Shown: positions 1 to 46,515 of the stretch, in pieces
Layout: the number at the start of each line of letters is the position of its first letter
Numbering within the stretch: position 1 is the stretch's first letter
Assembly (NCBI GenBank): GCA_016781555.1
Contig: JADDQD010000166.1
Coordinates: 1-46,515 of the forward strand
Length of the DNA stretch: 46,515 nucleotides
Direction of reading: 5' to 3'
Source: Pseudomonadota bacterium
Lineage (GTDB): Bacteria; Pseudomonadota; Alphaproteobacteria; Sphingomonadales; Sphingomonadaceae
The notes under the pieces: generated by a model
Told to the model about the DNA's origin: nothing
The model's database searches: none
The model's input: the letters and a program-made list of their open reading frames with translations, nothing else
Made by a program: the position numbers and the translations under genes

Positions 1-746
1 AGGGGCCTTTTCGCGCAGTTCCGCTCTTTGAAGGTGAGCAAAGCGAGGCCGCATTGCGGCTCGCGCGCCTGGCGGGGCTCCTTCCAGCGTTGTTCATGGG
101 GGGGAATGCACCCGAGGCGATCAAGGTTTCTGTCGGCGAGATCATGGCCGCCGCGCAATCGGCGCATCTTCGGGTCGCTTCGCGCGCGAAGCTACCGACG
201 CGCTTCGCTGAAAAAGGGGAGATCGTGGCCTTCCGATCCGAAGGAGACGCTGCGGAACATGTCGCGCTGCTGATCGGGAGTCCAAATGGCGAGCTGCCCT
301 TGGTGCGCCTCCACAGCGAGTGTTTGACCGGCGATGTGCTCAGTTCTTTGAAGTGCGACTGCGGCCCTCAGCTGGACGACGCACTCGCAGCGATCGCCAG
401 CTCCGGCTGGGGCATATTGCTGTACCTGAGGCAGGAAGGCCGCGGGATCGGCCTTGTCAACAAATTGCGCGCTTACTCGCTGCAGGATGAAGGATTCGAC
501 ACGGTCGATGCGAACGCACGGCTTGGATTCGGCGATGATGAACGCGATTTCAGCGTCGCGGCACGCATGCTGCAGCTCCTGTCGCAAACACGCGTGCGGC
601 TCCTCACCAACAACCCTCGCAAGGTTGCCGGCCTGGAGGCGGAAGGCATCGAAGTGCACCAGCGCATGCCGCTGCAGTCGCGCCTCAACCCTCACAACGA
701 AGGCTATCTCGATACCAAGCGGCGCCGAAGCGGCCATCAGCTTTAG
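1..746 (+). CDS. ribA: GTP cyclohydrolase II (RibA), 5'-truncated by window edge
   Basis: LHSECLTGDVLSSLKCDCGPQL...LRQEGRGIGLVNKLRAY...LTNNPRKVAGLEAEGI are RibA motifs; reading frame stays open upstream of the ORF-track start to the window edge. Confidence 0.93.
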   Translation, partial: GPFRAVPLFEGEQSEAALRLARLAGLLPALFMGGNAPEAIKVSVGEIMAAAQSAHLRVASRAKLPTRFAEKGEIVAFRSEGDAAEHVALLIGSPNGELPLVRLHSECLTGDVLSSLKCDCGPQLDDALAAIASSGWGILLYLRQEGRGIGLVNKLRAYSLQDEGFDTVDANARLGFGDDERDFSVAARMLQLLSQTRVRLLTNNPRKVAGLEAEGIEVHQRMPLQSRLNPHNEGYLDTKRRRSGHQL

Positions 747-756
747 AGTGCTTTCC

Positions 757-882
757 AGGGCCTGATCGGCTGAGTGGAAACGCGAAGCGCTTCCGCCGAA
801 GGCGTGAATCAGGCCCTTTTCCTATGGTGAAGGTGGAATCACCTGGCGGCTCCGAGAGCACGACGATCAAAGGTAAAGTAGA
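757..882. repeat. Diverged copy (A) of a ~124-bp two-hairpin intergenic repeat
   Basis: GGGCCTGAT (758-766) pairs with ATCAGGCCC (808-816); inner GGAAaCGC/GCGCTTCC; followed by CCCTTTTCCTATGGTGA and a degenerate right half. Same layout as 8382-8630 and 29461-29584. Confidence 0.75.
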
Positions 883-883
883 C

Positions 884-913
884 TTGCTGCCGGTTCAGCA
901 TGAACGGCAACAA
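884..913 (-). terminator. Hairpin downstream of the HAD hydrolase gene
   Basis: TTG-c-TGCCG-g-TTCA gca TGAA-CGGCA-a-CAA; minus-strand downstream sequence is T-rich (ctactttacctttg). Confidence 0.5.
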
Positions 914-915
914 GC

Positions 916-1578
916 CTAGCCAAGTAGGGCTGCAACCTCGTCGAAGCTGCGGGCGATGTGGTGCGCGCCGAGCGCTCTCAGCCGGTCGTCATGGCCGATG
1001 CCGCAATGGCTGCCCGCACACAGCCCGACAACTTCGGCACCCGATGCCACCGCAGCGGCGACGCCGACTGGCGAGTCTTCGATGATCACGGTGCGGAGAA
1101 TGTCGACGCCGAGCACCCCGGCGGCATGAAGATAGATGTCGGGCGCCGGCTTGCCGCGTGCGACATGCTCCCGGCCACTGAAGATGTTCGGCTCGAACTG
1201 GCTCCGAAGACCAAGATGGTCGAGGTGTCTCCTGATCCAGTCTGTTGAACTGGAAGACGCGATTGCACGCGGCAGACCGCTCGGAAGGCCGCGGATGAAT
1301 GCAACCGCGCCGACCACCGCCTCCAGCCCTTGCGCGAGCACGCGCGCATCCTCCTCAGCACGCGCGGCGTGGAAGTCCTCGGGCAGTGGCCGGCCGATCC
1401 AAGCCTCGATCGCGGCGATAAAGGCGCCGCTACTCAGCCCCATGAAGAGCTCCATCGACTGCTCGGGAGTGGTCGGGTGACCAATGCCGGTGAGATACTC
1501 GGCAATCTGCTTGTTCCCGGCATATTCGCTTTCCAGCAACACGCCGTCAAAGTCGAAGATGATCGCGTCGTACTTCAC
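916..1578 (-). CDS. HAD-family hydrolase / phosphatase
   Basis: N-terminal DFDGVLLES (HAD motif I), IASSSSTDWIRRHLDHLGL, KPAPDIYLHAAG, VIIEDSPVGVAAA. Confidence 0.9.
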   Translation of the reverse strand: MKYDAIIFDFDGVLLESEYAGNKQIAEYLTGIGHPTTPEQSMELFMGLSSGAFIAAIEAWIGRPLPEDFHAARAEEDARVLAQGLEAVVGAVAFIRGLPSGLPRAIASSSSTDWIRRHLDHLGLRSQFEPNIFSGREHVARGKPAPDIYLHAAGVLGVDILRTVIIEDSPVGVAAAVASGAEVVGLCAGSHCGIGHDDRLRALGAHHIARSFDEVAALLG

Positions 1579-1626
1579 TGGGCCTCCGAGGCGGCACCGC
1601 GGGAGGCGACCTCGCTCTCCATGCGA

Positions 1627-2295
1627 TCAGCTCCGCTGACCGAACAAAGCGCTTCCCACGCGAACATGCGTGGCGCCGATCATCACTGCAGTTTCAAAAT
1701 CGGCCGACATTCCCATGCTCAGTTCACCAAGCCCGTGTCGGCGCACGAGCTTCGCCAGCAGGGAAAAGTAAGGCGCGGGCTCCCGCTCCGCCGGCGGGAT
1801 GCACATAAGGCCTGTGACGGGAAGGCCACCCGCGCGTGCAGTCTCTAGAAGTTGGGGAAGATCCGCCGTTGCGCACCCTCCTTTTTGCGGCTCGTCACCG
1901 ATGTTGACCTGCACCAAGCAGCGCGGTCGGCGGTCGGTTTTCACCAAGGCCTTGGACAGAGCCGAAACGAGCGAGGGTCGGTCAACGGAGTGGATGCAAT
2001 CGAACAAAGCCACTGCTTCCTCGGCTTTGTTGGATTGCAGCTGCCCGATCAGGTGGAGCTCAACACCTTCATGGCTCGCACGAAGCTCGGGCCATTTCGC
2101 CTCCGCCTCCTGGACTCGGTTCTCGCCGAAGACGCGGTGCCCGGCTTCAAGAAGGGGACGAATTGCATCGGATCCGTGCGTCTTGGAGACAGCGATCAGC
2201 GTCACCTCCGCCGCCGAGCGCCTGGCAAGGGCCGCGGCTCGCGCGACCGCCGCTTTGACCGTCTCCAGCCGCTCCGCAGGGGATGATTGGCTCAT
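1627..2295 (-). CDS. YggS-family PLP homeostasis protein
   Basis: TLIAVSKTH, GENRVQEAEAKW, HLIGQLQSNKA, SMGMSADFETAVMIGATHVRVGSALFG; start set at internal Met (MSQSSPAERLE). Confidence 0.93.
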   Translation of the reverse strand: MSQSSPAERLETVKAAVARAAALARRSAAEVTLIAVSKTHGSDAIRPLLEAGHRVFGENRVQEAEAKWPELRASHEGVELHLIGQLQSNKAEEAVALFDCIHSVDRPSLVSALSKALVKTDRRPRCLVQVNIGDEPQKGGCATADLPQLLETARAGGLPVTGLMCIPPAEREPAPYFSLLAKLVRRHGLGELSMGMSADFETAVMIGATHVRVGSALFGQRS

Positions 2296-2317
2296 CGGGG
2301 CTGCTATAGGAACAGGA

Positions 2318-2851
2318 ATGGATCGCCGCCAGCCTCTGCCTCGCCTCTGGCTCATGACCGACGAGCGTCAGGGAGATGGCCTTTGGGAGTCGCTTGAACA
2401 GCTGCCCCGCGGGTCCGGGGTGGTCTTCCGCCACTATTCGCTGGCGCTGGAAGAGCGCCGCGCCTGGTTCGAAAAGGTCAGGGGTGTTGGACGGAGGCAC
2501 GGCTTGCTGGTCCTTCTCGCCGGTCCGCCAAGCCTGGCGCGCGCCTGGAAGGCTGCCGGGAGCCACGGCCGCTGCGTGCGGCGCTCACCCGCGCTGGTGT
2601 TAAGCGCGCCGGTTCATAGCCTTCGGGAGATTCGAACCGCCGAGCGCTCCCGCGCCGATCTCCTTTTCCTGTCGCCAGTTTTCCCGACGCGCTCACATCC
2701 GGGTGCGAGAAGCCTGGGCCGAGCACAGTTCACGCTGCTCGCGCGCCAGACACGGCTGCCGGTGATTGCTCTGGGCGGCGTCAACGCGGAGCGTGCGCGC
2801 ACGCTGAGGGGATCTTACGGCTGGGCTGCGATAGACGCACTGTCAGCCTAG
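2318..2851 (+). CDS. Thiamine phosphate synthase / TenI-like protein
   Basis: FLSPVFPTRSHPGARSLG and LPVIALGGVNAE resemble ThiE/TenI; ORF-track start at 1799 is an upstream extension antisense to yggS. Confidence 0.75.
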   Translation: MDRRQPLPRLWLMTDERQGDGLWESLEQLPRGSGVVFRHYSLALEERRAWFEKVRGVGRRHGLLVLLAGPPSLARAWKAAGSHGRCVRRSPALVLSAPVHSLREIRTAERSRADLLFLSPVFPTRSHPGARSLGRAQFTLLARQTRLPVIALGGVNAERARTLRGSYGWAAIDALSA

Positions 2852-2876
2852 CCGCGTGGCTGCGGCATTTGATCAT

Positions 2877-2893
2877 CCGGAATTCCATTCCGG
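2877..2893. terminator. Short hairpin between convergent genes
   Basis: CCGGAAT tcc ATTCCGG, 7-bp perfect stem. Confidence 0.4.
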
Positions 2894-2909
2894 TCTGTTC
2901 GGGAAGTGC

Positions 2910-3626
2910 TTAGAAGCGGAAAGCGGTGCCGACGAAAACGGCCTGGCTGTCGCGGCGCTCGTCGGCAAGCTGCTCGAGCCGGTCGCGCTGGATCTTGTAC
3001 TTGACGCCCCCGGTGACATCGAGATTGCGGGCGATCCGGTAGGAGCCGCCGACGCCCAGCGAATAACTGTTTTCCTGTGGCACGATCCTGAGCTGGCTGA
3101 TCTCGCTCCGCTCCGCCTCGACCTGAAGACGGCCAGTGAACTTCTTGCCGGCATAACTGAGCCCAACTTCCGCCGCTTCGCGCCCGCCAGGGACGGGGCC
3201 GCCTTCAACCTTGGCCACATCCGCGGAAAGTGCAAAACGCTTCCAGCCGACGGCGGCCCCCAGGTTGTAGGCGGTGGGCGTGACGGCGGTAACCGGCGTG
3301 GCCGAAGTTTCGGCCAGAGCACGAACCGCTTGCGCCGGAGTTGCGGCACGGGCGCGAACCGCGACCTTCACAGCCTTGCTTTTGTCCGGCGAGGCCGAAG
3401 ATGGAGTGAAGCGGAACGAGCCAAGCTGCAGCCCTCGCCGCGCAAACTCCGCGGCGAGCCGCGGATCAGCAACGGCAGGCGTCAGGCCAGCGGCTGTGAA
3501 CGAGGGCGCTGGTCGCCCCCGCTTCGCTTTCTGAGGCTGGCCCGAAGCAGCAAGCGCAGGAGTCAGGACGAGCGCAAGCCCGGCTAACGCCGCGCCCCCG
3601 ATCGCACTGATGCATAGCTGCTTCAT
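2910..3626 (-). CDS. Secreted outer-membrane beta-barrel-like protein of unknown function
   Basis: Signal peptide-like MKQLCISAIGGAALAGLALVLTPALAA; C-terminal alternating strands ending in aromatic F (VFVGTAFRF). Confidence 0.65.
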   Translation of the reverse strand: MKQLCISAIGGAALAGLALVLTPALAASGQPQKAKRGRPAPSFTAAGLTPAVADPRLAAEFARRGLQLGSFRFTPSSASPDKSKAVKVAVRARAATPAQAVRALAETSATPVTAVTPTAYNLGAAVGWKRFALSADVAKVEGGPVPGGREAAEVGLSYAGKKFTGRLQVEAERSEISQLRIVPQENSYSLGVGGSYRIARNLDVTGGVKYKIQRDRLEQLADERRDSQAVFVGTAFRF

Positions 3627-3864
3627 AGCGTCCCTCGACTCCTCTTAAGTCCCGCATGTAATATGAGTTCCGCCGCTAGACCAGTAAACTGCTCCGGGCT
3701 GTGGCGAATCGGACCGCATTGTTGCATCTTTTCCACAGCACCCCGTCGCTGGCGCCGTTCGGATGGGATCGAAGAGGGTGAAGGCAGCCCAGAGACAGCT
3801 TGCCGCATGCGCCCCGATATCTATAACGACAGCCAATCTGTTTTCATTTTTCCAAGGATTTCCC

Positions 3865-4338
3865 ATGGGCCGCGCTGTTTCCTCTGTCTTGGCCTTAGCC
3901 TGCGCCGTTGCACTGTCCGGCTGCGAATTCGTTCGGAACGACATCAACAGGACGCTCGGCCGCGCACCCGCAACTGACGCCAGATCCGCCGATCTGGCCG
4001 CAGCCCAAGTGACCACGATCGGCGTCAACAGCTACTTGTGGCGGGCGGCACTCGATACACTTTCGTTCGCCCCCCTTGCGCAGACTGATTCCGCCGGCGG
4101 CGTCATTGTCACCGACTGGTACGTCAACCCGAACTCGCCCGGTGAGCGCGTGAAAGTGACTGCCACCATCCTGGATGCCAACCTCAGGGCCGATGCGTTG
4201 CGCGTTGCGGCCTCGCGGCAAGTGCTTACGGGCGGGCAGTGGATCGAAGCACCGGTCGCCGCCGCGACCGTGCAGCGGCTCGAGGAGATCATCCTCACCC
4301 GCGCGCGCGATCTTCGCCGAAACGCGATCGCCGGCTAA
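3865..4338 (+). CDS. DUF3576-like lipoprotein
   Basis: Lipobox-like MGRAVSSVLALACAVALSGC; APATDARSADLAAAQVTTIGVNSYLWRAALDTLSFAPLAQTDSAGGVIVTDWY resembles DUF3576. Confidence 0.8.
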   Translation: MGRAVSSVLALACAVALSGCEFVRNDINRTLGRAPATDARSADLAAAQVTTIGVNSYLWRAALDTLSFAPLAQTDSAGGVIVTDWYVNPNSPGERVKVTATILDANLRADALRVAASRQVLTGGQWIEAPVAAATVQRLEEIILTRARDLRRNAIAG

Positions 4339-4353
4339 GCGAGCGTCATCCAC

Positions 4354-6873
4354 ATGGCTGCGCGCTTCAATCCTCTGACAGCCGACGCGCACTGGCAGAA
4401 AGTCTGGGAGGAGCGGGGCTCCTTCCACGCTTCCACTGCGTCTTCAAAGCCCAAGAGCTACGTGCTGGAGATGTTCCCCTACCCATCGGGGCGCATCCAC
4501 ATGGGACATGTTCGCAATTACACCATGGGTGACGTTCTCGCCCGCTATCGCCGGATGAAGGGCTTCGAGGTGCTTCACCCGATGGGGTGGGACGCCTTCG
4601 GGATGCCGGCCGAAAATGCAGCGATGGAAAAGAAGGTCCACCCCGGCGCGTGGACTTGGGCTAATATCGCCACAATGCGCGCACAATTGAAGCGGCTTGG
4701 CTTTGCCTTGGACTGGAGCCGGGAGTTCGCCACTTGCGATCCTTCTTATTATGGCCACGAGCAGGCGCTGTTCCTTGACCTTTGGGAAGCGGGGCTCGTC
4801 TATCGCAAGCAGAGCGAGGTCAACTGGGACCCCGTCGACATGACCGTGCTCGCCAACGAGCAGGTGATCGATGGCCGCGGGTGGCGCTCGGGCGCGCTTG
4901 TTGAACGCCGCAAGCTCAATCAGTGGTTCTTGAAAATCACCCAATTCGGCGAGGAACTGCTGGACGGTCTCGCCACGCTCGACCAGTGGCCCGACAAAGT
5001 TCGGCTGATGCAGGAAAACTGGATCGGGAAGAGCCAAGGCCTGCGCTTCCGCTTCAAGCTTGAGCGACCTGCGGCCGGGATGACGGAGCTCGACGTGTTC
5101 ACGACGCGTCCCGACACGATTTTCGGCACCAGCTTTGCTGCGTTATCGCCCGATCACCCGATTGCGTTGGAGCTCGCCGAGCAGAACGAGGCCGCTGCCG
5201 CGTTCATCGCAGAGTGCAAGGCCGGCGGAACCAGCGCAGCCCAGGTGGAGACGGCGGAGAAAAAGGGCTTCGACACCGGCCTCAAGGTCATCCATCCGCT
5301 CGATCCGGAGTGGAAGCTTCCCGTGTTCATCGCGAACTTCGTGCTGATCGAATATGGGACCGGCGCAATCTTCGGCGTTCCCGGGCACGATCAGCGAGAT
5401 TTCGAATTTGCGCGCAAATACGACCTTCCGATCAAGCGCGTGGTAGCCGGTTCAATCTCGGATGCTGACGCGCCGATCGGAGACGAGGCCGAAAGCGGCG
5501 GCGGTGTGATTGTGAATTCCCGCTTCCTCGATGGACTTGATGTCGAAGCGGCCAAGAAGTTGGTCATTGGCCGCGCCGAAGCAGAAGGTTGGGGCGAGGG
5601 CACCACCGTTTGGCGTCTGCGCGACTGGGGAGTCTCGCGCCAGCGTTACTGGGGAACGCCCATCCCGATCGTCCACTGCCAAGCCTGTGGCCCTGTTGGT
5701 GTGCCAAAAGACCAGTTGCCGGTCCGGCTGCCGGAGGACGTCAGTTTCGAGATCCCGGGTAACCCGCTCGAGCGCCACCCAATATGGAGCAGGGCGGATT
5801 GCCCACGCTGCGGGGCCGCGGCAAGACGCGAGACGGACACCCTGGACACTTTCGTCGATTCGAGCTGGTATTTCATCAGGTTCGCGAGCCAGCCGGTCGA
5901 TGCACCGTTCGACAGGGCCGAAGCGGAAAGCTGGCTGCCGGTTGACCAATATATCGGCGGGGTGGAGCACGCGATCCTCCACCTCCTTTATGCACGCTTC
6001 TGGACACGCGCGCTAAGGGAGATCGGGCGGCTCGACGTTGAGGAGCCGTTCAAAGGCCTCTTCACGCAAGGAATGGTCACGCACGAGACCTACCGGACGC
6101 TGGACGGACGCTGGCTCTCCCCCGATGAAGTGGAGCGCCGCGATGGCGGGATTGTGGTATTGGCCGACGGTGGCCCTGCTGAAGCCGGCCGCGTCGAGAA
6201 AATGTCCAAGTCGAAGAAGAACACGGTCGATCCGGAGCCGATCGTCGACCAATATGGCGCCGACGCCGTCCGCTGGTTCATGCTTTCGGACAGCCCACCA
6301 GAACGGGACCTCCCCTGGAGCCAAGCAGGCATCGAAGGCGCGTGGCGTTTCGTCCAGCGGCTGTGGCGCATGGTCGATGGGCGCGTCGAAGCTTCGGGTG
6401 ACGACAAAGCGCTCGATCGAAAGCTGCATCAAACCATCGCAAGCGTGGCTGCAAACATAGAGACGCTCTCGTTCAATAAAGCCGTGGCCAATGTCTACGA
6501 GCTCGCGAACGCGATTGAAAAGGCGCCATCCTCGCGATCAAAGGGGGAGGCGGTGGAAACGCTCCTGCTCCTCGTCGCCCCAATGGTGCCGCACCTTGCC
6601 GAAGAGGCTTGGGCTGCTCTGGGAAGGGAAGGCCTCATTGCCGACGCCGATTGGCCGAAAGTCGATCCGGCGCTGCTGGTGGAGGAACAGGTCACCATCG
6701 CCGTCCAAGTCAACGGCAAGCTGCGCGACACATTGACGGCACCGAAGGGCGCGCCCCGGGAAGCGCTGGAGGAGATGGCGCTCGCCTCCGACAAGATAGC
6801 TCGGATTCTCGAAGGGAAGGCGCCGCGGAAGGTCGTCGTGGTGCCGGACCGCCTGGTCAATCTCGTCGCATGA
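4354..6873 (+). CDS. leuS: Leucyl-tRNA synthetase
   Basis: [19 protein letters not shown] (HIGH-type), [41 protein letters not shown]. Confidence 0.98.
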
Positions 6874-7364
6874 TCCGCCTCGTGGTCATCGGGTGCGCGC
6901 TCCTGCTGGGCGGCTGCACGCTCAGGCCCCTCTACGCCGGGGGGTCCAACGGTGCTGTGGCACAAACGCTGCAGGGCGTTGCCGTGAGGCCGATCGACGG
7001 TCGTGCTGGATGGCTGGTCCGCACCGCTCTTGAGGATCGCCTCGGCAACCCGGCAAGCGACGCGCGCTACCGGCTGGAGGTCGAGCTGGACGACGCCATA
7101 GCGGGATTCGGTATCCGATCGGATGATGCTGTCACAAGGGAGCGCCGTACGCTCCGTGCGCGTTACCGGCTGGTCGATGCAGCGGCCGGCACGGTCGTCC
7201 TTGACGCGACCGCCGGCTCGGACGCGGGGATCGACGTGGTAAGCTCGGAATATGCCACCGTTGCGGCTGAGCAGACCGCACTGGAGCGGCTCGCACGGGA
7301 AGTCGCGGATCAAATTGTCACGCGGGTCGCGCTCTACGCTTCGCGCGGCGGCAAGCCGCAGTGA
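6870..7364 (+). CDS. lptE: LPS assembly lipoprotein LptE
   Basis: Lipoprotein signal [26 protein letters not shown] overlap with leuS; located leuS-lptE-holA. Confidence 0.85.
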
Positions 7365-8389
7365 AGGCAAACAAGCCGCAGATCGAAAAGGCAATGCGCG
7401 CCCCGTCAGCGGAGACGCGCCTGTTCCTCCTCTTCGGACCTGACGAGGCCGGATCTCGCGCGTTGGGAAGGCTACTTGCCTCCGCGATGGGGCAGGGCGC
7501 GGAGCGGGTCGACCTTAGCGGGCCCGAACTCAAGTCGGATCCCGCGCGGCTTGCCGATGAAGCGGCTTCACTGTCGCTGTTCGGTGGCGCCCGATACATC
7601 TGGGTCGAACCGGCTGGCGATGAAGCTGCCGAGGCCGCCCAGGCACTTCTCGATGCGTCGACCGGCGGAAACCCAGTGATAATAGTGGCGGGCGCCTTGA
7701 AGGCGGGATCCCGGCTGCTGAAACTTGCCCTTGCAGCTCCCAATGCCATGGCTTTCGCCAGTTACGTTCCGGAAGGGCGAGATGCCGACAAGCTGGTGAT
7801 CGAGATGGCACGTGAGGAAGGGTTAGCAATGCGGCCCGACGTGGCGCGCAAAATTGCAGATGCGACTGCCGGGAATCGAGGCATCATTGCGCAGGAACTC
7901 GCGAAATTCGCGGCCTTCACCGACGCTGCCCCCGACCGGCCGAGGCAAATCGATCATGATGTTCTCGACGCGGTTGGCGCTCGAAGCGACGAAGGCGATC
8001 TGAGCCGGCTGGTGGACAGCGTCAGCAGCGGCGATCCTTCCGCGCTACAGGCGGAACTCGTCAGGCTCGGGAGTGAAGGCATCGAAGGGATCCCGCTGAT
8101 CCGCGCGGTGCTTCGCCGGCTGACATTGCTTTCCAAGCTGCGCGCCGAGGTCGAGCGTGGAAACAGCGTCGACACCGTCATGGCGTCACAAGGCAAGTCG
8201 TTGTTTTGGAAAGAGAAACCGGTCGTTTCGCAGCAATTATCGCGCTGGCGCTCGGATCTCCTCGGTAAAGCCGTCGCGCGCTTGCTCGAAGCAGAGCGGC
8301 AGGTGAAAGCTCCGGGAGGCCTGGGCGCTGCGGCGGTTGACGAAGAGCTGTTCGCTATCTGCCGACAGGCGGGGCGACTTAGGGCCTGA
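7361..8389 (+). CDS. holA: DNA polymerase III subunit delta
   Basis: RLFLLFGPDEAGSR..., LLDASTGGNPVIIVAGALKAGSRLLKL, GNRGIIAQELAKFAAF; GTG start; stop codon lies in the downstream repeat. Confidence 0.92.
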   Translation: MKANKPQIEKAMRAPSAETRLFLLFGPDEAGSRALGRLLASAMGQGAERVDLSGPELKSDPARLADEAASLSLFGGARYIWVEPAGDEAAEAAQALLDASTGGNPVIIVAGALKAGSRLLKLALAAPNAMAFASYVPEGRDADKLVIEMAREEGLAMRPDVARKIADATAGNRGIIAQELAKFAAFTDAAPDRPRQIDHDVLDAVGARSDEGDLSRLVDSVSSGDPSALQAELVRLGSEGIEGIPLIRAVLRRLTLLSKLRAEVERGNSVDTVMASQGKSLFWKEKPVVSQQLSRWRSDLLGKAVARLLEAERQVKAPGGLGAAAVDEELFAICRQAGRLRA

Positions 8390-8505
8390 TCGGCTGAGGT
8401 GGAAGCGCTATGCGCTTCTGCTGAAGGCGTGAATCAGGCCCCTTTTCTATGGTGAAGACCTTGATTCACGGATCGGCTGATTCAGTCCGACCCGATCAAG
8501 GTCTA
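8382..8505. repeat. Two-hairpin intergenic repeat, copy B (first of tandem pair)
   Basis: GGGCCTGAT(8382-8390)/ATCAGGCCC(8433-8441), inner GAAGCGC-tat-GCGCTTC; second hairpin AGACCTTGAT(8456-8465)/ATCAAGGTCT(8495-8504). Confidence 0.92.
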
Positions 8506-8630
8506 CGGCCTGATCGGCTGAGGTGGAAGCGCTATGCGCTTCCGCTGAAGGCGTGAATCAGGCCCTTTCCTATGATGGAGACCTTGTTTCACGGATCAGA
8601 CTAATTCACCCTGATCAGATCAGGGTCTAG
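8506..8630. repeat. Two-hairpin intergenic repeat, copy C (second of tandem pair)
   Basis: cGGCCTGATCGGCTGAGGTGGAAGCGCTATGCGCTTCC...GTGAATCAGGCCCTTTCCTAT near-identical to copy B; right half contains CCCTGATC-a-GATCAGGG (8609-8625). Confidence 0.92.
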
Positions 8631-8643
8631 TTAGCAATGATCC

Positions 8644-9534
8644 TTATATCCGCTCGCCGCTGAGCCGCTGGCAGATCATGTCAAGCTGGTCGAGCGAGGA
8701 ATAGCTGAGCGCAACGGTGCCGCCGTCGGACCGGTGCGCGATTTTTACCCGCAACCCGAGCATATCGCCAAGCTGGCGTTCGAGCGCTTCTATATCGGCG
8801 TTGACCGCAGCGAACGCCGGACGCGCTGACCCTCCCTGCCGCGGCTTGGCCGAACGGACGAGCTTCTCCGTGTCTCTTACCGAGAGCCCCCGCCTCAAAA
8901 CCTCGTCGGCGAGCGTCTCAGGATCCTCAGCGGAGATGAGCGCGCGAGCATGGCCCATGCTGAGGTCCCCCGCCGCGACCAACGTTCGGACACGCTCGGG
9001 CAGGTCGAGGAGCCGCAGGAGATTGGCAACATGACTACGGGACTTGTGGACCAGCTTTCCCAAGGCTTCCTGCGTATGGCCAAACTCATCCATCAGCCGC
9101 TTGTACGCATCAGCTTCTTCGATCGCGTTGAGATCCTGGCGCTGAATATTTTCGAGGATCGCGACCTCGAGCGTTTCAATTTCGTCGAAATCGCGGACGA
9201 TCACCGGGACCTCATGAAGCCGTGCCTTCTGGGCGGCCCGCCAGCGCCTCTCACCTGCGACGATCTGGTACCGGCTACCTTGCGGGCGCACCACGATCGG
9301 CTGGATCAGTCCGCGCGCGCTGATCGAGGCCGCCAGTTCGGCAAGTGCGTCTTCGTCAAAGTGCCGGCGCGGCTGTCGCGGATGAGGCTCGATGCTGCCG
9401 ACTGGAAGCATCTGAAGACCGCTGCGCGGGGCAGCAACATTGAACGGCTCTTCCTTCGCGACCTCCCCAAGAAGCGATGAAAGCCCACGGCCCAAGCCCG
9501 AAGGCCTCTTTCGAAGCGGCGTTTCGTCGCTCAT
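8644..9534 (-). CDS. parB: Chromosome partitioning protein ParB
   Basis: GLGRGLSSLLGE, IEPHPRQPRRHFDEDALAELAASISARGLIQPIVVRP, GERRWRAAQKA, NIQRQDLNAIEEA. Confidence 0.98.
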   Translation of the reverse strand: MSDETPLRKRPSGLGRGLSSLLGEVAKEEPFNVAAPRSGLQMLPVGSIEPHPRQPRRHFDEDALAELAASISARGLIQPIVVRPQGSRYQIVAGERRWRAAQKARLHEVPVIVRDFDEIETLEVAILENIQRQDLNAIEEADAYKRLMDEFGHTQEALGKLVHKSRSHVANLLRLLDLPERVRTLVAAGDLSMGHARALISAEDPETLADEVLRRGLSVRDTEKLVRSAKPRQGGSARPAFAAVNADIEALERQLGDMLGLRVKIAHRSDGGTVALSYSSLDQLDMICQRLSGERI

Positions 9535-10310
9535 GCAGCAGCGGCCCTTTTCGGAAGGCGTGCCATCAGCTCGCGAGCAAGCCCTATATAGGCCTCGGAG
9601 CCGGGGCAGCGGTGGTCGTAAATGAGCGCGGGCAAGCCGTGGCTAGGCGCCTCCGACAGCCGGACGTTACGCGGGATAACGGTGTCGAAAACAACCTTCC
9701 CGAGGCAGGCTCGGACATCTTCCGCGACCTGACTGGAAAGATTGTTCCGGCGGTCAAACATCGTCAAGGCGACGCCCAAGATCGTCAGTTGCGGGTTGAA
9801 GCGAGCCCGGATGCGCTCAACAGTCTGGAGCAGCTGGCTTAGGCCCTCAAGGGCGAAGAATTCCGCCTGAAGCGGCACCAGAACGGACTGGGCTGCAACC
9901 AGCGAGTTGATGGTGAGGAGTCCAAGTGACGGCGGGCAATCGATCAGGCAAACATCCCATGGGCGGCGAGCTGCTGTGAGGGCGCGTTCGAGGCGATGCG
10001 TTCGGTCCGCAAATTCGACCAGCTCGATCTCGGCCCCGGACAAATCGACGGTGGCGGCAATGAGGTCGAGGCGTGGCACGCGCGTCGCGATTGCGGCTTC
10101 GTCGGCGGTGCAATCACCTCTGAGAAGCTCGTAGCTCGATCGCTCGCGCTCGCCTGTGGTGACGCCAAGGCCGGTCGAGGCATTCCCCTGAGGATCCAGG
10201 TCTATCAGGAGTACTCTCCAACCTGCGGCCGCAAGCGCAGTCGCAAGATTGATGGCGGTGGTCGTCTTGCCGACGCCTCCTTTCTGGTTAGCTACTGCAA
10301 TGCGGATCAT
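9531..10310 (-). CDS. parA: Chromosome partitioning ATPase ParA
   Basis: MIRIAVANQKGGVGKTTTAINLATALA deviant Walker A; DLDPQGNASTGLG; LIDCPPSLGLLTINSL. Confidence 0.98.
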   Translation of the reverse strand: MIRIAVANQKGGVGKTTTAINLATALAAAGWRVLLIDLDPQGNASTGLGVTTGERERSSYELLRGDCTADEAAIATRVPRLDLIAATVDLSGAEIELVEFADRTHRLERALTAARRPWDVCLIDCPPSLGLLTINSLVAAQSVLVPLQAEFFALEGLSQLLQTVERIRARFNPQLTILGVALTMFDRRNNLSSQVAEDVRACLGKVVFDTVIPRNVRLSEAPSHGLPALIYDHRCPGSEAYIGLARELMARLPKRAAAA

Positions 10311-10939
10311 CTTCCGCGTCTTCCCTTCACTTTCCGGCGAACCGCTTCCGCGACGATGATGTTGGCATCAGGGTCGGTAACACTCGGCTCGAGCTGGAAA
10401 TCACCCTGCCACAGTGATTCGACCGCTTCCAGTTCCGTCTTCGCGTTTCGGCCCTTTGGAAGGATCCATCGCGTGTTTGTTGTGGAAAATCGCTCTCCGA
10501 GGTCGAGCAATTTGCCGAGCGGGGCGAACGCGCGAGCGCTTATCACCGCGAAGGGCTGTGCTTCGACGGTTTCGATCTTGGCGCAGATGATGCGGGTACG
10601 GCCAGTGATGCCAAGGATTTCGGCCGCACGGATGAGAAAGTCGACGCGCAGCTTGCGTGCCTCGACAAGCGTCACGTGGCCGGGGAACAAGCAAGCGATC
10701 ACTAATCCGGGGAAGCCGGCCCCGGTGCCGAGGTCAAGCCAGGTGTCAGCGGTTGGCGGCGCCCATCTTAGCAGCTGCGCAGAATCAAGGACGTGCCGCT
10801 CCCAAACCCGCTCAAGGCTGGAGCGAGAAACAAGGTTTTGCCGCTCATTCTCCTCGCGCAGCAACGCCACGAAGGCGTCGATCCGGTTCAGTGTTTCACG
10901 TGGAACATTCAGCTGCGCCCGCGCTTCGGCCTGATCCAT
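10307..10939 (-). CDS. rsmG: 16S rRNA (guanine-N7)-methyltransferase RsmG/GidB
   Basis: NVPRETLNRIDAFVALLREENERQNLVSRSSLERVWERHVLDS, WLDLGTGAGFPGLV. Confidence 0.97.
   Translation of the reverse strand: MDQAEARAQLNVPRETLNRIDAFVALLREENERQNLVSRSSLERVWERHVLDSAQLLRWAPPTADTWLDLGTGAGFPGLVIACLFPGHVTLVEARKLRVDFLIRAAEILGITGRTRIICAKIETVEAQPFAVISARAFAPLGKLLDLGERFSTTNTRWILPKGRNAKTELEAVESLWQGDFQLEPSVTDPDANIIVAEAVRRKVKGRRGR
10892..10907. promoter_or_regulatory. parS-like site inside rsmG
   Basis: TGTTTCACGTGGAACA, one asymmetric position from a perfect 16-bp palindrome; adjacent to parAB. Confidence 0.88.
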
Positions 10940-12792
10940 CAGGCAGCCTTGCGCCTCGCGTGAACGAGAATCGCAGCAAGCGCTGCCGGCGTGATGCCAC
11001 GGACTCGAGCGGCTGCACCCAGCGTCGGCGGGCGCGATGTGGAAAGACGCTCAACCATCTCATTGGAGAGGCCTGATATTCGCCGATAGTCCAGATCGTC
11101 TGGTATGCGCACTGCCTCATCTGAGCGCATGCGAACAACCTCGCTCTGTTGGCGGGCAACGTATGGAGCGTAGCGGTGGTCCTGAATGGCTTCGTCGAGC
11201 ACCGCCCCTTGATGGGCGCTGAGCGGCGGGAGCAGGCGAACCAGACCCTCTGTTACTACTTCTGGAAACCGAAGCCATTCGGCCAGCGATCTACCGATGC
11301 CATCGTCGCGAACGGCCATTCCCGCAGCCTGAAGCTGCGCCCCAGTAAACCGGGCTGACAACAGGCTGTCGATCCGATCGCGTTCCCCGCACCGGTGGCG
11401 GTAGTGGGCGGCGCGAGAAGCGGAGACGCAGCCCAGCTTCAAAGCTATCGGCGTCAAGCGAGCCTCGGCATTGTCTGCGCGAAGACGCAGACGAAACTCG
11501 GCGCGCGCGGTGAGCATTCGGTATGGTTCGGTTGCGCCCTGGAGCGTGAGGTCATCGATCATCACGCCGATGTAGGATAAGCTCCGATCCAGGACGAGCG
11601 GGGGTTTGCCTGCTACGTTCGCCGCAGCGTTGATGCCGGCGACCAGGCCTTGGGCCGCCGCCTCCTCATAGCCCGTTGTGCCGTTGATCTGACCAGCCAG
11701 ATAGAGCCCCTGCACAAGTTCGGGTCGCACCCGAAGCGTCGGCTCCAGGATGCGCGGGTCCACATGGTCGTACTCGACTGCGTAGCCAGGCTGGAGAATT
11801 TCGGCGCGCTCAAGTCCCGCCATGGAGCGTACCATCTCTAGCTGCACGTCGGCTGGCAGCGATGTCGAGATGCCGTTTGGGTAGACCGCGATGTCATCGA
11901 GGCCCTCCGGCTCCAGAAAGATTTGGTGCCCATCTCGGTCACCGAATCGGTGCACCTTGTCCTCGATCGAGGGACAGTAACGCGGGCCGACGCCTGTGAT
12001 CTCGCCAGCGAAAAGCGGGGAACGGTCGAGTGCCCCGCGGATGATGTCGTGCGTGCGCGTGTTGGTACGCGTGATGGCGCAGAAAAGCTGAGGTGCAACA
12101 CGGCTGCTGCTCATCGCCGACATCGTCCAACGCCCCGAGTCCGACGGCTGGCGTTCAAGAGCCGCCCAGTCGATCGAGCGCCCGTCGAGCCGCGGCGGAG
12201 TTCCGGTTTTGAGCCGGGCTATCGGAAGCCCAAGGTCGCGCAGCTGACCCGCTAGCTCGAACGCGGCCCGCTCCCCCACGCGTCCGCCAGCGCAGCTCGT
12301 CATACCAAAGTGAAGCTTGCCTCCCAGAAACGTTCCAGTCGCCAGAACCACCGCGTCGGCGAGAACTTCTCGGCCGTCAGATAGCTTGAGACCGGTGACG
12401 CGCTGACCGTCGATCTTGAGTGCGCTGGCTTCTCCCTCCAACAGCTCCAGCTTGGATTGCGCCCCTAGCAGCGCCTGCACGGCTGCCTTGAAGCGCCGCC
12501 TGTCCGCCTGCACCCGCGGGCCCTGGACTGCGGCTCCTTTGCTGGCGTTCAACATCCGGTAGTGGATCGCTGCGTGATCGGCAGCGCGAGCAATGAGCCC
12601 ATCAAACGCGTCGACCTCGCGCACCAGATGCCCCTTGCCAAGCCCGCCGATCGCCGGATTACAAGACATCGCGCCTACCGTCGCGCGGCTAAAGCTGACG
12701 AGCGCGACCGACGCGCCCATTCGCGCCGCCGCAGCGGCCGCTTCGCAACCGGCGTGGCCGCCGCCTACGACGATGACGTCGAACTGGAGCAT
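10939..12792 (-). CDS. mnmG: tRNA uridine-5-carboxymethylaminomethyl modification enzyme MnmG/GidA
   Basis: [81 protein letters not shown]. Confidence 0.98.
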
Positions 12793-12873
12793 GGAGGGCC
12801 CTTATCGGATTGACGGGCCTTTGTCACCGTTGTGCGCCGGCTGCGGAGCGTCGCGCCGTCGCGGGAGGCGCTA

Positions 12874-12889
12874 TGTTCCACGTGGAACA
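12874..12889. promoter_or_regulatory. parS-like site between mnmE and mnmG
   Basis: TGTTCCACGTGGAACA, perfect 16-bp palindrome, extends to 18 bp (ATGTTCCACGTGGAACAT, 12873-12890). Confidence 0.92.
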
Positions 12890-14176
12890 TCACTTGCCGA
12901 TGCAGAAGCGTCCGAACAATGCATCGAGCATATCCTCCACACCAGAGCGGCCAGTGATACGATCCAGCGCAGCTCGCGCTTGGCGCAGCAATTCGGCGGC
13001 AATGATGATGTCGCGCGCGGCTGTTGCTTCGCGGAGATAAGCCACACACTCGTGAAGAAGCGCCCGGTGTCGGCGATTGGCCGCAACCTCTCCTCCTTGG
13101 GGAAGAAGCGTGCGGCTCCGGTCGAGCAGCATTGCGACTAGTTCGTCTATGCCTTCGCCTGTGATGGCCGACACCCGAACGTCGGCACTTGTTTTTGGAG
13201 ACCAGTTTCCAAGATCGCATTTGGACTGGATGATGATGGACCGGCGCCTGTCTGGACAGTCCTCCGGATCGCCGAGCCAAAGGATGAGATCTGCCGCACC
13301 GAGGCTGGCGCGAGCGCGCTCGATGCCAATCGCTTCCACCTCATCGCCTGAGTCCCGGAGGCCCGCAGTGTCGACCAACAGGAAGGGCGTGCCGCCAATT
13401 GCCGTGGGCGCCTCGACCAGATCACGGGTGGTTCCGGCTACGGCGGAAATGATCGCCGCCTGACGACCGGACAAAAGGTTGATGAGGCTCGACTTCCCTG
13501 CGTTTGGAGGACCTGCGATAACCACCCTAAGGCCGTCGCGAAGTCGCTCTGCTGGCGGCCTTGCCAAAGCCGCCTCCATGTCCAAGATCAGCTTTTGCAG
13601 TTCCGGTGCGTCCGTCGGCGAGCCCACCTCCTCGACATCGCCCTCATCTGAAAAGTCGATTGTGGCCTCAAGCTGCGCCGCAAGCGAAAGAAGCACCTCC
13701 TGCCACTGCTCAACGACGCGACTCAGGCTTCCCCCGGCAAGGGCCAGCGCTGACCGGCGCTGCGATTGAGTCTCTGCCATGAGAAGGTCCGCGAGACCTT
13801 CGGCTTCTGCGAGATCCATGCGTCCGTTCTCAAAAGCGCGGCGGGTAAACTCGCCGGGCTGCGCCTCGCGCATGCCCGGCAGCGGCCGAAGCGCGGCCAG
13901 AACGGCCGCGACCACTGCACGGCCGCCATGAAGGTGGAGCTCCGCAATGTCTTCGCCAGTTGCACTAGCCGGGGCACCGAACCTAAGAACGAGGGCATTG
14001 TCGAGGAGCTCACCCGTCTCCGGGTCGGACAGCGGCACGATTGCCGCCCTGCGGAGCTCAGGCAGCCGACCCGACAAGGTGAGCAAGGCGGCATCTGCTG
14101 CGGGGCCACTGATCCGGATCACGGCAATGGCAGCCGGTGGGCTCCCCGAAGATAAGGCGTAAATAGTGTCGGTCAT
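12890..14176 (-). CDS. mnmE: tRNA modification GTPase MnmE/TrmE
   Basis: DTIYALSSGSPPAAIAVIRISGP, GPPNAGKSSLINLLSGRQAAIISAVAGTTRD, C-terminal FGRFCIGK. Confidence 0.98.
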   Translation of the reverse strand: MTDTIYALSSGSPPAAIAVIRISGPAADAALLTLSGRLPELRRAAIVPLSDPETGELLDNALVLRFGAPASATGEDIAELHLHGGRAVVAAVLAALRPLPGMREAQPGEFTRRAFENGRMDLAEAEGLADLLMAETQSQRRSALALAGGSLSRVVEQWQEVLLSLAAQLEATIDFSDEGDVEEVGSPTDAPELQKLILDMEAALARPPAERLRDGLRVVIAGPPNAGKSSLINLLSGRQAAIISAVAGTTRDLVEAPTAIGGTPFLLVDTAGLRDSGDEVEAIGIERARASLGAADLILWLGDPEDCPDRRRSIIIQSKCDLGNWSPKTSADVRVSAITGEGIDELVAMLLDRSRTLLPQGGEVAANRRHRALLHECVAYLREATAARDIIIAAELLRQARAALDRITGRSGVEDMLDALFGRFCIGK

Positions 14177-14277
14177 CCACTGATGATCTGTTTTGGCTTC
14201 CGGCGCGGTGACATCACCTTAGCGGGGAAGGGCACGTTGCCGAACGGGTGCGAGCTCCGGACAGATGTGCGGCAACC

Positions 14278-14511
14278 CTATTTTTTGCGACCACCCATTT
14301 GGTCGAACATGGTCCGCCACATGGTTGAGGCCGCTTCGCTCATCGGGCCCCAAGTCTTCATCATGTCGGTGAAATATTCAGGGCTCACCCCTTCCGTGAC
14401 GGCTCTCTGCATCCGTTCAACATAGGCGTCATGAACCGGTGTGAGATCCGGCAGTCCCATGAAACGGCGCGCCTCTTCGGGCGTGCAATCGATATTCACC
14501 GTCACATTCAT
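14278..14511 (-). CDS. Small DUF6489-like protein
   Basis: MNVTVNIDCTPEEARRFMGLPDLTPVHDAYVERMQ...FDQMGGRKK; family name from recollection of small sphingomonad proteins. Confidence 0.7.
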   Translation of the reverse strand: MNVTVNIDCTPEEARRFMGLPDLTPVHDAYVERMQRAVTEGVSPEYFTDMMKTWGPMSEAASTMWRTMFDQMGGRKK

Positions 14512-14593
14512 CGGGATCACCTTTCGGCTGGTTGCGGGGTGGCCCCCCTCTATGTCTATAGTCGCCCCCGCTCAAGCCGAGGAGAGACCCAAG

Positions 14594-15289
14594 ATGCCGA
14601 TGATCGAGATTACCACGCTTTCCGGTGACGACAGTTTCCGCGCTTATTTGGCGGAACCGAATGGGACACCAAAAGCAGCCATCGTGGTCATCCAGGAGAT
14701 ATTCGGCGTCAATGAAGGGATCCGGCGCAAGTGCGACAGCTGGGCAGACAAAGGGTATCTTGCCCTCGCGCCCGATCTCTTTTGGCGCCTGCAGCCCGGG
14801 GTCGAGCTCGACCCTGACGTAGAGCCCGAATTCAATCAAGCCCTCGATCTTATGGGGCGCTTCGATCAGGACCAGGGAGTTGCCGACATCGAGGCAAGCA
14901 TCCGGGAAGGACGACAGCGCGTCGGCGGCGGTAAGGTCGGATGCGTCGGATTCTGCCTGGGCGGACGCCTGGCATTCATGACGGCAACTCGAACGGACGT
15001 TGACGCCAGCGTCGGCTACTATCCCGTCCGTATCGACAACCTCCTGCACGAACAGCACGCCATCGCCAAACCGCTGATGCTCCACATTGCGGGGGCCGAC
15101 CACTTCGTACCGCCCGAAGTTCAGAGGAAGATGCACGAAGTTCTGGATCATCACCCGCGGGTGATGATCCACGATTATCCTGGCGAAGATCACGGCTTTG
15201 CTGCCGAAATGGGCAAGAGGCGGAGCGAACAAGCTGCCGAGCTTGCGGACGGCCGCACGGACCGCTTCTTCGCTGAGCATCTCAGCTAG
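14594..15289 (+). CDS. Dienelactone hydrolase family protein
   Basis: IVVIQEIFGVNEGIRRKCDSWADKGYLALAPDLFWR, VGCVGFCLGGRLAFMTA, ADHFVPPEVQRKM. Confidence 0.92.
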   Translation: MPMIEITTLSGDDSFRAYLAEPNGTPKAAIVVIQEIFGVNEGIRRKCDSWADKGYLALAPDLFWRLQPGVELDPDVEPEFNQALDLMGRFDQDQGVADIEASIREGRQRVGGGKVGCVGFCLGGRLAFMTATRTDVDASVGYYPVRIDNLLHEQHAIAKPLMLHIAGADHFVPPEVQRKMHEVLDHHPRVMIHDYPGEDHGFAAEMGKRRSEQAAELADGRTDRFFAEHLS

Positions 15290-15391
15290 AGACTGCCGCC
15301 CGCCCGGTTCGACAAAGTCGAGCCAAAACCTAAGCCTGAGACGCTTTCCACGCTCCTGGCATGGGAGCGGAAGTCTCGTGATCTCATTGAG

Positions 15392-16381
15392 GTGGCAAAA
15401 GTGTCCAACCCATACCGTTACATCCTCTCCAAGACAGGCGGCCCCGAAGTGCTGGAGGCCGAGTTGATTGATGTTCCCATCCCGGGAGAAGGCGAGGTGC
15501 TCATCCGCCACGAAGCAATTGGGCTAAACTTCATCGATACCTATCACCGATCTGGTTTGTATCCGCAGCCGCTTCCGTCGCCACTTGGGACGGAAGCTGC
15601 GGGTGTGGTGGAGGCGGTAGGTCCCAAAGTGGATGGGCTGCGCGAAAACAATCGCGTCGCCTACTTTTCGGCGCCGCTTGGCGCTTACGCCACTCACCGC
15701 ACGCTCGCTGCCGAACGAGTGGTGAAGCTCCCCGATACGATCAGCAGCGAAGTTGCCGCCGCGGTTTTGCTGAAGGGGTGCACCGCTGAATTCTTGATCG
15801 AGCGATGTGCACGAGTCGAGGCGGACGAGCCTGTGCTCGTCCACGCCGCCGCGGGCGGTGTCGGATCGATCCTGGTACCTTGGCTCAAGGCGAGCGGCGC
15901 CATTGTCATTGCCCATGCGGGAAACAGTCGCAAAGCTGCCACCGCCAAGGAGCTCGGGGCCGACCACGCATTATGCTGCCCTATGGAGGAGCTCGCGGGG
16001 CAAGTTCGCGCCATCACGGGCGGCAAGGGTGTTCCGGTGGTGCTTGACGGCGTCGGCGCGGCGAGCTGGCAGGCCTCCTTAGCCTCTGTTGCCCGGCGCG
16101 GACTGCTTGTCAGTTTTGGGAATGCCTCGGGCCCCGTTCCGCCCTTCTCGGCCTTGGATCTCCTCAAGGCCGGCTCGATCTTCGTGACGCGGCCGACCTT
16201 GTTCGATTACGTCGCTACGCCGGAACAGATGCAGGCGGCCGCGGCGCGAGTGTTCGAAATGGTTGCAAGCGGTGCAATCCAAGTGAAGATCGGCAGGCGC
16301 TTCCCCCTGACAGAGGCAGCCGAAGCGCACCGGGCCATCGAAGCGCGCGCCACCACAGGCTCAACGGTGCTCATTCCGTAG
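15392..16381 (+). CDS. Zinc-independent quinone oxidoreductase (MDR family)
   Basis: IGLNFIDTYHRSGLYPQPLPSPLGTEAAGVV, VHAAAGGVGSILVPWLKASGA. Confidence 0.92.
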   Translation: MAKVSNPYRYILSKTGGPEVLEAELIDVPIPGEGEVLIRHEAIGLNFIDTYHRSGLYPQPLPSPLGTEAAGVVEAVGPKVDGLRENNRVAYFSAPLGAYATHRTLAAERVVKLPDTISSEVAAAVLLKGCTAEFLIERCARVEADEPVLVHAAAGGVGSILVPWLKASGAIVIAHAGNSRKAATAKELGADHALCCPMEELAGQVRAITGGKGVPVVLDGVGAASWQASLASVARRGLLVSFGNASGPVPPFSALDLLKAGSIFVTRPTLFDYVATPEQMQAAAARVFEMVASGAIQVKIGRRFPLTEAAEAHRAIEARATTGSTVLIP

Positions 16382-16439
16382 CTGAGCCTGAAGTTGGGCT
16401 AACGCTGACGGCACTACAGAAACCGAACATCCACGGAGA

Positions 16440-16475
16440 GCCTCGCCTCCCGGCCAGGAGGCCGTGAGGCGAGGC
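16440..16475. terminator. Strong hairpin between convergent genes
   Basis: GCCTCGCCTC (16440-16449) / GAGGCGAGGC (16466-16475) with inner CGGCC/GGCCG; no clear U-tract. Confidence 0.55.
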
Positions 16476-16480
16476 CCTCG

Positions 16481-17194
16481 CTAGACGAAGAGCGTTCGCA
16501 TACCGACTTCCGGATCGACGAAGCCCTCGTAGATCATGTTTCCGGCCACCCAGATGATGACGAGCAGCCCAACCCAAGCGATCCAGCGGTAGCGCTCGAT
16601 GTACCGCGCCAGGATGTTGGCGGCGATGCCCATCAGCGCGACGGAAAGAAGAAGTCCGATCACAAGGATGCCCGGATGGTCGCGAGCGGCACCGGCAACC
16701 GCAAGGACGTTGTCGAGGCTCATCGACACGTCGGCAACGGCAACTGCCCAAGCGGCGCCGGCAAAGCTCTTGGCGGGGCGCAGCCCCGCATGCTCATCGC
16801 CCGCGATTTCAGGAGAGCCATGCGACTCGCCGGAGTGGCCAAGTTCGCGATACATTTTCCAACTGACCCACAGAAGCAGCAGGCCACCCGCGAAAACAAG
16901 GCCGACGATCTGCATCAGCTGAGTCACCAGCAGCGCAAAAATGACGCGCAACACGAGCGCGGCAATGATGCCAATCAGGATAACCTTTTTACGCTGATCC
17001 GGTGGTAGGCCGGCTGCGAGCGCGCCTACCACGATGGCATTGTCGCCGGCGAGCATGATGTCGATCATCAACACCTGGCCGAAGGCGAGCCAAGCGGACG
17101 TCGAGCCCAGGTTCGAGAAGTCGGTGACAATGGCATCCCAGATGCCGCCGATCCCGCCTGCCGAGGCGGAGACGCTTAGAAGTGTATCGAGCAT
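16481..17194 (-). CDS. TerC/YjbE family integral membrane protein
   Basis: FGQVLMIDIMLAGDNAIVVGALAAGLP, VADVSMSLDNVLAVAG, multiple TM segments. Confidence 0.9.
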   Translation of the reverse strand: MLDTLLSVSASAGGIGGIWDAIVTDFSNLGSTSAWLAFGQVLMIDIMLAGDNAIVVGALAAGLPPDQRKKVILIGIIAALVLRVIFALLVTQLMQIVGLVFAGGLLLLWVSWKMYRELGHSGESHGSPEIAGDEHAGLRPAKSFAGAAWAVAVADVSMSLDNVLAVAGAARDHPGILVIGLLLSVALMGIAANILARYIERYRWIAWVGLLVIIWVAGNMIYEGFVDPEVGMRTLFV

Positions 17195-17218
17195 GAGCCC
17201 CCGAACGCCCGCGCGGCT

Positions 17219-18475
17219 TTACTGGTTCATCGAGGCAAAGAAATCCTCGTTGGTCTTCGAATCCTTGAGCTTGTCTAGCAGGAAGGTGATGGCGTCCACC
17301 GTTCCCATCTGCATGAGGATCCGCCGAAGGACCCACATCTTGGAGAGCGTCGCGGGCTCCACAAGCAGCTCTTCCTTGCGGGTCCCCGACTTGCCGACAT
17401 CCAGCGAGGGAAAAATTCGCTTGTCGGCGACCTTGCGGTCCAGCACGATTTCCGAGTTTCCGGTACCTTTGAACTCTTCGAAAATCACCTCGTCCATCTT
17501 GGAGCCGGTGTCGATCAGCGCCGTGGCAATGATCGAGAGCGAACCGCCTTCTTCTATATTCCGGGCCGCGCCGAAGAAGCGCTTGGGCCGCTGAAGCGCG
17601 TTGGCATCGACACCGCCGGTGAGCACCTTTCCCGAAGATGGCACAACCGTATTGTAGGCACGGCCCAGACGAGTGATCGAATCGAGCAGAATCACAACGT
17701 CCTTCTTGTGCTCAACAAGCCGCTTGGCCTTTTCAATCACCATCTCGGCGACTTGGACGTGGCGGCTTGCCGGCTCATCGAAAGTCGATGACACGACTTC
17801 GCCCTTCACCGAGCGCTGCATGTCCGTGACTTCCTCGGGACGCTCGTCGATGAGGAGAACGATCAGGAAGACCTCCGGGTGGTTGTCGGTGATCGCCTTC
17901 GCGATGTTCTGGAGAAGCACCGTCTTCCCGACACGTGGCGGAGCAACAATAAGCGCGCGCTGGCCTTTGCCCTGAGGCGCTACGATGTCGATGACCCGCG
18001 CCGACTTGTCTTTGACGGTGGGATCAAGCGTATCGAGGCGTAGCTTCTCGTTCGGATAAAGAGGCGTCAGATTGTCGAAGTTCACGCGATGGCGCACTGC
18101 GTCGGGGTCGTCATAGTTGACGGACACGAGGCGCGTCAGAGCAAAATAGCGCTCGCCGTCTTTGGGGCCGCGGATCTCGCCTTCGACCGTGTCACCGGTG
18201 CGCAAGCCGAATTTTCGGACCTGATTGGGTGAGATGTAAATATCGTCCGGGCCGGCAAGATAATTTGCTTCCGGAGAGCGCAGAAAGCCGAAGCCATCCG
18301 GCAGCACCTCGATCGTCCCCTGCCCCATAATCTCCTGGCCATTTTCAGCCTGGACTTTGAGAATCGAGAACATCAGCTCCTGCTTGCGGAGCGTGGAGGC
18401 GCCTTCGATTCCAAGCGCTTCAGCGGAAGCGACCAGATCGGCTGGGCTTTGTTTCTTAAGGTCTTTGAGGTGCAT
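17219..18475 (-). CDS. rho: Transcription termination factor Rho
   Basis: [106 protein letters not shown]. Confidence 0.98.
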
Positions 18476-18616
18476 GGGGATTACTCGGGAGGTGGGATTC
18501 GTCGTGTGAGGCGCGGGGAGGTGCGATGCTGCTGGATTGCCCACGCGAGGACGGCGGGCCAACGACTCTCTAGCGGTTAGGCTCGGGCAAAAAACAAGTC
18601 AACCAGCTTCGCAACG

Positions 18617-19075
18617 TCAGAACGGTTTTACGATCACGAGAATAACGATGAGCGCAGCGGCAATGCCCGGAATCTCGTTCATGATCCTCAGCGCTTTTCC
18701 GCTCACCGGCCGTTCTCCACGCGCAAGCTTCTTGCCGTATGCAACCATATATCCATGATAGCCCGAAAGAAGCAAAACGAGGAGGAGCTTGGCGTGGAGC
18801 CATGCTTCGCCCCAGGCGCCGATGATCGAGGCGAGCGAGAGGCCGAGCACCCAAACGATGATCATGGCCGGCGTGATGATGATGTTGCGGAGCTTGCGCT
18901 CACGCTCGATCCACCGCTTTTCCTCGACCGAACCGGGCGTCGCCTCCTGATGATAAACATAATAGCGCGGCAGCATGAATAGCCCTGCAATCCAGAAGAT
19001 CACGAAGATGACATGCGCTGCCTTGATCCAGGCGTAGGTCAATGAAAGAGCCGTTCCCAAATCATGCGTGATCAC
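18617..19075 (-). CDS. hemJ: Protoporphyrinogen oxidase HemJ / CopD-like membrane protein
   Basis: YAWIKAAHVIFVIFWIAGLFMLPRYYVYH...; directly upstream-coupled to hemE. Confidence 0.88.
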   Translation of the reverse strand: MITHDLGTALSLTYAWIKAAHVIFVIFWIAGLFMLPRYYVYHQEATPGSVEEKRWIERERKLRNIIITPAMIIVWVLGLSLASIIGAWGEAWLHAKLLLVLLLSGYHGYMVAYGKKLARGERPVSGKALRIMNEIPGIAAALIVILVIVKPF

Positions 19076-20097
19076 CGGCGGACCAGCCCCAGGAGCTGTT
19101 CAACATGCGCGATCGGTGTGTCCGGCAAGATGCCATGCCCCAAATTGAAGACGTGCGGTCTGTCTGCAAAGGCTGATAGTATGCGGCCGACCGCACTTTC
19201 AAGCGCTTCCCCGCCCGCGATCAGCGCCAGCGGATCAAGATTGCCCTGGATCGGAAGCGCATCGGGGAGCTCGGCTGCAGCCCAAACCGGATCCACGGTC
19301 TCGTCCAGGCCAATAGCATCGACCCCCGTTCCGGCCGCATAAGGGCGAAGCTTGCCGCCGGCACCCTTTGGAAAGCCGATCACCGGGACGTTTGGGTGCC
19401 GGGCCTTGAAAGCGGACACGATCCTTGCGTTGGGGCCGATCACCCACTGCTCGAACTGCGCAGGCGCCAGGCTTCCCGCCCAGCTGTCGAACAGCTGCAC
19501 CGCCTCGACGCCTGCACCCACTTGTCCGGATAGGTAATCGACAGTGGTGTTGACGATCGCATCGATGATCTCTGCAAAAGCCGATGGGTCACGGTACGCA
19601 TAGCGACGCGCCTCAGCCTGCTCCTTGCTGCCGCGGCCCGCCACCATGTAGGTCGCCACCGTCCAGGGGCTCCCCGCAAAGCCCAGCAACGTGGTTTCTG
19701 GCGGCAATGCAGCCTTCACCTTCTCCACAGTCCGGTAGATGGGCTCGAGACGCTCAGGAACGGCTTCCAGCGCGCCTAGCGCGGCATCCATGAGCGGGGG
19801 CGAGAGCCGCGGACCCTCGCCAGCCTCGAACCGAAGCTCTTGGCCGAGGGCATAGGGGACGATGAGGATGTCCGAGAAGAGAATGGCGCCATCAAAACCG
19901 AAGCGGCGGATCGGCTGAAGCGTAACCTCGGCGGCAGCGTCGCTGTCGTACACGAGCTCGAGGAAGCCTCCTCTGTCGGCCCGCAAGGCTCGATATTCGG
20001 GCAGGTACCGGCCTGCCTGACGCATCAGCCAAACCGGTGTGTTCTCTACTTTTTTGCCTTTCAGGACGGTGAGCAAGGGCTTGTTCGGACCGGCCAT
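19072..20097 (-). CDS. hemE: Uroporphyrinogen decarboxylase
   Basis: TPVWLMRQAGRYLPEYRALRA, ILFSDILIVPYALGQ, GFAGSPWTVATYMVAGRGSK, NLGHGILPDTP. Confidence 0.98.
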   Translation of the reverse strand: MAGPNKPLLTVLKGKKVENTPVWLMRQAGRYLPEYRALRADRGGFLELVYDSDAAAEVTLQPIRRFGFDGAILFSDILIVPYALGQELRFEAGEGPRLSPPLMDAALGALEAVPERLEPIYRTVEKVKAALPPETTLLGFAGSPWTVATYMVAGRGSKEQAEARRYAYRDPSAFAEIIDAIVNTTVDYLSGQVGAGVEAVQLFDSWAGSLAPAQFEQWVIGPNARIVSAFKARHPNVPVIGFPKGAGGKLRPYAAGTGVDAIGLDETVDPVWAAAELPDALPIQGNLDPLALIAGGEALESAVGRILSAFADRPHVFNLGHGILPDTPIAHVEQLLGLVRR

Positions 20098-20410
20098 GGA
20101 AAGACTGAAGCTCCGCTCTCTTATCTAATGAGTCTTATTTTAAAGAGAGTCTGATGAAGGTTGTAGGGCGACCCGTCGCGGGGTTTATTGCGTTCGCTCC
20201 GAATTGCAAACAACTTGACTCTCCGGCACCCACGGAGCCGCGCAGAGTCGTATCTCTTTTCCCCACTTTCCACAGCGCGGTCCGAATCCTTTTACACTCT
20301 TTGTTAAGCTGTGGATCGAATCCGGATAGCGGGGACGAAAGCTATCCTTGTAAGCGTCCCGAAGGTTCCGCTAGCCTTATCGACATGGTTTTCCACAGGG
20401 TCGCGTCGGC
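20098..20410. other. oriC: Probable chromosomal replication origin (oriC)
   Basis: 313-bp non-coding gap next to hemE with DnaA-box-like 9-mers TTATCGACA (20377-20385), TTTTCCACA (20389-20397), CTTTCCACA (20266-20274), minus-strand CGATCCACA (20310-20318), TTTTACACT (20290-20298); AT-rich stretch 20121-20145; genes diverge from it; parABS lies on the left side. Confidence 0.8.
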
Positions 20411-21235
20411 GTGAGTCAGCTCCATCTACACCTCCTTTCCGACTCCACCGGCGAGACGTTGGAGGTGATCGCCAAGGCTTGCCTGGCGCAATTCGACAAC
20501 GTTGAGGTGCTGCGGCATTTCTGGCCGATGGTGCGGTCAGAAGGGCATCTCGACCGCGTGCTCGACGACATCGAGCGGCGGCCGGGGCTGGTGCTCTACA
20601 CCCTGGTGAACAGCAACATCCGGCGGGATCTGGAACAGAAGTGCCGGCGCCGCGGCATCCATGCGGTGTCGGCGCTCGATCCAGTCGTGGACGCCCTTTC
20701 CGTGGTGCTCGGCCAACAAGCTAAAGCAAGGCCTGGCCGGCAGCATGCGCTGGATGCTGCCTATTTCGCCCGCGTGGACGCAATTCAATTCACGATCGCG
20801 CATGACGATGGGATCGGCTCCGACAACTGGTAGGAAGCAGACATCATTCTCGCGGGCGTCTCGCGAACGTCGAAGACCCCAACTTCGATCTACCTTGCCA
20901 ACCGCGGCTACAAGGTTGCCAACATTCCCCTGGTGCCGGAAGCGCCGCCGCCGGTGAACCTCTTCACGGTCCAGCATCCTTTGGTGGTTGGGCTGACCAC
21001 GAGCTGCGATCGCCTTATCCAAATTCGGCGTAACCGGCTCCTGGCGCTCAACCAGGCCCCTGAGACGGACTATGTCGACTTGGAGGCGGTGAACGCCGAG
21101 CTTGCGTTTGCGCGGCGTATGTTCGCCGACAATGGCTGGCCGGTGATCGACGTCACCCGGAGGTCGATCGAGGAAACGGCATTCGCCATCATGAAACTGT
21201 GTGAGCAACGCCACGACGCAACAGTGACGGCGTGA
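20411..21235 (+). pseudogene. ppsR: Pyruvate, phosphate dikinase / PEP synthase regulatory protein (PPSR, DUF299), interrupted by in-frame TAG at 20831-20833
   Basis: 20411-20830 encodes LHLHLLSDSTGETLEVIAKACLAQF...DGIGSDNW; same frame resumes after TAG with [40 protein letters not shown]... to 21235; total length normal for PPSR. Confidence 0.9.
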
Positions 21236-21825
21236 GGTTGCTGCTCGCATCGACAAGCGCCGCGCGTCGCCGGATGCTTGGCTCAGCGGGCGTGCCGTTC
21301 GAGGCCGTCGCAGCAGCGCTGGACGAGAATACCGCAAAGGCGGAGCTCCGGAACGAGGCACTGAGCAGCGCGGATTTGGCCGCCGCGCTCGCCGAGCAGA
21401 AGGCACTTTCGCTCCCCAGCAGTCCAGTAACCCTGGTTCTCGGCTCCGATCAAACGCTCGAGACCGCTGACGGCACCATGCTCAATAAGCCAGGATCGCC
21501 CGCCGCGGCGTTCGAACAGCTCCGGTCGATGAGCGGACGGACGCACCGGCTCCATTCCGCGGCGGCAGTCGCGGAAAATGGGGCGATCGTCTGGAAAGCG
21601 ATCGAGACAGCCTCGCTAACGATGCGGCCGCTGAGCGACCAATTCCTGGCGGAATATTTGGTTCATGAATATGAGGCGGTCCGCTGGAGCGTCGGCGGCT
21701 ACCATATCGAAGGTCGTGGGGCACAGTTGTTCGAGCGGATCGAAGGAAGCCACTTCGCAATCCTTGGAATGCCGTTGCTGCCGCTGCTTGCATACCTTCG
21801 ACAGCGAGGCATCTTACTGGCATGA
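21232..21825 (+). CDS. maf: Maf-like nucleotide pyrophosphatase
   Basis: [59 protein letters not shown]. Confidence 0.92.
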
Positions 21826-21882
21826 CCCAGCACGCGGCGCGGGTTATGCGGGCGGCAATCTGGATGATGCGGAGCGGTTCGA

Positions 21883-22704
21883 ATGGCTGTCGCTTATGCT
21901 GAAGTGATCGGCGACCCGATCGCACATTCCAAGTCGCCGTTGATACATTCATTCTGGCTTCGGAAGCTCGGCCTCGATGGGGAGTATCGCGCAGCCTTGG
22001 TCGCGACGGATGAGCTCGCTTCCTATTTGGAAAGCCGGCGTTCGGACGACGCCTGGCGCGGCTGCAACGTCACCATCCCGCACAAGCAGGCAATCATCGT
22101 GCACCTCGATGAGGTAAAAGATCAGGACATTGCCGCGGTGAACTGCGTGGTCCCAATCGGTAGCAGGCTCGTCGGCCACAACACCGACGTGGCTGGGGTC
22201 GAGGAGGCGCTCGGCACCAGCGGCGCCAGCGGTCCGGTTGCGATGATCGGTGCCGGCGGGGCCGCCCGAGCAGGTCTCGCTGCCCTGAAAAAACGAGGCG
22301 CGGAAGATGTTCGCATCGTGGCGCGGGACACGGATCTGGCCAATGACTTGCTTCGGGAATCCGGCCTCTCGGGCCAAGCCTTCAGCTTTGCCGAGGCCGG
22401 TCGCGCGCTGGCCAACTGCGACGGCGTCATCAATGCCAGCCCGCTGGGAATGCGCGGTTATCCTGACATGGCAAGCTGCGTCCTGGATGCGCTGGCGGGC
22501 CTTCGCCGCCATTCGTTCGCGCTGGACATGGTCTACGCACCGCTCCGCACGACCTTCCTCGAACGCGCGCAAGCTGCCGGTCTTCAACCAATTGATGGGC
22601 TTAACATGCTTGTGGGCCAGGCGGCTTTTGCTTTCCGGCTGTTGTTCGGAGTGGACGCTCCACGTAGCCACGATGCCGATCTTCGGGCGCTGCTCACGCG
22701 ATGA
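21883..22704 (+). CDS. aroE: Shikimate dehydrogenase
   Basis: EVIGDPIAHSKSPLIHSFWLRKLGL, GCNVTIPHKQAII, NTDVAGV, GAGGAARAGLAAL, NASPLGM. Confidence 0.97.
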   Translation: MAVAYAEVIGDPIAHSKSPLIHSFWLRKLGLDGEYRAALVATDELASYLESRRSDDAWRGCNVTIPHKQAIIVHLDEVKDQDIAAVNCVVPIGSRLVGHNTDVAGVEEALGTSGASGPVAMIGAGGAARAGLAALKKRGAEDVRIVARDTDLANDLLRESGLSGQAFSFAEAGRALANCDGVINASPLGMRGYPDMASCVLDALAGLRRHSFALDMVYAPLRTTFLERAQAAGLQPIDGLNMLVGQAAFAFRLLFGVDAPRSHDADLRALLTR

Positions 22705-23294
22705 TCACCCTCGGACTCACCGGCTCGATCGGCATGGGTAAGACGACGGTTGCTGGCATGTTCTCCGAGGAGGGGGTGCCGGTTTTTGATGCGGACGCGG
22801 CGGTGCACCGGCTGCAGGGGCCCGGCGGAGCGTTGGTGCGGCTGATCGAGGCCCAGTTTCCCGGAACCACCGGAGAGGCGGGGGTCGATCGCACAGCGCT
22901 CGGCGAAGCGGTCCTTGGCGAGAGCGAGAAGCTGCGGTGGCTCGAGGCACTGATCCATCCCGCCGTGGCCCGGGAGCGCGAAGAATTCCTGGCTCGACAT
23001 GCCGCCGCCCCAATGGTGGTTCTCGACATCCCATTGCTGTTCGAGAAGGGCGGATGGGACAAAGTCGACAAGGTCGCCGTTGTCTCTGCCCCTGCCGAGA
23101 TCCAGCGCGCGCGAGTGCTTGCGCGGCCCGGCATGACGGAAGGCAAATTCGCAAAGATACTCGCGCTCCAGATGCCGGATGCGGATAAGCGCGCTCGAGC
23201 CGACTTCGTGATCCCGACCGGCGGCGACATTGCGACGACCCGAGCCGCGGTGGCGGAGATCGTCGCTTGTCTCACCGGCGCACACGATTCATAG
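22701..23294 (+). CDS. coaE: Dephospho-CoA kinase
   Basis: MITLGLTGSIGMGKTTVAGMFSEEGVPVFDADAAVH, VLDIPLLFEKGGWDKVDKVAVVSAP. Confidence 0.97.
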   Translation: MITLGLTGSIGMGKTTVAGMFSEEGVPVFDADAAVHRLQGPGGALVRLIEAQFPGTTGEAGVDRTALGEAVLGESEKLRWLEALIHPAVAREREEFLARHAAAPMVVLDIPLLFEKGGWDKVDKVAVVSAPAEIQRARVLARPGMTEGKFAKILALQMPDADKRARADFVIPTGGDIATTRAAVAEIVACLTGAHDS

Positions 23295-23301
23295 TGGCGC
23301 C

Positions 23302-24006
23302 ATGCGCGAAATCGTGTTCGATACCGAGACCACAGGTCTCAATCCGCTCACCGGCGATCGCATGGTGGAAATCGGTTGTGTTGAGCTTCTCAACCGGGTG
23401 GAGACCGGCCGAACCTTTCATGCTTATTTCAATCCCGGGCGGGCGATGCCGAGCGGGGCGGAGGCGGTGCATGGACTGTCCGATGCGTTTCTTTCCGACA
23501 AGCCACCCTTTCACGGAGTTTGCGAAGAGCTGCTCGAATTTTTCGGGGACAGCCCGCTCATCGCCCACAATGCGAGCTTCGATTTTGGTTTCTTGAACCA
23601 TGAGCTTAGCCTGTGCGGGCGGCCGCTTGTGTGCCTTTCCCGAATGGTGGACACGCTCATGCTCGCGCGGCAGCGCCACCCGGGGGCCAAACATAGCCTG
23701 GACGCGCTCTGTACGCGCTTCGGCGTCGACAGAAGCCTCAGGATCAAGCACGGTGCGCTGATCGACGCTCAGCTCCTTGCGCAATGCTATGTGGAGTTGA
23801 CGGGCGGCCGCCAGATCGGGCTTTCGCTCGCAGCCGAGCCCGCCCAGTCTTACCAAGCAGAGGCAGTTCTTCGGAGCGCGCCGATAATCGTCCAGATACG
23901 CCCGCCGCGGCCTCATGCCCCGACGGATGAGGAACTCGCGCAGCACGCCGCGTTTGTAGCTACGCTCGTCGAGCCCATATGGAGCAGGGTTCAAGCGAGC
24001 CGTTGA
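23302..24006 (+). CDS. dnaQ: DNA polymerase III subunit epsilon (proofreading exonuclease)
   Basis: REIVFDTETTGLNPLTGDRMVEIGCVE, IAHNASFDFGFLNHEL, KHSLDALCTRFGVD. Confidence 0.97.
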   Translation: MREIVFDTETTGLNPLTGDRMVEIGCVELLNRVETGRTFHAYFNPGRAMPSGAEAVHGLSDAFLSDKPPFHGVCEELLEFFGDSPLIAHNASFDFGFLNHELSLCGRPLVCLSRMVDTLMLARQRHPGAKHSLDALCTRFGVDRSLRIKHGALIDAQLLAQCYVELTGGRQIGLSLAAEPAQSYQAEAVLRSAPIIVQIRPPRPHAPTDEELAQHAAFVATLVEPIWSRVQASR

Positions 24007-24056
24007 CGGACAGTTGGAACGCGGCCTATCCGGCGACGAATTCGTAGCTGGAGAAG

Positions 24057-24638
24057 ATGATGGATATCCGGGTCTCTGGTCACCAGGTCGATACCGGCGA
24101 AGCCTTGCGGCAGCGTGTTGATGGGCGTTTAACCGCGATCGCCGAAAAATATTTCTCGCGCGTCATCTCTGCGCAGGTGACATTCGGCAAGGGCCCTCAC
24201 GACCACGGCTTCACCTGTGAAATTGTCGCCTATGTGCCGCAAGGCGTGGTGCTCAAGGGTACGGACCGGGCGCAGGACGCAAATGCAGCCTTCGACGCCG
24301 CAGCCGACAAGATCGAAAAGCAGCTGCGTCGCTACACACGCCGCCTGAAAGACCGCCAAGCACCAAGCCTCGCCGAGGTTGCGCTCGAACTGGCAGGTGA
24401 TGCGTCTTATACCGTTTTTCAGGCCGCCCACGAAGAAGAAGAAGTCGAGGACAATCCTCCTGTGATTGCGGAAACGCGCGTCGATATCCCCGATGCGAGT
24501 GTTTCCGACGCCGTTATGCTGCTCGACCTGCGCAACACCAATGCGCTGATGTTCCGAAACAGCGGCACGGGAGCCTTCAACATGGTATACCGGCGGGACG
24601 ACGGGACCATCGGCTGGGTTGAGCCGCGGCGCGACTGA
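24057..24638 (+). CDS. hpf: Ribosome hibernation-promoting factor (long form)
   Basis: MMDIRVSGHQVDTGEALRQRVDGRLTAIAEKYF; C-terminal domain MLLDLRNTNALMFRNSGTGAFNMVYRRDDGTIGWVEP. Confidence 0.93.
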   Translation: MMDIRVSGHQVDTGEALRQRVDGRLTAIAEKYFSRVISAQVTFGKGPHDHGFTCEIVAYVPQGVVLKGTDRAQDANAAFDAAADKIEKQLRRYTRRLKDRQAPSLAEVALELAGDASYTVFQAAHEEEEVEDNPPVIAETRVDIPDASVSDAVMLLDLRNTNALMFRNSGTGAFNMVYRRDDGTIGWVEPRRD

Positions 24639-24709
24639 GCCGCTGCGGCGGGGAACCCGCACCAACAACTCGTGAGGAGCGGGGGTGTACGTGCCCCCGG
24701 GGTGAATGA

Positions 24710-25177
24710 ATGAGCGATCTATCCGAAATCCTCTCGATCGATCGCATCGACGCCCGGCTCACCGTTGCGAACAAAAAAGCGCTGTTTCAGCAGCTCGGCG
24801 GAGCCGCAGCGCGAACAACGGGGCTTCCCACCAAGGAGATCGTAGCAGCTCTCAACGAGCGCGAGCGGCTTGGATCAACAGGATTCGGTGCGGGTGTTGC
24901 TATCCCTCATGGAAAGATCGAGGGACTGCCGCAGATGTTTGGATACTTTGCACGGCTGACCGGCCCGATCGAGTTCCAAGCGGTAGACAACCTGCCGGTA
25001 GATCTTGTCTTTCTGCTTCTCTCCCCGCCCAATGCCGGCGCGGATCATCTGAAGGCCCTGGCACGCGTCAGCAGGGCGTTTCGAGATCGGGCAACTCTGG
25101 CCAAGCTACGCGGGGCCCGTTCCAGAGACGCTATCTTCGCACTGCTCTCCGGTAACGAAACGCTTCATGCCGCCTGA
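24710..25177 (+). CDS. ptsN: PTS IIA-like nitrogen regulatory protein PtsN
   Basis: LLNERERLGSTGFGAGVAIPHGKIEGL-type phosphoacceptor His region (NERERLGSTGFGAGVAIPHGK); follows hpf. Confidence 0.92.
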   Translation: MSDLSEILSIDRIDARLTVANKKALFQQLGGAAARTTGLPTKEIVAALNERERLGSTGFGAGVAIPHGKIEGLPQMFGYFARLTGPIEFQAVDNLPVDLVFLLLSPPNAGADHLKALARVSRAFRDRATLAKLRGARSRDAIFALLSGNETLHAA

Positions 25178-25240
25178 CCGGCCGGCGGCGAAGCATTGCG
25201 AGCCTGCCTTGCCGCCGCGCAAACGTCAGCAATCGGTGAC

Positions 25241-25585
25241 ATGATGGAGCCGCGGCTGAAGACCTCGATGCTCGTCGGGGCACTGATTCGGCGAGCCGAA
25301 TCGGTGGGGGGATTCGCAGCCGTGCTCGCGAAAGGCGATTCGTCCGCCGGATCTATCCTGGTGATTCTGGCCGAAAAGGGCAGAAAAGTGGGGATTTTGG
25401 AGCGCCTGTTGCAGCCGAACGGCTCTTATGACTGGCGCGACACAGGGAATCGGCCGCTCGAAAACGCGCTCGAGGAGCAAAAGTTCCTGGCGCGAAGGCG
25501 CGAATTCGACCCGGATTTGTGGGTTTTGGAACTGGACGTCCCGTCAGCTGAACGGTTCGCCGCTGAAATGAACGAGTCGGTTTGA
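25241..25585 (+). CDS. DUF1491-like protein
   Basis: MMEPRLKTSMLVGALIRRAESVGGFAAVLAKGDSSAGSILVILAEKGRKVGILERLL...ARRREFDPDLWVLELD. Confidence 0.75.
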   Translation: MMEPRLKTSMLVGALIRRAESVGGFAAVLAKGDSSAGSILVILAEKGRKVGILERLLQPNGSYDWRDTGNRPLENALEEQKFLARRREFDPDLWVLELDVPSAERFAAEMNESV

Positions 25586-25752
25586 CTCGTTACGCATCCG
25601 GCTCGTACCCCAAACTCACCTTTTGAGAGCGGGGGGTTGCGGTTAGCCCGGGGGTAGGGGGCGAGCGGCCACGCGAGACGGGGGGGCAAGCCACTGGGTG
25701 CCGTCTGCATCCAGCTATTTCGGCCGGCCGCACCGCCAGTGAATGTGATCAG

Positions 25753-26442
25753 ATGTTCAGCTACGTTCGTGCTGCGGCCTTCGCCGTGGCTGCCGTCGGA
25801 GCGGCTTTGGCTCCGAGTTTTGCTGACCCTTCCCTCGCTTGGGAACTGCAGCCAACCGCCGCAGCACCTTTCAATCATGCTGCTGCCAATCTGGATGGCG
25901 GTGCCCTCGAGGCGAACACCGTCCAACCGGCTGAAACGCTTCCATACGACATCGATATCTCGGCGGCCGTGGCCGCGCATGCGGTGGCCACCGTCGCTCC
26001 TGATGACTCCGAAGAGAAAGCAGCTCCGGTTCGTCCGCTGAGCGCGCTCGTGGAAGAGCATTCCGGCACCAAAACTACTGACAGCGAAATGGGGTGCCTT
26101 GCTGGCGCCATTTATTTCGAGTCCAAAGGCGAACCGCTCGCCGGCCAGCTCGCCGTGGCCGAAGTGATTATCAACCGCGCAAAATCGGGCCGGTATCCTT
26201 CGAGCTTGTGCGGCGTCGTGAAGCAGCGGGGCCAGTTCTCCTTCATTCGCGCTGGCCACTTCCCAGCCTTCTCGCGGGACAATAGCCATTGGCGCAAGGC
26301 GGTTGCGATCGCGCACATTGCCATCAAGGACCTGGCCGACAGCCCTGCGGCGCAGGCGCTTTCCTTTCACGCCACTCGGGTTTCGCCGGGCTGGCGGATG
26401 AAACGCGTTGCGCGAGTGGGCAATCACATCTTTTATCGCTGA
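25753..26442 (+). CDS. SleB-type cell wall hydrolase, exported
   Basis: N-terminal hydrophobic segment; CLAGAIYFESKGEPLAGQLAVAEVIINRAKSGRYPSSLCGVVKQRGQFSF. Confidence 0.9.
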   Translation: MFSYVRAAAFAVAAVGAALAPSFADPSLAWELQPTAAAPFNHAAANLDGGALEANTVQPAETLPYDIDISAAVAAHAVATVAPDDSEEKAAPVRPLSALVEEHSGTKTTDSEMGCLAGAIYFESKGEPLAGQLAVAEVIINRAKSGRYPSSLCGVVKQRGQFSFIRAGHFPAFSRDNSHWRKAVAIAHIAIKDLADSPAAQALSFHATRVSPGWRMKRVARVGNHIFYR

Positions 26443-26470
26443 TGCGCAGGTTTTATCGCTGATGCGAAGG
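26431..26470. repeat. 20-bp tandem duplication across stop codon
   Basis: TTTTATCGCTGATGCGCAGG followed by TTTTATCGCTGATGCGAAGG (19/20 identical). Confidence 0.9.
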
Positions 26471-26488
26471 CGCGTCCGCCTTCCATTT

Positions 26489-26503
26489 GTTCCCTTTTCA
26501 TTC
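26489..26503. promoter_or_regulatory. LexA-box-like site upstream of mmcB
   Basis: GTTC-N7(CCTTTTC)-ATTC, one mismatch to the alphaproteobacterial GTTCN7GTTC consensus. Confidence 0.55.
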
Positions 26504-26515
26504 TAATCCGGGCCG

Positions 26516-27013
26516 ATGGCCAGCCCTTCGCACCCCGAGCTCCAGCCTTGCCTTGCGGGCGAGCCCATAGCTGCACAGGATGTTTCGCGCGGCGTTACTC
26601 GACTGTTTTTCCGTCAGGACAAGTTCGCCATTTGCGAAGTGCCGCTCCCAAACGGCCGCCGAGCAGACATGATGGCGATTTGCGGCAAGGGCATGCTGAC
26701 GATCGTAGAGATCAAGGTTTCCCGCGGGGATCTCTTCGGCGATCACAAATGGCAGGATTATCTCGATTATTGCGACCGGTTCTACTGGGCGGTGCCGGCG
26801 GGCTTCAGCCTTGAGCCCTTTGAGGGCGAGGCATTCCAGCCAACTTGCTGCGGGCTCATCGTTGCAGATCGATATGACGCCGCGGTGGTGCGGGAAGCTC
26901 CGGTCCGGAAGCTTTCGGGCAATCGCAGGCGCGCCGAGACTTTGCGGTTCGCCCGCCGCGCAGCAAGGCGTCTGGTCGGCGACCTCGACCCAAACCTCTT
27001 CGGCCTCGATTAG
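26516..27013 (+). CDS. mmcB: MmcB family DNA repair protein (nuclease-like fold)
   Basis: GVTRLFFRQDKFAICEVPLPNGRRADMMAICGKGMLTIVEIKVSRGDLFGDHKWQDYLDYCDRFYWAVPAGF. Confidence 0.85.
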   Translation: MASPSHPELQPCLAGEPIAAQDVSRGVTRLFFRQDKFAICEVPLPNGRRADMMAICGKGMLTIVEIKVSRGDLFGDHKWQDYLDYCDRFYWAVPAGFSLEPFEGEAFQPTCCGLIVADRYDAAVVREAPVRKLSGNRRRAETLRFARRAARRLVGDLDPNLFGLD

Positions 27014-27025
27014 CCCGCTTCCATG

Positions 27026-27049
27026 GATCAGGCTCCCGCGGGCCTGATC
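27026..27049. terminator. Hairpin between convergent mmcB and ankyrin-repeat gene
   Basis: GATCAGGC tcccgcgg GCCTGATC, 8-bp perfect stem. Confidence 0.5.
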
Positions 27050-27058
27050 TGCCAAGCT

Positions 27059-27658
27059 CTAAAGCTTCGGGCCGGAGACGGGTTTGGAGGGAGCAGGCGC
27101 CGCTTCCAGCAGCTTCAGGACAGCGGCGGCGCGTTTGTCCTGCCGCGCGTAATCGAGCGCGGAATAGCCAGCCACGCTGTCCGCGCGCTTCGGATTGGCG
27201 CCCATTCCCACGAGCAGGCGGGTCATTGCGACGTCCCGATTGTGAACCGCAAAGATGAGCGGCGTCTCGCCACGGCTATTGGCCTGGTTCACATTTGCTT
27301 TGAAGCGAACAAGAAGTTGCGCGCCTTCAAGCCAGCCGAGCTGCGAAGCAAGCATAAGCGCGCTGTTGCCCTCCTTGTTCGCAAGGTCGGCCCTTGCTCC
27401 CTTGCCAAGAAGAAAGCCGAGCCAAACTCGGTCGCGCCCTCTTGTGACGATGTGCAGCGCGCCATCGCCGTTTCCGTCCTTGGCGTTGATCACGGTGGAG
27501 CCAGGCACGGCCACCAAAGCTTCCACCTTTCCGCCGTCTCGCTCCTTCACGCCCTGTATGAAGGTGTAGCTATCTGAAAATTTCTGCGTCTGGCCCGGCT
27601 GGGCAGAGAGCGCGATAGCAATGGCGGCGGTAACGCCGAGGCTCAATTTAGGGAACAC
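27059..27658 (-). CDS. Exported ankyrin-repeat protein
   Basis: Signal peptide MFPKLSLGVTAAIAIALSAQPGQT; ankyrin repeats (NKEGNSALMLASQLGWLEGAQLLVRFKANVNQANSRGETPLIFAVHNRDVAMTRLLVGMGANPKRAD). Confidence 0.9.
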   Translation of the reverse strand: MFPKLSLGVTAAIAIALSAQPGQTQKFSDSYTFIQGVKERDGGKVEALVAVPGSTVINAKDGNGDGALHIVTRGRDRVWLGFLLGKGARADLANKEGNSALMLASQLGWLEGAQLLVRFKANVNQANSRGETPLIFAVHNRDVAMTRLLVGMGANPKRADSVAGYSALDYARQDKRAAAVLKLLEAAPAPSKPVSGPKL

Positions 27659-27717
27659 GTCGCAACCCCCAGTTCTGCTTGATTACAGGCCCTTAGCAAA
27701 GCAAGGCTGGCAGCGCC

Positions 27718-28308
27718 ATGAATGAAACTCGCGTGCCCCTGCTGGTGTTGATGCTGCTTGCTCTTCTCGGCGCTTGTTCGGGCGGGGCCGGCGAAGCGCC
27801 GCCGCTTGAGGGCGCGCGACTGGGCGGTTCATTCACACTGACCGATCAGAACGGCCGCCCAGTAAGCGACACCCAGTTCGATGGCCGCTACCGCATCGTG
27901 TATTTTGGCTTCACTTATTGCCCGGATGTGTGCCCCGTGGACCTTCAGACCATCGGGCAAGCGATGCGAATGGTCGAGAAGAGCGACCCGTCCAAAGCGG
28001 AACGGGTGCAGCCGATCTTCATCACCGTCGATCCGCAACGGGATACACCTGCCGTGATGAAGCAATATGTCTCATCCTTTCACCCTCGGCTGATCGGCCT
28101 CACCGGCACCAGGGAACAGATTGCTGACGTCGCTAAGAAGCACGGCGTCTACTTTGGCAAGGCGGAGGAGCCCGGCGTAACCGAGTATATGGTTGATCAT
28201 TCCCGGATTGCCTTGCTGTTCGGCCCGAAGGGGGAGCCCATCGCGATCCTTCCGCACGACAAAGGCGCGGAGGCGGTCGCTGCCGAGCTGAGGCGCTGGG
28301 TTCAATGA
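27718..28308 (+). CDS. SCO1/SenC family lipoprotein
   Basis: Lipobox [56 protein letters not shown]. Confidence 0.94.
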
Positions 28309-28736
28309 CGGATACCTTCTGGGAAAAGCCACTTGGCGAACTGAGCCGTGCCGAATGGGAGGCATTGTGCGATGGCTGCGGGAAGTGCTGTCTGCACAAG
28401 ATCGAGGACGAGGAAACCGGCCGCATCTATGGCACCAACGTCGCCTGCAAGCTGCTGGACCGGCACAGCTGTCGTTGCACCAATTATCGTGGCCGCAAGG
28501 CATTCGTGCCGGATTGCGTGCGCTTGACCGCAGACCAGGTGAGCAAGCTCGAATGGCTGCCGTCCACTTGTGCGTACCGGCTCCGCGGTGAGGGAAAGCC
28601 ACTGCCCGAATGGCACTATCTCGTGAGCGGAAGCCGTGAGACGGTGCACGAGGCAGGAATCTCGGTGCGCGGTTGGACCGTGTCCGAAGGTGAGGCGGGA
28701 GATCTCGAGCATCACCTGATCGACCGTGAACTCTGA
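28305..28736 (+). CDS. YcgN family cysteine-cluster protein
   Basis: [33 protein letters not shown]...[18 protein letters not shown]. Confidence 0.92.
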
Positions 28737-29427
28737 GCTTCGCTTCGAAGGCGGCAACGCGGCAAGTCTGACGCTGAAGCCCTCTCCCCGCGCGCGCACC
28801 ATGCGCCTCCGCGTCGACAGCCGGACGGGTGCGGTGGTGCTATCCTATCCGACGCGGGTGTCGCAGCGGCGGGCGATTGAATGGGCAAGGAGCCAGCGCT
28901 CGTGGATTGAGGCCCAGCTTGCAAAGCTGCCGGAGCCCGCTCCCTTGCTGGCCGGAGGGAAGGTTCCGCTTGGCGGCATTCCGCACCTCATCGACTGGCA
29001 AGTCGGGCGCCGCCGCTCGGTATCTGTTGAGGACCAGCGGATCCTGATCGGCGGCCCCGCTGAGACTTTGCAATCGCGGCTGCTTCGATGGCTGAAGCAG
29101 CACGCTTTGCAGATCCTTGCGCAGGAGACGCAGGCCTTCGCGGCAAAAGCAGGCGTTCGCGTTAGCCGGGTGGCGGTCGGTGACCCGCTCTCACGGTGGG
29201 GAAGCTGCTCGTCGACCGGAGCGATCCGCTACAGCTGGCGACTGATCCTCGCGCCTGAATGGGTGCGGCAGGCAACCGTTGCGCATGAAGTCGCGCACCG
29301 CATTCATATGAATCACGGCCCGCAGTTCCATGCTCTGGTGCAAGAGCTCCTTGGTGTAGATCCGAAGCCGGCGCGGCTATGGCTAAAGCGTGAGGGAGCC
29401 ACGATCCAGCGGATCGGCCGTCTCTGA
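28726..29427 (+). CDS. YgjP/SprT-like zinc metallopeptidase
   Basis: [21 protein letters not shown]...[21 protein letters not shown] (HExxH). Confidence 0.92.
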
Positions 29428-29460
29428 CCCCCGCCTCGGAGCGACCGGAGGCGATCTCCT

Positions 29461-29584
29461 AGGGCCTGATCGACTGAGGTGGAAGCGCCACGCGCTTCCG
29501 CCGAAGGCGTGGATCAGGCCCTTTCCTATGGTGGAGACCTTCATTCACGACCAGGTAATTCCGCCTGATCCGATCAAGGTCTAG
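29461..29584. repeat. Two-hairpin intergenic repeat, copy D
   Basis: GGGCCTGAT(29462-29470)/ATCAGGCCC(29513-29521), inner GGAAGCGC-cac-GCGCTTCC, right hairpin AGACCTT/AAGGTCT; same order as copies B and C. Confidence 0.92.
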
Positions 29585-31634
29585 GCGGTGGCGGCTCGCG
29601 CGGCGGCGGTGGCGGGCGCGCGCGGCCAACGGCGCGGTCCAGCCACTCCTGGCTGAGCGTCTCCCCGGCAGCCTCTTGCTCCTGCTCGGGTTGATCAGGA
29701 GCCGCTCGGTCTGGCTCGCCGCCGGGTTGCGGAGCCGCATCCGGAGAAATCGGGTTCCCGTCGGGATCAACCATCAGGAAGTCGTCCGGCTCGCCCGTCC
29801 AGGCTTCCTCTTCGCCTTCTGTCTGCCAATCTGGCATGGTGACTTCGATTTCAAACTCCTCTGCCGGGCGGCTTGCGACAGCCTTCACCATGTGACCGTG
29901 AAACGCCATTGCCGGCGCGCGTCCGCCCTGGAGCCCAGGGATCGGCCGGGCATCATCCCGCCCCATCCAAACACCGGTCGTTATTCCGCTGGAAAAGCCG
30001 ATGAACCAGCCGTCCTTATTTGCGCTGGTTGTGCCGGTCTTGCCCGCAACCGGGCGACCTATCTGGGCCGCGCGGCCGGTTCCGGTCAGCACCGCTGCCT
30101 GCAAGAGGTCGGTCATTTGCGCGGCGACCCATGGCGCCACCAGCGTGCGCCCGCTTTCCGGTTCGTGCTGGTAAAGGAGCCGCCCGTCAGTCGTGGCGAC
30201 CTTCACGATCCCGTACGGAACCACTGCGACGCCCTTGCTCGCAACACCGGCGAAGGCACGCGTCATGTCAATAAGCCGGACATCCGACGTGCCGAGCACC
30301 ATCGAGGGATCCGTATTCACTTCCGTAGTGATGCCGAAGCGCTGCGCCATGTCGGCCACGGTGCGGAAGCCGACCTCCTGCCCAAGCTTTGCCGAAACGG
30401 TGTTGATCGAGCGTGCGAAGGCTTCGCGCACGGTGACGGGGCCATGGTGGGTGCGGTCGTTGTTACGTGGCCGCCAGCCGTTGATGTTCACAGGCTCGTC
30501 GACGACCGTGTCGTTGGGCGTGTGGCCAGCCTCGAGCGCCGCCAGGTAAACGAACAGCTTAAAGGCAGAGCCGGGCTGGCGAGTTGCCTGCGTCGCGCGG
30601 TTGTAGAGGGAGGAAACATAATCCCGGCCCCCGATCATGGCCCGCACCGCCCCATCGCGGTCCAGCGAAACGAGCGCTCCCTGTGCCCCTGGCGGCGTGT
30701 TTGCGTTGATCGCCTGATCCGCAGCGCGCTGCATGCCCGCGTCGAGGCTCGTCCAAACGTCGATCGGCTCCACCGTCTCGTCGATCAGCGTATCCAGCTG
30801 CGGCAGTACCCAGTCGGTGAAGTAGCGCACGCTGTTCTGCTTCGGCGTCGGCACGAGCTTGACGTCTGCGGGCTCGGCTGAGGCGGCATCGAACGCGCTG
30901 ACATAGCCTTGCTGCTTCATCAGATCGATGACGATGCCGGCACGGCCCTTGGCCGCTTCGGCGTCAGCGGTCGGCGAATAATTGGACGGAGCTTTCACCA
31001 GCCCCGCGATGATCGCAGCTTCCGAAAGCGTGAGATTTTCAGCCGAATGGCCGAAGAAGCGGCGTGCAGCCGCATCGATGCCATAGGCACCGCCCCCGAA
31101 GTAAACGCGATTAAGGTAGAGTTCGAGGATCTGCTCCTTCGAAAAGCGCCGCTCGAGCGCCAGGGCGAGGATCGCTTCGCGCATTTTGCGCCCGAAGGTA
31201 CGAGTGTTTGTGAGAAAGATGTTGCGCGCGAGCTGCTGTGTGATCGTTGAGCCGCCTTCTCGCCACCGGCCGCGATCGAACCGAACCTTCACGGCGCGCG
31301 CCAGGCCGACCGGATCAACGCCGATGTGGGAGCGGAACCGCCGATCCTCGACCGCCACCATGGCATTTTTCATGATGGGTGGAATTTCGTCGTAGCTAAG
31401 CCACTCGCCGAAGCTCGGACCCAACGAAACGAGGACTGAGCCGTCGGCGGCGCGGACACGGATCATTTGCCCCAGGTCATCGCGGCGAACGAGTTCCTGG
31501 TAACTCGGCAGCGAGCTCATTGCGATGCCGACCGCTACCACCAAAGCGATCAGCCCCACGATCGCCGTGTAGACGCCTATCTTGAGCGTGGTGATCAGCG
31601 CGCGCTTGATCGCGGAGGAAGCAGTACTGGCCAT
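29574..31634 (-). CDS. Penicillin-binding protein 1A family (transglycosylase/transpeptidase) with Pro-rich C-terminus
   Basis: VEDRRFRSHIGVDPVGLARA, GGSTITQQLARNIFL, RQPGSAFKLFVYLAAL (SxxK), GKTGTT. Confidence 0.95.
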   Translation of the reverse strand: MASTASSAIKRALITTLKIGVYTAIVGLIALVVAVGIAMSSLPSYQELVRRDDLGQMIRVRAADGSVLVSLGPSFGEWLSYDEIPPIMKNAMVAVEDRRFRSHIGVDPVGLARAVKVRFDRGRWREGGSTITQQLARNIFLTNTRTFGRKMREAILALALERRFSKEQILELYLNRVYFGGGAYGIDAAARRFFGHSAENLTLSEAAIIAGLVKAPSNYSPTADAEAAKGRAGIVIDLMKQQGYVSAFDAASAEPADVKLVPTPKQNSVRYFTDWVLPQLDTLIDETVEPIDVWTSLDAGMQRAADQAINANTPPGAQGALVSLDRDGAVRAMIGGRDYVSSLYNRATQATRQPGSAFKLFVYLAALEAGHTPNDTVVDEPVNINGWRPRNNDRTHHGPVTVREAFARSINTVSAKLGQEVGFRTVADMAQRFGITTEVNTDPSMVLGTSDVRLIDMTRAFAGVASKGVAVVPYGIVKVATTDGRLLYQHEPESGRTLVAPWVAAQMTDLLQAAVLTGTGRAAQIGRPVAGKTGTTSANKDGWFIGFSSGITTGVWMGRDDARPIPGLQGGRAPAMAFHGHMVKAVASRPAEEFEIEVTMPDWQTEGEEEAWTGEPDDFLMVDPDGNPISPDAAPQPGGEPDRAAPDQPEQEQEAAGETLSQEWLDRAVGRARPPPPPREPPPPRP

Positions 31635-31763
31635 TGCGCCTCAGCGTAAGGCTTGTTGGATTGGCTCACAAGCAGGACCGCGGCGAGGCGCCGGTGCTCG
31701 GCATCGGCCGGGTCATGGGCGCGGGCCAGCTTCGCTCGCCAAAGTCCGTGTGCCCGGCAACGC

Positions 31764-32177
31764 TTATCTCTTCGGTTCAAAATCGAGTGAAGCGCTGTTG
31801 ATGCAGTAACGGAGCCCGTCCGGCCCTGGACCATCCGGAAAGACGTGGCCCAGATGCCCGTCGCACTTCGCGCAACGCACTTCAACGCGCCGCATCCCGT
31901 AGGCATCGTCAGTATGCTCCGTCACCGCATCCTGGCCCGCGGGGGCCGTAAAGCTCGGCCAGCCGCTGCCGCTGTCATATTTGGTGTCACTCGAGAAAAG
32001 CGGCTTTCTGCACCCGGCGCAAAGATATTCTCCGGCTGCGTGGTTGTTCCAGTAGCGGCCGGTGAAAGCGCGTTCCGTGCCTGCTTCGCGCAGCACTTGA
32101 TATTGCTCGGCGGAAAGCCGCTGGCGCCATTCGTGTTCAGGCAGGTCGAGATGATCTTCAGTATCGCGGACATCCAT
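31764..32177 (-). CDS. msrB: Peptide-methionine (R)-S-oxide reductase MsrB
   Basis: [61 protein letters not shown]. Confidence 0.97.
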
Positions 32178-32330
32178 GGCGGCCTCTTCTCAATGCTAGG
32201 GGGTTGCTGCTAAGCTAGTAGCGGAGCCAACCCACGCCAAGGGGAGCTTCCGAAGTCGTCTGGCGCAACTAATGGCAGTTGCCGATGCGTTTCCGGGGGG
32301 CTGGTGCGCTCCAGCCCCTCTCCAATTCGA

Positions 32331-32417
32331 TGGTGCGGTCGAGAAGACTCGAACTTCCACGGGCTTTCGCCCACAACGACCTCAACGTTGCGCGTCTACC
32401 AGTTCCGCCACGACCGC
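32331..32417 (-). tRNA. tRNA-Leu (anticodon GAG), CCA encoded
   Basis: Reverse complement GCGGTCGTGGCGGAACTGGTAGACGCGCAACGTTGAGGTCGTTGTGGGCGAAAGCCCGTGGAAGTTCGAGTCTTCTCGACCGCACCA: 7-bp acceptor stem, anticodon arm CAACG-TTGAGGT-CGTTG, variable arm, T arm. Confidence 0.96.
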
Positions 32418-32568
32418 ACATCTGAATTGTCCGCCGATTGAAGAACCAGCGGCTGGCAGGTGGGCGCCTCTAGCAAAGCGGTTCCGTGCGCGCAACGCGC
32501 TTTTCCGAGCCCGGCGCGGGAAATCTGCTGCGCTGAACCCAGAACCGGGTCACGCGGTCAGACAAGCC

Positions 32569-33345
32569 TCACAGCGCGTTCGGGTCGAAAGTAAGGTTGA
32601 GCCGCCGCGCATTGCGGGGCACGTCCATGACGGCGCTGTTGAAGTTGGTGCTTCCGCCGGGGCCAAGCTCCGCCACGGGGGCGGAGATAGCCCAAGAATA
32701 GACCACGCGCCCCTGCGCGTCGAGGAGTTCGGCCTTGATGGGCGGCACGCTTTGGTTGATTTCGCTGGTGTTGACGACGCGGCCAAACACCGTGAGCAAT
32801 TCGTTGCCGCTCTCCAGGCTCGTACGATCCGGCTTGCGCGCCGGCACGATACGCAGCGCTTTCGCGGAAGCCTGGCCTTCGCCCCCGACCATCGGAACTC
32901 CGAAGTAGGAAATCGCCGCAACGCCGCCGAGCATCAGGATGGCGGCCATAGCAGCGAGGATGGTCCATAAGCGGGCGGGATTGCGGCGCGGCCGGAAGGG
33001 TGGCTCATGGGCGAAAGCATTGAAGTCCCCTTCGCCTTCACGGGGCCCGAGAACCGCTGTCGAAGCGGCCGCTGCGGCGGGCGCAGGCACCGACGTCGGA
33101 GGAGACGGGTCCACCTGATCGCGTATCGGCGGCGGCGGCGGTGGTGGCGGCGCGGCGGCGGCTGGTATCGGCCGCCGCGGTTCCGGTGCCGGGGCGGCTG
33201 CCGTGCTTGGCTGGGCTGCGCTCTTGCTGGGCTCTTGGAACCAACTGGTCTTGCAACTGGCGCAACGCACTTGCCTTCCGGTCGCGCCGACGGCGCCGTC
33301 CGGGACCACATAACGGGTGTCGCAGGCGGGACAGGTAAGGATCAT
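32569..33345 (-). CDS. MJ0042-type zinc-ribbon, single-TM protein (DUF3426-like)
   Basis: [37 protein letters not shown]; Pro/Ala-rich linker; TM segment [22 protein letters not shown]. Confidence 0.85.
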
Positions 33346-33488
33346 CGCGTAGTACAGCCCCCCAAGCTGGTGCACTCAGGATTTCTAAGCACGTGATTGG
33401 CGTACCATGCAAGCAATTGCCATGCTTTACCAATGACGCTGCGCCGTGCCATGGCTAAGGCCCGGTTGCGTAGAGTGCGGAGGCAGGT

Positions 33489-34202
33489 CTGAGCCCGACC
33501 AGTATCGTCCAATTCGAGAATGTGGGGCTGCGCTATGGCACCGGAGCCGAAACGCTTTCGGATCTCACTTTCTCGCTTCAGGAGGGCGGCTTCTATTTCC
33601 TCACCGGTGCTTCAGGCGCCGGCAAGACCTCGCTCTTGAAGCTGCTCTACCTTGCGCAGCGCCCGAGCCGGGGGCTTATTAAGCTTTTTGGCGAGGACAT
33701 CGTCACGATGCCGCGCAAGCGCCTTCCCGGGTTCAGGCGGCGGATCGGCGTCGTGTTTCAGGACTTTCGCCTGGTCAGGCACCTTTCCGCTTTCGACAAC
33801 GTCGCGCTGCCGCTTCGGGTGGCCGGCGTGGAGGATAAGGATCTCGAGACTCCGGTGCGCGAGATGCTGAACTGGGTGGGCCTTGGACATCGTTCCAGCG
33901 CGCGCCCCGCCACTTTGTCCGGCGGCGAGCAGCAGCGCGTGGCGATCGCACGCGCCGTTATCGCGCGGCCCGAATTGCTGCTCGCGGACGAGCCCACCGG
34001 GAATGTGGATCCTGAAATGGCCAAACGCCTGCTCCACTTGTTCGATTCCCTGAATAAGCTCGGCACCACGGTGGTTGTGGCCACTCACGACGTTCACCTC
34101 ATCGCCCGCATCGGCCGCTCGGAGATGCTCCGGCTCGACAGGGGACAGATTTCCGACCCGACCGGCGCGCTTCGCAATCCGCCGAGGGCGCCGATCGCGT
34201 GA
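33489..34202 (+). CDS. ftsE: Cell division ATP-binding protein FtsE (start placed at CTG 33489; ORF track starts at GTG 33522)
   Basis: SIVQFENVGLRYGTGAETLSDLTF...LTGASGAGKTSLLKLLYLAQRPSRG...LSGGEQQRVAIARAVIARPELLLADEPTGNVD. Confidence 0.93.
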   Translation: MSPTSIVQFENVGLRYGTGAETLSDLTFSLQEGGFYFLTGASGAGKTSLLKLLYLAQRPSRGLIKLFGEDIVTMPRKRLPGFRRRIGVVFQDFRLVRHLSAFDNVALPLRVAGVEDKDLETPVREMLNWVGLGHRSSARPATLSGGEQQRVAIARAVIARPELLLADEPTGNVDPEMAKRLLHLFDSLNKLGTTVVVATHDVHLIARIGRSEMLRLDRGQISDPTGALRNPPRAPIA

Positions 34203-35095
34203 AACCAAGCCCGCGCAAGTTCGGGACCGCGGACCGCGGCCTGCTGCCGGAGGGGCGTATCACCGGCCCCATGCCGTGGGTGCTGGCAATCATGATGTTT
34301 CTGACGGTTCTCGCAGCCGCGGCGGGGCTTGGGCTCGGCACTGCTGCGCGCAGCCTCGATGCCGATGTCGGGAACAGCATCACCATCCAGATCGTGGAGG
34401 CGAACCCGGACTTCCGGAACGCTCAGGCGCGGATCGTCATCTCCGAACTGCAGAAGATCCCGGGCGTCACCTCGGTGCGTCGCCTCGGCGAGGAAGAGAT
34501 GGCGCGCCTGCTGGAGCCTTGGCTGGGGGAGGGCGGCCTGGAGGCGGATCTGCCGGTACCCGCTTTGATCGATGCCGATCTCACGGCGGAGGCGTACAGC
34601 AATCTCCAGATCATCCGTGATGCCGTGGCCGCGGTCGCTCCATCGGCGCGAGTGGACGACAATGCGCAGTGGCTTGCTCCGCTCGCAAAGTTGATCGCCG
34701 CGCTCAGATGGCTCGCCGCCGGGCTCGTGATTCTGATGGTCGGCGCGACGGCCGCCACGGTGGTGCTGGCCGCCCGAGCGTCTCTGGACACACACCGCGG
34801 CACCATTGAGGTGCTTCACCTCATGGGCGCCACGGACGTGCAGGTCGCGCGGTTGTTCCAGCGACGGATTGCGCTCGACGCGTTGTTTGGCGGCGCCGTG
34901 GGCTTGGTCACGGCCGCCGCGGTCCTTCTAGTGATCGGCAACAGGGTTGGAGCGCTCGGTTCGGAGCTGCTTGGGTCTGCCGGTCTTCCACTGACCAGCT
35001 GGCTGCTCTTGGGGGCGTTGCCGGTTGGGGGCGTGTTTCTCGCAATGCTGGTTGCCCGCATCACGATTTTGCGGGCATTGGGACGGCTTCTATGA
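34199..35095 (+). CDS. ftsX: Cell division protein FtsX
   Basis: Coupled to ftsE (GTGA overlap); four-TM topology; EVLHLMGATDVQVARLFQRRIALDALFGGAVG. Confidence 0.93.
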   Translation: MKPSPRKFGTADRGLLPEGRITGPMPWVLAIMMFLTVLAAAAGLGLGTAARSLDADVGNSITIQIVEANPDFRNAQARIVISELQKIPGVTSVRRLGEEEMARLLEPWLGEGGLEADLPVPALIDADLTAEAYSNLQIIRDAVAAVAPSARVDDNAQWLAPLAKLIAALRWLAAGLVILMVGATAATVVLAARASLDTHRGTIEVLHLMGATDVQVARLFQRRIALDALFGGAVGLVTAAAVLLVIGNRVGALGSELLGSAGLPLTSWLLLGALPVGGVFLAMLVARITILRALGRLL

Positions 35096-35622
35096 TTTTG
35101 CGCGCCTTGTCCTTCCTCGTGCTGCTTTACGCGCTCGGTTATGCCGCCTTCACCGTGCTTCTCCCGAAACCGGGTGACGCCCGTCGCACCGATGCGATCG
35201 TCGTGCTGACCGGCGGCGCAAAGAGACTCGAGCGCGGACTTGAACTTCTCGAGCAGCAAAAGGCCGACCGAATGCTGATATCCGGCGTGGACCGAACGGT
35301 CCGCGCCGTAGAGCTGGCCCAACGCTACGGCAGGCAGCAATCTGTATTCCAATGCTGCATCGATCTCGGGCGCGAGGCTGTGGATACTCGCTCCAACGCT
35401 GAAGAAACGGCGCGCTGGCTAGATCGGCATGGCTTTAAGACTGTGCGGCTGGTGACAACTGATTGGCACATGCCGCGCGCAGGCTTTGAGCTGGCACGTC
35501 AGGCCGGCAACAAAGTCGATGTTTATCCGGATGCGATCGAGTCCAAGCCGCGGTTCGGGCAGCTCTTCACCGAATATAATAAGTATCTACTCCGTCGTGC
35601 TGCAGTGATCGTGGGCATCTGA
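35092..35622 (+). CDS. YdcF/ElyC/SanA-family DUF218 protein
   Basis: AIVVLTGGAKRLERGLELLEQQKADRMLISGVD, DTRSNAEETARWLDRHGFKTVRLVTTDWHMPRAGFEL. Confidence 0.92.
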   Translation: MILRALSFLVLLYALGYAAFTVLLPKPGDARRTDAIVVLTGGAKRLERGLELLEQQKADRMLISGVDRTVRAVELAQRYGRQQSVFQCCIDLGREAVDTRSNAEETARWLDRHGFKTVRLVTTDWHMPRAGFELARQAGNKVDVYPDAIESKPRFGQLFTEYNKYLLRRAAVIVGI

Positions 35623-36314
35623 TGAACCTGCTGCGCTCGCTGCTCTTTTCAGGGGTGTTCTACGGCGGAAGCCTGGTCGCTGTGCTGCTGGCCATTCCGG
35701 CCGCGATGATGGGGCGCCGGTCGCTTGCAGCTCTGGTGCATGGCTGGGCGACGATGCATCGGATCTCGGCGCGCCATCTCCTGGGAATCCGTACGCAGGT
35801 TCAAGGAAGACTTCCGGCAGGGCCAGCCTTGGTTGCTGCAAAGCACCAGTCGATGTTCGAGACCATCGAAATCGTGCTGCTGCTCGATGAACCGGCAGTG
35901 GTGCTGAAGCGACAGCTCGCCGACATCCCTTTATGGGGTTGGGCGGCGCAGCGTTACGGCGTGATCCCCGTTGACCGCGAAGGAGGTGCTGCGGCGCTGC
36001 GGCGGATGCTCAAGGCCGCCCAAGCGGCGGTTTCGGAGGGCCGGCCAATCGCCATATTTCCAGAAGGCACACGTGTCCGACCCGGCGAGCAGCCACCCCT
36101 CCAGGCGGGCTTTGCCGGTCTTTACCGTGCACTGGGATTGCCCGTGGTGCCAGTAGCGCTCGATAGCGGGCGCCTTTGGCCGCGACGGAGTTTCAGCAAG
36201 CGGCCGGGGGTCGTTACCATGCGGTTCGGGGAGCCGATCCCACCCGGCCTGCCGCGCAAGGATGTCGAGGCGCGGGTGCACGCCGCCATAAACGCGCTGG
36301 ATGCAGTGCCGTGA
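35622..36314 (+). CDS. 1-acyl-sn-glycerol-3-phosphate acyltransferase (PlsC-like)
   Basis: LVAAKHQSMFETIEI (HxxxxE variant), IAIFPEGTRVRPGE. Confidence 0.92.
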   Translation: MNLLRSLLFSGVFYGGSLVAVLLAIPAAMMGRRSLAALVHGWATMHRISARHLLGIRTQVQGRLPAGPALVAAKHQSMFETIEIVLLLDEPAVVLKRQLADIPLWGWAAQRYGVIPVDREGGAAALRRMLKAAQAAVSEGRPIAIFPEGTRVRPGEQPPLQAGFAGLYRALGLPVVPVALDSGRLWPRRSFSKRPGVVTMRFGEPIPPGLPRKDVEARVHAAINALDAVP

Positions 36315-36395
36315 TTTGGGCAGTTTCACAAAGAAGCGAGGGAAGGCGATGGCGCCACCGCTCCCGGCCAACCGCATGCGAGGAGCAGCAGCGGC

Positions 36396-37460
36396 ATGGA
36401 TGTTGAACTCGGGCTGATCGAGGGCTTTTTCGGCCCGCCGTGGAGCTGGGCCGAGCGGTGCGCCGCGATCGAGTTTCTGGGACCACGCGGGTACCGCTTC
36501 TACCTCTACGCCCCCAAAGCCGACCCCTTTCTCCGGCGCAACTGGCAAGAGCCGCATCCCGAAACGGAACTCGCGGAGATGGCGGCCTTTGCGCGAGCCT
36601 GTCGGGCCGCCGGGGTCCGCTTCGGCATCGGCCTCAGTCCGTTCGAACTGTATCTCGCGCCAGACGCAGGGTGGGAAAAGCTGATCAGAGCCAAGCTCGC
36701 GTGGCTGGCCGATGTCGGCTTTGACGATCTTGCTATCCTGTTCGACGACATGCGCGGCGATGTTCCCCACCTCGCGGAGCGTCAGGCGGCGATCGTCGAG
36801 CTGGCGGCGCAGTGCAGCGGCAATGCCCGGATAATCTGTTGCCCGACATATTATTCGGACGACCCGGTCCTCGACCGCGCGTTCGGCGCAAGGCCTGCAG
36901 GATATCTAGAAACGCTCGGCCGGCTGCTCGACCCGTCGGTGGAGATCATGTGGACAGGCGAGGAGGTCTGCGCGCGCGAATTTTCTCCTGGACACTTGGA
37001 ACGGGTTTCAGAGCAGATAGGACGTAAACCCTTCCTTTGGGACAATTATCCGGTGAATGACGGCGCCCGCATGTCGCAGCACCTGCACCTTCGGGCTTTT
37101 ACCGGCCGGCCGGCCACAATCGGCGCGCACATTTCCGCACACGGCATCAACGTCGCCTCGCAAGCCGTGCTGAACCAAATTCCGGCTTTGACCCTTGTCG
37201 AGAGCTACGGAGCGGGCGAGGTCTACGAGTATGGCGCCGCATTCGCGCGCGCCGCTCGTGCGGTGCTGGGCGACGATCTTGCCGCTCAGGTTCAGCGCGA
37301 CCTTCTCACCCTCCAAGACGTTGGTCTGGACCGGCTCGGCGAGCGCCGTGCGGCGTTGCGGCAGCGATATGCTGGGGTCGACCATCCCGCCGCGCGCGAA
37401 GTCGTGGCTTGGCTGGATGGGCATTGGGCCATGGCCGGGGAAGCGGTTCAGACCCAGTAA
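36396..37460 (+). CDS. Beta-N-acetylglucosaminidase (GH84/NAGidase-like)
   Basis: GLIEGFFGPPWSWAERCAAIEFLGPRGYRFYLYAPKADPFLRRNW; LAILFDDMRGD (Asp-Asp pair); WDNYPVND. Confidence 0.85.
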   Translation: MDVELGLIEGFFGPPWSWAERCAAIEFLGPRGYRFYLYAPKADPFLRRNWQEPHPETELAEMAAFARACRAAGVRFGIGLSPFELYLAPDAGWEKLIRAKLAWLADVGFDDLAILFDDMRGDVPHLAERQAAIVELAAQCSGNARIICCPTYYSDDPVLDRAFGARPAGYLETLGRLLDPSVEIMWTGEEVCAREFSPGHLERVSEQIGRKPFLWDNYPVNDGARMSQHLHLRAFTGRPATIGAHISAHGINVASQAVLNQIPALTLVESYGAGEVYEYGAAFARAARAVLGDDLAAQVQRDLLTLQDVGLDRLGERRAALRQRYAGVDHPAAREVVAWLDGHWAMAGEAVQTQ

Positions 37461-39836
37461 TCAGCCGCGGAGCTGGGCGCCGACCTTGCCCGCCGCGGCC
37501 ACGATCCGATCTGAAATTACCTTCAATTCGTCCTCGGTGAAGCTGCGGACGCCGGGCTGCAGGCTTACTTCAAGGGCGAGCGACTTCTGCCCCTCGGGCA
37601 CGCCCGGGCCGGTGAAGACATCGAACAAGCTGACGCTCGTGATGGCATGCTTGTCCGCGCCGCGAACGGCGCGGACAAGGGCGTCGGCTTTGGTGGCGAG
37701 CGGCACCAAAAACGCAAAGTCGCGTTTCACGGCCTGGAGCGGCGGCGGCGCATAAGCTTCCCGCATGTGCCCGCTGGTGCGCTTTTGCGGAATGCGGTCG
37801 AGAAAAATTTCGGCCGCTACGATCGGGCCGGCGATGTCGAAAGCCCTGAGCGTTGCAGGATGCAGTTCGCCAAACTCGGCGAGCGCGTTCTTCGGCCCGA
37901 GCGAGAGCCGCGCAGAACGGCCCGGATGGTACACGCCGGAAGTCCCCTCGAGCGCCTGGAGATTGTCGACCGGTGCGCCAGCTGCCGTGAGGATCGCGAC
38001 CGCTTCGGCCTTGGCATCATAAGCGTTGAAAGGCTGCGCGCGGCCCGAGCGCCAGTGGCGGGGGGCCTGTTCGCCTGCCAGGACAATGGCAAGCGTCGGC
38101 CGCTCGCCATCAGCAAGGTAGCGCCGGCCAATTTCGAACAAGCGCACGCTTTCGGCCCCGCGAGCAAGGTTTCGGCGTGCAGCGGCGATCAAACCCGGCA
38201 GCAGCGAAGGGCGCATCGCCTTCAAATCTTCGGAGATAGGATTTTCAAGCATCCAGGCAGCCCCGCCAAAGGCTTCCGCCTCGCCTTCGGAGATGAAGCT
38301 CCAGGTCACCGCTTCATTGAGCCCGCGCGTTGCTGCCGTCCGGCGGACGCGCCGCTCCAGGAGCTGCTCGGGCGTGGCCGTCGGAGTGGCGACACCGGGT
38401 GCCCGAGGGAGTGGTGTGGAGGGGACCGCGCCAAGTCCCTCCATCCGGATAACTTCTTCGACGATATCGGCTGAACCGCCGACGTCACGGCGCCACGACG
38501 GCACCGCGACATCCCAAACACCGTCGCCAGTGACCTGAAATCCGAGACGGCGGAGGATGTCCTTCTGGCGTGGCTCTGGCACGTCGACACCGGCGAGTTC
38601 TGCGGTACGACGAGGACGGTAGGGAACGGTCCGCTCCAGCGCAGGCGGCGTGCCGGCATGGATCGCTCGCGAAGGCTCACCCCCTGCAAGTGCCAGTGCG
38701 AGGTCCGTGGCAAGCGCGAGGCCCTGTTCGAGGAAAGCTGGATCGACGCCGCGCTCAAAGCGTGTCCGTGCCTCTGAGGTGAGCGCCAGCTTCTGCCCGG
38801 TGCGGGCGATCGTCTCCGGATCGAAGTAAGCGCATTCGATCAGGATGTCCGTTGTTGCTTCCGTGACCCCCGAATGCTCGCCTCCCATGATGCCGCCGAT
38901 GTCGTGCACCGCTGCGTCGTCCGCGATCACTGTCATTTCCCGGTCGAGCCGGTAGGCCTTGCCATTGAGGGCGAGCAGTTCCTCACCCTCGCGGGCTTTG
39001 CGGGCGACAAGGGCGCCTTGCAGCTTGGCCACGTCATAAACGTGCAAGGGGCGACCATAGCTCAGCATGACGTAGTTGGTCATGTCGACGAGCGCGCTGA
39101 TTGGACGCTGGCCGACGGCTTTCAGCCGCTGCTGTAGCCAGGCCGGTGACTGGCCGTTGGTAACGCCGCGGACTACGCGCCCGTAAAAAGCGGGGCAGCC
39201 CTCCGGATCGTCGGTACGAATCTCGACCGGGCAGGCGAAGCTCCCGGTGATTTCCGGGGCCGGGATCGGGTTTAAGGTGCCAAGCCCCGCCGCCGCCAGA
39301 TCGCGAGCAATGCCGTGGACGCCCATTGCGTCCTGACGATTTGGTGTCACCGAGACATGGATAACTGGATCGTCAAGCCCAGCCCATCCGGCGAAGCTCG
39401 CGCCAACGGGCGCTTCCTGGGGAAGCTCGATGATCCCGTCATGCTCATCGCCCAGTTCAAGTTCGCGGACCGAGCACATCATGCCGCGGCTCTCGACCCC
39501 TCGAATGGCGGCAACCTTGAGGGTCAGGTCGCTGCCAGGCACGTAAGCGCCTGGCGCGCCGAAGACGCCCTTCAACCCCGCTCTGGCATTGGGAGCGCCG
39601 CACACGACCTGGATGGGCCCGCCGGTGCCGGCATCGACCGTCAGCACCTGCAGCTTGTCCGCCTGCGGATGGCGCTCGGCCGTCAGGACCTCTGCTATGA
39701 CGAAGGGAGCCAGCTTCTGCGCCGGATTATCCACGCCTTCGACTTCGAGGCCGATGCTGGTCAGCGTCTCAACGATCTCGCCGGCGCTGGCGTCGGTTTC
39801 CAGGTGCTCCTTGAGCCAGGAAAGGGTGAACTTCAT
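37461..39836 (-). CDS. pheT: Phenylalanyl-tRNA synthetase beta subunit
   Basis: [60 protein letters not shown]3/B4, B5 and C-terminal FDX-ACB-like regions. Confidence 0.98.
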
Positions 39837-40912
39837 GCGCCCACTCCTCCGCTAAGGGTCGGCACATCCAAGGCGGAGAAGCCATAGTGTTTTAGCCACC
39901 TCACATCGCCGTCGAAGAAGGCGCGCAGGTCGTCCATGCCGTATTTCAGCATGGCCAGCCGATCTATGCCGCAGCCGAAGGCGAATCCTTGCCACTCGTC
40001 CGGGTCGAGCCCGCAATTCGCGATCACCTTCGGGTGGACCATCCCGGAGCCGAGAAGCTCCATCCACGCATCGCTCCCGCCCAAGACGCGGCGACCCTTC
40101 ACGACCGAATAGCCGACATCGACTTCCGCTGAAGGCTCCGTGAAGGGGAAATAGCTTGGGCGCAGGCGGAGCACGATGTCATCGCGCTCGAAATACGCCT
40201 TGAGGAAGGTCTCCAGGGTCCATTTGAGGTGGCCCATATGGATTCCGCGGTCGATGACGAGGCCTTCCACCTGGTGGAACATCGGGGTGTGCGTCGCATC
40301 GCTGTCGGAGCGATAGGTTCGGCCTGGCACAATGATGTAGATCGGCGGCTTCTGCCGCATCATGGTACGAATTTGGACGGGCGAGGTGTGCGTGCGTAGC
40401 AGCATCCGCCTGCGCTCGCCGTCCGTCTCCCCGAAATAGAAGGTGTCGTGCATCGCCCGCGCGGGATGCGTTTCGGGGATGTTGAGCGCCGTGAAATTGT
40501 GCCAGTCATCCTCGATTTCGGGCCCAGTAGCCACCGAGAAGCCGAGGTCGGCGAAGATCTCCGCCAGCTCGTCCATGACCTGGCTGACCGGATGCACGGT
40601 GCCTTGCGGCCCCGTTGCCACCGGCAGCGTCATGTCCAGAGTTTCGGTCGCGAGCTTGCGCTCGAGTTCCGCCGCCTCCAGCGCCGCCTTGCGTGCCGTG
40701 ATCGCCTCGGCGACGCGTTCGCGCAGGCCGTGGATTCGGGGGCCTTCGACCTGCCGCTCCTCCGCTGTCATCCGTCCGAGCGTTTTCAGGAGGCCCGTGA
40801 TTGCGCCTTGTTTGCCAAGGGCGGCGACCCGTTCGGCCTCGAGGCTGGTGAGATCGACAGCCGCGTGGATGCGCTCGAGCAGATCGCGGCTCAGTGTTTC
40901 GAGATCGGACAT
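39833..40912 (-). CDS. pheS: Phenylalanyl-tRNA synthetase alpha subunit
   Basis: [61 protein letters not shown]; start set at internal Met. Confidence 0.98.
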
Positions 40913-41014
40913 GGCCCGGCGCTCTAGAGGAGATTTCCGACAGTTTGAACCCAAAGCTGTAAACGTGGTGTCGGCGGGCGGCGACGGCGAAGCCGAGCTC
41001 ATCGCGCCATGTGC

Positions 41015-42415
41015 TTAGCCTCCGAGGAACGGATAAGGGGAAATCGTTTTCTGCATCTCGTTCACCGTCAGGGTTCGCCCGGCAGGCGCGGCTGCGCGTT
41101 GGGGGCAGCGGAGCCGCGGGCAGATGGCGCAGGCCGGGCCGATCGGAGTGGCATAGGGTTCTGTGAGATCGAGCCCGTCCGAATAGACGATCTTCGATGC
41201 AAATTTGAGGTCGCAGCCAAGGCCGATGGCAAGCTGGCTGCCTTCGCGCGGGTCGAGCCGAATGGCCCGGTCAACTGTCCGGCTGAGCGTGAAGAAGCGT
41301 TGGCCGTCCGGCGTCTCGACGATTTGGGTGCTTACTCGGCCTGGGGTCTGAAATGCCGTGTGCAGATTCCAGCGTGGGCAGGTGCCGCCGAACCGCGAGA
41401 AGGGAAAGCTTTCCCCTGCGAAGCGCTTCGAGATGTTTCCGGCCGCGTCCACACGAAGCATGAAGAAGGGCACGCCGCGCGCTCCGCTTCGGCTGAGCGT
41501 GGTCAGGCGATGCGCGACCTGCTCGACGCTGGCGCCGAATTCTGCGCAAAGCCGGTCCAAGGCGTAACGGTGCCGCTCGGACGCGGTGAGGAACTCGGCG
41601 TACGGCATCATGATGGCGCCGGCCGCATAATTGGCCAACGACATGTGGAGCAGCCGGCGCGACGGCTGGTCGGGCGGGACGGCGCTTTCGAGCATGCGCG
41701 TGAGAAGCGGCCGGAATTCGAACAAAGCCAACTGGTACGCCACGGCGAAGGTGCGGCTTTCGGGGCGTAGCAACTCGGAGAGCATCAAACGCTTGCGGTG
41801 ATAGTCGTAGTGTTGGCTGGTGCCATCCAGCAGTTCGGGCGGGACGATGCGGGTATCGACGCCGAACCCCTCCTTCAGCCGCTTTCGGAGCGCCGCGAAC
41901 ATGAACAGCCGCTCGCCGAGCGCGCCGGCCAGCGTTTCGGCCGCCTCCTCCAAATAGCCGAAATAGTTTCGCTGCGTCTGGATGTGGTCGCGCACCCACG
42001 TCTCGGGCGTGACTATGGTAGCCTCGCCCTCGGACGCAGGCGCGCTCCGCCGTTCGACCAAAGTAGCGTAAAGCCGCGAAATGGCGTCCGCGACCGAAGG
42101 GGCATTGTCCGCCACCTCGACAAGCTCGTAACGGGGAATGCCGATGTCGCTGAACATCGGATCGGCGAAGATCTCGGCGAGATCTTCCATGTCAGTGCCT
42201 TCGCCTTCGGCGGTGAAGCCTTTCAAGTCGACATCGTAAGCCTGAGCGAGGCGGAGCAGAACCTGAGCGGTCACTGGCCGCTGGTTACGCTCGAGGTGGT
42301 TCAGATAGCTGGGGCTGACGCCAAGCTCGGCCGCCATTGCATTCTGATTGAGCCCCAGTTCCCGGCGCAATCGACGGAGCCGCCCGCCGAGGTAGAGTTT
42401 CCGTTCCGAAGCCAT
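41015..42415 (-). CDS. XRE-family regulator with IrrE-type and DUF2083-like C-terminal domains (RamB/short-chain fatty-acyl regulator family)
   Basis: LGGRLRRLRRELGLNQNAMAAELGVSPSYLNHLERNQRPVTAQVLLRLAQAYDVD; C-terminal CxxCPRLRCPQRAA; divergent from aceA. Confidence 0.9.
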   Translation of the reverse strand: MASERKLYLGGRLRRLRRELGLNQNAMAAELGVSPSYLNHLERNQRPVTAQVLLRLAQAYDVDLKGFTAEGEGTDMEDLAEIFADPMFSDIGIPRYELVEVADNAPSVADAISRLYATLVERRSAPASEGEATIVTPETWVRDHIQTQRNYFGYLEEAAETLAGALGERLFMFAALRKRLKEGFGVDTRIVPPELLDGTSQHYDYHRKRLMLSELLRPESRTFAVAYQLALFEFRPLLTRMLESAVPPDQPSRRLLHMSLANYAAGAIMMPYAEFLTASERHRYALDRLCAEFGASVEQVAHRLTTLSRSGARGVPFFMLRVDAAGNISKRFAGESFPFSRFGGTCPRWNLHTAFQTPGRVSTQIVETPDGQRFFTLSRTVDRAIRLDPREGSQLAIGLGCDLKFASKIVYSDGLDLTEPYATPIGPACAICPRLRCPQRAAAPAGRTLTVNEMQKTISPYPFLGG

Positions 42416-42540
42416 GTTGTAAGTCTGTCAACAATTTACACAAGTCGCAAGTCAAAGAACGACAGCGCGACCCTTTTTGATGCTCCCTCGCTTAGCAATC
42501 TGGAGTTGATTGGCCGCATAACCGAACGAAGGGTGAGACT

Positions 42541-43824
42541 ATGGCAGATTTCAGCAGCGTTGTTCCCGCTCCAGCGGGGCGCTTCAACGGCATCAGGCGG
42601 CCCTATGACGTGGCAGAGGTCGAGCGGCTCCGAGGTTCCGTGCCGGTCGAGCACACGATCGCGAGGCGGGGCGCTAATCGCCTGTGGGAGCTTCTGAACA
42701 GCGACGATTACGTCAACGCACTTGGCGCGGTCACTGGCAACCAGGCGATGCAAATGGTGCGCGCGGGCCTGAAGGCGATCTACCTTTCGGGCTGGCAGGT
42801 CGCAGCCGATGCCAACACGGCCGGAGCCATGTATCCCGACCAGTCGCTTTACCCGGCCAATGCAGGCCCGGAGCTTTGCCGTCGAATCAACCGCACCCTG
42901 CAACGCGCCGATCAGATCGAGCACGCCGAGGGTGGCGCGCAGCGGGACTGGTTCGTGCCGATCGTGGCCGATGCCGAAGCTGGCTTCGGCGGTCCGCTGA
43001 ACTGCTTCGAGATCATGAAAGCCTATATCGAGGCGGGCGCGGCGGGCGTGCACTTCGAGGACCAACTCGCGTCTGAGAAGAAGTGCGGGCACCTCGGCGG
43101 CAAGGTCCTGATCCCCACCCAAGCGCACATTCGAAACCTGAACGCGGCACGGCTGGCGGCCGATGTGTGTGGTGTGCCGACCGTGCTCGTCGCCCGAACG
43201 GACGCCGAAAGTGCGAAGCTCATCACGTCCGATGTGGACGAGCGCGATCACGAGTTCCTGACCGGCGAGCGCACCCCGGAAGGCTTCTTTCGCCTGAAGG
43301 AAGGGACCGGTGTCGATCATTGCATCAAGCGCGGCATAGCCTTTGCCGAACATGCCGACCTTCTGTGGTGGGAGACGAGCCATCCCAATCTCGAAGACGC
43401 AAAGCGATTCGCCGAAGCGGTGCAGAAGGCCCACCCGGGAAAAATGATGGCTTACAACTGCTCACCGTCGTTCAATTGGGAGGCGAAGCTCGACAAGGAC
43501 ACGATCGCCAAATTCCAGCGCGAACTGGGTGCAATGGGCTATAAGTTCCAGTTCGTGACGCTTGCGGGCTTCCACAACCTAAACCACGGCATGTTCGAGC
43601 TTGCGCGGGGTTATCGCGACCGCGGAATGGCGGCCTATTCCGAGCTCCAGCAGGCTGAGTTCGCTTCGGAGCAATATGGCTACACGGCTACCCGGCACCA
43701 GCGCGAAGTGGGGACAGGCTATTTCGACCTCGTGGCGCAGACCGTTGCCGGAGGCGAGGCTTCCACCACGGCGCTCGCGGAATCCACCGAGGCAGATCAG
43801 TTCACCGACAAAGTTGCGGCCTGA
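42541..43824 (+). CDS. aceA: Isocitrate lyase
   Basis: [76 protein letters not shown]. Confidence 0.98.
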
Positions 43825-43849
43825 GGCCGCCTGAAAGAGGAGATTAGGC

Positions 43850-44047
43850 ATGAGCAAACGTTATTGGGTTATCGGCGGCGAGTATGAGGGTCCCGACTTC
43901 CGCGCCCTTATTCCGGGGACGGAGAAGATGTGCGGGCCCTTCGAGGATGAGCGCAAGGCGCGGACGGAATGGACCCGCCTCACCTGCTGCCCTGAAGGCA
44001 CGACGGCAACAACGCGCTACTCGATCGCGTCGGAAACCCTGCACTAA
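43850..44047 (+). CDS. Small DUF4170-like protein
   Basis: MSKRYWVIGGEYEGPDFRALIPGTEKMCGPFEDERKARTEWTRLTCCPEGTTATTRYSIASE; downstream of aceA. Confidence 0.78.
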   Translation: MSKRYWVIGGEYEGPDFRALIPGTEKMCGPFEDERKARTEWTRLTCCPEGTTATTRYSIASETLH

Positions 44048-44082
44048 CAGGGGCTCACCGCCTGGCGGTAGCCCAAGAAGAA

Positions 44083-44115
44083 AGGCGCGGAGGATTTCCC
44101 TCCGCGCCTCTTTTT
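44083..44115. terminator. Intrinsic terminator, potentially bidirectional
   Basis: AGGCGCGGAGG atttc CCTCCGCGCCT then CTTTTT; A-rich sequence on the opposite flank (aagaagaa). Confidence 0.9.
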
Positions 44116-44132
44116 CACCGAACCAGGGCTGC

Positions 44133-44498
44133 TTAAGCCTGCGCCGGCAGAGCCCCGCGGGCCTGCGCGATGATCGAGCGGAAGGCATCGCCTTCGTGCA
44201 TGGCGATGTCGGCAAGGACCTTGCGGTCGAGTTCAACACCCGCGAGCTTCAGCCCGTGCATGAACTGGCCATAGGTGAGTCCTTCCACTCGGACCGCGGC
44301 ATTGATGCGCTGAATCCAAAGTGCGCGGAAGCTCCGCTTCTTCACCTTCCGGTCGCGATAAGCGTATTGCCCCGCTTTCTCGACGGCCTGGCGAGCGATG
44401 CGGATCGTGTTTTTGCGACGGCCATAATAGCCCTTCGCCTGCTCCAGTAATCGCTTGTGCTTGGTGCGGGTGGTCGTCCCGCGCTTGACGCGTGCCAT
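44133..44498 (-). CDS. rplT: 50S ribosomal protein L20
   Basis: [70 protein letters not shown]. Confidence 0.99.
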
Positions 44499-44512
44499 AT
44501 TCCAAGCCCTCC

Positions 44513-44716
44513 TTACTTAAGACCGTAGGGCGCCCAGAGCTTCACCCGGGCCGTATCGGCCTCAGCAAGTAACTCGGTGCCGCGGTTCTGACGGATGTAT
44601 TTGGCATTGTGGCTGATCAGCCGGTGGCGCTTGCCAGCGACCCCGTGCTTCACCTTGCCGGTAGCGGTGAGCTTGAAGCGCTTCTTGACGCCGCTCTTCG
44701 TCTTCAGTTTGGGCAT
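44513..44716 (-). CDS. rpmI: 50S ribosomal protein L35
   Basis: [46 protein letters not shown]; start at internal Met of ORF-track entry. Confidence 0.98.
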
Positions 44717-44910
44717 TTTCGTCTCCTTTGCGCGCGAAGCGCGACGTTTGAGAACGGCCACGGCAGCCCTTTCAGCCGGTCCGTTCGGTTTCTTCCAAGG
44801 TCTGGAAAGGCCGCGCCTATAAGGCGATGCGCCGCGAAAGGCAAGGCTCGGCCCGTCCGGTGACCGCTTCTAGGCAGGAACAGATTCGCTGTTCCAGCCG
44901 TTTTTGCGCC

Positions 44911-46515
44911 ATGTATGAAACGGCCGTGACCCGTTCAGACGGTCACCCTCTGCGTCGTAAGAAGCTTGGCCGCGATTTCCTAGGGGCCGGGCTCTCGATT
45001 CTGGCAGCCATTATCGGGCTGATCGTTCTGGCGTGGGCGATTCTGTTCATCACCAAGGGCCGGTTCCTTAAACCCTATTTTGAAGACTTTGTCAGCAGGC
45101 AGACCTTGCGCACCGTTCGGGTCGCGGGCGACTTCCAGCTTTACCTGAACCCCATCGACGTGAAGTTCGTCGCCGAGGGCTTCACGATCTCCAATCCCGC
45201 CTGGGCGAGCCGAAAGAACTTCTTCGAATCGCGGCGCATCAACACGAACATCGCTACCATCCCGCTCATCTTCGGGCAAAGGCGAGTCAATTGGCTGGAT
45301 CTGGTCGGCGGCAATGTGGATCTCGAGTGGGATGCAAGCGGCAAGCGCAACACCTGGACCATGGGCGATCCGAACAAGCCGGCCGAGCCGTTCGAAATGC
45401 CGCTGATCCGGCGCGCGAGCATCGTTGGATCGCGCATGCGCTACCGCGCTCCGCAACTGGACTTCGTGTCTGACCTCACGTTCGAGACGGTGCGCGCAAA
45501 GGACACCGCATTCGAAAGCGACATTCGCTTTTCCGGCGGGGGCAGCATGCGCGACAAGCCGTTCACCCTAACCGGCAGCCTCATGTCGCCCAATGAGGCC
45601 GTTCGCGGTGGGCGGAACAAACTCGCGCTTCGCGCGGCGGCGCGCGGCAACACTCTTGACATCAGCGGGACCCTTCCGGGAGCGACGCAAGTGGAAGGAG
45701 CTGACCTGAAGCTCGAGGCACGCGGCCCGAACATGGCCTCGCTGTTCGACTTTCTGGGCGTCGCCACCCCCGACACCCGCCGCTATGTGATGCGCTCGAA
45801 CCTTACCAAGCGCGGCGACCGCTGGCGTTTCACTGGCCTTCGCGGGCGCTTCGGCGACAGCGACATCGCTGGCGCAATGACCATTTCGATGCCGGCCAAT
45901 CGCCTCAGGATCGACGCTGATCTTCGTTCCCGCGTCATCGACATCATCGATGTTGGGCCGATGGTCGGATATAATCCCGAGCGGCTCGAGAAGCTCGGTG
46001 CGCAAGGCGCCATCCAGAACGAGGGTGGGCGGCCGCGTGTGCTTCCGGACGCTCCGCTGCGGGTTGAGGCAATCAAGAATTTCGACGCGCACATCGACTA
46101 CAAGGCCGCGCGCCTTCGGATGGAGAACGCCCCCATCACCAACATCGGGCTGAGGTTCGACTTGAACCGAAGCGTGATGAAGCTTTCACCGCTGACGTTC
46201 GATCTGGCGGGCGGCCACCTTACCTCCGATATCGTCATCAACGCACGTCAGCGGCCGGTTCGCACTGATTACGACATACGGCTGTCCCCGGTGCGAATGG
46301 GCGTTCTGCTCGCGAAATTCGGAGCGCAAGAGTCTGGAACGACCGGGCAGTTGAAGGCCAGGGTACAGCTGACTGGTCTCGGCGATTCCGTTCGGGAGTC
46401 GCTCGCCAGTTCCAACGGCCGCATCGCGATTATCATGCCGGCAGGGACTTTCTGGACCCGCAACGTGCAGCTTTCGGAGCTCGACATTGGCACCTTTGCA
46501 CAGAAGATGTTCGAA
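44911..46515 (+). CDS. AsmA-family protein, 3'-truncated by window edge (absent from the ORF track)
   Basis: Hand translation from ATG 44911: MYETAVTRSDGHPLRRKKLGRDFLGAGLSILAAIIGLIVLAWAILFITKGRFLKPYFEDFVSRQTLRTVRVAGDFQLYLNPIDVKFVAEGFTISNPAWASRKNFFESRRINTNIATIPLIFG...; frame runs 535 codons to the end. Confidence 0.88.
   Translation, partial: MYETAVTRSDGHPLRRKKLGRDFLGAGLSILAAIIGLIVLAWAILFITKGRFLKPYFEDFVSRQTLRTVRVAGDFQLYLNPIDVKFVAEGFTISNPAWASRKNFFESRRINTNIATIPLIFGQRRVNWLDLVGGNVDLEWDASGKRNTWTMGDPNKPAEPFEMPLIRRASIVGSRMRYRAPQLDFVSDLTFETVRAKDTAFESDIRFSGGGSMRDKPFTLTGSLMSPNEAVRGGRNKLALRAAARGNTLDISGTLPGATQVEGADLKLEARGPNMASLFDFLGVATPDTRRYVMRSNLTKRGDRWRFTGLRGRFGDSDIAGAMTISMPANRLRIDADLRSRVIDIIDVGPMVGYNPERLEKLGAQGAIQNEGGRPRVLPDAPLRVEAIKNFDAHIDYKAARLRMENAPITNIGLRFDLNRSVMKLSPLTFDLAGGHLTSDIVINARQRPVRTDYDIRLSPVRMGVLLAKFGAQESGTTGQLKARVQLTGLGDSVRESLASSNGRIAIIMPAGTFWTRNVQLSELDIGTFAQKMFE

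Follow-up and report, generated by a model that had tools for sequence, protein, structure and literature searches.

The question raised by this locus is whether the intergenic gap between hemE and ppsR is the place where chromosome replication begins, as the initial annotation of the 46,515-nt stretch of DNA analyzed here (the window) had proposed. The gap is very probably the DnaA-dependent chromosomal origin (oriC) of this sphingomonad, and the earlier proposal is supported by congener conservation, a GC-skew switch, the proximity of parS sites and an oriC-like layout of conserved footprints. Support for the predicted position is as firm as comparative data can give. The locus comprises the following features.

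19072-20097, minus strand: hemE (TIGR01464, 391.8 bits)
20098-20410, no strand, 313 bp: predicted oriC, the whole hemE-ppsR intergenic gap, with conserved neighbours, orientation and length and a skew switch in closed congeners
20411-21232, plus strand: ppsR (COG1806/DUF299), with PF03618 (Kinase-PPPase) matched across both halves and an in-frame TAG at 20831
10892-10907, plus strand: parS site TGTTTCACGTGGAACA
12874-12889, plus strand: parS-like site TGTTCCACGTGGAACA

Profile searches place parB, parA, rsmG, mnmG, mnmE, a YjbE-family gene, rho, hemJ and hemE on the minus strand and ppsR, maf, aroE, coaE, a dnaQ-like exonuclease gene and hpf on the plus strand, which bears out the switch in gene polarity previously noticed at the gap. 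An Rfam search of the window finds no known RNA in the gap. The in-frame TAG of ppsR (20831-20833) corresponds to a Glu codon (GAG or GAA) in all congeners read, with the frame otherwise intact in both halves, and would be explained by a recent nonsense mutation or by an error of assembly. In the stretch from mnmE to the YjbE-family gene (14429-16381), a minus-strand ORF of 360 aa overlaps a plus-strand ORF of 329 aa; the former matches nothing in NCBIfam or Pfam.

GC skew is analyzed in closed congeners because the window genome is an open, 82%-complete MAG. Samples of 20 kb are taken along three closed congeners (G021, G008 and G010), and the best half-split of each is evaluated with a permutation test. 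The best skew origin is located at 1858 kb in G021 (gap at 1876 kb; p <5e-5), at 1797 kb in G008 (gap at 1836 kb; p <1e-4) and at 1060 kb in G010 (gap at 1121 kb; p <0.001). Estimates from these 20-kb samples fall 18-60 kb off the gap and are least precise for G010, where the raw cumulative skew minimum lies at 1313 kb, ~190 kb from the gap. Skew had been named as a check on the oriC reading, and a sign change at or near the gap, a general mark of oriC, is seen in the samples from all three congeners, with the best skew origin not far from the gap. Matches to parS are found 5-9 kb from the gap and nowhere else in the sequence examined from four genomes (the three closed congeners and the window's own).

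The distance between dnaA and the gap is ~1.4, 0.89 and 0.88 Mb in G021, G008 and G010, respectively. An origin beside dnaA is rejected, since dnaA fails to divide the skew in the expected direction and, in the window genome, the 3.5 kb at dnaA hold no DnaA box within one mismatch. In Sphingomonadales, dnaA is reported not to keep a conserved place near ori (PMC8116508). The G021 contig (L178, C1) begins at dnaA, which is nearer the skew-inferred terminus than the origin, so dnaA-first numbering puts base 1 far from the origin.

Conservation of the gap is evaluated in 26 congeners, twenty-five of which come from a search of whole related genomes, and in 80 additional hemE loci, drawn from named genomes that nearly all belong to Sphingomonadaceae/Sphingomonadales. 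These relatives place the window in a sphingomonad-like alphaproteobacterium. The 25 congeners found by search keep the gap, with a DNA identity of 68-81% where it aligns (in G014, the match falls into two pieces). The 26 congeners and nearly every other sphingomonad locus read have the same neighbours, orientation and ~300-bp length; hemE and ppsR diverge around a ~270-430 bp gap in nearly all of the 80 additional loci. This conservation is selective, as 67 of the 313 gap positions are invariant compared with 4 of 67 fourfold-degenerate sites in hemE of the same 26 genomes, although conserved non-coding sequence between divergent genes could derive partly from promoters.

Read from hemE to ppsR, the conserved order is an AT-rich stretch with AGAGTC repeats, TGWTGAAGGTWGTAGG, GGTTTATT, TTGC[A/C]AACAGYTTGAC (which contains AANNNNTTGA), a GA[G/T]TCG site, TCCCCNNNATCCACA, CTGTGG (the minus-strand box) and TTWTCCACA. 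Judged by sequence, these congener footprints match an oriC layout. The corresponding features in the window are listed below.

20113-20151, no strand: AT-rich segment with the CTCTCTT/AAGAGAG inverted repeat and two GAGTC sites, at which the most AT-rich 100 bp of the window begins
20152-20167, plus strand: TGATGAAGGTTGTAGG block adjoining the AT-rich segment, with positions 20153, 20156, 20164 and 20166 invariant in 26 congeners
20180-20189, plus strand: conserved element GGGGTTTATT, containing GGTTTATT (20182-20189)
20204-20219, plus strand: IHF-like site TTGCAAACAACTTGAC with core AANNNNTTGA (20209-20218), near invariant in 26 congeners
20245-20249, no strand: GANTC (CcrM) site, kept in 26/26 congeners
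20130, 20147, 20217, 20284 and 20318: other GANTC sites of the gap
20266-20274, plus strand: DnaA box CTTTCCACA (NTATCCACA or similar in most congeners), with CACA invariant and preceded by an invariant TCCCC at 20260-20264
20310-20318, minus strand: DnaA box CGATCCACA, with TGTGG (20310-20314) invariant in 26/26 congeners
20377-20385, plus strand: TTATCGACA, box-like only here and in a few relatives, most congeners having TTTCCCCA or TTTCAACA
20389-20397, plus strand: best-conserved DnaA box TTTTCCACA (TTATCCACA in several congeners), near invariant in 26 congeners

Five sites within two mismatches of TTATCCACA occur in the 313-bp gap, which is about ten times the window mean of 0.49 and is reached at 0.4% of window positions. 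The gap of the window genome contains no perfect DnaA box. In G021, counting boxes is not enough to pick out the locus, since four sites are likewise reached at five other places in 1.2 Mb. The 9-mers quoted in the initial annotation and its 7-bp inverted repeat are all found where it had placed them. Of the DnaA boxes it proposed, those at 20266, 20310 (minus strand) and 20389 are conserved in congeners, and those at 20377 (TTATCGACA) and 20290 (TTTTACACT) are not conserved as boxes. Its pair of boxes 3 nt apart (20377/20389) therefore becomes, by congener alignment, one strong conserved box beside a non-conserved one. At least one TTWTCCACA with no more than one mismatch is present in 99% of 77 non-congener gaps compared with 12% of shuffles.

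The 100 bp richest in AT anywhere in the window also lie in the gap (56% AT versus a mean of 37%). Within it, the AT-richness and AGAGTC repeats of 20113-20151 are kept in congeners and the exact sequence varies; this segment is the probable duplex-unwinding region. The adjoining block (20152-20167) has the conserved form TGWTGAAGGTWGTAGG in the congener footprint. A DnaA-trio (BUS) unwinding element is rejected for this block, whose minus strand is only superficially trio-like: by inspection, congeners show about two contiguous GAT trios there, and the closest conserved box is ~100 bp off, whereas the published spacing and repeat pattern asks for at least three.A. trios no more than 16 bp from a DnaA box (PMC8287927). 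Allowing one mismatch, GGTTTATT is found in 26/26 congeners and in 58% of 77 other sphingomonad gaps versus 20% in shuffles, and AACAGYTTGAC, allowing two, is found in 55% of the same 77 gaps versus 12% in shuffles. The strict IHF consensus WATCAANNNNTTR is absent from the gap, and IHF/HU-family genes are present in the genome. Both GGTTTATT and TGWTGAAGGTWGTAGG are strongly conserved, yet they match no DnaA, CtrA or strict IHF consensus.

A working scheme for a DnaA-dependent oriC goes beyond the observed position and conservation of the gap to protein binding, melting and a role for each element, which we infer. DnaA would load on the three conserved boxes (20266, plus strand; 20310, minus strand; 20389, plus strand), and an IHF-type protein would bend the DNA at the TTGCAAACARCTTGAC site. 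The bend would let the DnaA complex reach the AT-rich segment beside hemE, which would then melt and admit DnaB. ParB/parS, located 7-9 kb away, would segregate the duplicated origins.

The gap contains six GANTC sites compared with 0.63 expected from the window average. The site at 20245 is present in 26/26 congeners, followed by those at 20147 (19/26), 20217 (17/26), 20130 (12/26), 20318 (9/26) and 20284 (fewer than 4); the site at 20217 overlaps the IHF-like block. Across 103 distinct sphingomonad gaps, 495 GANTC sites are counted versus 147 in dinucleotide shuffles (3.4-fold, z 36.7). This excess is the largest among all 16 palindromic XYNYX pentamers; AGNCT ranks second, with some overlap in the same AGAGTCT sequences. 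In the 1.2 Mb sampled from G021, GANTC density peaks at the origin gap, and intergenic-like gaps of that genome average 1.9 sites per kb versus 19 per kb in the window's gap; the greedy ORF calling behind these intergenic controls missed the origin gap itself and is used for background density only. CcrM (match to 6pbd, E 3e-145; RAMA domain, weak match) and GcrA are both encoded in the genome. A GANTC cluster at dnaA, suspected from G021, is rejected as not general across nine dnaA loci. A second dense cluster (8 in 313 bp, with repeated GATTCG/CGAATC) occupies 25272-25590, ~5 kb away from the origin, and is followed downstream by a cell-wall hydrolase gene (25753-26442). A literature search, with most subscription papers outside its reach, finds no report of the GANTC pattern for sphingomonad origins.

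These sites could add a layer that is compatible with oriC, namely a methylation switch on initiation, although such a switch is rather unlikely. After fork passage, GANTC would be hemimethylated until CcrM acts late in the cycle, and hemimethylated sites, some of them inside the AT-rich and IHF-like elements, would alter the binding of DnaA, IHF or GcrA, much like the GATC sites and SeqA at E. coli oriC. The GANTC excess in the 103 gaps, its peak density in G021, the full retention of 20245, the overlap of 20217 with the IHF-like site and the presence of CcrM and GcrA all favour this switch. However, the Caulobacter origin also has several GANTC sites, and loss of CcrM did not disturb its initiation control (PMC3973325); GANTC is moreover enriched in alphaproteobacterial intergenic DNA generally. 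The sites may instead serve hemE/ppsR transcription, and both such control and general CcrM/GcrA biology are possible explanations of the array. It is a tentative proposal that, through the conserved array of sphingomonad origins, hemimethylation by CcrM might time or limit initiation, with GcrA, DnaA or an IHF-type protein as its reader. If true, this would be an alphaproteobacterial counterpart of Dam/SeqA, unlike Caulobacter, where CcrM was found dispensable for initiation control. With this array, an effect of CcrM methylation on initiation becomes testable at DnaA-dependent origins other than that of Caulobacter.

It is highly improbable that the gap is only a divergent promoter or regulatory region serving hemE and ppsR, where DnaA would regulate transcription, and that replication starts elsewhere, such as beside dnaA: promoters must sit in the gap, since both genes start there, and GANTC clusters are typical of CcrM/GcrA-regulated promoters too (PMC3973325), but the skew switches near the gap and not at dnaA in the three closed relatives, parS is near the gap only, the 3.5 kb surrounding dnaA in the window genome has no DnaA box with one mismatch or fewer, and 19900-20600 has no match to a sigma-70-type promoter or terminator.

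As a DnaA-dependent oriC, the hemE-ppsR gap is of a known kind, already described for Caulobacter, Rickettsia and Sphingomonadaceae, and the parallel with the first two that the initial annotation had drawn from the position of hemE is sound. The Caulobacter crescentus origin, Cori, sits in the same gap between hemE and a COG1806 gene, CC_0001 (PMC1914354). The two share both flanking genes (TIGR01464 and PF03618 here), a cluster of DnaA boxes (three conserved in 26 congeners, imperfect in the window genome), an AT-rich segment, a putative IHF-type site and GANTC sites; in this sphingomonad, dnaA is far from the origin. CtrA sites are a Caulobacter feature that is variable elsewhere and is not required of the wider hemE-type group. 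Control by CtrA is rejected here, as the gap, unlike that of Caulobacter, has no TTAA-N7-TTAA, which is present in 1% of the 103 sphingomonad gaps. CtrA is dispensable in Sphingomonas melonis (PMC8116508), and some other hemE-type origins lack its sites (PMC1914354).

In Sphingomonadaceae, oriC has been predicted near hemE (PMC4741004). The predictions for Sphingopyxis and other members of the family (PMC4741004; DoriC) concern other species and share the place by hemE, conserved DnaA boxes and a putative unwinding element; whole-chromosome skew, parS, the IHF-like and GGTTTATT blocks and GANTC enrichment are new here. With E. coli oriC, the gap shares the layout of a probable AT-rich unwinding region, a putative IHF site and DnaA boxes, as well as a cluster of sites for a solitary adenine methylase, but it has GANTC/CcrM in place of GATC/Dam, three conserved boxes only and hemE and ppsR as flanks. 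As an origin the locus is unremarkable. It locates oriC in an uncultured sphingomonad and supplies the group with a footprinted consensus, and GANTC enrichment is the one addition to the known picture of hemE-type origins.
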